Shown here: piece by piece, positions 1 through 64,000 of the stretch
Position numbering within the stretch: position 1 is the first letter of the stretch
How the letters are laid out: each line of letters begins with the position of its first letter
Assembly: GCA_902601865.1 (NCBI GenBank)
Contig: CACKOX010000001.1
Span: 1-64,000 of the forward strand
Source of the DNA: an uncultured Alphaproteobacteria bacterium
GTDB taxonomy: Bacteria > Pseudomonadota > Alphaproteobacteria > HIMB59
Length of the DNA: 64,000 nucleotides
Reading direction: 5' to 3'
Translations under genes and position numbers: made by a program
Notes under the pieces: model-generated
Told to the model about the DNA's origin: nothing
The model's input: the letters and a program-made list of their open reading frames with translations, nothing else
The model's database searches: none

Positions 1-57
1 TTGGAAGCTTTGATTTGAATAAAAAGACATACTATAATCAGAAATGGAGGATTTAAC

Positions 58-1545
58 ATGTCGACAATTGAAAACTACGAAAAAATAGCTGGAAATCTTA
101 AAATTGAAACAAGACCATTTATAGATGGTAAATATGTTGAACCAATTGACGGGCAGTCTTTTGAAAAAATAAACCCTGCCACAGGTGAAATAATAGCAAA
201 TGTTGCTAAATGTAATGAAAAAGATGTTCAAAAAGCTGTCGACGCTGCAAGGAAATCATTTAATTCTGGAGTATGGTCTAAGTGCTCACCTGAAGAGAGA
301 AAAGAGTCGCTTTTAAAACTAGCTGAACTCATTAGAACCAATTCAGAAGAAATGTCAGTTTTAGAAAGTTTAGATAGTGGTAAAACAATTACTGATTGTT
401 TAAATGAAGTTGGCGGAGAAGTGCCTAATTTTTTTCAATGGTATGGAGAGTTAATTGATAAAACATTTGGTAAAGTAGTTCCAACAGGTCAAGATGTTTC
501 AAGTTTTATTGTTAAGGAGCCAATAGGTGTTGTTGGTTTAGTAGTTCCTTGGAATTTTCCTTTGCTTATGGCTGCATGGAAAGCAGCTCCAGCATTAGCT
601 GCAGGATGCTCAATTATATTGAAACCCGCAGAACAATCACCTCTGACCGCAATCAAATTAGCAGAATTAGCCAAAGAAGCTGGCATTCCAGATGGTGTTT
701 TTAATGTTATAACTGGATTTGGTGATACTGGAGAGGCAATAGGAAGACATTCCGACATTGATGCAGTTTCATTCACGGGCTCAACAGAAGTTGGCGCCTT
801 GTTTATGAGATACTCCGGTGAAAGCAATCTCAAAACAATTGGTTTAGAGATGGGAGGTAAAAGCCCATTTATAGTTCTAGATGATGCAGATATAAACGAT
901 GACTTAATAGAAAATGCTGCAATGTCAGCCTATTGGAACGGAGGTCAAAATTGTTCTGCAAATATGAGGCAGATAATTCATGAAAAAGTAAAAGATGATT
1001 TTCTTCATAAGGTTTTAGAAAAAACAAAATCATTAAAAGTTGGTAATCCCTTAGATCCAACTTCAGATATGGGATCAATGATTTCCGAAGACCATTTTAA
1101 TACTGTAAATGGATATATTCAAAAAGGGATAGATGAGGGCGCTTCTCTTCTTCATGGTGGAGTGGCAACAGGAAGCTCTAAAGGATCTTTCGTCTATCCA
1201 ACATTATTTGACAACCTAAAAGAAGACATGACAATTTCTAAAGAGGAGATATTTGGTCCTGTTTTAGGAGTTCTACCTGTGCAATCAATGGAAAAAGCCC
1301 TTGAAACTGCAAATAATTCAAATTACGGTCTGCACGCAACTGTCTTTACTCAAGATGTTGATAAAGCATTTAGTATGGCAAAAAATTTAAGGTGTGGAAC
1401 AGTTTCAGTGAATGGATTTTCTGAGGGAGATATAAAGACACCCTTTGGTGGTTACAAGCAATCAGGCTCTTTATCAAGAGATAATGGTACAGAAGCTCTA
1501 GATCAATATTTACAAATTAAAACTATTTGGTTTACACTCAAATAA
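58..1545 (+). CDS. NAD-dependent aldehyde dehydrogenase (betaine-aldehyde dehydrogenase-like)
   Basis: 495 aa; ALDH motifs VPWNFPLLMAAWKAAPALAAG, FTGSTEVG, LEMGGKSPFIV, NGGQNCSA. Confidence 0.93.
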   Translation: MSTIENYEKIAGNLKIETRPFIDGKYVEPIDGQSFEKINPATGEIIANVAKCNEKDVQKAVDAARKSFNSGVWSKCSPEERKESLLKLAELIRTNSEEMSVLESLDSGKTITDCLNEVGGEVPNFFQWYGELIDKTFGKVVPTGQDVSSFIVKEPIGVVGLVVPWNFPLLMAAWKAAPALAAGCSIILKPAEQSPLTAIKLAELAKEAGIPDGVFNVITGFGDTGEAIGRHSDIDAVSFTGSTEVGALFMRYSGESNLKTIGLEMGGKSPFIVLDDADINDDLIENAAMSAYWNGGQNCSANMRQIIHEKVKDDFLHKVLEKTKSLKVGNPLDPTSDMGSMISEDHFNTVNGYIQKGIDEGASLLHGGVATGSSKGSFVYPTLFDNLKEDMTISKEEIFGPVLGVLPVQSMEKALETANNSNYGLHATVFTQDVDKAFSMAKNLRCGTVSVNGFSEGDIKTPFGGYKQSGSLSRDNGTEALDQYLQIKTIWFTLK

Positions 1546-1555
1546 ATAATTTTTA

Positions 1556-2485
1556 ATGCGAATATATATAGCTGAAGAGCTATCCAACTCTATCAAAGCA
1601 TCTGATAAGAAATATTTTAAATCCAAAGCTAAGGGTTATGATTTATTTTTTTCTAAAAAAGATAAATTTAGTGTAAAGTTTTCAAAGTCAAAAATTGTTT
1701 TTGGAAATATTCCACCTACTATGATTGAACAAAGCTCTGAATTGGAGTGGATTCAATTAGAGTCAACTGGATTTTCTGAGTATATGTATTTAGAAAAACT
1801 AGATAAAAAAATTATTATTACCAATCTTAAAGGTTTTTTTGCAAAACAAGTTGCTCAAACAGCTCTAGCATCTATTTTCTCATTTTATAGAGGAATTATA
1901 AAAATAGATAATTTGAAAAATAAAAAAAAATGGATTGGTGATCCAATAAGGAAATCTTTATCTACTTTGGAAAATAAACATGTAGTTTTAATAGGGAATG
2001 GTAGTATTAACAAAGTTTTTACAAAATATATTCAACCATTTGGATGTAATGTTGAGTCTTTTAATACCAATTCAAAAAATAGAGATTTAATGAAACATTT
2101 AAAAAAAGCAGAGTTAGTTATTTCTGCTCTCCCAGGAACTGAAAAAACAACTAATTATTTTAATAAATCTAAATTAAATGCTTTAAATAAAAAATGCATC
2201 TTTGTAAATGTTGGTAGAGGAAATTCGGTCGATGAAAAACACTTAATTCAAATCCTAAGAGAAAATAAAATTAGAGGTGCGGCATTAGATGTTACAAAAG
2301 AAGAACCTTTAAAGAAAGACTCAGCTTTATGGTCTTTGAAAAATGTAATACTTACACAACATACTGGTGGTGGCTCAGAGACTGAAACTATTGGTAAAAT
2401 TGACTTTTTTTTAAGTAATTTGAAAAGGTTTAAAATTAATAAGAATAAACTTATCAATAAAGTGAACTTATCAAAAGGTTATTAG
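1556..2485 (+). CDS. D-isomer-specific 2-hydroxyacid dehydrogenase, NAD-binding
   Basis: 309 aa; NVGRGNSVDEKHLIQIL...GAALDVTKEEPL motif. Confidence 0.85.
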   Translation: MRIYIAEELSNSIKASDKKYFKSKAKGYDLFFSKKDKFSVKFSKSKIVFGNIPPTMIEQSSELEWIQLESTGFSEYMYLEKLDKKIIITNLKGFFAKQVAQTALASIFSFYRGIIKIDNLKNKKKWIGDPIRKSLSTLENKHVVLIGNGSINKVFTKYIQPFGCNVESFNTNSKNRDLMKHLKKAELVISALPGTEKTTNYFNKSKLNALNKKCIFVNVGRGNSVDEKHLIQILRENKIRGAALDVTKEEPLKKDSALWSLKNVILTQHTGGGSETETIGKIDFFLSNLKRFKINKNKLINKVNLSKGY

Positions 2486-2500
2486 AATTTATATTGAATA

Positions 2501-2575
2501 TGGTGCCGCCGAGAAGAATTGAACTTCCGACCCCACCCTTACCAAGGGTGTGCTCTACCACTGAGCTACGGCGGC
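2501..2575 (-). tRNA. tRNA-Thr(GGT), CCA encoded
   Basis: Reverse complement GCCGCCGTAGCTCAGTGGTAGAGCACACCCTTGGTAAGGGTGGGGTCGGAAGTTCAATTCTTCTCGGCGGCACCA folds as a cloverleaf; anticodon loop TTGGTAA. Confidence 0.95.
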
Positions 2576-2660
2576 TTAGTTAAAAAACATTATAATTATA
2601 TGGCTTTTTATCAACTTATAATTTAATTCTTAATTTAATTTTTTTTGTTAAGTTATAACT

Positions 2661-3413
2661 ATGCTTAAAATTAAATTAATAATAATATTTTTAATTAGTT
2701 TATTTCATATAAATATTTATGCCCAAGAAGTTGATTGCAATATTATTCCTTTGGAATTTTCGAACATTAATTTTAGCAAAGGATACTGTAATAGATATGT
2801 AGATGCAGAAAGTACACAGTATACAGCCTGGTTCGATTCTAATATAGCCTATCTTTATTTATCACATACCAATATTAGAAGTCCAGATTGGTCTTTTATT
2901 GGTAGTGATTTTTCAAAATCTCTTGGAAGGGACTTTATACAAAAGGATTTAGATTTTTGGAGCGAATTTTTAAATCCAGGTGACATAACTTTTCTTGATA
3001 AAGACAAAATTTATAGATCTGATGATAAAAAAAAATTTTACTATAGGATATTTAATACCGATAATTTATCCGGATTAAAGTTTACAGCTAATTTTAACAA
3101 TAAAAATGACATTAATGGTTATTTTTTTCTTTTTAACGATAAAGAAATTAATGATCAAACAGCAATTCTAATATTAGATGCAATCTTTTTAAAAGGATTG
3201 AGGACAAAAACAAAATCATTTAATAATAATGTTTTTGAGGGCATTGATTATTCAAATCAAGAAATTATAACAAATTCACAACAAAATACTTCAAATTCAA
3301 GCATAGTAGATACAGAAGATCTTGAGACATTTACAGATTATTGTGAGACAACTCCTTTAGGAGATATTGACCCAAAACTTATTCCTTTATGTTTGAAATT
3401 AAAAAATAATTAG
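2661..3413 (+). CDS. hypothetical exported protein
   Basis: 250 aa ORF with N-terminal signal-peptide-like segment MLKIKLIIIFLISLFHINIYAQ. Confidence 0.6.
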   Translation: MLKIKLIIIFLISLFHINIYAQEVDCNIIPLEFSNINFSKGYCNRYVDAESTQYTAWFDSNIAYLYLSHTNIRSPDWSFIGSDFSKSLGRDFIQKDLDFWSEFLNPGDITFLDKDKIYRSDDKKKFYYRIFNTDNLSGLKFTANFNNKNDINGYFFLFNDKEINDQTAILILDAIFLKGLRTKTKSFNNNVFEGIDYSNQEIITNSQQNTSNSSIVDTEDLETFTDYCETTPLGDIDPKLIPLCLKLKNN

Positions 3414-3449
3414 TTTTAAAAAATAATCTCTTAAATATAAAACATTTAC

Positions 3450-3635
3450 TTAGTACATATTGAAGAACATTAACAAAAGGCATCCAGCTGTTAGGTATTT
3501 AAATACTTCATAAACACCAATCCATTTATTGTTATTTTGACTTATACGCCATGTAAAAAATGTAATAGCTAAACAACCAAAAGAAACAAACCACATAAAA
3601 TTAGGGTTTTTAGTTAATTCAACAATTGTTGGCAT
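3450..3635 (-). CDS. small membrane protein
   Basis: 61 aa, two hydrophobic segments. Confidence 0.5.
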   Translation of the reverse strand: MPTIVELTKNPNFMWFVSFGCLAITFFTWRISQNNNKWIGVYEVFKYLTAGCLLLMFFNMY

Positions 3636-3637
3636 AA

Positions 3638-3826
3638 TTAATTTACAAGATAAAACTTATCTACTAAGTAATTTATTAATAAAACTAATCCTATCATAAA
3701 TACCCAATATAATTTTTTATTCTTTCTTATAAATGGTATTCCAATAGCGCTGTATCTAAATAACTTATGAAGTCCCCAAATAGCTAAGGGAATTAAAAAT
3801 AACCAAAATACAATTTCCCAAATCAT
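3638..3826 (-). CDS. small membrane protein
   Basis: 62 aa, two hydrophobic segments; overlaps next ORF by 4 nt (ATGA-type coupling). Confidence 0.5.
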   Translation of the reverse strand: MIWEIVFWLFLIPLAIWGLHKLFRYSAIGIPFIRKNKKLYWVFMIGLVLLINYLVDKFYLVN

Positions 3827-4434
3827 TTCTTAATTAATAAGACTATCCTAATTTTAATATTTGAACTAAAGTCTTTATTTTTTGGAAGATAATTTAAAGG
3901 TCTGGATTTATATATCAAACCAAAATCAGATCTAGATTTTAATATATTGTTAAAATTGAGATCTTTCCATAAATCCTCTCTTTGAGTAAAAATAAAATAT
4001 CCTTTTTTAACTAAATAATAAGAAACTAAATTAAAAAGTGATTGATGGTTTTCACAATATGTCATTGCTCCAATTAGACTTACTATGTTGTATTTATTAA
4101 TTATGTTAATCTTTTTTTCAAAACTCTTTTTATATAGACTTCTATATTTTCCATTTTCTTCTGATTTGCTTAAAATCTTTTTTGAAATATCTGAGCCATC
4201 ACATATGCAATTTGGATAAGTTTTTAAATATTCTTCAACAAAAAGCCCTGTACCACATGCTAGATCTAAAAGATATCTTGGTTTCTTTTTAACAAATTTT
4301 TTTAAGATATTTACTGATTGTTTTGGAGCTTTATAATTCCAATTATACAAAGTCTGATCGTAAGAATTTGCCCATTTATCATAAAATATCTCAACATCTT
4401 TTGAGTTGCCAATACCTTTGCGAAGAGATTTCAT
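3823..4434 (-). CDS. class I SAM-dependent methyltransferase
   Basis: LLDLACGTGLFVEEY motif. Confidence 0.8.
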   Translation of the reverse strand: MKSLRKGIGNSKDVEIFYDKWANSYDQTLYNWNYKAPKQSVNILKKFVKKKPRYLLDLACGTGLFVEEYLKTYPNCICDGSDISKKILSKSEENGKYRSLYKKSFEKKINIINKYNIVSLIGAMTYCENHQSLFNLVSYYLVKKGYFIFTQREDLWKDLNFNNILKSRSDFGLIYKSRPLNYLPKNKDFSSNIKIRIVLLIKK

Positions 4435-4456
4435 AATTTTAAATTATGATTTGAAT

Positions 4457-6058
4457 TTATTTTCCAAAAATTCCAATTTTAACTTCATAGTCTACCGCTA
4501 CACTATAATCAGGATCATCATCACTATCTACCATCAACTGACCTGTTTTAGACAGTAGTCTATGACAGTCTCGCGTTAAATGTCTTAATTTTACTTTTTT
4601 GCCTAAATTAGAATATCTATTTGCTATATCCTCAATTGCTTTTAAAGCAGACTGATCAATTACTCTTGATCTTGCAAAATCAATAATAACCACCTCTGGA
4701 TCTTTTGAAGGTTTAAATATTTCCAGAAAGCTGTTGGTGGAGCTAAAAAATAGGGGACCTTCTATTTCATAAACTTTAGCTCCACTCTCCGTGGTAGAAG
4801 GTCTTTCCACAGCATTAATTCTAGAAGCTGACTTCCAAGCAAAAACTAAAGCAGATACAATAACACCAACGACAACAGCTATAGCTAGATCTTCAAGAAC
4901 CGTCACAATAGTTACTAAAATTATTACCAAAGCATCTGATTTGGGTACTACAAATAATAATTTTAAAGAATTCCAAGCAAAAGTTGCAAGAACAACCATA
5001 AACATCACTCCTACTAATGCAGCTATGGGAATTAATTCAATATAAGAGGATGCAAATAAAATAAAAAACAATAAAAATAAAGCTGCTGACACCCCTGACA
5101 TTCTAGTCCTTCCTCCTGATTTAACATTTATCATAGATTGGCCTATCATTGCGCAACCACCCATTCCTCCAAAAAAACCAGTCACAGTATTAGAGATACC
5201 TTGAGCTAAACACTCTTTACTTGCTCCTCCTTTTTTATTTGTAATCTCTCCTACCAAATTTAATGTTAATAAGCTCTCAATTAATCCTATAGCTGCCAAT
5301 ATAACTGCGTAAGGAAATATAATTATTAATGTTTCTATATTTAGAGGAACCATTGGAATTGAAAAAGATGGAAGGCCACCAGCGACACTTGCTAAATCAC
5401 CAACTCGAGGTATTGGAATATTAAAACTTATCACCAATCCTGTGCTTAATAAAATAGCAACTAGAGTTGAGGGAAATACTTTTGAAAATTTAGGTAATAT
5501 CCAAATTACAATCATCGTTATTACAACGATACAATAGGAGTATATTAGAGTATTACCTGACATCCAAACGGACTCACCAGCTGAGTTGATTGTTTTAAAT
5601 TGATTTAATTGAGAAATACCAATTACGATGGCTAGTCCATTTACAAATCCAAGCATAACTGGTTGGGGAACCATTCTTATAAATTTACCTAATCGAAATA
5701 TTCCAGATAATATCTGAAGAATTCCCATCAATACTACAGTAGCAAATAAATACTGCGCACCATGGTCAACAACTAAGGAAACCATTACAACAGCTAAGGC
5801 TCCTGTGGCTCCAGATATCATCCCAGGACGACCACCAATTATTGCGGTTATTAAACCTACAATAAAAGCAGCATAAAGCCCAGAAAGGGGAGTGACACCT
5901 GCAACAAAAGCAAAGGCTATTGCCTCTGGCACTAATGCGAGGGCAACAGTTAAGCCAGATAAAATCTCAATTCTAAATAATGAGAAAGATGGGCCTTCTT
6001 CAGGTATGTAGTCTTTAACCAAAGAATTTGCAAATGATGATATATTTGTACTTTTCAT
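4457..6058 (-). CDS. SulP family anion/sulfate permease with C-terminal STAS domain
   Basis: 533 aa; GLTVALALVPEAIAFAFVAGVTPLSGLYAAF, GATGALAVV; C-terminal STAS-like FFSSTNSF...VIIDFARSRVIDQSALKAI. Confidence 0.93.
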   Translation of the reverse strand: MKSTNISSFANSLVKDYIPEEGPSFSLFRIEILSGLTVALALVPEAIAFAFVAGVTPLSGLYAAFIVGLITAIIGGRPGMISGATGALAVVMVSLVVDHGAQYLFATVVLMGILQILSGIFRLGKFIRMVPQPVMLGFVNGLAIVIGISQLNQFKTINSAGESVWMSGNTLIYSYCIVVITMIVIWILPKFSKVFPSTLVAILLSTGLVISFNIPIPRVGDLASVAGGLPSFSIPMVPLNIETLIIIFPYAVILAAIGLIESLLTLNLVGEITNKKGGASKECLAQGISNTVTGFFGGMGGCAMIGQSMINVKSGGRTRMSGVSAALFLLFFILFASSYIELIPIAALVGVMFMVVLATFAWNSLKLLFVVPKSDALVIILVTIVTVLEDLAIAVVVGVIVSALVFAWKSASRINAVERPSTTESGAKVYEIEGPLFFSSTNSFLEIFKPSKDPEVVIIDFARSRVIDQSALKAIEDIANRYSNLGKKVKLRHLTRDCHRLLSKTGQLMVDSDDDPDYSVAVDYEVKIGIFGK

Positions 6059-6081
6059 TACTTATTAAAATTTATTAGGTA

Positions 6082-7002
6082 TTAAGAAAAATTTATAAAC
6101 TTAGAAAATTCTTCATTATTTTTTTCAAATTGATCAGGTATTTTTTCACCAAATTTTGAATTCTCTAAATCTATGACTTTATAAAAATCTCCTCTTAGCT
6201 TGTCCCATTTATAAAAACCGTAATAAACAAGCATCACATTATTTACGAATGAATTAATCCACTTTTCTAAATCTTCATTTGATAGTTTGATTTTTTCAAA
6301 TTTCATATGATTGGTAATTTCCTCTTTTAATTTTGCATGAGACTCTGCATAACTTGTCTCTGTTTTGCTTTCAGGATTGGGAGTATGCTTAGGAAAATTC
6401 TTTCTAATGACAATATTAATAAACCTATTTCTCATATAACTTGTTTCAGGAAGTGTAGATTTATTTAATATCATCCATCGGTGGTATTGAATTTGAAAAG
6501 CTAGTGCTTGACCATCTGTTGTATAACGATAATCATCTTTAAAGTTTTCAACTTTTGAATTATTTTGTTGATTGGAATTTTCAATATTGAAAATTGCTTC
6601 AAATATAAGTTCAGAAGCGTTATCTAGGACCTTGCTATCAAGATTTTTTGGTGCTGATTTTTTAAATGCTACAGCTAGTGATATTAAATAAGCATTTTTT
6701 GTTTCAATAGTTTCAAAAATATTATGGGCTAGGCTTATTGTTGAGGAAATATCAGATAAAAAATCTTCTTCTTTATCTCTCCATAGAAATTCTAAAGGAT
6801 GACTGTCAAATATAGGATTTAACATTACTTTGTTATAAATAGAATTATATTCCTCTTGACTGGCAACTTGGTTTTGTATTTCAGGGTTAGAATAAATTTC
6901 TTTTAAAGATAAAGAAAATGTCTCAAGTAGTTTTTCTTTATCCTTTATTGGGTAGTCATTATTAGACCATGTTTCAATATTTGCTGGAGATTTCTTATAC
7001 AT
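6082..7002 (-). CDS. hypothetical protein
   Basis: 306 aa intact ORF, no family recognised. Confidence 0.6.
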   Translation of the reverse strand: MYKKSPANIETWSNNDYPIKDKEKLLETFSLSLKEIYSNPEIQNQVASQEEYNSIYNKVMLNPIFDSHPLEFLWRDKEEDFLSDISSTISLAHNIFETIETKNAYLISLAVAFKKSAPKNLDSKVLDNASELIFEAIFNIENSNQQNNSKVENFKDDYRYTTDGQALAFQIQYHRWMILNKSTLPETSYMRNRFINIVIRKNFPKHTPNPESKTETSYAESHAKLKEEITNHMKFEKIKLSNEDLEKWINSFVNNVMLVYYGFYKWDKLRGDFYKVIDLENSKFGEKIPDQFEKNNEEFSKFINFS

Positions 7003-7098
7003 ATATTCTTTAAGTTGCAGAATTTAGCTAATTAATCCAAATTTATCAACTAATTTCATATATTTGTAATTATTCAAAAACAATGGTATTAAGGATTT

Positions 7099-7179
7099 AT
7101 GGATACTAATAAACCAAAACCTGATTGTGGATGTTCTTGTTCATGCTGTTGCACTTGTGGCGACGGTTGTTGTAATTAA
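7099..7179 (+). CDS. uncalled cysteine-rich microprotein MDTNKPKPDCGCSCSCCCTCGDGCCN (26 aa, 9 Cys)
   Basis: ATG with AAGGA 3 nt upstream, TAA stop; fills the gap between divergent 6082-7002 and convergent 7183-7467; not in the ORF track (too short). Confidence 0.5.
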   Translation: MDTNKPKPDCGCSCSCCCTCGDGCCN

Positions 7180-7182
7180 ATT

Positions 7183-7467
7183 TTAGTAATTAAGACTGTT
7201 AATCTCACAATTTACATAATCCTCAGCTTCATATAAATAATTTTGTAAATCGTAAACGTAGTTTTGAACATCATAGTTATAATTTTGAATTTCATTGTTA
7301 TAACTATTAATTTCCCATTCGCTACATGTATGAGTATTTGTCCATTCATTCACACACCAAGGAACAATAGGTTTAGAGGGCTTAGACCATGGAGGTGATG
7401 GTTCATAACAAAATCCAAAAGTAATGTATGGTAATATTAAAAATATCGTTAAGTAAGTTTTCATCAA
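7183..7467 (-). CDS. small secreted protein with C-terminal heptad Tyr/Asn/Gln repeat
   Basis: 94 aa; signal peptide-like MMKTYLTIFLILPYITFGFC; NNEIQNY/NYDVQNY/VYDLQNY/LYEAEDY. Confidence 0.6.
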   Translation of the reverse strand: MMKTYLTIFLILPYITFGFCYEPSPPWSKPSKPIVPWCVNEWTNTHTCSEWEINSYNNEIQNYNYDVQNYVYDLQNYLYEAEDYVNCEINSLNY

Positions 7468-7468
7468 T

Positions 7469-7627
7469 TTAATTTATAATTTTCAAAAGAATAACTATTG
7501 CTATGATAAATCCAAATACAATATCTACATATTTACCTTTTTTTCTAATCATTAAATAAAGAGAAAATAAAGCAAGACTTATTACAGTAATACTAGATAT
7601 ATTTGTGATAAAAGATGTTTGTTCCAA
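7469..7627 (-). CDS. putative small membrane protein (TTG start), 52 aa
   Basis: Read by eye: (M)EQTSFITNISSITVISLALFSLYLMIRKKGKYVDIVFGFIIAIVILLKIIN; begins 4 nt after the Anbu stop. Confidence 0.35.
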   Translation of the reverse strand: MEQTSFITNISSITVISLALFSLYLMIRKKGKYVDIVFGFIIAIVILLKIIN

Positions 7628-7631
7628 TTAA

Positions 7632-8357
7632 TTAATCTTCCCACTTAAAGCGATCGAATGATTTAAATATTTCAAAAATACCTTTTTCCCATTGTTTTGA
7701 AATATATTGATAATCCTCATCATTGATTTCTAAAGACTGCCGATAAACTATTTTTGATAAATTATTTTTATAAACTACTAAGTCGATAGGTGGGCCGACA
7801 GATAAATCTGCTTTCATTGTACTATCCATACTTATCAAAGCACATCTGGCTGCATCACCTAAATAGGTATCTGACTTAACTACTCTATCTAATATGGGTT
7901 TCCCGTACTTAATTTCCCCAATTACAAGATAGGGTTTGAACTCACTAGACTTGATAAAATTTCCTTGGGGATAAACCAAATAGAGATCAGACTCTTGATT
8001 TTGTATGTGTCCACCAACAATAAATGTTGATCCTAACTCCAGAGTTACTTGATTTATGCCATCTGGAGATGAGTGTTGAACTGTCAGTCTTCCAATATAT
8101 TTTGCAATTTCATTGAGGTTGTAGAGATTATTCAAATTATTACCATTAGTGGGGTCTTCTAAATCTTTACTAATCGAATTAAAAACAGCTTGAGATGTTG
8201 CCAAATTACCAGATGTTAAAATAACAATATTTCTATCAATACCATTGTGGACATACATTTTTGTGTAAGAGTTATAATTATCTAAACCCGCATTTGTCCT
8301 TCTATCTGAGGCAAAAACCATACCTTCATTAACTTTAATACCCACACAATAAGTCAT
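7632..8357 (-). CDS. Anbu-type (ancestral beta subunit) proteasome-like peptidase
   Basis: 241 aa; MTYCVGIKVNEGMVFASDRRTNAGLDNYNSYTKM (Thr2 nucleophile, COG3484-like). Confidence 0.9.
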   Translation of the reverse strand: MTYCVGIKVNEGMVFASDRRTNAGLDNYNSYTKMYVHNGIDRNIVILTSGNLATSQAVFNSISKDLEDPTNGNNLNNLYNLNEIAKYIGRLTVQHSSPDGINQVTLELGSTFIVGGHIQNQESDLYLVYPQGNFIKSSEFKPYLVIGEIKYGKPILDRVVKSDTYLGDAARCALISMDSTMKADLSVGPPIDLVVYKNNLSKIVYRQSLEINDEDYQYISKQWEKGIFEIFKSFDRFKWED

Positions 8358-8462
8358 ATTTTAATTAAATAGCTAATTTCAAAAAAATACAAACGAATAT
8401 TTACATATTAGCAATCTAAACAATGCATAACCACTAATTGGCAATTACTGTATTTTGCAATT

Positions 8463-9908
8463 GTGTCTATAAGATGGAACAATTATAACTCTAAAAATAG
8501 TTATGATGAGTATCTTACGCCTGATAGAAAACTCAGAAAAGAAGCAAAAGTAATTTCAAAAATATTAAATAATTATTCAAGTAAAGATTTAGCTAGTATC
8601 GAAAACAATTGTCAAAGTACTATTAGTTCCCGGGGTATTAATTTCAAAGTTTACTCCGCTGATAAAAAAGCTGCAGAAGAAAAAAAATGGCCTTTAGATA
8701 TTATTCCAAGAATAATATTAAGATCACAGTGGCTTAAAGTAAGAAAAGGACTAATTCAAAGATGTAAGGCCTTAAACCTTTTTATAAACGATGTTTATAA
8801 TGATAAAAAAATATTTAAAGATAAAGTATTACCGCATGAACTAGTTTTTGACTCAAAAAATTATTTAAAACAATGTGAGGGATTTAAACCTAAAAGAAAA
8901 ATTTGGTCTCATATTTCTGGAATAGATTTAATTCGAAATATTAATGGGGAGTTCTTGGTGTTAGAGGATAACTTACGAGTTCCTTCTGGAGTGTCTTACA
9001 TGTTAGAGAATAGAATGGTAATGGGAGAAGTTTTTCCAGAACTGTTTACACGCTATAGAGTTTCTTCCATCAATCAGTATTGCAATAGATTATACCATTG
9101 TATGTTAGACGCTATTCCTTACAAAAAAAATAATCCAACCATGGTTGTTTTAACTCCTGGAGTCTACAATTCTGCTTATTTTGAACATTCGTTTCTAGCA
9201 CAGCAAATGGGAATTGCATTGGTTGAGGGTAAGGATTTATATGTGGAAAATGATAAGGTTTTTGTGAAAACAGTTAAAGGAGGATTGAGGGTAGATTGTA
9301 TTTATAGAAGAATTGATGACACTTTTTTAGATCCTAAATCTTTCTACAAAGAGTCACTTTTGGGAGTTTCTGGATTATATAAATCTTATAGGAAAGGAAA
9401 TGTCGGCCTTATCAATGCCCCTGGAAGTGGAGTTGCTGATGATAAAGTTATTTATTCTTATGTTCCAAAAATAATTAAATACTATTTAGATGAAGATCCT
9501 AAGCTTAATCAAGTTGAGACTTACCTTTGTAATGAGAAAAAACAAAGAGACTATGTCATATCAAATTTATCAAAAATGATTGTTAAACCTGCAGATGGAT
9601 CGGGGGGTTATGGAATTTTAGTGGGACCCAAAGCTACAAAATCAGAACGAGATGCTTACGCAAGAAAAATATTACATAGTCCTAGAAACTATATTGCCCA
9701 ACCTTTGGAAATTTTATCAACCACACCCACACTTCAAGGAAATTCCATTGAACCAAGACACCAAGATCTAAGACCATTTATATTATCTGGTAAAGATACT
9801 TATGTAACTATGGGAGGTTTAACAAGGGTTGCTTTAAAAAAAGGAAGCACCATAGTGAATAGTTCACAAGGAGGTGGATCTAAAGACACTATGGTAGTTG
9901 AGGATTAG
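8463..9908 (+). CDS. circularly permuted ATP-grasp protein (COG2308-like), GTG start
   Basis: 481 aa; EDNLRVPSGVSYMLENR, VVLTPGVYNSAYFEH, KPADGSGGYGI, VNSSQGGGSKDT. Confidence 0.9.
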   Translation: MSIRWNNYNSKNSYDEYLTPDRKLRKEAKVISKILNNYSSKDLASIENNCQSTISSRGINFKVYSADKKAAEEKKWPLDIIPRIILRSQWLKVRKGLIQRCKALNLFINDVYNDKKIFKDKVLPHELVFDSKNYLKQCEGFKPKRKIWSHISGIDLIRNINGEFLVLEDNLRVPSGVSYMLENRMVMGEVFPELFTRYRVSSINQYCNRLYHCMLDAIPYKKNNPTMVVLTPGVYNSAYFEHSFLAQQMGIALVEGKDLYVENDKVFVKTVKGGLRVDCIYRRIDDTFLDPKSFYKESLLGVSGLYKSYRKGNVGLINAPGSGVADDKVIYSYVPKIIKYYLDEDPKLNQVETYLCNEKKQRDYVISNLSKMIVKPADGSGGYGILVGPKATKSERDAYARKILHSPRNYIAQPLEILSTTPTLQGNSIEPRHQDLRPFILSGKDTYVTMGGLTRVALKKGSTIVNSSQGGGSKDTMVVED

Positions 9909-9920
9909 TAAACTTTAATT

Positions 9921-10388
9921 TTATTTAGGAATCAACACTCTGTTAGTCAAGTGAATAACACCTTTAGAGAACTTAATATTAGACTCTACAACTTCAGCAC
10001 CATTCACATATAAAATCCCATTAGTTTTTTTAATTTCTAAATCTAAACCATTAATTGATTTTGTATTGATTGTATCTTTAACATTTTCAGTAGTGAATTC
10101 GCCTTCAACAAAATGAAAATTAATTAAACTTTGAAGTTGATCTTTATTTTTTTCTTTTAGATATCCATAGTAAGTTTTTGCACTTAAAGCAGCAAATGCA
10201 TCATCTAAAGGAGCAAATAATGTTAGATTTTCATAATCTAATAAATTATTTGAAAGTTGTGAAGCAACAACAAGTTCATTTAATTTTTGTAATCTTTGAT
10301 TCTCAGATATTGAGTCAACAATATTTCTTTCGCTGGCATGTAAAAAAGAGAATATAAATAATAAAGATATTGAAAAAATTTTGGTCAT
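9921..10388 (-). CDS. secreted fasciclin (FAS1) domain protein
   Basis: YENLTLFAPLDDAFAAL ... INFHFVEGEFT ... NGILYVNGAEVVESNIKFSKGVIHLTNRVLIP. Confidence 0.9.
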   Translation of the reverse strand: MTKIFSISLLFIFSFLHASERNIVDSISENQRLQKLNELVVASQLSNNLLDYENLTLFAPLDDAFAALSAKTYYGYLKEKNKDQLQSLINFHFVEGEFTTENVKDTINTKSINGLDLEIKKTNGILYVNGAEVVESNIKFSKGVIHLTNRVLIPK

Positions 10389-11836
10389 GATGATTGTTTT
10401 ACGATAATTGTTTCATTTAGATTTTTCACATCAAACAAATCCTCATCACCGTTAGTCCACTTAACTTTAAATTTAAATTCAGTTTCATTTTCTCTTATCC
10501 CATAGTGAGCTACTGGTTCCATTTGACAAAGATAACCAGATCCAGCATCAATTGTTTTAGAGTGCTCTCTTTTATTTGTTATTAGCGTAACTGTTGCTCC
10601 TCTTGCTGGTGCACCATGCATATTTAAAGGTCTTACCCTCAAATAAGACGTTTTTTTTTCTGAATTAAATTTAAATAATGAGAGTGGTTGTAATCCTGAC
10701 TCACCATGTGAAATAAGAAGCTCAAGTACACCGTCATTATCTATATCTGCAACCGCTGCTCCAGTTCCAAGTCCATTTGGCTCTAAAGCGTTGTTAAGTC
10801 TAATTTCCTGAAACACACCATTTTCAATTATTTTGAATAATTTATTGGGTTCACCGATATTATTTAAAAATACTTCATCGTAACCATCATTATCGAAATC
10901 AGCAGAAATCACTGTTCTTATTCTTGAAGGTACATCAAAAGAGGGAACAGCTATATCTTTAAATTTATATTCATCATAAACATAAGCTCTGTGATAACCA
11001 CCCCAGTTACCATTTAGAATATCCAACCTTCCTCTGTACAGGATATCAGATAATGCTGTGCCTCGACCATTTTGATAGATATCTCTAACATTCATTTGAC
11101 CCGCAACATCCAAAAATTTTCCTTCTTTATTAAAATATAAAAAATTTGGACCTCTTTCATTGGCTGCAAAAATATCCATTTGATCAGATATTATATGCCC
11201 AGCAACTACAGCTCTTCCACCTGTTATTTCATCTAACTTAAGACTTTCAGCTAAGTCTACTACTCTGTTGTCTATATACTCGTAAAATCGAGTAGGGCCC
11301 CCATAGTTAGCAACATAAATTCCATAATTACCTTTGCCTTCTCTATCGACACAAACAACTGATCGACCAGCAGTTAAGTTTAATTCATCTTGATTAATGT
11401 CTTTTTCAAACAAGTCCTCAATATTTTTATCCACAAGTTTTAGTAATCTATCAGAGTACATCTTTTGGCCACTGTAGGTGTCTGTGTTCAAAAAATATAT
11501 TTCTTCGTGACCGTCTTTATCGATATCACATGCAGCGACTCCTATAGTGGACCTATTGAAGTCACTAAAAATATTTTCTTTAATTTTATTTTTAAGACTG
11601 TTTCCATCGAAGCCTAGAGCAAGATTCTCATATCCAAAACCTGTGACTATAAACTCATCTGCCCCATCATTATCAAAATCAGTAACTGCAACACCGTAGC
11701 TCAATCTTGGTTTTTGGTCAGGAAGGAGATTGCTTATATCTTTAAAAAAACTTTTTTCAGCAAATGATGACATAGAATAAAAAACAAAAAGTAAAAAGTA
11801 TGAAAATTTAGCAAGTTTCATACATTTATTACTCAA
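10385..11836 (-). CDS. FG-GAP/VCBS repeat protein with ASPIC/UnbV C-terminal domain (CRTAC1-like)
   Basis: Repeated VTDFDNDGADEF/ACDIDKDGHEEIYF/SADFDNDGYDEVFL/VADIDNDGVLELLIS; C-terminal ARGATVTL...DAGSGYLCQMEPVAHYGI. Confidence 0.9.
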   Translation of the reverse strand: MSNKCMKLAKFSYFLLFVFYSMSSFAEKSFFKDISNLLPDQKPRLSYGVAVTDFDNDGADEFIVTGFGYENLALGFDGNSLKNKIKENIFSDFNRSTIGVAACDIDKDGHEEIYFLNTDTYSGQKMYSDRLLKLVDKNIEDLFEKDINQDELNLTAGRSVVCVDREGKGNYGIYVANYGGPTRFYEYIDNRVVDLAESLKLDEITGGRAVVAGHIISDQMDIFAANERGPNFLYFNKEGKFLDVAGQMNVRDIYQNGRGTALSDILYRGRLDILNGNWGGYHRAYVYDEYKFKDIAVPSFDVPSRIRTVISADFDNDGYDEVFLNNIGEPNKLFKIIENGVFQEIRLNNALEPNGLGTGAAVADIDNDGVLELLISHGESGLQPLSLFKFNSEKKTSYLRVRPLNMHGAPARGATVTLITNKREHSKTIDAGSGYLCQMEPVAHYGIRENETEFKFKVKWTNGDEDLFDVKNLNETIIVKQSS

Positions 11837-11879
11837 TATCCTATGATCTAGATTTCAATCACATGTGTAATTATGAAAT

Positions 11880-12617
11880 ATGCAACCTGCTCTGTTTTCT
11901 TTTAAATTTAACAAATATCTTGCTCTTATTATCATTCCATTATTTATCTCAATTATCTTTAGCCCATTACAAGCTAATGAAAATACAATCAAAAATGAGG
12001 AATATTACTATGAAACACTGAGAGTTAATTGGGGAGATATGTTTCCAGATGGTAACAGAAATGCTGCGGGACCAAAGTTTTTTAAGTATCTAATTGATCA
12101 AGACCTCGATTTTAATGATTTTGTCGAATTTAATAAACGATATTGCCCAGTATCTGGCTCGCTCATTCGACCAGGATCTGCTCCAGATTTTATCAGTATG
12201 CTTGAAGAGTCAACTAATAATAAAACTTGTGGGTATATGTATCGCTGTTGTTGGCCCTGTACTTGTGACTCAATGAAGTATGCAAAGGCCATGAATATCT
12301 CTCATAAATTTAAAGGTGTGGAAGAGCAATTTACTGTTATGACAATTGATAATCCCTGCGGTAAAGAGGAGTTTCCTTTAGAAGTAAATCGAGATTATTT
12401 TTGCAATGGTAAAGAAATGAATATGGACCAAGTGTTTGCAGTTGATGGAAAAATGGTTATTGGTTATTTACATAACCCCACTAGTTGCAGTAGTAGCGAT
12501 CTTTTAGCTATAAATAGCCATCCTGTTGTTGGCGAACAATGTAATGTCAGAAATAATACCAAAGAAGAAGAATTAATTTCCGGCATGGGTGATATTTTTA
12601 TAAAATTATCTAAGTAA
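11880..12617 (+). CDS. exported Cys-rich hypothetical protein
   Basis: 245 aa; signal peptide-like N terminus; TCGYMYRCCWPCTCDS cluster. Confidence 0.6.
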   Translation: MQPALFSFKFNKYLALIIIPLFISIIFSPLQANENTIKNEEYYYETLRVNWGDMFPDGNRNAAGPKFFKYLIDQDLDFNDFVEFNKRYCPVSGSLIRPGSAPDFISMLEESTNNKTCGYMYRCCWPCTCDSMKYAKAMNISHKFKGVEEQFTVMTIDNPCGKEEFPLEVNRDYFCNGKEMNMDQVFAVDGKMVIGYLHNPTSCSSSDLLAINSHPVVGEQCNVRNNTKEEELISGMGDIFIKLSK

Positions 12618-12620
12618 TAT

Positions 12621-12803
12621 TTATTTTGTAATTTTATAGTCAGCATAAATAATAGTATTTGCATCTTGAGTTCTATACTTTTTTAAAAGTTTAATTTTTT
12701 TGTATTTCAGTCTTAATTCTTTCAATTCATTAGCTGCCTCTCTTCTATATTTTCTATTTTTCCACCACGAAGTATTTCCAACTTCTAATGTAATAACCTT
12801 CAT
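12621..12803 (-). CDS. hypothetical small basic protein
   Basis: 60 aa ORF, 3 nt from convergent gene and 1 nt from upstream co-directional ORF. Confidence 0.4.
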   Translation of the reverse strand: MKVITLEVGNTSWWKNRKYRREAANELKELRLKYKKIKLLKKYRTQDANTIIYADYKITK

Positions 12804-12804
12804 T

Positions 12805-13218
12805 TTAGAAGACTGTTTCTGCTTTTAAAATATCTAAGATCAACATAAAGGTAAAATAACCAGCATTTATAAAAACAATAAAGCTGAACATATAAATTAT
12901 TTCTTTTGATATATTTTCACTGACAAAGTTTGGAAAAAAATATTTTCCTAGAAGAAAGCTTATTTCAGAATAAATAACTGTAATTGTTGCAGCTATAAAT
13001 AAGACATATGTAAATTTTCCAAAAAAATTTACAACTAACAAACTTGATAAAGTTATTAATAATAAAAAAAGTGAAGAATAGATTGATAAATTTGAAATAG
13101 ATAATTTTTTCTTATAAATTTTTCTCGTCAAGAGCAGTAAAAAAAATATAATTGTTAAAATAGAAGAAACTAAAAAAATCTTTGTGTTATATAAAGAGTC
13201 TGAAAAAAAAGCGTCCAA
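12805..13218 (-). CDS. hypothetical membrane protein
   Basis: 137 aa with about four hydrophobic segments. Confidence 0.55.
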   Translation of the reverse strand: MDAFFSDSLYNTKIFLVSSILTIIFFLLLLTRKIYKKKLSISNLSIYSSLFLLLITLSSLLVVNFFGKFTYVLFIAATITVIYSEISFLLGKYFFPNFVSENISKEIIYMFSFIVFINAGYFTFMLILDILKAETVF

Positions 13219-13222
13219 AAAA

Positions 13223-13315
13223 TTATTTTTTTCTAATTTTTCTTATGGTCATAACGGAAAGATACAAAACAAAGAAAATTAAAGCGAAAGCTCCAATTAA
13301 AAATATCCACTTCAT
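13223..13315 (-). CDS. uncalled 30-aa single-span membrane microprotein MKWIFLIGAFALIFFVLYLSVMTIRKIRKK
   Basis: Read by eye; stop is 4 nt before the 12805-13218 ORF start; hydrophobic helix plus basic tail. Confidence 0.4.
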   Translation of the reverse strand: MKWIFLIGAFALIFFVLYLSVMTIRKIRKK

Positions 13316-13350
13316 TTCTTAATTATACTAATTTTATATTAAGTTGGAAG

Positions 13351-15930
13351 TTATGATCTTAAAACCTTGAGGTTATTATTAGCAATCACTAATCCGTATT
13401 TATCTTTAGTAAAAATTAATTTATCTGGAATATTTTCACCAATATCTAATATTACCTCTGACAGAGGGTTTAAAACCTCATCTTGTAATAATCTTTTTAA
13501 AGGTCTTGCTCCGAACAAAGGATCAAATCCCTTTTCTTTGAGATAGTCAAAGGCTTCATCGGTAAAACCGATAGATATTCCTTTAGAGGAAATTCTTTTT
13601 TCAATCAACTGAATTTGATTATTCAAAATCGAACTTATATTTTCTTTTGTTAATTTGTTAAATAGAATTATGTCATCAATTCTATTTAAAAATTCTAGTC
13701 GAAAATGATTTTTAAGTTCTTCGAGGGCTAAATTTTTCTTTGTTGTATAGTCAAAGTTATCATCAACAGGAATTTGTGAACCAATATTAGATGTCATAAT
13801 AATAAGTGTATTTTTAAAATTTACTATTTTTCCTTTTGAGTCAGTTAACCTACCATCATCAAGAATTTGTAGTAATATGTTAAATACATCGGGGTGTGCT
13901 TTTTCAATTTCATCAAATAAGATTACTTGATAAGGGCGTCTTCTCACAGAGTCTGTAAGTTTTCCACCATCATCGTAACCAACATAACCTGGAGGAGAAC
14001 CTATTAACTTACTTACAGAGTGTTTTTCCATATATTCAGACATATCGAGTCTTAGCATTTGTTTTTCGTTATCAAATACGTATTCAGCTAAAGCTTTAGA
14101 TAATTCAGTCTTTCCAACACCAGTTGGACCTAAAAAAAGAAAGGAACCAAGGGGTTTATCTGGATCCTGAAGACCTGCTTTTGAAATCTTAATAGCTTTA
14201 GAGACCTTCTCAATTGCATCTTGTTGCCCAATTACTCTTTTTTCTAAAAGTTTTTCAATATTTATTAATTTATCTTTTTCTCCTCCAATAAGTTTTTCTA
14301 AAGGAATACCTGTCCATTTGGACACTACACTTGCAATATCTTCTGCATTAATTACTTCATTTATAATAGTGGCCTGCTCTTTTTGATTTAACTCCTCATA
14401 TTCTTTTTCAAGACTCGGAAGTAAGCCATACATAAGTTCACTTGCTTTTGTCAAATCCCCAGTTCTTTGAGCACTCTCAAGGTCTTCTTTTGCTTGATCA
14501 ATTCTTTCATTAAGATTTCTTTTTGTATCTAAAATCTTTTTTTCTGACTCCCAAGTGCTATTAAGGACATTTAGTTTTTCCTGTATGTTTGATATTTGCG
14601 TATCAATTTGCTCATTTTTTTTATCATCTTTATCATTTTCTTTAGAGAGTACGTTTTTTTCCATTTGAAGCTTAATAAGATCCCGGTCTAATTGATCAAT
14701 TTCTTCAGGTTTACTATCAATTTCCATTTTAACTTTACTTGCTGCTTCATCCATTAAATCAATGGCTTTATCAGGAAGAAATCGGTCAGTGATGTAACGA
14801 TCAGATAATTGAACTGAAGATAAAATAGCCTCATCACTAATTCTAATTCCGTGATGAATTTCATACTTTTCTTTCAAACCCCTCAAAATAGCTACCGCAT
14901 CGGTAGAGGAGGGCTCGTTAACAAAAACTGGTTGAAAACGCCTTGTCAAAGCAGCATCTTTCTCAAAGTATTTTTTATATTCATCAAGTGTTGTGGCTCC
15001 AACACAGTGTAATTCACCTCGTGCTAATGCCGGTTTTAACATATTAGAAGCATCCATTGCACCGTCTGTCTTTCCAGCACCAACAAGTGTATGAATTTCA
15101 TCAATAAATAAAATAATTGAACCATTTTGTTTATGAATTTCCTTTAAAACGTTTTGAAGTCTCTCTTCAAATTCTCCGCGATATTTTGCTCCAGCAAGCA
15201 ACAAACCAAGGTCAAGTATACGAATAACTTTATTCTCTAATGATAGTGGAACGTCTTTGTTCACTATTCTTTGAGCTAAACCCTCTATCAAAGCAGTTTT
15301 ACCTACACCTGGGTCACCAATTAGTATTGGATTATTTTTAGTTCTTCTTGATAAAACCTGAATAGTTCTTCGAATTTCTTCATCTCTTCCAATAACAGGA
15401 TCTAATTCTCTATTTTGTGCTTTTTGAGTAACGTTAATAGTGTACTTTTCTAATGCATTAAAATTATCATCAGAGTTCTCACTGTCAGATTTTCCATCTT
15501 TTCTAAATTCTTCTATTTTAGATTTGACAGATGAGTGATTCAGACCATTTTTTTTTAATATACTTTCAATTTGATTATCCGATTTAATACAACTCAAAAA
15601 TAAAGTATCAATTGACACAAAACTATCTTGATTTGTTTTTGCTATTTTTTCAGCAATTTCAAATAATATTAATAATTTAGGATCGGCATAAATTTGGCTA
15701 GAGATTGAGGCGTTTACTGGCTCTTTTAAAAGTAATTCAGAAATATCTTTTTTAATATTATCAATATTAATTTTCTCAAAAATTTTAATTATTATTTCAT
15801 GATTAGAATTTAATAACTCACTTATAATATGAATAGGCGCAATCTTTTGATGTTTTTTACCTAATGCCAAATTTTGTGCAGAATTAATAACTTTTTTTGA
15901 ACTATTAGTGTATTTTTCAAAATTCATCAT
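13351..15930 (-). CDS. clpB: ATP-dependent chaperone ClpB (start corrected from 16005)
   Basis: Two AAA+ cassettes [13 protein letters not shown] and [14 protein letters not shown], Clp N domain; homology starts at [15 protein letters not shown], so the extra 25 aa of the ORF are unlikely. Confidence 0.96.
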
Positions 15931-15952
15931 ATAATTTATTTGGTTATAATTT

Positions 15953-16060
15953 ATGAAGAAACAAGACCTTAAAAGAAAAAATATTGAACAACTAAAAAAA
16001 GACAAATTAGCCCGGAAATTAAGAGAAAATTTAAAAAAAAGAAAAAAATTAAAAAAATAA
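15953..16060 (+). CDS. uncalled 35-aa highly basic microprotein MKKQDLKRKNIEQLKKDKLARKLRENLKKRKKLKK
   Basis: ATG to TAA immediately upstream (4 nt) of murA; pattern LRENLKKRK. Confidence 0.5.
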   Translation: MKKQDLKRKNIEQLKKDKLARKLRENLKKRKKLKK

Positions 16061-16064
16061 ATTT

Positions 16065-17321
16065 ATGCAAACTGTAGTCATACAAGGTCCTTCTACCTTA
16101 AAAGGACAGATCAATATCTCAGGCTCCAAGAATGCCTCGTTACCAATTATGATATCTACTTTGTTGTCCAAGGGTAATTGCTTAATTAACAACATACCTA
16201 ATCTCAGGGATACAAGATTTTTAGTTTCAATTCTAAAAGATTTAGGTTGTCGTGTTGACTTTCAAAAAAATACATTTGTTGTTAAGAGTTCTGCAATTAA
16301 AAAAAAATCTGCTGATTATGAATATGTTCGTCAAATGAGAGCTTCCATTGTTATTTTAGGACCTGCTATTTCAAGATATAAAAAATTTAAAATAGCACTT
16401 CCAGGTGGTTGCTCAATTGGCACTAGAGGAATTGATTTACACTTAGATGCTTTAAAGAAAATGAGCATTAAAATCTCAATTAAAAATGGCTATGTAATAG
16501 CAGAAAGAAAAAAAGATAAACTAAACTCAATTAATCACAAATTTCCAAAAATTAGCGTTGGAGCTACTCAAAATATCTTAATGGCATCTACTTTAGCAGA
16601 TGGTATTAGTAAATTAAAAAATTGTGCCATCGAGCCTGAAGTTATAGATCTAATAAATTTTTTGAACAAATGTGGAGCTAATATAAAAGTAAAAAACAGA
16701 ACAATTACCATTAAGGGTGTTGAAGAATTGAACCTTGAAGATTATAAAGTCATTCCTGACAGGATTGAGGCAGGATCTTATATTTTAGCTACTATGGCAA
16801 CGAAAGGGAGACTCAGATTAAATAACTTTTATCCAAATGACTTAACTTTTCCTTTAAAAATTTATCAAGACATGGGGTTAAAAATAAAAAAGATATCTAA
16901 AACCTCTTATGAATTTAATTGCAAAACACTTAAACCAATAAAAAAAATTTCTACTAAAGAATTTCCTGGATATCCTACTGACTTACAAGCCCAACTTATA
17001 GCTACACAACTTAAGTCTGCCCTGAAATCAAAAGTAGTTGAAAATATATTTGAGAATAGATTCATTCATATCCCCGAACTTAGAAGATTTGGAGCTAATC
17101 TATCAATTATTGGAAAAACTGTGACAATACATAAAACCCCGAATTTATTTGGTGCTGAAGTGATGGCAACTGACATAAGAGCTAGTTTTTCTCTTATAAT
17201 AGCTGCAATGATGTCCAAAGGCACAACTGTAATAAATAGAATTTACCACTTAGATAGAGGGTATGAAGATTTTGATTTAAAATTAAAAAAATGTGGCGTA
17301 AACATATCTAGAAAAAAATGA
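16065..17321 (+). CDS. murA: UDP-N-acetylglucosamine 1-carboxyvinyltransferase
   Basis: 418 aa; ISGSKNASLPIM, PGGCSIGTRGIDLHL (catalytic Cys present). Confidence 0.96.
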   Translation: MQTVVIQGPSTLKGQINISGSKNASLPIMISTLLSKGNCLINNIPNLRDTRFLVSILKDLGCRVDFQKNTFVVKSSAIKKKSADYEYVRQMRASIVILGPAISRYKKFKIALPGGCSIGTRGIDLHLDALKKMSIKISIKNGYVIAERKKDKLNSINHKFPKISVGATQNILMASTLADGISKLKNCAIEPEVIDLINFLNKCGANIKVKNRTITIKGVEELNLEDYKVIPDRIEAGSYILATMATKGRLRLNNFYPNDLTFPLKIYQDMGLKIKKISKTSYEFNCKTLKPIKKISTKEFPGYPTDLQAQLIATQLKSALKSKVVENIFENRFIHIPELRRFGANLSIIGKTVTIHKTPNLFGAEVMATDIRASFSLIIAAMMSKGTTVINRIYHLDRGYEDFDLKLKKCGVNISRKK

Positions 17322-17953
17322 ACAATCAAAATTTAACTATTGCTTGTCCCAAAGGGAGACTGGAAGGAAAGGTTGTAAAATATCTCTCTGAAAGAGGTCT
17401 AATTATAGAACAACCTTTTTTTAACGAGAGTGTAAGAAAATTAACTTTCGATACAAATTTCAAAGAGATAAAAGTCATTAAGTTAAAACCCTCAGATATT
17501 AGATCTTATATTATGTTAGGGGCAGCAGATATTGGATTTGTAGGATACGATGAAATTTTAGAAAATAGTTCACAAAATATTGTTCTATTAAAAAAAACTA
17601 ATATAGGAAAGTGCAGAATATCCATAGCATCAGATAAAAAAGAAATTAATTTTTCAGAGAAGAAAATATTCAAAGTTGCAACAAAATTTCAAAATATCTC
17701 TGAAAACTACTTTAGAGATTTAAATATACAAACTGAAACAATAAAATTAAATGGCTCCATAGAACTTGCAGTAAAATACCAAATTGCTGATTTTATTTTA
17801 GATCTTGTACAATCTGGAAAGACTCTGAAAGATAACCAACTTTATGAAAATGTAATCATAAATAATGATATCTCAACTGTCATCATAAGTAGTTATTTTG
17901 CCTATGATTTAAAGAAAAAATTTATAAAAAAACTACTAACGAAAGGTTTATAA
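17318..17953 (+). CDS. hisG: ATP phosphoribosyltransferase, short form (HisG_S)
   Basis: 211 aa; IACPKGRLEGKVV, GAADIGFVGYDEI; between murA and hisD. Confidence 0.92.
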   Translation: MNNQNLTIACPKGRLEGKVVKYLSERGLIIEQPFFNESVRKLTFDTNFKEIKVIKLKPSDIRSYIMLGAADIGFVGYDEILENSSQNIVLLKKTNIGKCRISIASDKKEINFSEKKIFKVATKFQNISENYFRDLNIQTETIKLNGSIELAVKYQIADFILDLVQSGKTLKDNQLYENVIINNDISTVIISSYFAYDLKKKFIKKLLTKGL

Positions 17954-19224
17954 TGAGGATTGTTAGTAAAAAATGGATTTTTGATAATCTCAACTCTTCC
18001 TCAAATGTAAATTTAGCAGTAAGTGGTACTGTCAAAAATATCATTAAAGATATCAAAAAAAATAAAGATGAAGCTTTATTAAAGTATGTAAGAAAGTTTG
18101 AAAATAAAAAGGCTACTTTAAATAATTTAGAAATAAGTCAAAAAACTCTAAAGGAAGCTTATAATTCTATATCAAATGATGGTAAAAAAGCACTCCAATT
18201 AGCCTATAAAAGAATTCACTATTATCACTCAAAACAAAAAAAATTATCATATTCCTTTAGAGATCAAATCGACTCAAAATTTTATATTCAATGGAATCCA
18301 ATTGAAAACGTTGGCTTATACATTCCTGGTGGACTAGCATCTTATCCCTCGACTGTTTTAATGACCGCTATTCCTGCAAAAATAGCGAAAGTTCCAAACA
18401 TAATGATTTGTGTTCCCTCTCAAAATGGCGAAACATCAAAACTAACTTTAGCAGCTGCTTACCTATGCGGAGTAAATAAAGTTTACAATGTTGGTGGAGC
18501 TCAGGCGATTGCAGCGTTTGCTTTTGGCACTAAGTTAATAAAAAAAGCTGATAAAGTATTTGGTCCAGGAAACCAATATGTGGCCGAAGCAAAAAAACAA
18601 TTATTTGGATTTATTGGAATAGATTTACCAGCAGGACCATCGGAAGTTTTAGTAATAGCAAATAATAAATCAAATCCCTCATGGATAGCTTATGATGTTC
18701 TCGCGCAAGGCGAACATGATCCTAATGCAAAAACCTATGTTATAGCTAAAAATGAAAACATTTTACTTAAAGTAAAAAATGAACTTCAAAAAATAATGAA
18801 AGAGACAAAATTAAAAAATGTTGATCGATCTATTAAAAATAATTGTTACTTAATTTTAGCTAAGAGTCAAAAAGAAATATTTGAAATCTCAAATTTTATT
18901 GCCCCAGAGCACCTCCACATTCATGAAAAATTTAATAAAAATATATTTAAACATATTATAAATGCAGGATCTGTATTTTTAGGAGAAAAATCTCCTGTTG
19001 CTTTAGGAGATTACACTATAGGCACTAACCATGTACTACCTACAGATCAAACTGCAAAATTTGCTTCCGGCTTAGGTGTCGAAGATTATACAAAAAAAAC
19101 AGTTTTTATTAATCCTGGTAATAAGACTCTAAAGAAAATAGCAAAGCCTACAATAAATCTTGCAAGACAAGAAGGTTTAGAGGCACACGCTTTATCAGTT
19201 GAAATTAGAAAGATCAAAACATAA
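17953..19224 (+). CDS. hisD: histidinol dehydrogenase
   Basis: [48 protein letters not shown]. Confidence 0.97.
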
Positions 19225-19235
19225 GATACACCAAG

Positions 19236-19457
19236 ATGTCCAAAGAAGATGCAATAGAATTTCAAGGTGTGGTTTCAGAACTACTTCCAAATGCTATGTT
19301 TAAAGTTAAGTTAGATAATGAACATGAAGTCATAGCCCATACGTCAGGAAAAATGAGAAAAAATAGGATTAGAGTACTTGCAGGAGACCGAGTAACAGTT
19401 GAAATGACACCATATGATTTAACTAAGGGCAGAATAACATTTAGGTCAAAGAATTAA
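19236..19457 (+). CDS. infA: translation initiation factor IF-1
   Basis: 73 aa; [46 protein letters not shown]. Confidence 0.97.
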
Positions 19458-19485
19458 TGAATAATTTTTCAAAAGGAGTAATGCC

Positions 19486-20622
19486 ATGTCTACAAAACTT
19501 ATTGTTACAAACTACAAAAATTTCAAGTGTGGAGTTAAACTAAATGAAGGGGAATTGGTTAACATTCGCTTTCAGCCTAATAAAAACGAAGATGCTCAAA
19601 TTGGAGATATATATAAAGTAAAAATTTCAGAAATTTTACCAAACGATAGTGGAGCTTTTATATCTTATGGTAATGAAGAACACCAAAGAGGTTTTTTTAA
19701 AAGAATAAATTTCCCTAATGGAGACAGAGCTCATGAAGGTCAATCTTTACTACTTCAAGTAAGAAGTATTGGCTCTAAAGACAAAGTCCATCTTTTTACA
19801 AATAATGTAATTTTAACTGGCAAATTTATAAATTTATTACCTTATGGTGATGAAATTATTTTAAGTAGAAGAACTAGAAAAAATTTAGATACAAACCAAC
19901 AGGATAAAATTATGGATGCTTTAAGTGAATCAGAAGTGGGCTTAATAGCAAGACACAATCTTATTCCTGAAAATATTGAAATAGCTCAATCTGAGTTGAA
20001 TGATTTAAGTAATCAATGGAAAGAGATAGAATTAAATGCAAAAGAATTAAGTGGTGAGGGTCTAGTTTTTCAAAATACTTATTTTGATCAAAATTTTGTT
20101 TGCGATTACTCTGATAAAAATACTGACCAAATTATTTTTAGTGATAATGATAGATTTGAAAAAGTAAAACAATGGGATGAAAACCTAGACTCTACATTTG
20201 CAAATTTATGTGAAGAGATGACTAATGAAAAAATTGAAGAAGTTTTTAACTTAGGTGAAAAGATTGATTATTTAATTGGTCATAACTACGAACTACCAAG
20301 TGGAGGTAATATCATGATTGGTAAGACTGATGCACTTACTGCTATTGATGTTAACACTGGCTCTGCGAAAAGATTTGATACTAACAGAGAAGCTATTCAA
20401 TTGATTTCTAAGCTTATAAAATTAAAAAATATTTCTGGTAAAGTTGTTATTGATCCTGTAGCTAGTGACCAAAATACACTCAGAAAGCTTGTAGGGATGT
20501 TAAAAAATGAATTTAGGGATGATCTGAGTATCACAAATGTTTATGGATACACCAGGGGTGGTCTATTAGAACTTAGCAGATCAAGGAATGATCGTTCTAT
20601 AGACGAGTTAAACTTAGAATAA
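19486..20622 (+). CDS. ribonuclease E/G family protein (short, RNase G-like)
   Basis: GGNIMIGKTDALTAIDVNTGS; located after infA as in many alphaproteobacteria. Confidence 0.85.
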   Translation: MSTKLIVTNYKNFKCGVKLNEGELVNIRFQPNKNEDAQIGDIYKVKISEILPNDSGAFISYGNEEHQRGFFKRINFPNGDRAHEGQSLLLQVRSIGSKDKVHLFTNNVILTGKFINLLPYGDEIILSRRTRKNLDTNQQDKIMDALSESEVGLIARHNLIPENIEIAQSELNDLSNQWKEIELNAKELSGEGLVFQNTYFDQNFVCDYSDKNTDQIIFSDNDRFEKVKQWDENLDSTFANLCEEMTNEKIEEVFNLGEKIDYLIGHNYELPSGGNIMIGKTDALTAIDVNTGSAKRFDTNREAIQLISKLIKLKNISGKVVIDPVASDQNTLRKLVGMLKNEFRDDLSITNVYGYTRGGLLELSRSRNDRSIDELNLE

Positions 20623-20629
20623 TTTAGAG

Positions 20630-20705
<76 letters not shown>

Positions 20706-20849
20706 TTTGCGAATAATTTCTATTATATATAATTTGTATTTGCTAGTAAAAACTAGCTTAATCAAAATAGTAACCCAATATTTTTAAAAGCCTGTGATTT
20801 TTATTTTTATTTGATTTATTTAAAAAATGCATATCAATAGTGGAATTAT

Positions 20850-21773
20850 TTAAATAGTTTTTATAGTTTTATAGATTGACTCTGCTGATAGACCATTTTC
20901 ATTTAATAAAAATTCTCTTCCACCATTTTGAAAGTAATATTTATCAGCTAACCCCAAGCATTTGATTTTCTTTGGTGACACTCCATTTTTTGCTAAAGCA
21001 TTAACAATTATTGATCCAAATCCACCATTAAGAGTTTGTTCCTCAATAGTAACAATTGTTTCATACTTACCTATCTCCTTAATTAATTTATCAGATAGTG
21101 GCTTAATGCTGATTACATCATATATTGATACGTCAATTTTTTCCTGTGAAAGTAACTTCTGAGCATCTATAGCTTTGTGGAGCATGTATCCAGAACTCAA
21201 AATACAAATATTTTCTCCACTATGAATTTTTTCATAACCATCTTTGTTAAAAATATGATCAGAAGAATATACATTATGTAAATTATTTCTCTCCATTCTA
21301 ATATACCTTAACTTAGGAACATCAATCGTTGTTTGAGCAATATAATTTGTTGAAATTTCATCACTTGGGGACGAAATATCTAAATTTACTATTGAATTCA
21401 TTATTGATATGTCTTCATTAAGATAATGCGTTGGACCTGCATCTGCATAACCTAAACCTACTCCAACAGCTAATACAGTAACTGGCAAGTTCATAATTGC
21501 TAATGAACATTTAATTTGTTCTAAACATCTAATGGAAATGAAAGGGGCCATTGCATAAACGTAGACTTTATTTCCATCTAAGGCTAAACCTGCAGCCATA
21601 TCGATCATATGTTGTTCAGATATACCGGAATGAATAAATTGATCAGGAAGATTAGTTCTAAATTTATCAAGTGCCGGCGCACCAAAATCGGCACTTATAA
21701 AAAAAATATTCTTATTTCTTTCTGCGTGTTCATAGATTTTATTTATAAAAACATCTCTTTGAAAACTACTCAT
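20850..21773 (-). CDS. transketolase C-terminal subunit (pyrimidine-binding/TK-C half)
   Basis: 307 aa; SADFGAP, GISEQHMIDMAAGLAL, VTIEEQTLNGGFGS. Confidence 0.88.
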   Translation of the reverse strand: MSSFQRDVFINKIYEHAERNKNIFFISADFGAPALDKFRTNLPDQFIHSGISEQHMIDMAAGLALDGNKVYVYAMAPFISIRCLEQIKCSLAIMNLPVTVLAVGVGLGYADAGPTHYLNEDISIMNSIVNLDISSPSDEISTNYIAQTTIDVPKLRYIRMERNNLHNVYSSDHIFNKDGYEKIHSGENICILSSGYMLHKAIDAQKLLSQEKIDVSIYDVISIKPLSDKLIKEIGKYETIVTIEEQTLNGGFGSIIVNALAKNGVSPKKIKCLGLADKYYFQNGGREFLLNENGLSAESIYKTIKTI

Positions 21774-22596
21774 TAATCGTAAGCTCCGACCTGGCTTTTT
21801 TTATTAATTCGTCAGATAAGGGATTCCAATAATGCCAATTAGGTTTATTTTCCATAAAAGAAATTCCTTTACCTTTTGTAGTATCTGCAATTAATATTTT
21901 CGGTTTATTAGAAACTTTATTGATAGAGTCAAAAGAGTCTAATAAATCCATAATTGAATGCCCATCTACATTATCTACATGAAAACCAAATGACATCCAT
22001 TTATCTTTGATGGGCTCTAAAGCTAAACATTCCTCAGTATCGCCTAAGATAATATTTCTATTTCTATCAAGTATAACAATCAAATTATCTAATGAATGAT
22101 GTGATGCAAATAAAGCACTTTCCCAAACTGAACCCTCATACATCTCACCTTCACTGAGTATCACAAAAGTTTTATTTTTTGCATTTCTCTTCTTTGCGGA
22201 ATAAGCAAAGCCACATCCAACACCTAAACCATGACCTAGGGACCCAGAGGTACAGTCAATACCTGGAATTGATATGTTCCCAAATAATTTAAGCAATGAA
22301 TCACTTTTACCAAAATTTTCTAACTCCTCTTTTTTAAAATAACCTATATCCGAAAAAATTGGATATAGACTCATTGCAGCATGACCTTTACTTATAATTA
22401 TTTTATCTTTTTCAGGATGAAAGGGTTCATTTTTAAAATATTTAATTACACCACCATAATATAGACAAACAAGTATTTCTATTTGTGATAATATTGAGCC
22501 AGGGTGACCTTGTTTTACAGATAAAAGCATTTCAAAACATTCACTTCTTAACCATTTACATTTGTTTTCTAATGCTTTGATATTCAAGTTTGTCAA
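21766..22596 (-). CDS. transketolase N-terminal subunit (TPP-binding half)
   Basis: 276 aa; GHPGSILSQIEI, KDKIIISKGHAAMSLYP, GSLGHGLGVGCG. Confidence 0.9.
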   Translation of the reverse strand: MTNLNIKALENKCKWLRSECFEMLLSVKQGHPGSILSQIEILVCLYYGGVIKYFKNEPFHPEKDKIIISKGHAAMSLYPIFSDIGYFKKEELENFGKSDSLLKLFGNISIPGIDCTSGSLGHGLGVGCGFAYSAKKRNAKNKTFVILSEGEMYEGSVWESALFASHHSLDNLIVILDRNRNIILGDTEECLALEPIKDKWMSFGFHVDNVDGHSIMDLLDSFDSINKVSNKPKILIADTTKGKGISFMENKPNWHYWNPLSDELIKKARSELTINE

Positions 22597-22597
22597 A

Positions 22598-24130
22598 TCA
22601 ATCTCCTAAAATCTTCCTTTTCAATCTTACTTTATTCATTTCAACAATATTTTCGACAGCAATATCTCCAAATTTATTTTTAATCCTATTAAGGAAAGGA
22701 GGGTAACTGTGATACTCTATAAATGCATCATCACGAAGTTTAAGGATCTCCGCAGCTGTAAGATTCTCATTTCTAAGCGGTAAACATTCATATGATAACC
22801 AAGCATAACCCTCGTAATTAATCGGCAAATCATAGTTTTTTTCTAATGCTGTTTTATACAAATTACTACCAGGTAGTGCCATTGAAGCATAAGTATTCCA
22901 ACCGGAAGTGCAAATCCTTTTGCTAAGTTCTAAAGTTTCTTTGATGGTCTCTTTAGTGTCACCTGGTAAACCATATATATAGTTTGCCATCACTTCTATA
23001 TCTGAGCTATGAACTTTGTTTATTATATCTTCTACGTCGACATCTTCAAATTTACCCTTAGATATCTCTAATCTTATTGATTTTTTACCACTCTCAATGC
23101 CCAAACATAGCCACTTAATTCCAGCAGCTCTTACTGTTTCTAATATGTTTGGTTTTTTTATTGTATCGACTCTTGAGTATGCCCATAGTCTCAAATTATT
23201 CTTTTTATTTCTAATTTTAAGTAATTCACAAAGAGGTAAATAATATTTTGGATTTAATAAAAACATTTCATCTACAATTCTTATTGTTTCTACTCCATAT
23301 TCAAATAATTTATCAAATTCCTTAATAATGAACTCTGGTGACCAATATCTCATAAAACTATAATTAGACGCTACACCAACGGCTTCGTTATCATTTCTAT
23401 TTATCAAATTAATCATACAAAAGTCACAACCAAATTTACATCCAAGGGATGTTTGGATAGCAGCATATGGAGATCTTTTTTCCTCATTGTACTCAGCGTG
23501 CCACATTGGAGATCTGTATAAGTCAAAAGGTTTTGATTTGTATGGAAGAAGATCCCAAGCATATCCTGGTAAATCAATATCCATTCTTTCTTGAGGAACG
23601 ACTTTTTCTGCCTTATTTATAATTACTTTTTCATTACTTCGGAAACCAATACCTTTTATTTCCTTCAAATATTCAAAGCTAAATTCACTAAGTTTTAAAA
23701 TATTTCTTAAAGCGTATACACCCTCATTTGTAAGAATAATATCAACACTCTTTTCTTTTTCTAAAGTCTCAACAGGCAGAGCTTGAACATGAGAACCAAC
23801 ATAAACAATTTGAGATTTAATTTTTTGCTCTTTTAAATATTCAGAAAGGAATATTGCCCCACTCATGCTTGTTGTTCCAGCATTTACATTTTGACCATAT
23901 ACAACAAAACATATTATTCTGGGATTGAATTCTAAAACTCTAATATAAATTTCATCTAAAGTTAAATTTTCAGCATTTACATCTAAAATCTTACATGTGT
24001 GCCCAATTGATCTACAAGATTGTGCCAAAAGTAAAGCCCATGTTGGAGTCTCTATAGCCGAATATCTCCGAGAAAGTGCTTGATATGATGCTTTTGAATT
24101 ACCAGGAGAAACAAATAAAATATCAATCAT
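22598..24130 (-). CDS. B12-binding domain radical SAM protein
   Basis: 510 aa; LGCKFGCDFCMINL (CxxxCxxC) after an N-terminal cobalamin-binding-like domain. Confidence 0.88.
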   Translation of the reverse strand: MIDILFVSPGNSKASYQALSRRYSAIETPTWALLLAQSCRSIGHTCKILDVNAENLTLDEIYIRVLEFNPRIICFVVYGQNVNAGTTSMSGAIFLSEYLKEQKIKSQIVYVGSHVQALPVETLEKEKSVDIILTNEGVYALRNILKLSEFSFEYLKEIKGIGFRSNEKVIINKAEKVVPQERMDIDLPGYAWDLLPYKSKPFDLYRSPMWHAEYNEEKRSPYAAIQTSLGCKFGCDFCMINLINRNDNEAVGVASNYSFMRYWSPEFIIKEFDKLFEYGVETIRIVDEMFLLNPKYYLPLCELLKIRNKKNNLRLWAYSRVDTIKKPNILETVRAAGIKWLCLGIESGKKSIRLEISKGKFEDVDVEDIINKVHSSDIEVMANYIYGLPGDTKETIKETLELSKRICTSGWNTYASMALPGSNLYKTALEKNYDLPINYEGYAWLSYECLPLRNENLTAAEILKLRDDAFIEYHSYPPFLNRIKNKFGDIAVENIVEMNKVRLKRKILGD

Positions 24131-24462
24131 TATAAATAATGCACTAAAAAGTGTTTCTCCTATGAATTACAATTAACATATAGTTTTTTTTGTGAAAGAG
24201 CTGTCTTCCAACCAGTATTGTTTTTAATTAAAGTTATTTTGTAATTCATTTTATATCAAACTTAAGAATTTTTATCATTTTTATTAAACAGTAATTATTA
24301 TTAAAATTTAAAAGTTTATATTTAAATAATATATTTATTAAAATAACATATTTATTGAAATATTAAAATAATGCTAAACTATTTATCCATTAACATATAT
24401 ATGAAAATTTTAACTATTTTATTAACTTACCAATTGAGCTAAATAGTTTTTAAGGAGAGGTA

Positions 24463-24834
24463 ATGACAAATTTTGAAAAAGTGAAGTTATTCATGGATAC
24501 TTACGGTCAAGAAGTAAAAGAAAAAGCTGAATTTAGTGATGCAAAGACAAACAAATTAAGAATTGACCTTATAAAAGAAGAATTAGAGGAATTAACCCAA
24601 GCAATGAGTGATAAAAACTTGCTTGAGGTAGCTGACGCATTAACGGACATACTTTATGTTACTTATGGGGCAGGCCATGCTTTTGGTATTGATTTAGATA
24701 AATGCTTTGATGAAGTTCAAAACTCTAACATGAGTAAGTTAGGTGAAGATGGAAAACCTATTTACAATGAGTTCGGAAAAGTAATGAAAGGCCCGAATTA
24801 TTTCAAACCGGACCTTTTAAAATTTATTGATTAA
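24463..24834 (+). CDS. MazG-like/PRA-PH family nucleotide pyrophosphohydrolase
   Basis: LIKEELEELTQAM...EVADALTDILYVTYGAGHAFGIDL. Confidence 0.82.
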   Translation: MTNFEKVKLFMDTYGQEVKEKAEFSDAKTNKLRIDLIKEELEELTQAMSDKNLLEVADALTDILYVTYGAGHAFGIDLDKCFDEVQNSNMSKLGEDGKPIYNEFGKVMKGPNYFKPDLLKFID

Positions 24835-25154
24835 GCTTTTGGCATATTCGTGGCACCAGTTTCTAAAGAGAAAATTTTACCATCTTTAAAAGTGAATACC
24901 GCCATTACAGCTTGAGTATTGCCATCTGAAAAGGTTGCAAAAGAATGTTCAATTCCAATTTCATCATTTTCATAAATAATTCGAACTTTTTCTCTGTTAA
25001 TATCATCGCTCATAGCCCATTTAATAACATCTTGTTTACCTAAAACGTTTCCAGATGCGTGCATTGTAAATTTATAGTCATCATGAAGTACTTCATTCAT
25101 TCCAGCTTCATCTTTGTTCATGAAGACCTCATTATATTTTTTTAGTAAAGACAT
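24831..25154 (-). CDS. SnoaL/NTF2-like small domain protein
   Basis: 107 aa; YNEVFMNKDEAGMNEVLHDDYKFTMHASGNVLGKQDVIKW. Confidence 0.65.
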   Translation of the reverse strand: MSLLKKYNEVFMNKDEAGMNEVLHDDYKFTMHASGNVLGKQDVIKWAMSDDINREKVRIIYENDEIGIEHSFATFSDGNTQAVMAVFTFKDGKIFSLETGATNMPKA

Positions 25155-25171
25155 TTATTTCTCCTTGAAAT

Positions 25172-25471
25172 TTATTTAACTTCTACAGGTGTAAGTTCAA
25201 ATAATTGAATATTATCTATACATTCATCATAAATTGGCTTCATCACAGGGTTAGTTCCATTAACTAAGGCCATCATGCCCTCTTCATTATGAACATGCAC
25301 TTTGAACATTATCCCACTTTTATCTGGTAATATACCAGGTACAGTTTTTTCTACATAAGCAACCTCTTTTCTCATAGCCATTCCTTCATCAGATTGAAAA
25401 AATGTCATGAATTTTTCAAGCATACCCTCACCCTCTTTAAACTTACCAATTGCTAACATCATTTTTTCCAT
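25172..25471 (-). CDS. hypothetical protein
   Basis: 99 aa ORF upstream of and co-directional with the NTF2-like gene, RBS-like AGGAG upstream. Confidence 0.55.
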   Translation of the reverse strand: MEKMMLAIGKFKEGEGMLEKFMTFFQSDEGMAMRKEVAYVEKTVPGILPDKSGIMFKVHVHNEEGMMALVNGTNPVMKPIYDECIDNIQLFELTPVEVK

Positions 25472-25593
25472 GATTACACTCTCCTTTATTAAATTTATTT
25501 TAACTTATTATCTCACAAAAATATTAATTTTTTTTTAAAACATTATGCAAATAAATCATAATTTGGTTTCATCCAGTAATATTAAAAGTCGTA

Positions 25594-25794
25594 TTGAGTA
25601 ACATGAAAACAATATTTAAAATTGCCTCCAAAAACCATACCCTTAAATACCAAAGAAAGATGTCTGAAGGTGAAGTAAAAAAAATGAAGTCTTTTGTTAC
25701 CGATAAAGGTGAAAAATTACAAAAGACTAGTAAATTTAAAATTATTGATATTCAAGACTCAAAAGATCAGAAAATATACAAAATAACTTTGTAA
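25594..25794 (+). CDS. hypothetical protein
   Basis: 66 aa ORF. Confidence 0.4.
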   Translation: MSNMKTIFKIASKNHTLKYQRKMSEGEVKKMKSFVTDKGEKLQKTSKFKIIDIQDSKDQKIYKITL

Positions 25795-25828
25795 TTATTA
25801 TATTTATGATCTTTAAACACACTTATGT

Positions 25829-26194
25829 TTATAGAAACTTATTTAACTCAATTAAAATTTGTTTTTTTGAAGACAAATAAGAGCAATTATACTTTCTCAA
25901 GCCTTTATTGTGAGTCATAACTAAGCTATCTTTATCTATAGTTCCAATATGTTGTATTTCTAAAAGATTTGAATTTATCTCCTCAAAATCTTTGTTGTGA
26001 TACTTAATCTCATTTGATTGTATAAAGTAGGCTTGAGTATTTTTTGAATTTTCAAAATAAAAGTAAAACGGATAACCTCTCATTGTCTCTCTATCTGTCT
26101 CACACCTCATAGCTTTTCCAATTATTTCTTCCCCAAAAACATAAGAATAAAAAAAAGTACAAAAAAATATTACAAATATTTTATTTATAAACAT
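25829..26194 (-). CDS. small exported hypothetical protein (start corrected from 26221)
   Basis: Signal peptide-like MFINKIFVIFFCTFFYSYVFG; the upstream MQGNRTPP extension is translated att-like repeat. Confidence 0.5.
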   Translation of the reverse strand: MFINKIFVIFFCTFFYSYVFGEEIIGKAMRCETDRETMRGYPFYFYFENSKNTQAYFIQSNEIKYHNKDFEEINSNLLEIQHIGTIDKDSLVMTHNKGLRKYNCSYLSSKKQILIELNKFL

Positions 26195-26197
26195 GAT

Positions 26198-26218
26198 AGG
26201 GGGTGTTCTGTTGCCCTG
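26198..26218 (+). repeat. copy A of tmRNA 3'-end/att-like repeat: AGGGGGTGTTCTGTTGCCCTG
   Basis: 18/21 identical to copy C at 32266-32286. Confidence 0.7.
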
Positions 26219-26220
26219 CA

Positions 26221-26607
26221 TTAATCACATACATAACTAACTAAGTCTTTTAAAATAGTATCATCTTTGACTTCAATCCAATCTGACTCTTCATTACCCA
26301 CAAACGACGGTTCTCCTTCGCCCATTGATAATTTAAAGTAAAAATCAGTTAAATATTTGAATTTTAGATTTTTGCAATCTACCTCATGATGAATTATGCT
26401 AGATTTTTCTCCATAATCATTAAAATCTGAATATTCATGCATTTTTATAAAAAAGATTTTATCTCCTTTTTGATTTATCGAATTTTTATCAATAAAGAAC
26501 ATATTACCCTCGTCAGTTTTAAGAACTAGCTCCCATTCAAAATCAGTCGAAAAAGTATTTGAAATTCCAAAAAATAAATAAATAAAAAAGAAATATAATT
26601 TTTTCAT
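26221..26607 (-). CDS. small exported hypothetical protein (start corrected from 26676)
   Basis: Signal peptide-like MKKLYFFFIYLFFGISNTFS; the ORF extension includes TRNRTPLLDL from repeat copy B. Confidence 0.5.
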   Translation of the reverse strand: MKKLYFFFIYLFFGISNTFSTDFEWELVLKTDEGNMFFIDKNSINQKGDKIFFIKMHEYSDFNDYGEKSSIIHHEVDCKNLKFKYLTDFYFKLSMGEGEPSFVGNEESDWIEVKDDTILKDLVSYVCD

Positions 26608-26616
26608 CAAATCCAA

Positions 26617-26637
26617 AAGGGGCGTTCTGTTTCTCGT
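26617..26637 (+). repeat. copy B of tmRNA 3'-end/att-like repeat: AAGGGGCGTTCTGTTTCTCGT
   Basis: First 15 nt identical to copy C; 18/21 overall. Confidence 0.75.
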
Positions 26638-26677
26638 CCCTTGATTAATAATATACAGAATATAACACTTTTTCAAA

Positions 26678-26699
26678 AACTTCGTGTAAAACTTCGTGT
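26678..26699 (+). repeat. left 22-bp direct repeat AACTTCGTGTAAAACTTCGTGT
   Basis: Exact match to 32198-32219; third half-copy TTGACTTTCAACTTCGTGTAA at 26726-26746. Confidence 0.85.
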
Positions 26700-26824
26700 A
26701 GTGTTTTGCTCATTTTGCCGATTTCTTGACTTTCAACTTCGTGTAATTAGAATTTTTCCTCAACTTTTATATTCGCATTTGCAAGTTAACTGGAATACTT
26801 AAGTAAAATATCTTACATTTATTT

Positions 26825-29047
26825 ATGCCTAAAAAAAAAGAGATTAAAAAAGTAGATTTAAAAGAAACGCTTTGGAAAGCAGCAGAAAAGTTAAGAAATC
26901 AAATGGATGCCGCTGAGTATAAACATATAGTGCTTGGTTTAATCTTTTTAAAATATATTTCAGATACTTTTGATATTCAAAAAAATAAAATAGAACAATT
27001 AGTTTCGGATGAAAAATCAGATTTTTTTATAAGTCAAGATCCTAAAATATATAAAAAGGAATTAGAGGATAGAGATTATTATACTCAAGATAATGTTTTT
27101 TGGGTTCCAGAAAAAGCAAGGTGGGAAAAACTTAGAGCAAAAGCAAAACAACCTGATATAGGATCAATTATAGACAATGCAATGATTGAGATCGAAAATG
27201 AAAATAAATTTCTTAAAGGCAAACTAGATAAAAGATTTGCTCTTACGGAATTAAATGAGGGAGTTCTTGGATCACTTATAGATCAAATATCAAAAATTGG
27301 TTTTAACTCTGAAAGTATGTCAAAAGATCTTTTGGGAGAAGTTTATGAATATTTTTTAGGTAAGTTTGCTTTAGCGGAAGGTAAAAAGGGAGGTCAGTTT
27401 TATACACCTAGTCATGTTGTTGAAACATTAGTTTCAATTATATCTCCATATAAAGGAAGGATATATGATCCATGTTGTGGTTCTGGAGGAATGTTTGTTC
27501 AAAGTCATCAATTTATTAAATCCCATGGGGGAAAAATTAATGATGTTTCTATTTATGGTCAAGAAAGTAACCCAACAACTTGGAGATTAGCATTAATGAA
27601 TCTATCTATAAGAGGATTTTCAGCAGATTTGGGAAGAACTCACGGTGATACTTTTGGAAAAGATCAATTTCCTAATTTAAATTTTGATTATATTTTGGCA
27701 AATCCACCATTTAATGACTCAGACTGGGGAGGAGAAAAGTTTTTAAATGATCAAAGATGGATCTATGGTCAACCACCATTATCAAATGCAAATTATGCTT
27801 GGTTACAACATATTATTTATAAATTAAAAAATAACGGAAAGGCAGTAGTGGTTCTAGCAAAAGCATCACTTACTTCGAATAGTTCTAATGAAAATATTAT
27901 TAGAAAAAATTTGATAAATGAAAATATTGTAGACGCTATTATAGAACTACCAGATAAATTATTTACAAATTTTAGTGGTCCAGTTTGTATATGGGTATTT
28001 GATAAAAACAAAAAAAATAAAAATATTTTATTAATTGATGCTTCTAAATTTGGAAAAATGCAAGATGCTAGTCTTAAATATTTAGATAAAGATGAAATTA
28101 CAAAATTAGGTTTAACTTATAATAATTGGAAAAGTAATACTAATTTTAAAAATATCAATAATTTTTGTAGAAGCGTTTCTCCTGAAGAAATTAAAAAGTT
28201 AGATTATTCATTATCAGTACAAAGGTATTTATTCAAAGATGATAAAAAAAATGATATTTCAACTGAAGATGAAATTGCAAGTTTATTAGAAAGATTTAAA
28301 TTTTTAAAAGTATCCTCAGAAAATTCAAATAAAGAAATACTTAATAATTTAAAACAGTTTAAATTTAAAGTTTCCTCTAAAGAAAAAGAAACTAGCAATT
28401 TAAATATTAATCAAACTCTAGAAAAAATTGGCATCAAAATTTTTAAATTGTGGTTTGTAGATTATAAAATACCTGGACATAATATTATTGATAATAAGAA
28501 ATTTAAAATTATAGATAATCTTAAAATTCCAGAGGGATGGTCATATGAGAAATGTAAAGAGAGATTTGACATATCAATAGGAAGAACGCCACCAAGAAAA
28601 GAGTTCAAATGGTTTAGTGATGATGAAAATGATATTCCTTGGTTATCAATAGCGGACATGAAAGATGCCAATATATATATTAAAAAAACTTCTGAATTTT
28701 TAACGAGAGAAGCAATTAAAAAATTTAATGTTCCGATTATAAAACCTGGTACTACAATTTGTAGTTTTAAGTTAACCGTAGGTAGAGTTGCTTTAACCTC
28801 TGACAATATCGCAACCAATGAAGCAATTGCACATTATGTTCCTAAAAAAGATAATTTTTTGAATATTTATATATATTTTTATTTAAAAAATTTTTTATTT
28901 AAATCTTTAGGAAGTACCTCATCTATTGGAACAGCAATCAATTCAACGATGTTAAAAGAAATGAAAATAATTTTTCCCCCAGATGAATTAATTAAAAAAT
29001 TTAATAATTTAGTTAATCCAATTTTGCAAAAAAGTTTAAATGAATAA
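26825..29047 (+). CDS. hsdM: Type I R-M: fused methyltransferase-specificity protein (HsdM-HsdS, one TRD)
   Basis: 740 aa; HsdM N domain, DPCCGSGGMFVQ, ILANPPFND, then HsdS-like TLEKIGIKIFKLWFVDYKIP...LKIPEGWSYEKC and a single TRD. Confidence 0.88.
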   Translation: MPKKKEIKKVDLKETLWKAAEKLRNQMDAAEYKHIVLGLIFLKYISDTFDIQKNKIEQLVSDEKSDFFISQDPKIYKKELEDRDYYTQDNVFWVPEKARWEKLRAKAKQPDIGSIIDNAMIEIENENKFLKGKLDKRFALTELNEGVLGSLIDQISKIGFNSESMSKDLLGEVYEYFLGKFALAEGKKGGQFYTPSHVVETLVSIISPYKGRIYDPCCGSGGMFVQSHQFIKSHGGKINDVSIYGQESNPTTWRLALMNLSIRGFSADLGRTHGDTFGKDQFPNLNFDYILANPPFNDSDWGGEKFLNDQRWIYGQPPLSNANYAWLQHIIYKLKNNGKAVVVLAKASLTSNSSNENIIRKNLINENIVDAIIELPDKLFTNFSGPVCIWVFDKNKKNKNILLIDASKFGKMQDASLKYLDKDEITKLGLTYNNWKSNTNFKNINNFCRSVSPEEIKKLDYSLSVQRYLFKDDKKNDISTEDEIASLLERFKFLKVSSENSNKEILNNLKQFKFKVSSKEKETSNLNINQTLEKIGIKIFKLWFVDYKIPGHNIIDNKKFKIIDNLKIPEGWSYEKCKERFDISIGRTPPRKEFKWFSDDENDIPWLSIADMKDANIYIKKTSEFLTREAIKKFNVPIIKPGTTICSFKLTVGRVALTSDNIATNEAIAHYVPKKDNFLNIYIYFYLKNFLFKSLGSTSSIGTAINSTMLKEMKIIFPPDELIKKFNNLVNPILQKSLNE

Positions 29048-29049
29048 CA

Positions 29050-32000
29050 ATGTTAATTAATGAAGAACAAATAGAAAAGCAAAGTATAACTTGGTTTAAA
29101 GAAATTGGATATTCGTATAAAAGTGGCAAAGAGTTTAATGTTGATTATATTCATTCAGAGAGAGATAATTTAAAAAAAACTATTCTTGAAGATAGATTCT
29201 TAAATTGTTTAAAAAAAATTAATTCTGATATACCGTCCAGAAGTATAAAAGATTCAATTAACCAAATTATTAATCCAAATATTTCAGATCTCTATGAGTG
29301 TAATCGCAAAATTCATTCATGGATTTCAAAAGGTTTAAAAATTAAATATTTTAAAAATAACCAAGAGTTTGGTGCTCAATTAAAGTTAATTGACTTTGAA
29401 AACGTTCATAATAATGAATGGTTAATCGTTAATCAATTTGAAGTAAAAGGCGATAAAAGACTGAGAAGACCTGATGTTGTGGTTTTTGTAAATGGATTAC
29501 CATTATCGGTGATTGAGTTTAAAAACCCTGCTGATGTTAAAGCAGATATATGGTCAGCATTTAATCAGTTACAGACCTATAAAGATAACATTCCAAATCT
29601 ATTTAATACTAACGTGAATTTAATAATTAGTGATGGAGTTGAGGCAAGAGTTGGTTCTTTAACAGCAGATCAAGAAAGGTTTATGAGATGGAGAACAATT
29701 GAAGGAGATAAAATTGATCCATTTGGAGAGCATCGTGATTTAGAAACTTTAATTAAAGGTTTATTTAACAAAGAAACTTTACTCCAATTTATAAAACACT
29801 ACTGCATTTTTGAAGAGGATAAAATAATAATAAAAAAAATTGCTGAATATCATCAGTATTATGCAGTTCAAAAAGCAGTAGAAAGAATAGTATCTTCTAG
29901 TAAACCAGATGGAGATAAAAAGGGTGGTGTAGTCTGGCATACACAAGGTGCAGGAAAAAGTTTAGAGATGACTTGTCTTGCAGGAAAATTAATTACAGAA
30001 CCTAGACTAGAAAATCCTACATTATTAATGGTTACAGATAGACAAGACTTAGACGGATCTTTATTTGATACTTTTAATGATGCGGGAAACTTATTAGCAG
30101 AGTCACCTACAAAAGCAGAAAGTAGAAAAGATCTTCGAGATCAATTAAACAATAAACCATCTGGAGGAATAATATTTACTACAATTCATAAATTTGGATT
30201 GGATAAAGGAGAAGATAAGTTTCCAACTCTTACAAATCGTCATAATGTAGTTGTAATTTGTGATGAGGCACATCGAACGCAATATGGATTTAAGGGTCAT
30301 GTAGATAAAAAAACTGGTGAAATAAAATATGGTTTGGCAAAATCAATGAGAAATGCACTACCCAATGCTACATTTGTTGCATTTACAGGAACACCTATTT
30401 CTAAAGATGATCGAGATACTCAATCAGTATTTGGAAACTATGTATCTATATATGATATTCAGCAAGCAGTTGAAGATGGTGCAACAGTCCCAATTTACTA
30501 TGAGTCTAGACTTGCAAAAATAAGTCTTAAAGAAAATGAGATTCCTATTATCGATGAAAAAGTTGAAGAAATTTTTGATGATAGTGTTGATGATGATAGA
30601 GAAAAAGAAAAAGCAAAATCTAGATGGGCACAGTTAGAAGCAGTAGTTGGTGCAGAACCTAGAATTAAACAAATTACAGAAGATTTAATTAAACATTTTG
30701 ATACTCGAACCAAAACTCAACCTGGTAAAGCAATGATTGTGTGTATGAGTAGAGAAATTTGTGTAAAGTTTTATGAGGCATTAAGAAAATTAAGACCAGA
30801 ACTTCATGATGTAGAATTATCAAAAGGTCAAATGAAAATTGTAATGTCAACATCAGCATCTGACCCAAAAGAATTTCAACCTCATCATACAAATAGATTA
30901 CAAAAGAAAGATTTAGAAAATAGATTTAAAGATCCATCTGACCCATTAAAAATAGTTATCGTGAGAGATATGTGGTTAACAGGGTTTGATGCACCATGTT
31001 TAACCACAATGTATGTAGATAAACCCATGCAAGGAGCAAATCTTGCACAAGCAATTGCAAGAGTTAATAGAGTGTTTGGTGACAAACCTGGTGGATTAGT
31101 TGTTGACTACATTGGAATTGCACCTCAACTTAAAGAAGCATTGGCAACTTATGCAAACAGTAATGGAAGAGGTCAACCAACAATTAATACTGATGAAGCA
31201 TTAAAAATACTTGAGGAAAAACTTAAAGTTGCACAAGATTTGTTACATCCAGTTGATTGGTCAGATTATATAAAAAATGCATTAAAACTATTGCCTGCTT
31301 GTTTAGACAATATTTTGCAAAAACCTGATGGTAAAAGAAGATACTGCGATACAGTTCTTGCGATTACAAAAGCATTCGCACTTTGTGGAACAATGGAGGA
31401 GGCAATGCAACATTCTGCAGAAGTAGCATTTCATCAGGCAATCAGAGCACCATTAATTAAAAAAAGTGGCATTGGTACTGACGGACAATACAAAAATGTA
31501 GACTTTGAACTTAAACAATTAGTTTCAGAATCATTAGTTGGAGATGGTGTAGCAGATGTATTTAAAATTGCAGGACTAGAATCCCCTGATATTTCAATTT
31601 TATCTGATGAGTTTCTTGCAGAAGTAAAGAAGATGCCACAAAAAAATCTTGCAGTAGAGTTACTTCAAAAACTAATGAAAGATGAAATGAAAACTAGATT
31701 TAAAAATAACATTGTTAAACAAAAACAATTTTCTGAATTACTTCAAAACGCATTAGATAAATATAGCAATAGAGCAATAGAAGCAGCACAAGTCATAGAA
31801 GAACTTATTCAAATGGCAAAAGCATTTAAAGAAGATTTAGATAAAGCAAAAAAAATGAATCTAAATGAAAGTGAAGTCGCATTTTATGATGCATTGTCAG
31901 ATAACAATTCTGCAAAAGAATTAATGGGTGATGAACTCTTGGTTAAGATTGCAAGAGAGGTTGCAGAAAAGTTAAGAAAGAATGTTACTGTAGATTGGAA

Positions 32001-32148
32001 TGTAAAAGAGTCAGTAAGGGCAAAACTAAGATTAATTATTAAAAATATTCTTAAAAGATATAAGTATCCACCCGATGAAGAGAAAAAAGCAATTGATCTA
32101 GTTTTAGTTCAAGCAGAGCAATTTTCTGAAGAGTGGTCAGTAAATTAA
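29050..32148 (+). CDS. hsdR: Type I restriction endonuclease R subunit
   Basis: 1032 aa; VIEFKNPADVKADIW, WHTQGAGKSLEMT, ICDEAHRTQYG, AFTGTPI. Confidence 0.95.
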   Translation: MLINEEQIEKQSITWFKEIGYSYKSGKEFNVDYIHSERDNLKKTILEDRFLNCLKKINSDIPSRSIKDSINQIINPNISDLYECNRKIHSWISKGLKIKYFKNNQEFGAQLKLIDFENVHNNEWLIVNQFEVKGDKRLRRPDVVVFVNGLPLSVIEFKNPADVKADIWSAFNQLQTYKDNIPNLFNTNVNLIISDGVEARVGSLTADQERFMRWRTIEGDKIDPFGEHRDLETLIKGLFNKETLLQFIKHYCIFEEDKIIIKKIAEYHQYYAVQKAVERIVSSSKPDGDKKGGVVWHTQGAGKSLEMTCLAGKLITEPRLENPTLLMVTDRQDLDGSLFDTFNDAGNLLAESPTKAESRKDLRDQLNNKPSGGIIFTTIHKFGLDKGEDKFPTLTNRHNVVVICDEAHRTQYGFKGHVDKKTGEIKYGLAKSMRNALPNATFVAFTGTPISKDDRDTQSVFGNYVSIYDIQQAVEDGATVPIYYESRLAKISLKENEIPIIDEKVEEIFDDSVDDDREKEKAKSRWAQLEAVVGAEPRIKQITEDLIKHFDTRTKTQPGKAMIVCMSREICVKFYEALRKLRPELHDVELSKGQMKIVMSTSASDPKEFQPHHTNRLQKKDLENRFKDPSDPLKIVIVRDMWLTGFDAPCLTTMYVDKPMQGANLAQAIARVNRVFGDKPGGLVVDYIGIAPQLKEALATYANSNGRGQPTINTDEALKILEEKLKVAQDLLHPVDWSDYIKNALKLLPACLDNILQKPDGKRRYCDTVLAITKAFALCGTMEEAMQHSAEVAFHQAIRAPLIKKSGIGTDGQYKNVDFELKQLVSESLVGDGVADVFKIAGLESPDISILSDEFLAEVKKMPQKNLAVELLQKLMKDEMKTRFKNNIVKQKQFSELLQNALDKYSNRAIEAAQVIEELIQMAKAFKEDLDKAKKMNLNESEVAFYDALSDNNSAKELMGDELLVKIAREVAEKLRKNVTVDWNVKESVRAKLRLIIKNILKRYKYPPDEEKKAIDLVLVQAEQFSEEWSVN

Positions 32149-32178
32149 CCGTTATACACGCAGATGCGACTATAACGG
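32149..32178 (+). terminator. 8-bp perfect inverted repeat after hsdR: CCGTTATA-N14-TATAACGG
   Basis: Starts immediately after the hsdR stop; loop contains a nested CGC-AGAT-GCG; no strong U-tract, so terminator versus element end is uncertain. Confidence 0.45.
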
Positions 32179-32197
32179 CAAAAGTTTATTGACTTTA

Positions 32198-32219
32198 AAC
32201 TTCGTGTAAAACTTCGTGT
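32198..32219 (+). repeat. right 22-bp direct repeat AACTTCGTGTAAAACTTCGTGT
   Basis: Exact match to 26678-26699; TTGACTTT context also shared (32189 vs 26726). Confidence 0.85.
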
Positions 32220-32265
32220 GGTTCTTAATTTGATATTTGAGATGGAATAAAGGTTTCCTTTAGTT

Positions 32266-32286
32266 AAGGGGCGTTCTGTTGCCCGG
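32266..32286 (+). repeat. copy C (parent) of tmRNA 3'-end/att-like repeat: AAGGGGCGTTCTGTTGCCCGG
   Basis: Lies at the 3' end of the tmRNA coding piece. Confidence 0.75.
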
Positions 32287-32520
32287 CCGCCCCAAAGCCG
32301 CGCTTACCTAATTAGATTAAGCAGCGAGTGCTAATTCATTATCGTTAGCAATTATTTTAAGTTTCTATGTCGAAGAAACGCTTACAACGAGCAAAAACTA
32401 TATCCTTCAGAGCACGTCAAACCTATATCACCCCCATAAGAATTTTTATGGTGGAGGTGTCGGGTACCGCCCCCGAGTCCGATACACCTATTACATATAG
32501 CGTTTATTGCCATAGTTGAT
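32266..32520 (-). ncRNA. ssrA: permuted two-piece tmRNA; tag ANDNELALAA; outer boundaries approximate
   Basis: Minus strand: acceptor piece ...ACACCTCCACCA (ends 32449), 13-nt spacer TAAAAATTCTTAT, coding piece GGGGGTGATATAGGTTTGACG (from 32435); acceptor stem pairs; tag GCT AAC GAT AAT GAA TTA GCA CTC GCT GCT TAA at 32349-32317. Confidence 0.92.
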
Positions 32521-32567
32521 AAACAACGCAGATAATATAGTCTAATAAATGAATCCTTTAAACATCT

Positions 32568-33494
32568 ATGAAGAAAAAAATCACTAAAGTGCCAAAATTT
32601 AAAGATTTTAAAACCACCAGAGCCACGTCGTCTGCTCTAGAAAAAATACTATATAAGCAAATACCCATCTTAGACCATGGCTTTATAAGAGTTATTGACT
32701 ATATGGGGACTGATCAGTCTATAGTTCAAGCGGCAAGAGTTTCTTATGGTGAGGGAACAAAAAAATTACGAGAAGACAGGGGCCTTATTAGATATTTGTT
32801 AAGTCATTGGCATACAACTCCTTTTGAGATGTGTGAAATTAAGTTTCATATTAAACTACCTATTTTTGTTGCTAGACAATGGATTAGACACAGAACTGCA
32901 AATGTAAATGAATACTCTGCAAGATACTCAGTACTAGATAAAGAATTTTATGTTCCAGAAATGGATCAACTAGGATCTCAATCGACTACAAATAAACAAG
33001 GAAGATCGAATACTTTAGATAAAAAGTTTGCAAAGCAGGCTCAAGATTTAATTCTAAAAAATTCGGAGCAACTTTATGACGACTACCAAAATTTATTGAA
33101 TGGTAAACTTTTGAATAACGACGAATACGTTGAAGGGGAGGGACTAGCTAGAGAACTAGCTCGAACAACTCTTCCATTAAACTACTACACCCAATGGTAT
33201 TGGAAGGTAGACCTTCATAATCTCATGCACTTTTTGAGATTACGAGCAGATAGTCATGCTCAGTATGAAATACAAATTTATGCTGAGAAAATGGTAGAAA
33301 TTTTAAAAAAATGGGTACCCTTAACATACGAAGCTTTTGAAGATTACCGTTCAGACTCATTCCAACTTTCTAAGGAGGCTTTAAAAATTGTAAAAGATAA
33401 ATTGGCAAATAAAAAAATTAAGAAATCTAATTATAAGTTATCTCCAAGAGAGCTTAGAGAGCTAGAAATAAAGTTTAATATTAAATTATCTTAA
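32568..33494 (+). CDS. thyX: FAD-dependent thymidylate synthase
   Basis: RQWIRHRTANVNEYSARYS ThyX motif. Confidence 0.95.
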   Translation: MKKKITKVPKFKDFKTTRATSSALEKILYKQIPILDHGFIRVIDYMGTDQSIVQAARVSYGEGTKKLREDRGLIRYLLSHWHTTPFEMCEIKFHIKLPIFVARQWIRHRTANVNEYSARYSVLDKEFYVPEMDQLGSQSTTNKQGRSNTLDKKFAKQAQDLILKNSEQLYDDYQNLLNGKLLNNDEYVEGEGLARELARTTLPLNYYTQWYWKVDLHNLMHFLRLRADSHAQYEIQIYAEKMVEILKKWVPLTYEAFEDYRSDSFQLSKEALKIVKDKLANKKIKKSNYKLSPRELRELEIKFNIKLS

Positions 33495-34237
33495 CCTTGA
33501 AATTTTTTTGTAATTGCGTTTGTAATATTTTCAAATTTTAGAGAATAGTCGTCCTTGTAGTCAAAACAATAGGGTTTTCCCTCATCGCAACTCTTAGGGA
33601 CATTTAAATTAAAAGGAAGCTCTTCTATTAAATTTATATCTTCTTTTAGTAATAAAGACTTAGTCTTAGACTCACCAAAAATATATTTTTTTTCATTTTG
33701 TTCCTCTAAATAAGACATGTTTTCTACTACACCAAGTATTGGAACATTCACCTTGATAAACATATTGATACCTCTAATCACGTCTTTTAAAGATAGTAGC
33801 TGTGGAGTTGTGATAATAAGTGTTCCATCCAGTTTTAGCTTTTGAGACATAGATATTTGTACATCTCCAGTACCAGGTGGAAAATCAACAATTAAATAGT
33901 CTAAATCACCCCATATTGTCTTATTAATAAGACCATCAAGCCCTTTTGCTAACATGGGCCCTCGCCAAACAATTGCTTGTTCTTCATTGACTAAGAAGCC
34001 TATCGACATCGCCTTTATCCCAAATACTTCAAAGGGCAAAAACTTCCCATCTTCAACTTTGGGTTCCTTATCTCCGATGCCAAGTAATGTTGGGACACTA
34101 GGTCCATATATGTCTGCGTCTAAAAGGCCAACTTTGTATCCTTGGTTTGCTAAAGTTATAGCGATATTGCAAGCTACAGTGGATTTACCAACGCCACCTT
34201 TACAGCTTGAAATTCCAAAACAGGTCTTGATATTCAT
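33491..34237 (-). CDS. Mrp/NBP35 family P-loop ATPase (Fe-S carrier)
   Basis: SCKGGVGKSTVACNIA, LLDADIYGPSVPTLLG, DFPPGTGDVQ. Confidence 0.92.
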   Translation of the reverse strand: MNIKTCFGISSCKGGVGKSTVACNIAITLANQGYKVGLLDADIYGPSVPTLLGIGDKEPKVEDGKFLPFEVFGIKAMSIGFLVNEEQAIVWRGPMLAKGLDGLINKTIWGDLDYLIVDFPPGTGDVQISMSQKLKLDGTLIITTPQLLSLKDVIRGINMFIKVNVPILGVVENMSYLEEQNEKKYIFGESKTKSLLLKEDINLIEELPFNLNVPKSCDEGKPYCFDYKDDYSLKFENITNAITKKFQG

Positions 34238-34263
34238 CTATTAAACACTACATATATTGTATC

Positions 34264-35364
34264 GTGAACAAAAACAAATTTAAAATTTTCGCACTTGATG
34301 GCCCATGGGGTTCCTCTTCAGGAAATAATAATAGAGGATCTGGTGGAGGCTTTTCTGGTGGGAATAACGATTCAATTGATGATCTTCTTAAAGATCTAAA
34401 AAACAAATATAAGTTTAAAATGCCTTTTAAAGGTGGATTTAAGGGTGTTTCATTTTTAATTTTAATTGCTTTTGTGATTTGGTTAGCAACTGGTTTTTAC
34501 AGAGTTGAACCAGATGAACAAGGAGTTGAATTATTATTTGGTAAGTGGAACGAAAGCACAACTGACCCTGGACTTCATTATTTCTTTCCAACACCTATTG
34601 GAAAAGTTCTTACACCAAAAGTAGAGGCTATTAGAAAAATTAATGTCGGTTTTAGATCAAGTGGTAACTCTACAAGAGATGTTCTTGAAGAAAGCATGAT
34701 GCTGACATCTGATCAAAATATTTCAGATTTAGATTATACCGTTCTTTATAGAATTAAAGATGCTGGTCAGTTTTTATTTAACTTAAGAGACCCAGAAGAA
34801 ACCGTAAAAGTAATTTCTGAGAGTGTTCTTAGGGAAGTTGTAGGACAAACAAACCTTGAAGGCCTTCTTACTGTATCTAGACAGTCTGTTGAAAGAGACT
34901 CACGGTCTTTACTTCAAGAGCTCTTAGATGAGTATGAAGTTGGGATATTAATCCAGTCTATTCAACTACAAGATGTTAATCCACCAAGAGAAGTTATTGA
35001 TGCTTTTGATGATGTCCAAAAAGCAAGACAGGACAAAGAGAGAACTGTTAATCAGGCAGAAGCCTATAGTAATAGAATTGTTCCAGAAGCCAGAGGTGAA
35101 GCTGAAAAAATTCTTCAAGAAGCAGAGGGTTATAGAAACAAACTAATTAAACAAGCTGAGGGTGAATCAAGTAGATTTCTTCAAGTGCTAGATACCTACG
35201 AGCAGTCAAAAGAAACAACTAAAAAAAGAATATACCTAGAAACCTTAAGAGATGTTCTTTCAGGATCTAGTAAGATAATGATTGATCAAAACTCTGGAAA
35301 TGGTGTTGTTCCTTATCTTCCGCTTAACGAATTAAATAAAAATAAACAAGGAGATAGTCAATGA
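34264..35364 (+). CDS. hflK: HflK membrane protease regulator
   Basis: Gly-rich N terminus, SPFH domain, EARGEAEKILQEAEGYRN. Confidence 0.93.
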   Translation: MNKNKFKIFALDGPWGSSSGNNNRGSGGGFSGGNNDSIDDLLKDLKNKYKFKMPFKGGFKGVSFLILIAFVIWLATGFYRVEPDEQGVELLFGKWNESTTDPGLHYFFPTPIGKVLTPKVEAIRKINVGFRSSGNSTRDVLEESMMLTSDQNISDLDYTVLYRIKDAGQFLFNLRDPEETVKVISESVLREVVGQTNLEGLLTVSRQSVERDSRSLLQELLDEYEVGILIQSIQLQDVNPPREVIDAFDDVQKARQDKERTVNQAEAYSNRIVPEARGEAEKILQEAEGYRNKLIKQAEGESSRFLQVLDTYEQSKETTKKRIYLETLRDVLSGSSKIMIDQNSGNGVVPYLPLNELNKNKQGDSQ

Positions 35365-36230
35365 AAATGAGAAATTATGTAATCGTCGGATTGTCTTTCT
35401 TCTTTATTTTATTTGCTTCAGGTTTTTTCTTTGTTGTAGATCAAACAAAACAAGTAATAGTTTTACAATTTGGTGAACCTCGTGCAGTACATCAAACACC
35501 AGGTTTAAAGTTTAAATTACCTTTTATTCAAAACGTTGTTTACTATGATAGTAGGGTTTTAAACTTAGATCCAGCTCAAGAGGAAGTAATCCTTCGAGAC
35601 CAAAAGCGTATCGTGGTCGACTCAATTGTAAGATACATGATTAAAGATCCTTTGAAGTTTTTTCAGACAACAAGAACAGAATTAGCATTAAACGATCGAT
35701 TGGGTAGAATTGTAAACTCTTCAGTTAGAGGTGTGATTGCTCAGTATCAATTAAATGATTTGTTATCTGATGATCGTGAAAAAATTATGGCTGAAATTTT
35801 TGAAAACGTTCGTGAAGACCAAGATAACTTTGGTATTGAAATTGTTGATTTAAGACTAAAAAGAACTGAATTGACTCCTGAAGTGCAATCAAACGTTTTT
35901 GATAGAATGAGAACTGAGAGAGAAAGAGAAGCAAATCTTTTAAGAGCAGAGGGCCAAGAGATATCTCAAAAAATTAAAGCGACTGCAGATAGACAAAAAA
36001 TTGAGATTATTGCAGAAGCTGAAAAACAATCTAATATTTTAAAAGGTGAGGGTGAAGCAGCAAGAAATAAAATATTGAATGATGCATTTGCAAGGGATCC
36101 CGAATTTTTTGAATTTATAAGATCTATGGAAGCTTACTCAGATACTTTTAAAGACGGAACAACTACCATGGTTATATCGCCTGATAGTGACTTCTTTGAA
36201 TACTTTGAAAACTCTGAGGGCTCAAACTAA
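35361..36230 (+). CDS. hflC: HflC membrane protease regulator
   Basis: SPFH domain; ERIAN-like RTEREREANLLRAEGQE. Confidence 0.93.
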   Translation: MKMRNYVIVGLSFFFILFASGFFFVVDQTKQVIVLQFGEPRAVHQTPGLKFKLPFIQNVVYYDSRVLNLDPAQEEVILRDQKRIVVDSIVRYMIKDPLKFFQTTRTELALNDRLGRIVNSSVRGVIAQYQLNDLLSDDREKIMAEIFENVREDQDNFGIEIVDLRLKRTELTPEVQSNVFDRMRTEREREANLLRAEGQEISQKIKATADRQKIEIIAEAEKQSNILKGEGEAARNKILNDAFARDPEFFEFIRSMEAYSDTFKDGTTTMVISPDSDFFEYFENSEGSN

Positions 36231-36245
36231 AATTAAAATATATCA

Positions 36246-37634
36246 ATGAAAAGACTCATCTTTTTATCTCTTTTCAATTTATTTTTTTTTACAAATACAA
36301 GTTTCGCACAATTTGAAAGAGGATATGCTGATTTAGTAGATGAGCTATTACCTTCAGTTGTCAGTATAGCTACCAGTCAGACAGTAGAGAGGCAGACAAG
36401 TCAATTACCTGAATTACCAGAAGGCCATCCATTTAATGATATGTTCGATGATTTTTTTGGAAATCAAATGCCCAAACGTGAAAATTTAACTGGTCTTGGA
36501 TCTGGATTTATTATTAATGATGAGGGTTATGTGGTGACAAACAATCATGTAATTAGTGGTGCGGATCAAATTACAGTAATTTTTAATAACGGAATTGATG
36601 AAGTCTCTGCGGAACTTGTTGGAACCGATCCTAAGACTGACATCGCTGTGTTAAAAATCGATCCTTCATCTATCAATATACAAAGTGTAAATTGGGGTGA
36701 CTCAGATATCTCTAGAGTTGGTGATATCGTCTTAGCAATTGGAAACCCTCTTGGTTTAGGTGGAACCGTTACATCTGGAATTATTTCTTCCATAAACAGA
36801 GATATCGGTGGAGGCCCTTACGTTGACTTCATACAAACTGATGCACCAATTAATAGAGGAAACTCTGGAGGACCATTGTTTAATTTAGATGGAGAAGTAA
36901 TAGGAATTAATTCTATGATAATCTCTCAAACAGGGGGGAGTGTTGGTTTAGGTTTTTCAATTCCATCTAAAACAGCAAAATTAATTGTTGAACAAATAAT
37001 TTCTTTTGGCCAAGCAAAGAGAGGAAGGCTTGGTGTTCAAATTCAAGATTTAACTCAAGAATTTTCTGACAGTTTGGGCTATGACTCTACAGAGGGAGCT
37101 TTTGTAGCTTCTGTCGAACCAAATAGCCCCGCAGCACTTTCAAATATTCAGGCTGGGGACATTATTATTGAGTTTAATGATCAAAAAATTTCTTCATTTA
37201 AAGATTTACCAAAAGTTGTTGCTGAAACTCCTATCGGAAGCCAAGTAGTAGTTAAAGTTTGGAGAAATGGAGAGATAATAAATATTGATGTTAAAGTAGG
37301 TGAGTTAGAAGAAGGCCGTAAACTTGCTAAAAATGAGGGAGTGTATCTTGAAGAATTAGATATTACCGTCGAAGAATTATCTAGTGAAGCTATAAATAGC
37401 TTGGGTTTAGACTCAAAAACCTCAGGAATTTTGGTCAAAGAAGTAGGTGATAAAAACGAAAATCTATTAAACAATGATGTGATTATTCAAGTTTCAAGTG
37501 AAAAAATTAAAGATATTAGCTCTTTTCAATCAATGATTGCAAATAGTATCAAATTAAAACGAGATAAATTATTATTAAGAGTTATCAGAGATGGTAATGA
37601 ATTTTGGTTAATTAACCCATTCGTTATTGAATAA
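36246..37634 (+). CDS. Do-like (DegP/DegQ) periplasmic serine protease with PDZ domains
   Basis: GLGSGFIINDEGYVVTNNHV, TDIAVLKID, DAPINRGNSGGPLFN. Confidence 0.94.
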   Translation: MKRLIFLSLFNLFFFTNTSFAQFERGYADLVDELLPSVVSIATSQTVERQTSQLPELPEGHPFNDMFDDFFGNQMPKRENLTGLGSGFIINDEGYVVTNNHVISGADQITVIFNNGIDEVSAELVGTDPKTDIAVLKIDPSSINIQSVNWGDSDISRVGDIVLAIGNPLGLGGTVTSGIISSINRDIGGGPYVDFIQTDAPINRGNSGGPLFNLDGEVIGINSMIISQTGGSVGLGFSIPSKTAKLIVEQIISFGQAKRGRLGVQIQDLTQEFSDSLGYDSTEGAFVASVEPNSPAALSNIQAGDIIIEFNDQKISSFKDLPKVVAETPIGSQVVVKVWRNGEIINIDVKVGELEEGRKLAKNEGVYLEELDITVEELSSEAINSLGLDSKTSGILVKEVGDKNENLLNNDVIIQVSSEKIKDISSFQSMIANSIKLKRDKLLLRVIRDGNEFWLINPFVIE

Positions 37635-38538
37635 GTTCCTTTTTGTTGTAGGTCCTACCTGCTCAGGTAAAAATGATTATGCTTATGAATTATCAAAGTT
37701 AATAGATATAGAAATTATTAACGCTGACAGTATTCAGGTATATAAGCAATTAAAAATACTATCTAACAGACCTACTGAAAAAGAATTAAAGATAGTCCCT
37801 CATCATCTCTACGGACACATCAATAACAAAGATTACTCAGTCAATCATTGGATTGATGATGTTAAACAAGTAATTAAAAATATTCAAAGCAGAAATAAGA
37901 CACCTGTTTTTGTTGGAGGTACAGGATTTTATATCCAATCTCTAATAGAGGGATTATCAGAGATGCCATTAATTAGTCAAAAATATAAAAAAGAAGCAGA
38001 AGATTTATTTTTTAGTAAAGGCCCAGACCACTGTTTAAACGTTCTAGAAAAATATTATAAAGAAAAAATCTTCCCAAAAGACAAACAAAGGTTATTGAGT
38101 CGTTTAGCTTTTTGCTTGGAACACAACGATACGATGGAAAATAATTATGGCAATAAAGTTGCTATCACTCCTAATCCACTCGTTATACAAGTCACAAAAC
38201 CTAAAAAAGATCTTTATGAAAAAGCAGATTTAAGATTTCAACAAATGATAAATAATGGTGCCTTAGAGGAGGTGAAATCTCTCTATGAAAATAAAAAAAT
38301 ATCTAAAACTCTTTACAAAGCCCATGGTCTTCCTGAACTATTATCATGTATCAGAAACAAAATGAGTTTAGACGAGGCTATATATCTAGGTATTAAAAAT
38401 ACCAAAAGGTATATCAAAAGACAGTTTACATGGTGGAATAACCAAAAATTTAGCCAACTTAACCTGAGAATAAACTATAAAAAAAGCTTCCCTAAAGATT
38501 CAATTGAAAATATAAGTATATACCTAAATGGACAATGA
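37627..38538 (+). CDS. miaA: tRNA dimethylallyltransferase
   Basis: VVGPTCSGKNDYAYELS, NADSIQVYKQL, GGTGFYIQSL. Confidence 0.93.
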   Translation: MNKFLFVVGPTCSGKNDYAYELSKLIDIEIINADSIQVYKQLKILSNRPTEKELKIVPHHLYGHINNKDYSVNHWIDDVKQVIKNIQSRNKTPVFVGGTGFYIQSLIEGLSEMPLISQKYKKEAEDLFFSKGPDHCLNVLEKYYKEKIFPKDKQRLLSRLAFCLEHNDTMENNYGNKVAITPNPLVIQVTKPKKDLYEKADLRFQQMINNGALEEVKSLYENKKISKTLYKAHGLPELLSCIRNKMSLDEAIYLGIKNTKRYIKRQFTWWNNQKFSQLNLRINYKKSFPKDSIENISIYLNGQ

Positions 38539-40300
38539 AAATGAATTTACGGGAGCAGATATTCTGCTTAAGGCCCTCAAAGACCAAGAAGTAGATACAA
38601 TTTTTGGCTATCCAGGTGGAGCTGTTCTTCCTATTTATGATGCAATTTTTGGTCAAAATTTTTTAAAACATGTTTTGGTAAGACAAGAAGCTGGTGCAGT
38701 TCATGCAGCAGAGGGATATGCAAGATCAAGTGGAAAAGTAGGTGTCTTGTTAGTGACTTCAGGCCCTGGGGTTACCAATGTGGTAACAGGCTTAACTGAC
38801 GCATTAATGGATAGCATTCCTATAGTTTGTATTAGTGGACAAGTCCCTTCACATTTAATAGGTACAGATGCATTTCAAGAATGTGATACTACTGGAATTA
38901 CAAGACCTTGCACTAAACATAACTATTTAGTCAAAGATGTTAGTAAGCTCTCTGAAACAATTCATGAGGCATTTAAGATAGCTAGCTCAGGAAGACCAGG
39001 TCCTGTTTTAATTGATATTCCAAAAGACGTCCAATTTGCAAAGTCAAAATATATACCAAAAAAAGATATTAGTTTTAGAGAGCACAGAATTAAAGCTGGA
39101 TCTAAAAATGTCGATAAAAATTTTGTTCAAGAGCTTGTAAATCATATTAAAAAATCTGAAAGACCTATTTTTTATGTTGGTGGTGGTTGTTTAAACTCTG
39201 GGCCTCAAGCTAGTCAAGAATTAATCAAGCTCGTAAATAAAACTAATATCCCAATCACAACAACACTTCATGGATTAGGGTGTTTTCCAGGCGAAGATAA
39301 AAGTTCACTAGGGATGTTGGGGATGCATGGAAACTATGAAGCAAACCTGGCAATGAATAAATGTGATTTAATGATCAATGTTGGTGCAAGGTTTGATGAT
39401 AGAGTGACAGGGAGACTAGATGCATTTTCTCCAGACTCTGTAAAATTTCACATAGATATTGATCAAAGTTCAATTAATAAAAATGTAAAGGTAGATTTTC
39501 ATACAAATACTGACATCACTATGACATTAAAAGAAATAAACTCTTTTATAGAGTCTAATAATATTGAACTTGAAAAAAAAGATTACACTAATTGGTGGGG
39601 GCAGATTAATGACTGGAGAAAAAAAGAATGTCTTCACTATGAGCAAGGTGAAGAGATTATCAAACCTCAACATGCGATTTCTAGGTTGTATGATCTAACT
39701 ACTCAAAAAGACACTTTTATTACTACTGAAGTTGGACAACATCAAATGTGGGCAGCGCAGTATTATAAATTTTCAAAACCCAATAGGTGGATTACTTCTG
39801 GCGGTCTTGGCACAATGGGCTTTGGTATGCCCGCTGCAGTTGGAGCGCAAATGGCAAATCCTGACTCGCTAGTTATAGATATTGCTGGAGAGGCATCTTT
39901 TCTGATGAACATTCAAGAAATAGCTACAGCAGTTCAATACAAGTTACCGATTAAGATCTTCATTTTAAATAATGAATACATGGGAATGGTTAGACAATGG
40001 CAGGAACTTCTTCATGGAAGTAGATACTCCGAAAGTTATGTTGATGCCCTTCCTGATTTTAAAAAACTTGCTGAAAGTTTTAATGCAGTTGGAGTGAGAG
40101 CAAAAAATATTTCAGAGTTAGACGATGCTATTAATGAAATGGTTTCCATAGACAGACCTGTTATTGCAGATATTTGGGTTGATAAAAAAGAAAATTGCTT
40201 TCCAATGATACCATCTGGGGCTGCGCACCATGAAATGCTTTTATCAAAATACGATAAAGAAAATCCTGAAAATCAAGAAAAGGGAAAAGTACTAGTTTAA
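38528..40300 (+). CDS. ilvB: acetolactate synthase large subunit
   Basis: 590 aa; FGYPGGAVLPIYDAI, RQEAGAVHAAEGYARSSGKVGV. Confidence 0.96.
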   Translation: MDNENEFTGADILLKALKDQEVDTIFGYPGGAVLPIYDAIFGQNFLKHVLVRQEAGAVHAAEGYARSSGKVGVLLVTSGPGVTNVVTGLTDALMDSIPIVCISGQVPSHLIGTDAFQECDTTGITRPCTKHNYLVKDVSKLSETIHEAFKIASSGRPGPVLIDIPKDVQFAKSKYIPKKDISFREHRIKAGSKNVDKNFVQELVNHIKKSERPIFYVGGGCLNSGPQASQELIKLVNKTNIPITTTLHGLGCFPGEDKSSLGMLGMHGNYEANLAMNKCDLMINVGARFDDRVTGRLDAFSPDSVKFHIDIDQSSINKNVKVDFHTNTDITMTLKEINSFIESNNIELEKKDYTNWWGQINDWRKKECLHYEQGEEIIKPQHAISRLYDLTTQKDTFITTEVGQHQMWAAQYYKFSKPNRWITSGGLGTMGFGMPAAVGAQMANPDSLVIDIAGEASFLMNIQEIATAVQYKLPIKIFILNNEYMGMVRQWQELLHGSRYSESYVDALPDFKKLAESFNAVGVRAKNISELDDAINEMVSIDRPVIADIWVDKKENCFPMIPSGAAHHEMLLSKYDKENPENQEKGKVLV

Positions 40301-40313
40301 TAAATTTTTTACC

Positions 40314-41884
<1,571 letters not shown>

Positions 41885-41886
41885 TA

Positions 41887-43455
41887 TTGCCAGATAAAGT
41901 ATTAATCTTTGATACGACTCTAAGAGATGGAGAGCAATCTCCTGGTGCTTCTATGAATCAAGAAGAGAAACTCTCTATTGCCAGATTATTAGAAGAGTTA
42001 AAAGTCGATATTATTGAGGCTGGTTTTCCCATAGCCTCAAAAGGAGATTTTGACTCTGTTCAAGCTATTGCCCGTGAAATCAAGGATTGTCAGATAGCAG
42101 GATTGGCGAGAGCAAAACATGAAGATATTGAAGCAGCTTGGAATGCTGTAAAAAAAGCAAAAAATCCAAGAATACATACTTTTATAGCCACTAGCCCTAT
42201 ACACATGGAATTCAAATTAAAACTTACCGAAGAACAAGTGCTAGACAAAATTAAGGAAAGTGTTTCTTTTGCAAGAAACCTTTGCCCAAATATCGAATGG
42301 AGCTGCGAGGATGGCGGAAGGTCTTCGATAGATTTTCTATATAGGTGCATTGAATTAGCAATTCAAAGCGGTGCATCAACAATAAATATTCCCGATACTG
42401 TTGGATATACTTTACCACTTGAATTTGGAGAGATAATAAAAAAAGTTAAAAATAATGTACCAAATATTGATAAAGCAATAATTTCTGTTCATTGTCATAA
42501 TGATTTGGGTTTGGCAGTTGCAAATTCTTTAAATGCGGTAGAAAACGGTGCAAGACAAATTGAATGTACTATAAACGGATTAGGTGAAAGAGCAGGAAAC
42601 GCAGCCTTAGAAGAAGTTGTAATGGCTATGAAAGTTAGATCAGATCTTTTAAAAGTTCATTCAAATATTAATACAAGTGCAATTTCAAAAACATCAAAGC
42701 TAGTATCTTCAATTACTGGTTTCCCTGTTCAACCTAATAAAGCAATTGTAGGTGCTAATGCTTTTGCTCATGAGTCTGGAATACATCAAGACGGGGTTCT
42801 AAAAAATGTTCAAACTTATGAGATTATGTCCCCAGAGACAATCGGTTTAAAAAAATCAAGCTTAGTGCTAGGTAAACATTCAGGTAAGCACGCTTTTAAA
42901 GAAAAACTTAAGATTTTAGGATATGAAGTAGGTGATAATTACATTAACGAAATCTTTGAAAAATTTAAGCTTTTAGCTGATAAGAAAAAAGATGTTTATG
43001 ATGAGGATTTGATTGCACTTGTAGATGACACACATTTTAACAAATCTAATACTTTAAAACTAAAAAATTTAAGTATCATGTCTGGCACTAACTCTAAACA
43101 TGTTGCATCTTTAGAATTAAACTTCAAGGAGAAGCAAAAGGAAGTAAGCGGATCTGGAAATGGTCCTGTAGATGCTGTATTTAGTTGTATATCTAAAGTA
43201 GTAGGTTTTTCTCCAAAATTGGTGCTTTACCACATCAACGCTATTACACCAGACTCTGACGCACAAGGAGAAGTTACTGTTAAACTTGAATATTTGAATA
43301 AAGAATTTATAGGTAAGGCTTCTGATATAGATATTATAGTTGCCTCTGCAAAATCTTATATCAATGCATGTAATAAAATATTAAACTTTGAAAAAAACTC
43401 TAATATGCAAGAGGGAGTTTCTGAGATTAGCATCTCAAATATTAAAGGTATATAA
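41887..43455 (+). CDS. leuA: 2-isopropylmalate synthase
   Basis: FDTTLRDGEQSPGASM, SVHCHNDLGLAVANS. Confidence 0.96.
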   Translation: MPDKVLIFDTTLRDGEQSPGASMNQEEKLSIARLLEELKVDIIEAGFPIASKGDFDSVQAIAREIKDCQIAGLARAKHEDIEAAWNAVKKAKNPRIHTFIATSPIHMEFKLKLTEEQVLDKIKESVSFARNLCPNIEWSCEDGGRSSIDFLYRCIELAIQSGASTINIPDTVGYTLPLEFGEIIKKVKNNVPNIDKAIISVHCHNDLGLAVANSLNAVENGARQIECTINGLGERAGNAALEEVVMAMKVRSDLLKVHSNINTSAISKTSKLVSSITGFPVQPNKAIVGANAFAHESGIHQDGVLKNVQTYEIMSPETIGLKKSSLVLGKHSGKHAFKEKLKILGYEVGDNYINEIFEKFKLLADKKKDVYDEDLIALVDDTHFNKSNTLKLKNLSIMSGTNSKHVASLELNFKEKQKEVSGSGNGPVDAVFSCISKVVGFSPKLVLYHINAITPDSDAQGEVTVKLEYLNKEFIGKASDIDIIVASAKSYINACNKILNFEKNSNMQEGVSEISISNIKGI

Positions 43456-45242
<1,787 letters not shown>

Positions 45243-45250
<8 letters not shown>

Positions 45251-45671
45251 ACTATTTTTTGTAATAATTTTATTTTTAATTTACGGAAACTTTAATTTTG
45301 TAATAAATGATATTGCCATTTTTTCATTGATAAATATAGCTTTTTTTACGATTCTTAAGGATAAAAATATTAAAATAATCGATATTTTTATATTTATTTT
45401 ATCGATTTTTGTTGTAGAGGTTTTTGTAGGTTTGCCGATATTAATTGGTATTGTGGTTTTGTTTATACCTCTCCTCCTATTAAATCATTTTATTAATAAT
45501 TTTAATTTCTCTACATTTATAAAATCATTAATTGTTTTTTTTCTTAGTTTCATTACTTTCTTTCTTTTTGACCAAACTATTGTATTTAGATTACTAAATT
45601 TACAATATTTTTTATGTATATTAATTTTAACTTTTATTTTTTTAGGGCTATCAAATTATGGAAAAGAATAA
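45243..45671 (+). CDS. mreD: MreD-like membrane protein
   Basis: 142 aa polytopic; position between mreC and mrdA. Confidence 0.7.
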
Positions 45672-47430
45672 GACTAGTGAAGATAGTATAAAAATATTAA
45701 ACAGAAGATCATTTATCATAATTATAGTTGGTGCTATTTTATCATTCATAGTTTCTTTAAGATTATTTTCATTACAGGTTATCAACTTTAACTTTTACAA
45801 AAAAAAATCAGTTGAAAATAAACTTTCTATAAAATTAACACCCCCCTTAAGGGGAGATATTTATGACTCTAAAAAAAACTTAATAGCTGGAAGTTCTTCA
45901 TTATATGAATTTGCAGTGTTTAAAAATTTAAGTAAAGATCATTTTCAGGAAATTAAAAAACTCGATAGTCTTATAAACCTAAATTTAAATTTTGAAGAAA
46001 TTTCAAAACAATTAAAAAAATATAATGAATACTCTGGTTTTAGTTTAAGTAGAGCTTCATGGGATCAGATAGTAGAATTTGAAAAAAATAAATTTCTATT
46101 TAATTCTATTAAGATTATTGAGTCCAAAAAAAGATTTTATCCATATCAAAATTTTTCACAGATAATTGGCTATATGGGACAACCTACTCAATCTTCTGAA
46201 CTTTACCCTAAAGGTGTATTTCATTTAGAAAAAAGTTATGAAAAACATTTAAAGGGTACACCAGGTAAAATATTTAGCGAGGTAAACGCTAAAGGCAAAA
46301 CTATAAGAGAAATATCTATTGAAAAATCCATTAAAGGTAACGATTTAGACTTAACATTAGATTTAAGTCTTCAAAATTATGCACAATCACAACTTCCAAG
46401 AAATAAAAAAGGATCTATTGTTGTTATCAGTGTTTCAGATGGATCTATCTTGTCGATGAATTCCAATCCTACTTTTGATGCACAAATCTTTGAGGATAGA
46501 GAGAATAATAAAATTCAAGATCTGCTTAACGATGACCAAAAACCACTTTTTAATCGTGCTTTCTCTGGTTTTTATCCTCCAGGTTCGGTGTTTAAACCTA
46601 TTTCAGCTTTAGTTGGTCTTCAACGTAATCTAATAGACCCCCAAAAAGAGGTCTTTTGCAAAGGGCATTCCTCACTTGGTGATAGGAATTATTACTGTTG
46701 GAAAAAAAAAGGCCATGGAAAAGTTAATCTTAAAAAAGCCATAAAAGAGTCTTGTGATGTATATTTTTATGAATTAGCTAAAAAAACAAATATTGATCAT
46801 ATTGCAAGTCTATCTAGTAATTTAGGTTTAAACAAAGAGTACGATATTGGTTTATCAAATATAGGTAAAGGACTTGTCCCGAGTAAGAAATGGAAAAAAG
46901 CGTATTTAGAAGAGAGTTGGTATCAAGGTGAAACATTAATTACGTGTATTGGACAAGGATACAACCAAACATCTCCCTTACAGCTTGCAACACTTTATTC
47001 TGCTATATTAAATGGAGGAAAATATCCAATACCTAAACTTGATAAAAATACTCCCACAAAATTTACAGGTAAATTATTAAATAATGAGCATCAAAAAATT
47101 ATAGTTAATTCCCTTAATGCTGTTGTGCAAGAGCCAAGAGGAACAGCACATAAATTGAGTATTTCTAATCCAGAATTTGTAAAAATAGGAGGTAAGACGG
47201 GTACTTCTCAAGTAGTAAGAATTAAAGAGAGTGAAAGAGAGGACGATCAGTATAAATCAAAGGAAATAGATGAAAGATTTAAAGACCATTCAGTATTTGT
47301 AGGATATGCCCCTTATGATAAACCAAAATATATAGCTTCAGTAATTATAGAAAATGGTGGATCTGGATCAGCGGTAGCTGCTCCCATTGCCCATAAGATC
47401 CTTGATTTTGCTTTCAAAAACAATGTTTAA
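45658..47430 (+). CDS. mrdA: penicillin-binding protein 2
   Basis: FYPPGSVFKPISA, KIGGKTGTSQV. Confidence 0.95.
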   Translation: MEKNKTSEDSIKILNRRSFIIIIVGAILSFIVSLRLFSLQVINFNFYKKKSVENKLSIKLTPPLRGDIYDSKKNLIAGSSSLYEFAVFKNLSKDHFQEIKKLDSLINLNLNFEEISKQLKKYNEYSGFSLSRASWDQIVEFEKNKFLFNSIKIIESKKRFYPYQNFSQIIGYMGQPTQSSELYPKGVFHLEKSYEKHLKGTPGKIFSEVNAKGKTIREISIEKSIKGNDLDLTLDLSLQNYAQSQLPRNKKGSIVVISVSDGSILSMNSNPTFDAQIFEDRENNKIQDLLNDDQKPLFNRAFSGFYPPGSVFKPISALVGLQRNLIDPQKEVFCKGHSSLGDRNYYCWKKKGHGKVNLKKAIKESCDVYFYELAKKTNIDHIASLSSNLGLNKEYDIGLSNIGKGLVPSKKWKKAYLEESWYQGETLITCIGQGYNQTSPLQLATLYSAILNGGKYPIPKLDKNTPTKFTGKLLNNEHQKIIVNSLNAVVQEPRGTAHKLSISNPEFVKIGGKTGTSQVVRIKESEREDDQYKSKEIDERFKDHSVFVGYAPYDKPKYIASVIIENGGSGSAVAAPIAHKILDFAFKNNV

Positions 47431-48526
47431 AGAATTTAAAAGCATATTTAATTTAAATTGGATTTATATTTTTATCCTTTTGATAATTTTTTGGATTGGA
47501 GAGATCAATCTTTATTCAGCTGCTGGCGGTTCTCTTGATCCATGGGCATCAAACCAATTAATAAGATTTTTATTTTTTCTCCCTTTGTTTTTTCTAGTTA
47601 TCATGTTGGAGCCAAAGTTTATTTTTAATTTTGCAGAGATTTTTTTAATTTTAGTTTTGATTGGGTTAATAACGACATTAATTTTCGGGTATACAGGAAT
47701 GGGAGCTACGAGATGGATAAGAATTGCTGGTTTCAATTTACAAGTATCAGAATTTACTAAAATAGCTTTAGTTATATCTATGGCTAAATATTTTCATAAA
47801 TTAAATGCAGAGAAAACTATAGGTCTTTTTAAATCAATATTACCTCTTATTGTATCGGTAATTTTTTTTGTTTTGGTTGCTATTCAACCTGATTTAGGCA
47901 CTGCTATAATTATTTTAGCATTGGGTCTAGTAGTTATTTTTTATGCAGGAATTAAATTAATTTATCCCTTAATATCAATAGGTATCATTTTATCGATAAG
48001 CCCAATTTTATGGACTTTTTTAAAGCCCTACCAACAAAATAGAATACAAATTTTTCTAAACCCTGATTTGGATCCACTTGGAAGGGGGTATCATATTATT
48101 CAGTCTAAGATTGCAATAGGTTCTGGTGGATTAAAAGGAAATGGTTTTCTTGAGGGTTCACAAAGTAGTTTAGATTTTCTCCCTGAAAAAGAGACAGATT
48201 TTGTTTTCGCAATTTTTTCTGAACAGTTTGGTTTTACAGGATCAATTTTGTTGATTTCATTATTTTTTATCATGTTTTTAATACCCGTTTTAAAGACATT
48301 CAAACTGACCCAAGCATTTAATAAAATAATCTTGTTTGTTTTATCCTTTAAAATTTTTTTCGAATTTCTAATAAATATATCCATGACAATAGGGATCTTG
48401 CCAGTGGTCGGAGTAGCTTTACCATTTATGTCTTATGGAGGAAGTTCTTTGTTGAGTAATCTAATTATTTGTGCACTATTGTTGAACTTTATGTCTATTA
48501 ACGAAAAAAAGAGAATGTTCCCATGA
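47423..48526 (+). CDS. rodA: RodA, SEDS family (start corrected from 47387)
   Basis: GMGATRWIRIAGFNLQVSEFTKIA, FVFAIFSEQFGFTGS, LPFMSYGGSS; MFKEFKSIF start overlaps mrdA by 8 nt. Confidence 0.94.
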   Translation: MFKEFKSIFNLNWIYIFILLIIFWIGEINLYSAAGGSLDPWASNQLIRFLFFLPLFFLVIMLEPKFIFNFAEIFLILVLIGLITTLIFGYTGMGATRWIRIAGFNLQVSEFTKIALVISMAKYFHKLNAEKTIGLFKSILPLIVSVIFFVLVAIQPDLGTAIIILALGLVVIFYAGIKLIYPLISIGIILSISPILWTFLKPYQQNRIQIFLNPDLDPLGRGYHIIQSKIAIGSGGLKGNGFLEGSQSSLDFLPEKETDFVFAIFSEQFGFTGSILLISLFFIMFLIPVLKTFKLTQAFNKIILFVLSFKIFFEFLINISMTIGILPVVGVALPFMSYGGSSLLSNLIICALLLNFMSINEKKRMFP

Positions 48527-48873
48527 CAAAATCTATCAAAAAACCGTGGGGATCATACTTTGTCCTAAATAAATCAAAAGATTTTTTAATAAAGAAAATT
48601 ATAGTTAAACCAGAGGGTGTTTTATCCTACCAATCTCACAATTTTAGATCGGAACATTGGATTATTATCGAGGGTAAAGCAACTGTTATTATCAATAACC
48701 GCACATTTTATAAGTCAGAAAATGAAAATATATTTATACCAAAAAAATCAAAACATAGAGTATTAAATGAGAGTTCTAAAAAGAAATTAGTTTTAATTGA
48801 GGTTCAAACAGGAAGTAAATTTTTAGAAACAGACATTAAAAGATATTCAGATATTTATGGTAGAAAAAATTGA
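48523..48873 (+). CDS. cupin, mannose-6-phosphate isomerase type II C-terminal-like
   Basis: KPWGSYFVLNKSKDFLIKKIIVKPEGVLSYQSHNFRSEHWIIIEG. Confidence 0.85.
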   Translation: MTKSIKKPWGSYFVLNKSKDFLIKKIIVKPEGVLSYQSHNFRSEHWIIIEGKATVIINNRTFYKSENENIFIPKKSKHRVLNESSKKKLVLIEVQTGSKFLETDIKRYSDIYGRKN

Positions 48874-49259
48874 AAATACTAGCTGAAATTTCTGTTGGAG
48901 AACTGTTTGATAAAATTACTATATTAAATATTAAACTAAAAAAAATTAACGATCCTGAAAAATTGAAAAATATTAGAACAGAATTAGATATTTTAATAGA
49001 GCAAAGTAATAAAATTATCTTAGACAATAAAGAGACTCTAAATAAAAATGTTCAAAAACTTCAGGAAATAAATGAAAAGCTATGGGACATAGAAAATATT
49101 AAAAGAGAGTGTGAAGCCAATAAAGACTTTGGTGAGAGTTTTATTAAAATTTCAAGAGATGTTCACTTTAAAAATGATATTAGAGCTTCTATAAAAAAAG
49201 AGATTAATCTTTTATCTGACTCAAAGATAACTGAAGAAAAAGAGTATTCTAAGTATTAA
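48870..49259 (+). CDS. DUF6165-like hypothetical protein
   Basis: MKILAEISVGELFDKITILNIKLKKI. Confidence 0.65.
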   Translation: MKILAEISVGELFDKITILNIKLKKINDPEKLKNIRTELDILIEQSNKIILDNKETLNKNVQKLQEINEKLWDIENIKRECEANKDFGESFIKISRDVHFKNDIRASIKKEINLLSDSKITEEKEYSKY

Positions 49260-49767
49260 CTTTATTTAAACTGATTAATTTTGACTTAATTTTAGACCTT
49301 CCGTTAAGAAAGCTTAATTCTAGTAAAACAACTATTCCTTTGATTTTAGCTTTTGTTTTATTGATTAATTTCATTGAAGCTCGGATAGTTCCGCTTGTAG
49401 CAAAAATATCATCAATAATTACAACTTTGTCAGAACTTTTTATCATATCGCTTTGTATTTCTAACTGATTAGAACCATATTCAAGTTTGTAGCTTGTAGC
49501 ATATGTTTTTCCTGGAAGTTTCCCTTTCTTTCTTATCATGACTAATTTTTTTTTTAATTTGTAAGCTACAGCTGAGGCAAATATAAACCCTCTTGAGTCT
49601 ATTCCAACTACAGTACTTGCATTTAATTTAACTACCTCCTTGGACATTAAGTCTACTACATTATTAAATACTTTGGGGTTTGATAAGATTGTTGAGATAT
49701 CATAAAAAGCGATACCTTTTTTTGGAAAGTCTTTTATAATTCGAATACTTTTTAAACTATCTGTCAT
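49249..49767 (-). CDS. apt: adenine phosphoribosyltransferase (start corrected from 49806)
   Basis: IRIIKDFPKKGIAFYDISTIL, VVGIDSRGFIFASAVAYKL, VVIIDDIFATSGTI. Confidence 0.93.
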   Translation of the reverse strand: MTDSLKSIRIIKDFPKKGIAFYDISTILSNPKVFNNVVDLMSKEVVKLNASTVVGIDSRGFIFASAVAYKLKKKLVMIRKKGKLPGKTYATSYKLEYGSNQLEIQSDMIKSSDKVVIIDDIFATSGTIRASMKLINKTKAKIKGIVVLLELSFLNGRSKIKSKLISLNKVNT

Positions 49768-50554
49768 GAAAAGAACAATTAAATCAGTATTTAATAAAAA
49801 AAACAAAAAAAAAATTATTTGTTTAACATCATATAGCTACAACTTTACAAAAATTATTGATGATTTAGTTGACGTGGTACTGGTTGGCGACTCTATGGGT
49901 AATGTTCTTTATGGCATGGATACTACTAGATCTGTAGATGATCAAACAATGGTTAATCATGCAACCGCTGTAAAAAAAGGTGCAGATAAATCCTTAGTAT
50001 TTTTTGATCTCCCATATAATAGAGATTTTAGTGAATCCACAACAGTCAAACGGGTTTTAAGCATTATGCAAAAGACATCTTGTGACGGTGTAAAAATTGA
50101 GGGAAATACTGAATTAAAAGATGTTATAAAGTATTTAAGCAAAAAAAAAGTTCCAGTAATGGCACATTTAGGTTTACAGCCACAGAAATTTAGCTCTTCT
50201 AAAAAATTTAAAATATATGGAAAAGATAAAAGGGACTTAGATAATATAATTTCTGACTCATTGTGTTTAGAAAAGTCGGGAGCTGTATCTATATTGTTGG
50301 AGGGAATGCTAACGAATACTGCAAAAGAGGTCACTAAGACATTATCTATACCCACAATAGGAATTGGTGCCTCTGAGTATTGTGATGGTCAAATACTGGT
50401 GTCTGAGGATATGTTAGGAATCTTTAGAGATAATCATCCTAAATTTGTAAAAAAATATGCTGATTTATCCAAAAATATCAGGGTTGCTGTAAAGAAATAT
50501 TCTAATGAAGTGAAAAATAACAAATTCCCAAATAAAAAGTTTAGGTATGATTAA
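49766..50554 (+). CDS. panB: 3-methyl-2-oxobutanoate hydroxymethyltransferase
   Basis: VVLVGDSMGNVLYGMDTTRSV, VMAHLGLQPQ, IGIGASEYCDGQILV. Confidence 0.95.
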   Translation: MKRTIKSVFNKKNKKKIICLTSYSYNFTKIIDDLVDVVLVGDSMGNVLYGMDTTRSVDDQTMVNHATAVKKGADKSLVFFDLPYNRDFSESTTVKRVLSIMQKTSCDGVKIEGNTELKDVIKYLSKKKVPVMAHLGLQPQKFSSSKKFKIYGKDKRDLDNIISDSLCLEKSGAVSILLEGMLTNTAKEVTKTLSIPTIGIGASEYCDGQILVSEDMLGIFRDNHPKFVKKYADLSKNIRVAVKKYSNEVKNNKFPNKKFRYD

Positions 50555-51549
50555 TGGGTTCTATTGATAGAACTGCTTAACAAATCCACAAAAAGCTCTT
50601 TTTGATAGCCTTTAAAAGAGGATAATATTTTCAAAGATTGACTATTATATTTCTGAGAGAAGTTTTTGATGTCATCTTTAATTTTATATTTTTCCATTAA
50701 TTTCATTAGTTCAATATAATCACTTTTAGACCTTTTAATTTTATTAAAAATATTTTTTGTAAAACGAATTTCATTTATTGAAGATTTTTTTAAAAGTAAA
50801 ATGATTGGCAAAGTAATTTTTCCCTCATAAAAATCTTTACCATTCTCCTTCCCAGTTACCTTTTCGCCAAAATAATCAAGATAATCATCCATGATTTGAA
50901 AGATAATACCAAAATACAAACCTAACTTATTTAAATTTGAAATTATTCTTGAATTTTTACCAGATAAAATAGCAGGTATCTTCATTGCGGCAGCAAATAA
51001 TTCAGCAGTTTTTAAAGATATGATTTCAATATATTCCTTTTCAGATATTTGAGTATTATTCTCATGTGTTAATTGCATAAACTCACCCTCAGAAATTTTA
51101 CTACTTACTTGCGAAAGTGAAGCCATCGCTTCTAAAGATTTAGCTTTTGTCATTAATTGAAATGATTTTGAAAATAAAAAATCCCCAAATAAAACACTAA
51201 ACTTATTATTCCATATCGAATTAACACTCTTTTGCCCACGTCTTATTTTACCCTCATCTATCACATCGTCATGAAGTAGGGTTGCCCCATGTATAAATTC
51301 AATTGCAGTAGACATATAAATATCACTTGATATTTTTGAATAATTTTTATTAATCATTTTACTTGATAATAAACATAATACTGGCCGTAATTGTTTGCCT
51401 CTTTTTTTAAAGAAATAATTTCCTAACTTTGGGATAATTGTGACACTACTTGATAAAAATTTATCAAGTTCATTATTGGTTTTAACTAACTTTACATTAA
51501 TTTCTTTATGAATTAATTTAATAGTTTGTTCAAAATTATTTTTTTTCAT
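50551..51549 (-). CDS. polyprenyl (octaprenyl-type) diphosphate synthase
   Basis: FIHGATLLHDDVIDEGKIRRG, QIMDDYLDYFG. Confidence 0.93.
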   Translation of the reverse strand: MKKNNFEQTIKLIHKEINVKLVKTNNELDKFLSSSVTIIPKLGNYFFKKRGKQLRPVLCLLSSKMINKNYSKISSDIYMSTAIEFIHGATLLHDDVIDEGKIRRGQKSVNSIWNNKFSVLFGDFLFSKSFQLMTKAKSLEAMASLSQVSSKISEGEFMQLTHENNTQISEKEYIEIISLKTAELFAAAMKIPAILSGKNSRIISNLNKLGLYFGIIFQIMDDYLDYFGEKVTGKENGKDFYEGKITLPIILLLKKSSINEIRFTKNIFNKIKRSKSDYIELMKLMEKYKIKDDIKNFSQKYNSQSLKILSSFKGYQKELFVDLLSSSINRTH

Positions 51550-51554
51550 CTGCT

Positions 51555-52262
51555 ATGAATTTATACTCTAGGGATTATCTACTAGATGGTAAAATTGTAT
51601 ACTATCAATTAAAAAAGGGTTATAGGAGTGGAATTGAGCCAATTATTTTAGCTGCCCACTGCAAAAAAAAATATAATAAAATATTAGATATGGGATCAGG
51701 ATGTGGATCAATATCACTAATAGTTGCCTATAGAAATCCTGAGTCAGAAGTTATTGGCTTTGAGAAAAATAAAATCCACCATCAAGTTGCAACTTTAAAT
51801 CATAAAGAAAATAATTTAGAAAATTTAAAATTCAAGATACAAGACAATTGTATCTTTGATCCTTATTATGAAAACCACTTTGACTTAATTTTGTCTAATC
51901 CACCTTTTTATTTTGCAAATAAAGTTATTCAGTCACAAGACCCCTCAATAATCACATCAAAGTACATATCTGAGTCAGATTTAGAAAAATGGTTGAATAA
52001 TATAATCTTATATTTAAAAACAGATGGATCCGCATTTATAATAAATAGATATGAAAATACTGAATTTATGTTAGATATGTTCAAAAATTTTAATTTAGAA
52101 GTGACAACAACCCCTTTATTATCTTTTAAAGACTCAAAACCTAAAAATGTTCTCTTAAAAATCACTAAAAGTAATTATTTTATAGAGAAAACATTAAATG
52201 CAATTATAATCCACGATGATTTGTCAAATTATTCTAAAGATATAGAAAATTGGTTTAAATAA
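51555..52262 (+). CDS. tRNA1(Val) N6-methyltransferase-like (TrmN6)
   Basis: LDMGSGCGSISL, DLILSNPPFYF. Confidence 0.85.
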   Translation: MNLYSRDYLLDGKIVYYQLKKGYRSGIEPIILAAHCKKKYNKILDMGSGCGSISLIVAYRNPESEVIGFEKNKIHHQVATLNHKENNLENLKFKIQDNCIFDPYYENHFDLILSNPPFYFANKVIQSQDPSIITSKYISESDLEKWLNNIILYLKTDGSAFIINRYENTEFMLDMFKNFNLEVTTTPLLSFKDSKPKNVLLKITKSNYFIEKTLNAIIIHDDLSNYSKDIENWFK

Positions 52263-53056
52263 TGTTTAGTCCACAAAAAACAATAGTTTCAATTGACCTA
52301 AAGGGAATGATTGCATCTGGAAGTAGAGCGCCACTGAATATGGATAATTTGAATGGGCTATTTTCAAAATTAATAAAAATGAAATTTCATGCACTTTCGA
52401 TTGTTATAAACTCACCTGGAGGTTCGCCTGTACAATCATCATTGATAGCTCAAAAAATAAGAGAAATTTCAGCTAAGAAAAAAGTTAAATGCTACTGTTT
52501 TGTTGAAGATGTTGCAGCTTCTGGAGGATATTGGCTCGCATGTGCCGCTGATGAAATTTATGCAGACGTTAATTCAATAGTTGGTTCAATAGGAGTTATT
52601 TCCGGTGGGTTTGGATTTACTGATTTAATAAAAAAGATTGGAGTAGAGAGAAGAATATTTACTGCAGGGGAGAATAAAAGTTTTTTAGATCCATTTCAAA
52701 AAGTAAATAAAAAAGACGAAGATAAATTAATTAAACTTCAAAAATTAATACACCAAAACTTTATTGATTGGGTTTCTTCTAGAAGAAAGAAGAAACTTAA
52801 TGATAAAAATCAAAAAATAATATTTTCAGGATCTTTTTGGTTAGCCAATGAGGCAAAAGATTTAGGTTTAATTGATGGAATTACATCTGAGTCAGCTTTT
52901 TTTAGAAGTAAATTTGGTGAAAAGACAAAAATAAAGAAAATCAAACAACCAAAGTCCTTAAAACAAAAGCTAGGACTAGGTATTAATTCTTTTAACAGTG
53001 AAGATTTAATTACTAAAGCAAAAGAAGAACTTCTTTTTAATAAATTTGGTATCTGA
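52262..53056 (+). CDS. S49 family peptidase (SppA/SohB-like)
   Basis: INSPGGSPVQSSLIAQKI, EDVAASGGYWLACAADEIYA. Confidence 0.92.
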   Translation: MFSPQKTIVSIDLKGMIASGSRAPLNMDNLNGLFSKLIKMKFHALSIVINSPGGSPVQSSLIAQKIREISAKKKVKCYCFVEDVAASGGYWLACAADEIYADVNSIVGSIGVISGGFGFTDLIKKIGVERRIFTAGENKSFLDPFQKVNKKDEDKLIKLQKLIHQNFIDWVSSRRKKKLNDKNQKIIFSGSFWLANEAKDLGLIDGITSESAFFRSKFGEKTKIKKIKQPKSLKQKLGLGINSFNSEDLITKAKEELLFNKFGI

Positions 53057-53059
53057 TAA

Positions 53060-54427
53060 ATGACCGCAGATAATATGGAAGATCTAGTATCCTTATGTAA
53101 AAGAAGAGGTTTCATTTTCCCATCTAATGACATTTATGGAGGCATGAAAGGCCTATATGACTTTGGGCCTATGGGCGTAGAGCTTAAACTAAATTTAAAA
53201 TCAGCATGGTGGAAATCAATGGTCTATGAAAGAGACGACGTTGAAGGACTGGACTCTACTATTTTAACGTCACCAACTGTTTTGAAATATTCTGGTCATG
53301 AGGATACATTCTCTGATCCATTAGTTGATTGCAAGGTTTGCAAGGCAAGATTTAGAGCAGACCAATTAGAAAATAGTGAGTGTCCTAGAGGTGGGTCCTT
53401 AACTAACTGTAAATCTAAGGATTTAACTGAAGCGAGGCCATTTAATTTAATGTTCAAAACTGCAATAGGACCAGTTGATGATGGTAGCTCATTTGCATAT
53501 TTAAGACCTGAGACAGCTCAACAGATTTTTGTAAACTTCAAAAATGTTGTTGACTCAACTAGTAGAGTGCCTCCTTTTGGTATAGCTCAAATTGGAAAAG
53601 CATTTAGAAATGAAATTACACCAAGAAACTTTATTTTTAGGGTTAGAGAGTTTGAACAAATGGAGCTTGAGTATTTTGTCAAACCTGGTTCTGATGAAGA
53701 TTGGCATAAATATTGGTTAGATAAACGCTTAAAATGGTGGGCTAAACAAGGAGTCAAATCAGAAAAATTAAAATTACTTGAGGTAGAGAAAAAAGATTTA
53801 TCTCACTATTCAAAAGCTACATTCGACATTATGTACGACTTCCCCCATGGTCTTGAAGAACTTGAGGGTATTGCTAATAGAACTGATTTTGACTTAGGAT
53901 CTCACTCTAAAAATCAAAAAGATTTTAATATTAAAGCTAATATTCAAGAAAATAATAACTCTACAACAAAATTAGCTATTCAAGATTTAGAAAATAAAGA
54001 ATGGTTTATACCTTTTGTTATAGAACCTTCTGCAGGAGTAGAGAGAGGTGTTTTGGCTGTTTTGAATGAGGCTTATACTATTGAGGAAGCTAACAAAAGA
54101 ACTTTGCTTAAGCTTAAACCTCATTTATCACCAATCAAAGCAGCTGTAATCCCACTAAAAAGAAATAACTCTGATTTGGTTAAAATTGCTAATAATGTTA
54201 AATCAGAACTTCAATCACTTGGTTTAGGAAGAGTTATGGTTGAAAATACTGGAAATATTGGCAAAAATTATCGTAGACATGATGAAATAGGAACGCCTTT
54301 ATGTATCACGATTGATTTTGAGACTCTTGAAAATCAGACAGTTACAATTCGTGACAGAGATACAATGAAACAAGAAAAAGTATCTTTATCTGAAGTGGCA
54401 AACTATTACTCTAAATATTTTAAGTAA
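53060..54427 (+). CDS. glycyl-tRNA synthetase, single-chain class II
   Basis: [40 protein letters not shown]...[15 protein letters not shown]-terminal anticodon-binding domain. Confidence 0.94.
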
Positions 54428-54428
54428 T

Positions 54429-55010
54429 TTATTTTTTAAGAAAAATGGGTTCTCTTAAAATAAAATAATTATTTAATTGAAATAATATTTCAGAATTATT
54501 GGGGAGATTTTGTGGTTTTTTCTCAAATACTTTGACTGTTACTTTTTTTTTATTTAGTTGTCGATGCTTTATTCTTGAAACTACCTCTTGCCCTACAAAG
54601 CATCCCTTTGAATAATCCACTAATTCATCATTGATTTCTGATGGGAGCAAAGAGGAATGTTTAAGGAGGTTAGCATCAATATTACCAGAAGATAGTTGAT
54701 TTAAGATATATTTTTCGTCGTATTCTGTAGCGTCAATATTTTCAATATGAAGATTTACATCAGATAATGATGCATATTTTTTTAAATAAGTGGCTAAATC
54801 ATTTTGATCATTAGTACAAACCAAATCATAAGATTCATTTGAATTAGTAATTATTATTTCATATAGAATCTTCCCTTGAGGGGTAAGTATATAACTAAAC
54901 AACTCTTCCTCTAATTTATTCAAGTCGTTGGTAATAATATTTTGTAAAAAATCAAATCTTTCTGATCCAGATACTTTAATTTTTATTGGATTAAGTGTTT
55001 CAATTTGCAT
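54429..55010 (-). CDS. YgfZ/GcvT-like folate-binding protein
   Basis: YSKGCFVGQEVVSRIKHR (KGCxxGQE signature). Confidence 0.88.
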   Translation of the reverse strand: MQIETLNPIKIKVSGSERFDFLQNIITNDLNKLEEELFSYILTPQGKILYEIIITNSNESYDLVCTNDQNDLATYLKKYASLSDVNLHIENIDATEYDEKYILNQLSSGNIDANLLKHSSLLPSEINDELVDYSKGCFVGQEVVSRIKHRQLNKKKVTVKVFEKKPQNLPNNSEILFQLNNYFILREPIFLKK

Positions 55011-55036
55011 GTAATATATTATCTATATGTATATAT

Positions 55037-55957
55037 ATGCATTTATTATTTATTTCTTCAAATAGAATAGGTGACTCACTAATAAACCTCCAAGTCCTAA
55101 ATAATTATATACGAAAAAATAAGAAAAATATTGAAGTAACATTAGTTTCCGGTTCTTTGCCAATGCCAATCTATGATGATTATTCTATGATTTCTAAAAG
55201 GGTAATATTAACCAAGCAAAAATATAATTTACATTGGATTAAACTGTATAAAGAGCTCTCTGCATTCAGATATGATGAAATAGTAGATTTTAGATCTTCT
55301 CTTATTGGTTATTTCTTAAGAGTAAAAAAAAGAAATATATTTAGAATGAAAAAATCTAAAAATATATATGAACAGATTCATCATAAATTTGACACAGATT
55401 TAAAAAAAGACTTTAAAATATTAACAGATCGAGTACGAAATATTTTCCCAAATTCAAATTACGCATGTATAGCCCCTTTTACAAATTGGGCTCCTAAAGA
55501 GTGGCCTACCGAACAATATGTAAATATTGCTAAATATTTAATAGATAAAGGAATAGATAAAATATTTATTTTAGGATCAGAAGAAGAGAGTTCGAAATTT
55601 CATCATTTTGAGTCAGTACTGGGTAATAAGGTAATTAATAGATGTGGGAAGCAACATATTCTCAATGATTATGGTTTATTACAAAAATCTAGACTTTTTA
55701 TTGGCAATGACTCTTCCATGATGCATATGGCCGCTTTAAGTAAAACTCCAACTTTAGGACTTTTCGGTCCAACTAATGATAATATATATTTTCCAGAAAT
55801 CTTTGATCATTGTCACTTAGTTAGGTCAACAGAGTCCTTTGAAAGTCTTGTGAGTAAAACTCAAAACTATACTTTAAATAATTGTTTAATGAATGATGTG
55901 TCTTATAATCAGGTGATTGAAAAAGTAAATTATATATTAAATGCTCAAAATTTTTAG
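55037..55957 (+). CDS. glycosyltransferase family 9 (heptosyltransferase-like); start corrected from 54995
   Basis: FISSNRIGDSLINLQVL, APFTNWAPKEWPTEQY, FIGNDSSMMHMAA...PTLGLFGPT. Confidence 0.85.
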   Translation: MHLLFISSNRIGDSLINLQVLNNYIRKNKKNIEVTLVSGSLPMPIYDDYSMISKRVILTKQKYNLHWIKLYKELSAFRYDEIVDFRSSLIGYFLRVKKRNIFRMKKSKNIYEQIHHKFDTDLKKDFKILTDRVRNIFPNSNYACIAPFTNWAPKEWPTEQYVNIAKYLIDKGIDKIFILGSEEESSKFHHFESVLGNKVINRCGKQHILNDYGLLQKSRLFIGNDSSMMHMAALSKTPTLGLFGPTNDNIYFPEIFDHCHLVRSTESFESLVSKTQNYTLNNCLMNDVSYNQVIEKVNYILNAQNF

Positions 55958-56954
55958 GCCTTGTGATTTTCATGTTCACTTAAGAGAAGGACAAATTTTA
56001 AAACATATTTTAAAAGAAAATAATAAAAATTTTCAAAAAATTTTAGTTATGCCAAATTTAGCAAAACCGATAACTAATGAAAAAATTTTATCTAAATACA
56101 GAGCATTAGTCTTAAAAAATAATAAAAATACTGAAATACTTTTTACTATCTATTTAAATCAAGATTGTAAGATTTCAGATTTAAGAGATATGATAAAAAA
56201 TAATCTGTTTTTTGCAGCTAAATTATATCCCCTTCATGCTACTACTAATTCCTCTTCAGGAGTAAAAGATATAAAAAAAATGTCAAAATACTTTGAGTTT
56301 CTGGAAAAAAATAAAATTCCATTATGTTTACATGGAGAACATATCCACAAAGATGACGATCCTTATGAACGTGAAAAGAAATTTCTTGAGTATGAGTTAT
56401 CTTGGCTTGTAAAAAATTTTAAAAGTCTAAAAATAACTTTAGAACACATAACTACTAAAGATTCCGTAGATTTTGTAAAATCAAATAATAACATAGCTGC
56501 TTCTATAACAACCCATCATTTATTAGAAAACACAAATACTTTTCTTGGAGACTATTTAAAACCAGAGTTATTTTGCAAACCTATTATTAAAAGTACAAAA
56601 CACCAGAAATCATTACTTAGTGCTGCTTTATCTGGTAATTCGAAGTTTTTCTTCGGCTCTGACTCTGCTCCTCATCTTAGAAATTATAAATTTACTGAAA
56701 GTTGTTGTGCGGGGGTTTATTCAACTAAATATTCAGTATCCAATATATTGGAACTTTTCTATTCCTCAAAAAAAACTAATAATTTAAATAAATTTCTAAC
56801 AATCAATGGATGCAAGCATTACAATCTTAAATTCGATAAAAAACTAATTTCATATGTGAGACAAAAAGATTTTAAATTTCAAAAATATTCAAAATTTAAA
56901 AATGATAGTTTAATTAACTATAACCACTTTAAAAATTGCTGGATAAAAAATTAA
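55941..56954 (+). CDS. pyrC: dihydroorotase (homodimeric PyrC type)
   Basis: CDFHVHLREGQIL, AAKLYPLHATTNSSSGV, HGEHI, FGSDSAPH. Confidence 0.93.
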   Translation: MLKIFRPCDFHVHLREGQILKHILKENNKNFQKILVMPNLAKPITNEKILSKYRALVLKNNKNTEILFTIYLNQDCKISDLRDMIKNNLFFAAKLYPLHATTNSSSGVKDIKKMSKYFEFLEKNKIPLCLHGEHIHKDDDPYEREKKFLEYELSWLVKNFKSLKITLEHITTKDSVDFVKSNNNIAASITTHHLLENTNTFLGDYLKPELFCKPIIKSTKHQKSLLSAALSGNSKFFFGSDSAPHLRNYKFTESCCAGVYSTKYSVSNILELFYSSKKTNNLNKFLTINGCKHYNLKFDKKLISYVRQKDFKFQKYSKFKNDSLINYNHFKNCWIKN

Positions 56955-57982
56955 CCCAATAATTTTGTTAAATGGCCCATTTTCCTGCCATTTTTTGATT
57001 CCTTTTTATAATAATCATGAAAATATTCATCTTTTTTGAATTCTTTATCACGATAATTATAAATATCCTCTCCAAGAATATTTGTCATTTCAGATTTATA
57101 CCTTAGTATCGGCTTTATTTTTTCAAGATCGCATACAGATCTGAGGTGGGACTCAAACTGACTTACATTATATGACTCAATAGTTAAATGCCCTGAGTTG
57201 TGCACTCTAGGCGCTATTTCATTTAATAATAATTCATTTTTATCTGTAATAAAAAACTCTAAACAGAAAGTGCCCACATAACTTATTTTTTTGGCAAAAT
57301 TAACAGCGTGGTTTTTTGCCTCCTCAACAATTGATTGATTTGAATTTGCTGGTGAAAATGATTTGAAAAGAATTTGATCTTTGTGAACATTTTCTATCGG
57401 TTGATAGGTAAAAATTGTTCCATCTTGATATCTTACAGCGATAATAGAAATTTCTTGTTGTAAGTTTATTTTCTTTTCTAAGATATAATCATTTTTAGGT
57501 ATATCAGGTATTTCCATTGCACTATTAACCACATACTGTCCTTTACCATCATATCCAAGCTTGCGAGTTTTTAATATTGCTGGAAAGAAATCCATATTAA
57601 CTGATTTTAAATCCTCTATATCTTTGATTTCAATATATGGAACTGTGGGAATATTAATTTTATTTACGTAATTTTTTTCAGTTAAACGGTCCTGAATAAT
57701 TTTATTAATTTGGGAACTAGGAGATACCGTTATTTTATTTTCTATATACGACAAAGTCTTAAATGGGATATTCTCAAACTCATAAGTAACAAAATCACAC
57801 CCTTCAATAAAAGTGTCTATTTCATCAAAATCATCATATTGTTTAATAGCATAATTATTTGCATATTTAATTGCTGGGGAGTCATTAGAGTCGGTGTAAA
57901 TAAACGTTTGGATACTCAATTTTTTAGCTACTTGACATAACATCATACCAAGTTGACCTCCACCTAATATACCAATGATCAT
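56951..57982 (-). CDS. purK: 5-(carboxyamino)imidazole ribonucleotide synthase
   Basis: GILGGGQLGMML, KTRKLGYDGKGQ, NEIAPRVHNSGH. Confidence 0.96.
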   Translation of the reverse strand: MIIGILGGGQLGMMLCQVAKKLSIQTFIYTDSNDSPAIKYANNYAIKQYDDFDEIDTFIEGCDFVTYEFENIPFKTLSYIENKITVSPSSQINKIIQDRLTEKNYVNKINIPTVPYIEIKDIEDLKSVNMDFFPAILKTRKLGYDGKGQYVVNSAMEIPDIPKNDYILEKKINLQQEISIIAVRYQDGTIFTYQPIENVHKDQILFKSFSPANSNQSIVEEAKNHAVNFAKKISYVGTFCLEFFITDKNELLLNEIAPRVHNSGHLTIESYNVSQFESHLRSVCDLEKIKPILRYKSEMTNILGEDIYNYRDKEFKKDEYFHDYYKKESKNGRKMGHLTKLLG

Positions 57983-58470
57983 TACTTAGGTGTCTTTTTG
58001 ATTTTTTTTGTTTGAGCCAGTCTCCATTTAATCAATTGATTTTCAACTTTAGAGTCGTAATTACTAATAATTGAAGCTGCATATAAAGCAGCATTTTTTG
58101 CTCCATTTTCACCAATTGCAACAGTTCCTACAGGAACTCCAAAAGGCATTTGTGCTATAGAAAGCAAACTATCTAATCCTTTTAATGTTTTTGATTCAAT
58201 GGGAACACCAATTACTGGGATGTGAGTTATAGCTGCGATCATACCAGGTAAATGAGCCGCGCCGCCAGCACCAGCAATTATTATCTTAATACCTTTGTCG
58301 TAAGCTTGTTCTGCATATTCATATAACCTTTTTGGGGTTCGGTGTGCAGAAACTATTTTTTTTTCGTGACTAATCTTTAATTTTTTTAATACAGTGCTTG
58401 TATGTTTAAGAGTTGACCAGTCACTTTGGCTGCCCATTACGATTGAAATTTTAGGATTAGATAGTTTCAT
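57982..58470 (-). CDS. purE: 5-(carboxyamino)imidazole ribonucleotide mutase
   Basis: IVMGSQSDWSTLKHT, GAGGAAHLPGMIAA. Confidence 0.97.
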   Translation of the reverse strand: MKLSNPKISIVMGSQSDWSTLKHTSTVLKKLKISHEKKIVSAHRTPKRLYEYAEQAYDKGIKIIIAGAGGAAHLPGMIAAITHIPVIGVPIESKTLKGLDSLLSIAQMPFGVPVGTVAIGENGAKNAALYAASIISNYDSKVENQLIKWRLAQTKKIKKTPK

Positions 58471-59237
58471 TTTTTTGAAAATTTTTTCTCAGTAATTTTA
58501 AAATAAAATTTATAGGGTAATAGTTTACCAAATTTCATTAGAGAATTAAAAGGAAAAGGAAATGTAATCTCGAAGCCTTTTTTATATATTTTATTAAAAA
58601 TTATCTCAGCTGCCTTATTGGGGGACATTAAATAAGGCATTTTGAATGTATTTACTTTTGTGGCAGGAGTCTTTACAAATCCTGGGCATATTAATTTTAC
58701 ATTTAATCCATTATAAATTTCAGATTTCATAGACTCTGCTAAATTTATTAATGCCGCCTTTGAGGGTCCATATAAAATAGACTTTGGAAGACCTTTATAT
58801 CCTGCAGTTGATGACATTAATGCTATAGTATTTTTTGAGTCGAGTTTAAAATTCTTTCTTATCAATTCTAAAGATAAATAAACACTAAGAACATTAGTAT
58901 TAAAAGTTAGTTTGGCATTTTCAAAATTAAAATCATTAAAACTGTCAGGTACATAAATTCCTGCATTTAAGATAAATGTGTTTATGTTCCTATTTTTCTT
59001 AAATACCTCTTCAATTACTGATTTACTCGAGTCAAAATCTGCTAAATCTGTTTTTATAAACTCAAATTTAGTATTATTTAATGTTGTGGGAGGTATCTTC
59101 GTATTATCCCTAGCTAAGCCTATAACACTCCAGCCCTGTTTAAGATATTCCTCACAAAGCGCATAGCCAATCCCACTGCTTGCGCCGGTTATAAAAACTT
59201 TGCTATCTTGTGTATTCGCTGATGAATTTTTTTGCAT
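58467..59237 (-). CDS. SDR family oxidoreductase
   Basis: FITGASSGIGYAL, NAGIYVP, YGPSKAAL. Confidence 0.9.
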   Translation of the reverse strand: MQKNSSANTQDSKVFITGASSGIGYALCEEYLKQGWSVIGLARDNTKIPPTTLNNTKFEFIKTDLADFDSSKSVIEEVFKKNRNINTFILNAGIYVPDSFNDFNFENAKLTFNTNVLSVYLSLELIRKNFKLDSKNTIALMSSTAGYKGLPKSILYGPSKAALINLAESMKSEIYNGLNVKLICPGFVKTPATKVNTFKMPYLMSPNKAAEIIFNKIYKKGFEITFPFPFNSLMKFGKLLPYKFYFKITEKKFSKK

Positions 59238-60690
59238 TAGAAATATGAGTACTAATTTTAGATTTGTCCATTTTATTTACAGTATAGTACATCATAGAGA
59301 GCCTCTGGTTAGTCTTAAAATAATTTTTATTTTTATATATAAAATTCCAGTATAAACCATCCAGTGTTTGAGTCCAATCACCTCGACTATAATTACTCAT
59401 TTTCAATAAGTAATTCGATCCACATAAATAAGGTTTTGTTGCAAATATTCCTCCATCACTAAACATTCCCATTCCATAAACATTTGGTGTCATCACCCAA
59501 TCTGAGGAGTCGATAAATGTCTCCATAAACCATTTATAGACCTCTGAAGGTTTAAGACCTGATAAGTTCATTATATTACTAATTACCATTAGTCTTGGAA
59601 TATGATGAACGTATCCACTTTTATTTAAATTAGATATCATGTCATTTAAAATTGGAATATTAGTTGTCCCTTCATACCAATGCTTTGTTAATTTTCTAGT
59701 ATTTCCAAAAAAATTGCCTTTACTAAAATCTTTATAATAATAGATATTTAGGTACCTCATGAATTCTCTCCACCCAAAGATTTGTCTTATAAATCCTTCA
59801 TAATTGTTGATACCAACTTTACTATAGGAAATTAAATTTAATCGATCTAATACGTCTTTTGGAGTTAATAAACCCATGTTTAATGGAGCGCTAATTAAAC
59901 TATGGTTTATATAAGGATCATTAATTCTTATAAAATCTTCATAATGGCCAAAATTTTCTAGTTTCTCATTAATGAAATTATCAAGAACTTTAGATGAGTC
60001 TTTAAAATTCATAGGAAATATTATTTTTTTTTCTAAAATTCCAAAATGGTTTGCAAAAAACTTATTAATTAATTTCTTAATATCTTCGTAATGTTTCGAC
60101 TCAAACATATAAGATTTAGGACTCTCATATTCTTTTGGGACTCTTTTTCTATTATCTTCATCAAAACTCCATTTATCTCCAATAGGCCTGTTGTCTTTAA
60201 CAAATATTTCAAAAGTTTTTCTAACATTGCTGTAAAAATTAGCTAACTGAGGTTTTTTGGTCGTAACCATGCCCCGATAGTCAGACCTACTTACAAGAAA
60301 CATAGGTGATTTATGAAAGGTTAATTTAATTTTGTTATTTTTACAAAATTGTTCAAATTTTTTTCTAAATTCTAAGTCCTCTATCTCAAAAATATTAATT
60401 TTAAAAATATTTTTAGATACCAAGAAGCTTTTTAAGCCTTCAAAATAGTCCTTAAAATTAGAAATATTTTTGTCAAGTGAGATATAATTTACTTTGAAAT
60501 TATTTTTTTTTAAATAGTCCCTATATTCTCTCATAGAGGCTAGAAAATAATAAATTTTTTGTTTGTGATGCTTAAAATAGCTACAAAGACCAAGATCCTC
60601 TTGAATAAAAAATTCACATGAATTTTTAAAATCTTTTAAATTCTTTTTTTCAAACAGCTGATTTCCAAGAACTACAAAGCACTCTTTCAT
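59203..60690 (-). CDS. cryptochrome/photolyase family protein (PhrB/6-4-like clade)
   Basis: 495 aa; PNVYGMGMFSDGGIFATKPYLCGSNYLLKMSNY...DGLYWNF. Confidence 0.88.
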   Translation of the reverse strand: MKECFVVLGNQLFEKKNLKDFKNSCEFFIQEDLGLCSYFKHHKQKIYYFLASMREYRDYLKKNNFKVNYISLDKNISNFKDYFEGLKSFLVSKNIFKINIFEIEDLEFRKKFEQFCKNNKIKLTFHKSPMFLVSRSDYRGMVTTKKPQLANFYSNVRKTFEIFVKDNRPIGDKWSFDEDNRKRVPKEYESPKSYMFESKHYEDIKKLINKFFANHFGILEKKIIFPMNFKDSSKVLDNFINEKLENFGHYEDFIRINDPYINHSLISAPLNMGLLTPKDVLDRLNLISYSKVGINNYEGFIRQIFGWREFMRYLNIYYYKDFSKGNFFGNTRKLTKHWYEGTTNIPILNDMISNLNKSGYVHHIPRLMVISNIMNLSGLKPSEVYKWFMETFIDSSDWVMTPNVYGMGMFSDGGIFATKPYLCGSNYLLKMSNYSRGDWTQTLDGLYWNFIYKNKNYFKTNQRLSMMYYTVNKMDKSKISTHISNAKKFISEYTR

Positions 60691-60700
60691 TCAGGTTTAA

Positions 60701-61402
60701 TTATCTTGTAATTAGGGTAGATCTACCACCATCAACTTGAAAATTTTGACCTGTTATCCATGATGATTTTTCAGATATTAGGAAAGAAGCTAAGTTTCCT
60801 ATATCATCTCCCGTACCAAGTCTTGACATTGGATGAAGTTTGCCTATTCCCTCAGCAACTTTTTCATTTGATACCATAAAATTTGACATTTTAGATACAG
60901 ATAGACTAGGAGATATTGTATTAAATCTTATCTTAGGTGCATAATCAGCAGCTAAAGAATTTGACAAACCTATCAAGGCACTTTTAGCTGAAGCTATTGC
61001 AGTATGGTTTTTAAATCCCCTTACAGCAGCAATTGAAGAAAAAAACACGACAGAGGATGACTCAGACATTTTACCTATACTGTGGTTTAAAAAATGTACG
61101 ATATTATAAAAGTTTTCATCCATAATTTTTTTAAAATCATCTAAACTTGTACTAGAAAAAGGTTTAAGGTTTATAGAACCAATTGCAAAAACAATGCCAG
61201 AGATTTGGTAATCAATATTTTTAATAAAATTTTCTGTCTCAGAAAAATCGTTTATATCCAATATATTTTTTTCAAAACTACCTTCAACGTCACCATCAAA
61301 AGCGCTTCTTGATAGAAGGACTAATTCATTATTATCTTTTAGATTTGCAATACAAGATTTACCTACAGAACCGTTAGCTCCTATAATTAGAATTTTATTC
61401 AT
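60701..61402 (-). CDS. SDR family oxidoreductase
   Basis: IIGANGSVGKSC, SSIAAVRG, ASAKSALIGL, WITGQNFQVDGG. Confidence 0.88.
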   Translation of the reverse strand: MNKILIIGANGSVGKSCIANLKDNNELVLLSRSAFDGDVEGSFEKNILDINDFSETENFIKNIDYQISGIVFAIGSINLKPFSSTSLDDFKKIMDENFYNIVHFLNHSIGKMSESSSVVFFSSIAAVRGFKNHTAIASAKSALIGLSNSLAADYAPKIRFNTISPSLSVSKMSNFMVSNEKVAEGIGKLHPMSRLGTGDDIGNLASFLISEKSSWITGQNFQVDGGRSTLITR

Positions 61403-61435
61403 AGCTTTTTATACCAAATCAGACTCTAATTAGAT

Positions 61436-62455
61436 TTAATTCTTAATGATTTTTAAACTATAACATGTCGTAAAAACAAATAGTAAAGTCCCAATTATTT
61501 GATGAATAGAGCCTAAAGAAACTTGAACATTACTTAAAACAACAAAAACTCCTATAAATAGCTGAATGAAAACTAAAGAAATTATTAATAGAAGATGTAA
61601 TTTTTGATATTTATTACTAATTTCTTTAAGGTGCCTTAAACCCAAATAAAGTATTGTAATGAACGATAAGTAAGCTAAAGCTCTATGAAAAAAATGTATA
61701 AAGACACTATTGTCAAAAAAACCAAATAATCGATCATCCAAGAAAAGCAAATTTTCAGGTATATAACTATCTCCCATTTTAGGCCAGGTGTTAAATGATT
61801 TACCTGCATCTAGACCTGCCATAAATGCCCCATAAATTACTGTGAAAAAAATTATTAAATTAAAAAAAATAAAAATTGATTTATGGGAACTAAACTTACT
61901 TTCGTAACTACCAATGTTAAGTCTTTTAATAAACAAAAAAGCAATAAAGGAGAGAATTATTTGGGCGATGATCAAATGAACTGCCAGTCTAATATGACTT
62001 ACATAGGGGTTCATATCTAAACCACTTTTTACCATCCACCAACCTATTAAACCTTGAGAGCCTCCAAGAAAAAGAAGAAACAAATATGATAGCAACTCTT
62101 CTTTAGAGAAGTATTTCTTCAAAGCGAAGACAACAAAAGGAACTATAAAAATAATACCTATAATTCTTCCAAGAACTCTATGCCCATATTCCCACCAAAA
62201 GATATATTTAAATTCTGATAGTGTCATATTTACGTTTTTAATTTGATATTCTGGATATTGTTTGTAGTCGTCAAAAACTTTTAACCAATCTCCATCAGAC
62301 AGCGGAGGTATTGTTCCCACAAATAATTTCCAATCGACCATGGACAACCCTGATTCTGTAAGTCTTGTAAGCCCTCCCACAATAATCATTAATAAGATTA
62401 TTGTCATAAGGCTTACCAACCATATCTTGATTTGAAAACTCTCAGTTTTATACAT
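61436..62455 (-). CDS. ctaA: heme A synthase (CtaA/COX15)
   Basis: IIVGGLTRLTESGLSMVDWK, FWWEYGHRVLGRIIG, HLIIAQIILS, HRALAYLSF. Confidence 0.95.
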   Translation of the reverse strand: MYKTESFQIKIWLVSLMTIILLMIIVGGLTRLTESGLSMVDWKLFVGTIPPLSDGDWLKVFDDYKQYPEYQIKNVNMTLSEFKYIFWWEYGHRVLGRIIGIIFIVPFVVFALKKYFSKEELLSYLFLLFLGGSQGLIGWWMVKSGLDMNPYVSHIRLAVHLIIAQIILSFIAFLFIKRLNIGSYESKFSSHKSIFIFFNLIIFFTVIYGAFMAGLDAGKSFNTWPKMGDSYIPENLLFLDDRLFGFFDNSVFIHFFHRALAYLSFITILYLGLRHLKEISNKYQKLHLLLIISLVFIQLFIGVFVVLSNVQVSLGSIHQIIGTLLFVFTTCYSLKIIKN

Positions 62456-62562
62456 CTAATCTAAACTTATAATTTTTTAGAATATATTTAGTATATTAAT
62501 TTTAGTCGCATTCAGCCTATCGAACTGATAGACCTAATAGTCTAAAATACTGTAAATTTCAA

Positions 62563-62880
62563 ATGTCATACCATATCAACGTTATAGATCATGATGGTTC
62601 TCCTCATAAAATTGAGGCAACAATTGGATTTTCAATTATGGAAATTATCAGAGATGCTGGTTTAGATATCGAAGCAATATGTGGTGGTTGTTGTGCATGT
62701 GCCACTTGTCATTGTTATGTTGAGGATAAATGGTTAGAAAAGATATCAAAAGCTGATGATGACGAAGAATCTATGCTTGACCAGGCAATGGATATTAAAA
62801 AAAATTCGAGACTTTCATGTCAAATCCCATTTACAGAAGAGCTCAATGGTATTACTTTAACTTTAGCACCTAAATTTTGA
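62563..62880 (+). CDS. 2Fe-2S ferredoxin (adrenodoxin-type)
   Basis: CGGCCACATCHCYV ... RLSCQI. Confidence 0.93.
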   Translation: MSYHINVIDHDGSPHKIEATIGFSIMEIIRDAGLDIEAICGGCCACATCHCYVEDKWLEKISKADDDEESMLDQAMDIKKNSRLSCQIPFTEELNGITLTLAPKF

Positions 62881-64000
62881 CTAATTATAACTCATATAAA
62901 TCTTGGCCTTTTAATGAAGCTAAAAAAATTGTTAAAAGATTTGGTGAAAATAATACCAAAGATAAAATTATTTTTGAAACTGGCTATGGTCCATCAGGTT
63001 TACCACACATAGGCACCTTTGGAGAAGTTTTGAGGACTAATATGGTTCGGTTTTGCTATGAAAAACTAACTGGTAAACAAACTGATCTTATAGCTTTTTC
63101 TGATGACATGGACGGTTTTAGAAAAGTTCCTGATAATATTCCAAATAAAGAGAAATTATCTAAGTATCTAGATTATCCTTTAACATCTGTGCCAGATCCT
63201 TTTGATGAGTTTAATAGTTTTGGTGAGCACAATAATTCCAAGCTTAAAGAATTTCTGAATAGATTTAATTTGCCCTTTACATTTCAAAGCTCAACCGATG
63301 CATACAAATCAGGTTTATTTAATGACACAATAAAAAAAATTATAAAAAATTATGATGAAATAAAAAATGTTGTACTCCCAACTCTTGGTGAAGAAAGAAG
63401 AAAATCTTATAGCCCATTTTTTCCTATCAATGAAAAAACTGGAAAAATTTTGCAAGTTCCTATTGAAGAAGTAAATTATGATGATTTTACTGTTTCTTAC
63501 TACGAGGATGGGGAATTAAAATCTAAATCAGTTCTCGATGGAAATTGCAAACTTCAGTGGAAAGTTGATTGGGCCATGAGATGGGCTGCTTTTGGTGTGG
63601 ACTATGAAATGTGCGGAAAAGATTTAACAGATAGCTATAGCTTATCCTCAAAGATATGCAGGATTATCGGCTCAAAACCTCCAGAAAATTTAATTTATGA
63701 GTTATTTCTTGATGAAAATGCTGAAAAAATTAGTAAATCAAAAGGCAATGGAATAAGTATCGACGACTGGCTAAAATACTCCATCGAAGAGAGCCTGTCT
63801 ATGTATATGTATCAAAGACCCACTACAGCTAAGAAACTTTTCTTTGATGTTATTCCTAAAAATACTGACGAATATTTATCCCATGTTAACAAGTTTAACA
63901 GTGAGGACCAAAATGCAGATAATCCTGCATGGCATATTCATAAATCAGTCAATCCCCTTTATAGTTCAAAAATAAATTACAGTTTAATTTTAAATGTCAT
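62877..64000 (+). CDS. lysS: lysyl-tRNA synthetase, class I (partial, runs off window; TTG start)
   Basis: TNYNSYKSWPFNEAKKIVKRF...FETGYGPSGLPHIGTFGEVLRTNMVR; KMSKS-like KISKSKGNG. Confidence 0.93.
   Translation, partial: MTNYNSYKSWPFNEAKKIVKRFGENNTKDKIIFETGYGPSGLPHIGTFGEVLRTNMVRFCYEKLTGKQTDLIAFSDDMDGFRKVPDNIPNKEKLSKYLDYPLTSVPDPFDEFNSFGEHNNSKLKEFLNRFNLPFTFQSSTDAYKSGLFNDTIKKIIKNYDEIKNVVLPTLGEERRKSYSPFFPINEKTGKILQVPIEEVNYDDFTVSYYEDGELKSKSVLDGNCKLQWKVDWAMRWAAFGVDYEMCGKDLTDSYSLSSKICRIIGSKPPENLIYELFLDENAEKISKSKGNGISIDDWLKYSIEESLSMYMYQRPTTAKKLFFDVIPKNTDEYLSHVNKFNSEDQNADNPAWHIHKSVNPLYSSKINYSLILNV

Follow-up and report, generated by a model that had tools for sequence, protein, structure and literature searches.

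Short modules, mostly without an integrase, at the 3' end of the tmRNA gene ssrA in HIMB59 bacteria: a probable case of nested site-specific insertion

Why should the last bases of a tmRNA gene be found again on either side of a small exported-protein gene? The question was raised by a 64,000-nucleotide stretch of DNA from a marine alphaproteobacterium of the HIMB59 clade (the window), in which an initial annotation had described two degenerate copies of the tmRNA end, A and B, bracketing a single gene, and had compared the layout to “serial accretion, almost integron-like, at one att site”. The explanation that we consider probable is nested site-specific insertion at ssrA of short modules, mostly devoid of integrase and served by enzymes in trans, forming integron-like arrays in HIMB59 and SAR11-type bacteria. 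SAR11 and HIMB59 are among the ocean's most abundant and most streamlined cells, and a system for the precise gain and loss of single genes at one locus would account mechanistically for part of their flexible genome; the genes that it would add and remove include those for restriction systems, nucleases, methyltransferases and small exported proteins.

The ssrA gene of the window (32265..32566, minus strand) is a circularly permuted, two-piece alpha-tmRNA gene (Rfam RF01849, 195.5 bits, E 1e-55; ARAGORN tmRNA*). Its 3' end carries the att core GGGCAACAGAACGCCCC (32268..32284, minus strand, no mismatch), the shared part of which, ACAGAACGCCCC, lies at 32268-32279. With up to 3 mismatches allowed, GGGCAACAGAACGCCCC was matched exactly three times in the window: at ssrA, at copy B (GAGAAACAGAACGCCCC, 26619..26635, minus strand, 2 mismatches), which is the distal att core of a restriction-modification (R-M) island, and at copy A (GGGCAACAGAACACCCC, 26200..26216, minus strand, 1 mismatch), behind an Adhesin_E gene. 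The same search gave no match in 100 dinucleotide shuffles of the window. Both copies are therefore real repeats of the ssrA 3' end, far above the background of shuffled sequence, and their origin by chance was rejected on the evidence of shuffles, flanks and empty sites. The left flank of copy B, ATTAATCAAGGGACGAGAA, was found again on a 129-bp module in genome G052, and the core at the ssrA 3' end was present in all the genus-mates examined, with a single change in one of them.

Regions downstream of ssrA were compared among genus-mates and members of the sister family of the same order, most of these genomes being incomplete SAGs or MAGs. The ground state, seen in nine genus-mates, is the ssrA core followed ~20 bp further on by F9, a conserved chromosomal anchor gene of 63 aa (25594..25794, plus strand in the window), and then by a conserved gene row; the additional DNA of other genus members sits between the ssrA core and F9. 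With respect to this ground state, the window has a type I R-M island, the Adhesin_E gene and a second small gene inserted between ssrA and F9. The corresponding neighbour of the ssrA core in the sister family is a rhodanese-like gene (named by eye). As in islands of the ssrA/tRNA type, relatives without insertions have precise empty sites, and the R-M island directly repeats the ssrA 3' end at its far end while the target gene is restored; the integrase that such islands carry was not found in the window island.

Exact copies of ACAGAACGCCCC in 52 same-genus genomes were always located at or just downstream of ssrA and in the same orientation, and the reversed control pattern was matched once in these genomes. 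Across the order, the core was present in 122 of 162 genomes, and 64 of the 122 had at least two exact copies (13/39 in the genus and 51/83 in the sister family). Sister-family copies were nearly all in line downstream of ssrA, with a few elsewhere (G051, G054 and G118). At least one module was detected in 60 of the 94 genomes mapped, a set that over-represents multi-copy genomes of the sister family, giving 116 modules in total. Further modules downstream of ssrA, which the initial annotation had proposed to look for in relatives, were thus found, the largest array of the order having 8 cores in 11 kb on one contig (G132). Cargo differs among relatives and the number of cassettes varies at one RNA-gene end with a repeated end sequence, as in additive flexible genomic islands.

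These arrays would be explained if the ssrA 3' end of the HIMB59 clade were a hot attachment site, with repeated site-specific recombination within a core of 12 bp (up to ~22 bp). Each insertion would restore the ssrA end; a newcomer would enter at the ssrA core, displace older modules outwards and leave a copy of the core at its distal end, and the row would therefore run from the youngest module, beside ssrA, to the oldest. Another reading denies that the core copies are attachment sites: they would be conserved RNA elements, signals for the processing or termination of ssrA, put to use again after every gene. The core does form the 3' terminus of the coding piece of the tmRNA, and in some SAR11 cassettes the copy reaches about 30 nt; nevertheless, the GGGGC half of the stem is usually missing from distal copies, the left flank goes with the element family and not with the gene, and copies lie at module ends that have arm repeats and, in comparison with empty sites, at the points of insertion, all of which makes this reading very improbable.

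The R-M island (26619-32267) carries two R-M genes only: hsdM (26825..29047, plus strand; N6_Mtase and HsdM_N, Pfam PF02384 and PF12161), the C-terminal part of whose product is probably the target-recognition domain, as judged by eye, and hsdR (29050..32148, plus strand; type I restriction subunit, Pfam PF04313, PF18766 and PF11867). Just inside both ends of the island, and absent from the initial annotation, are matched direct repeats of ACACGAAGTT on the minus strand, two at the ssrA-proximal end (32198..32219; at 32198-32207 and 32210-32219) and three at the distal end (26678..26744; at 26678-26687, 26690-26699 and 26735-26744). Cores and arms are thus kept at both ends, without integrase or transfer genes, as in a CIME. 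Most modules of the order likewise have short tandem direct repeats beside the core at both ends, which differ by element family: ACACGAAGTT in the window, and elsewhere CTACGAAGTT, AGCAGACACTT, GCATACA(C/G)TTT, TGCACACACT, AGAACACA, TGACACA, ACGCGT(A/C), GTGCCGTTT and others. The two ends of a module shared GC-bearing 8-mers in 46 of 78 non-redundant modules, compared with 7.5% of mismatched pairs, and none of 5000 permutations reached the observed sharing. PEBP cargo of nearly the same sequence is flanked by GCAGACAC, GCATACAC or GCATACAG arms, both ends having changed together (one hybrid excepted), and minimal modules of 120-152 bp consist of arms and core only. Heterobivalent lambda-type integrases require paired arm sites, and the repeats, from their position and pairing, are candidate integrase arm sites.

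An intact integrase (336 aa, PF00589) was found in one sister-family element (G079), which carries GCCGAAGC as its own repeats; the integrase of the G115 element is frameshifted, and N-terminal remnants of 54 aa and 26 aa persist in G128 and G081, respectively. The four versions lie at the same position, ~95 bp inside the ssrA-proximal end, and deletion is visible from the remnants. Besides these remnants, G079 (intact) and G115 (broken) were the only elements studied to have an integrase: a single member of PF00589 was present among 101 cargo cluster representatives, no tyrosine recombinase was seen in the arrays of the genus, and the only one in the window genome (G000, 85% complete) is of Xer size (286 aa, at C1:76841). 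The best reading of the armed modules, on account of this decay series, is that they are integrase elements which have lost the enzyme. Most modules would accordingly be non-autonomous descendants of tyrosine-integrase elements that kept the core and the paired arm-type repeats, the R-M island being one of them, and would form, together with the integrase-bearing elements, a natural series of decay down to arm-only modules as well as a readable record of insertion order.

The loss of the integrase would imply the need for one in trans, and the simplest inference is that it is supplied by autonomous relatives. No helper was found for the CGAAG-type arms of the window, scans of IMG/VR viral contigs with core plus flanks, element end and tandem arm repeats gave no attP, and no excision or circle was seen, which counts against the explanation preferred here. 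The IMG/VR matches were rejected as a phage helper (they were tmRNA genes carried by phages, repeats in coding sequence or chance matches), and so were 17 integrase-like loci elsewhere in the genus genomes, which lack arms (one chance match) and an intact core. No conjugation gene was noticed in the modules, and no phage structural family was among the 25 most frequent of the 66 cargo Pfam families. Eight marine IMG/VR contigs (L073, L077, L082, L084, L088, L090, L094 and L101) showed an apparent 3' end of a permuted tmRNA gene of the alphaproteobacterial type.

Homologous recombination between different lineages, in the regions downstream of ssrA, might instead have produced the arrays, the cores being relics of a few old integrations, with no present movement by integrases. 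In marine plankton, recombination is a frequent route of lateral transfer (PMC12416821); the right ends of the Adhesin_E modules of the window and G066 differ, and hybrid elements with unlike arms exist in G018 and G066. Such recombination would not, however, maintain paired arms, the boundaries of many unrelated modules fall exactly on the 12-bp core, and it has to be set against the existence of arm-only modules of 120-152 bp and the presence of the same end families in two families of the order. We therefore regard it as improbable as the source of the arrays. The hybrids with unlike left and right arms (modules 2 and 3 of L109 in G066, and L043 in G018) look as if recombined from array neighbours.

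Site-specific insertion through armed modules leaves the 420-bp module between copies B and A to be considered separately. Its sole content is a gene for an exported protein (26221..26607, minus strand) homologous to Surface-adhesin protein E (PF16747, E 3e-15), with its ATG at 26607, 9-11 nt from copy B, and its stop at 26221-26223, 2-4 nt from copy A (9 nt before the core in a second count). A second small exported-protein gene (25829..26194, minus strand) begins at 26194, with 3-5 nt between it and copy A; it was identified as an insertion from its near-absence in the genus and from alignment to empty sites, and no recognisable distal core was found behind it. The coordinates and gaps of the initial annotation were right to within a few bases. 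Both small genes are variable, as comparison of the relatives for the 420-bp module showed, and invariant conservation, which would have spoken against mobile modules, was not seen: nine genus-mates have the bare ssrA-core-F9 arrangement, the Adhesin_E gene had any match in 5 of 52 genus genomes (own included; a close homologue in 2), and the second gene in 2 of 52 (own included; a close homologue in 1), being missing from the other 50, with a broken trace in the ssrA-downstream region of G065.

The only other close Adhesin_E homologue in the genus, in G066, again belongs to an ssrA array, immediately after its last core, and is 91.9% identical to that of the window at the DNA level (84.0% for neighbouring genes). 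The right ends of the two modules are unlike, so the A-B module may have been remodelled by homologous recombination. Unlike the R-M island, the A-B module has no arm-type direct repeats, and the integrase route of armed modules is therefore no direct explanation of it. It is probably an older single-gene armless module, with its gene directly behind the core, that went in as one piece earlier than the R-M island; read-through from ssrA may have transcribed the gene in the past. Since the second small gene is also absent from the ground state, the window contains at least three nested additions, which, judging from their positions, would have arrived in the order second small gene, Adhesin_E gene, R-M island.

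Modules of this kind are not confined to the window. Automatic arm detection misses weak or one-sided repeats, and the armless class was consequently defined by two criteria, no left-arm match and tight gene geometry. Tight armless single-gene modules with unrelated genes were present in six genomes of the order, the window included (the others being G066 m1, 244 bp; G132 m5, 371 bp; G103 m3, 681 bp; G124 m1, 441 bp; and G118 m1, 237 bp), with the ATG 6-44 nt behind a core and the stop 9-20 nt before the next. All six genes read with ssrA, compared with 9 of 67 ORFs of armed modules (Fisher p 3e-5), whose cargo is mostly against the ssrA direction (58/67 ORFs). In SAR11 (records titled Pelagibacteraceae or Pelagibacterales, assigned by these titles, at loci chosen for the presence of the core), where the ssrA end is GGGGCACCTGGCA, unlike that of HIMB59, and arrays have up to eight cores, 14 of 77 modules were tight single-gene modules in the ssrA direction. 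One ~145-bp end family is shared by 31 of the 77, in most of which three CAAYGAAGT repeats are confined to one side; arrays of this family are found at loci L194, L195, L211 and L228, and the cargo gene in its modules reads towards ssrA and often ends 1-30 nt from the other core.

Alternatively, the A-B module could be a decayed armed element, its arms deleted, its gene left abutting the core and retained through read-through expression from ssrA. The core behind the gene, degenerate in the window and in G066 as in an old insertion, agrees with this, as does the direction of the gene, which reads with ssrA, unlike armed cargo. The same tight geometry recurs with unrelated genes in the six cases and similarly in the 14 SAR11 modules, so repeated random deletion is hardly its source, and we hold decay to be somewhat unlikely. 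That the armless modules are true single-gene cassettes, circulating and inserting via the ssrA-end sequence alone, expressed from the ssrA promoter and spread through HIMB59 and SAR11 independently of integron integrase and attC, is rather doubtful; such cassettes would amount to a system of gene capture resembling integrons, in which ssrA served both as attachment site and as promoter platform. Of the accretion proposed in the initial annotation, the serial part is upheld by the ground state, the differing modules and arrays of up to 8 cores, and the tight single-gene layout by five other genomes of the order and by SAR11; the commonest module, however, is of integrase type with paired arm repeats, and the likeness to integrons is one of layout only.

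Tycheposons reportedly measure 4-200 kb, carry a recombinase and target tRNA genes; the window island targets ssrA and has no recombinase, and falls outside that definition. As described in PMC10872708, they are, as here, marine, RNA-gene-targeted, tyrosine-recombinase related cargo elements. Tandem ssrA islands are known from Dehalococcoides (vcr-GI), where some modules lack integration genes and accretion was proposed (PMC3146451); those islands carry a serine recombinase module (DsiB/DsiA) and lie within 100 kb, whereas the arms here are of tyrosine-integrase type, the modules are mostly <2 kb and almost never have an integrase, and insertion is at the 3' end of a tmRNA gene that is permuted. 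CIMEs have lost integrase and transfer genes, kept attL and attR and stack at one site, as here, but derive from conjugative or mobilizable elements (PMC5704250), and the modules described here, with no conjugation gene noticed, go down to 120 bp of arms only. The additive flexible genomic islands of streamlined plankton (tRNA-Lys repeats in Ca. Methylopumilus, PMC10872708; tRNA cassettes in Ca. Actinomarinales, PMC7771536) share cassettes at an RNA-gene end, recurring direct repeats of its last bases and much unknown cargo; ssrA or HIMB59 cases, arm-type repeats, a series of integrase decay and a tight armless class are not described in the passages of these reports that were consulted. Integron cassettes and CALIN arrays also have single-gene modules between repeated recombination sites with no adjacent integrase (PMC11389934), but the site here is the ssrA end, in the window a 12-17 bp core beside the stop codon, and most modules have phage-integrase-like arms.

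Tandem ssrA islands, accretion of CIMEs and additive islands recognisable by repeats of an RNA-gene end were thus known already (PMC3146451, PMC5704250, PMC10872708, PMC7771536). The ssrA arrays belong with CIME accretion and additive islands, as a variant of them; they are not a demonstrated integron. A study of HIMB59 islands reported no RNA-gene or IS hallmark at them, and makes no mention of ssrA or tmRNA (PMC10734472); no published report of such arrays in HIMB59 or SAR11 was found in a search that left aside most subscription papers and preprints.

Other observations concerned individual elements and loci. A ~800-bp module encoding a 175-aa protein without Pfam match, with CTACGAAG arms, recurred in 21 genomes among those studied from the sister family (L125-L174), often directly behind ssrA. 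The CTACGAAG-arm element with the 175-aa gene was also seen behind a core at another locus (L163 in G118 C2, L165 in G054 C4 and L294 in G093), near a DnaQ-like exonuclease gene, which is a possible second attachment locus; in G093 (L294), an integrase and a truncated integrase N-terminus are nearby. The G051 bin, of the sister family, has two full tmRNA genes (L120 C33 and L141 C55), one with a 3' end of SAR11 type, suggesting contamination or a transferred ssrA. Finally, another variable locus of the window (20850-24130) has a radical-SAM-like protein and a split transketolase-like pair amid conserved genes, and these genes were common only to the window and G010 among the loci compared.
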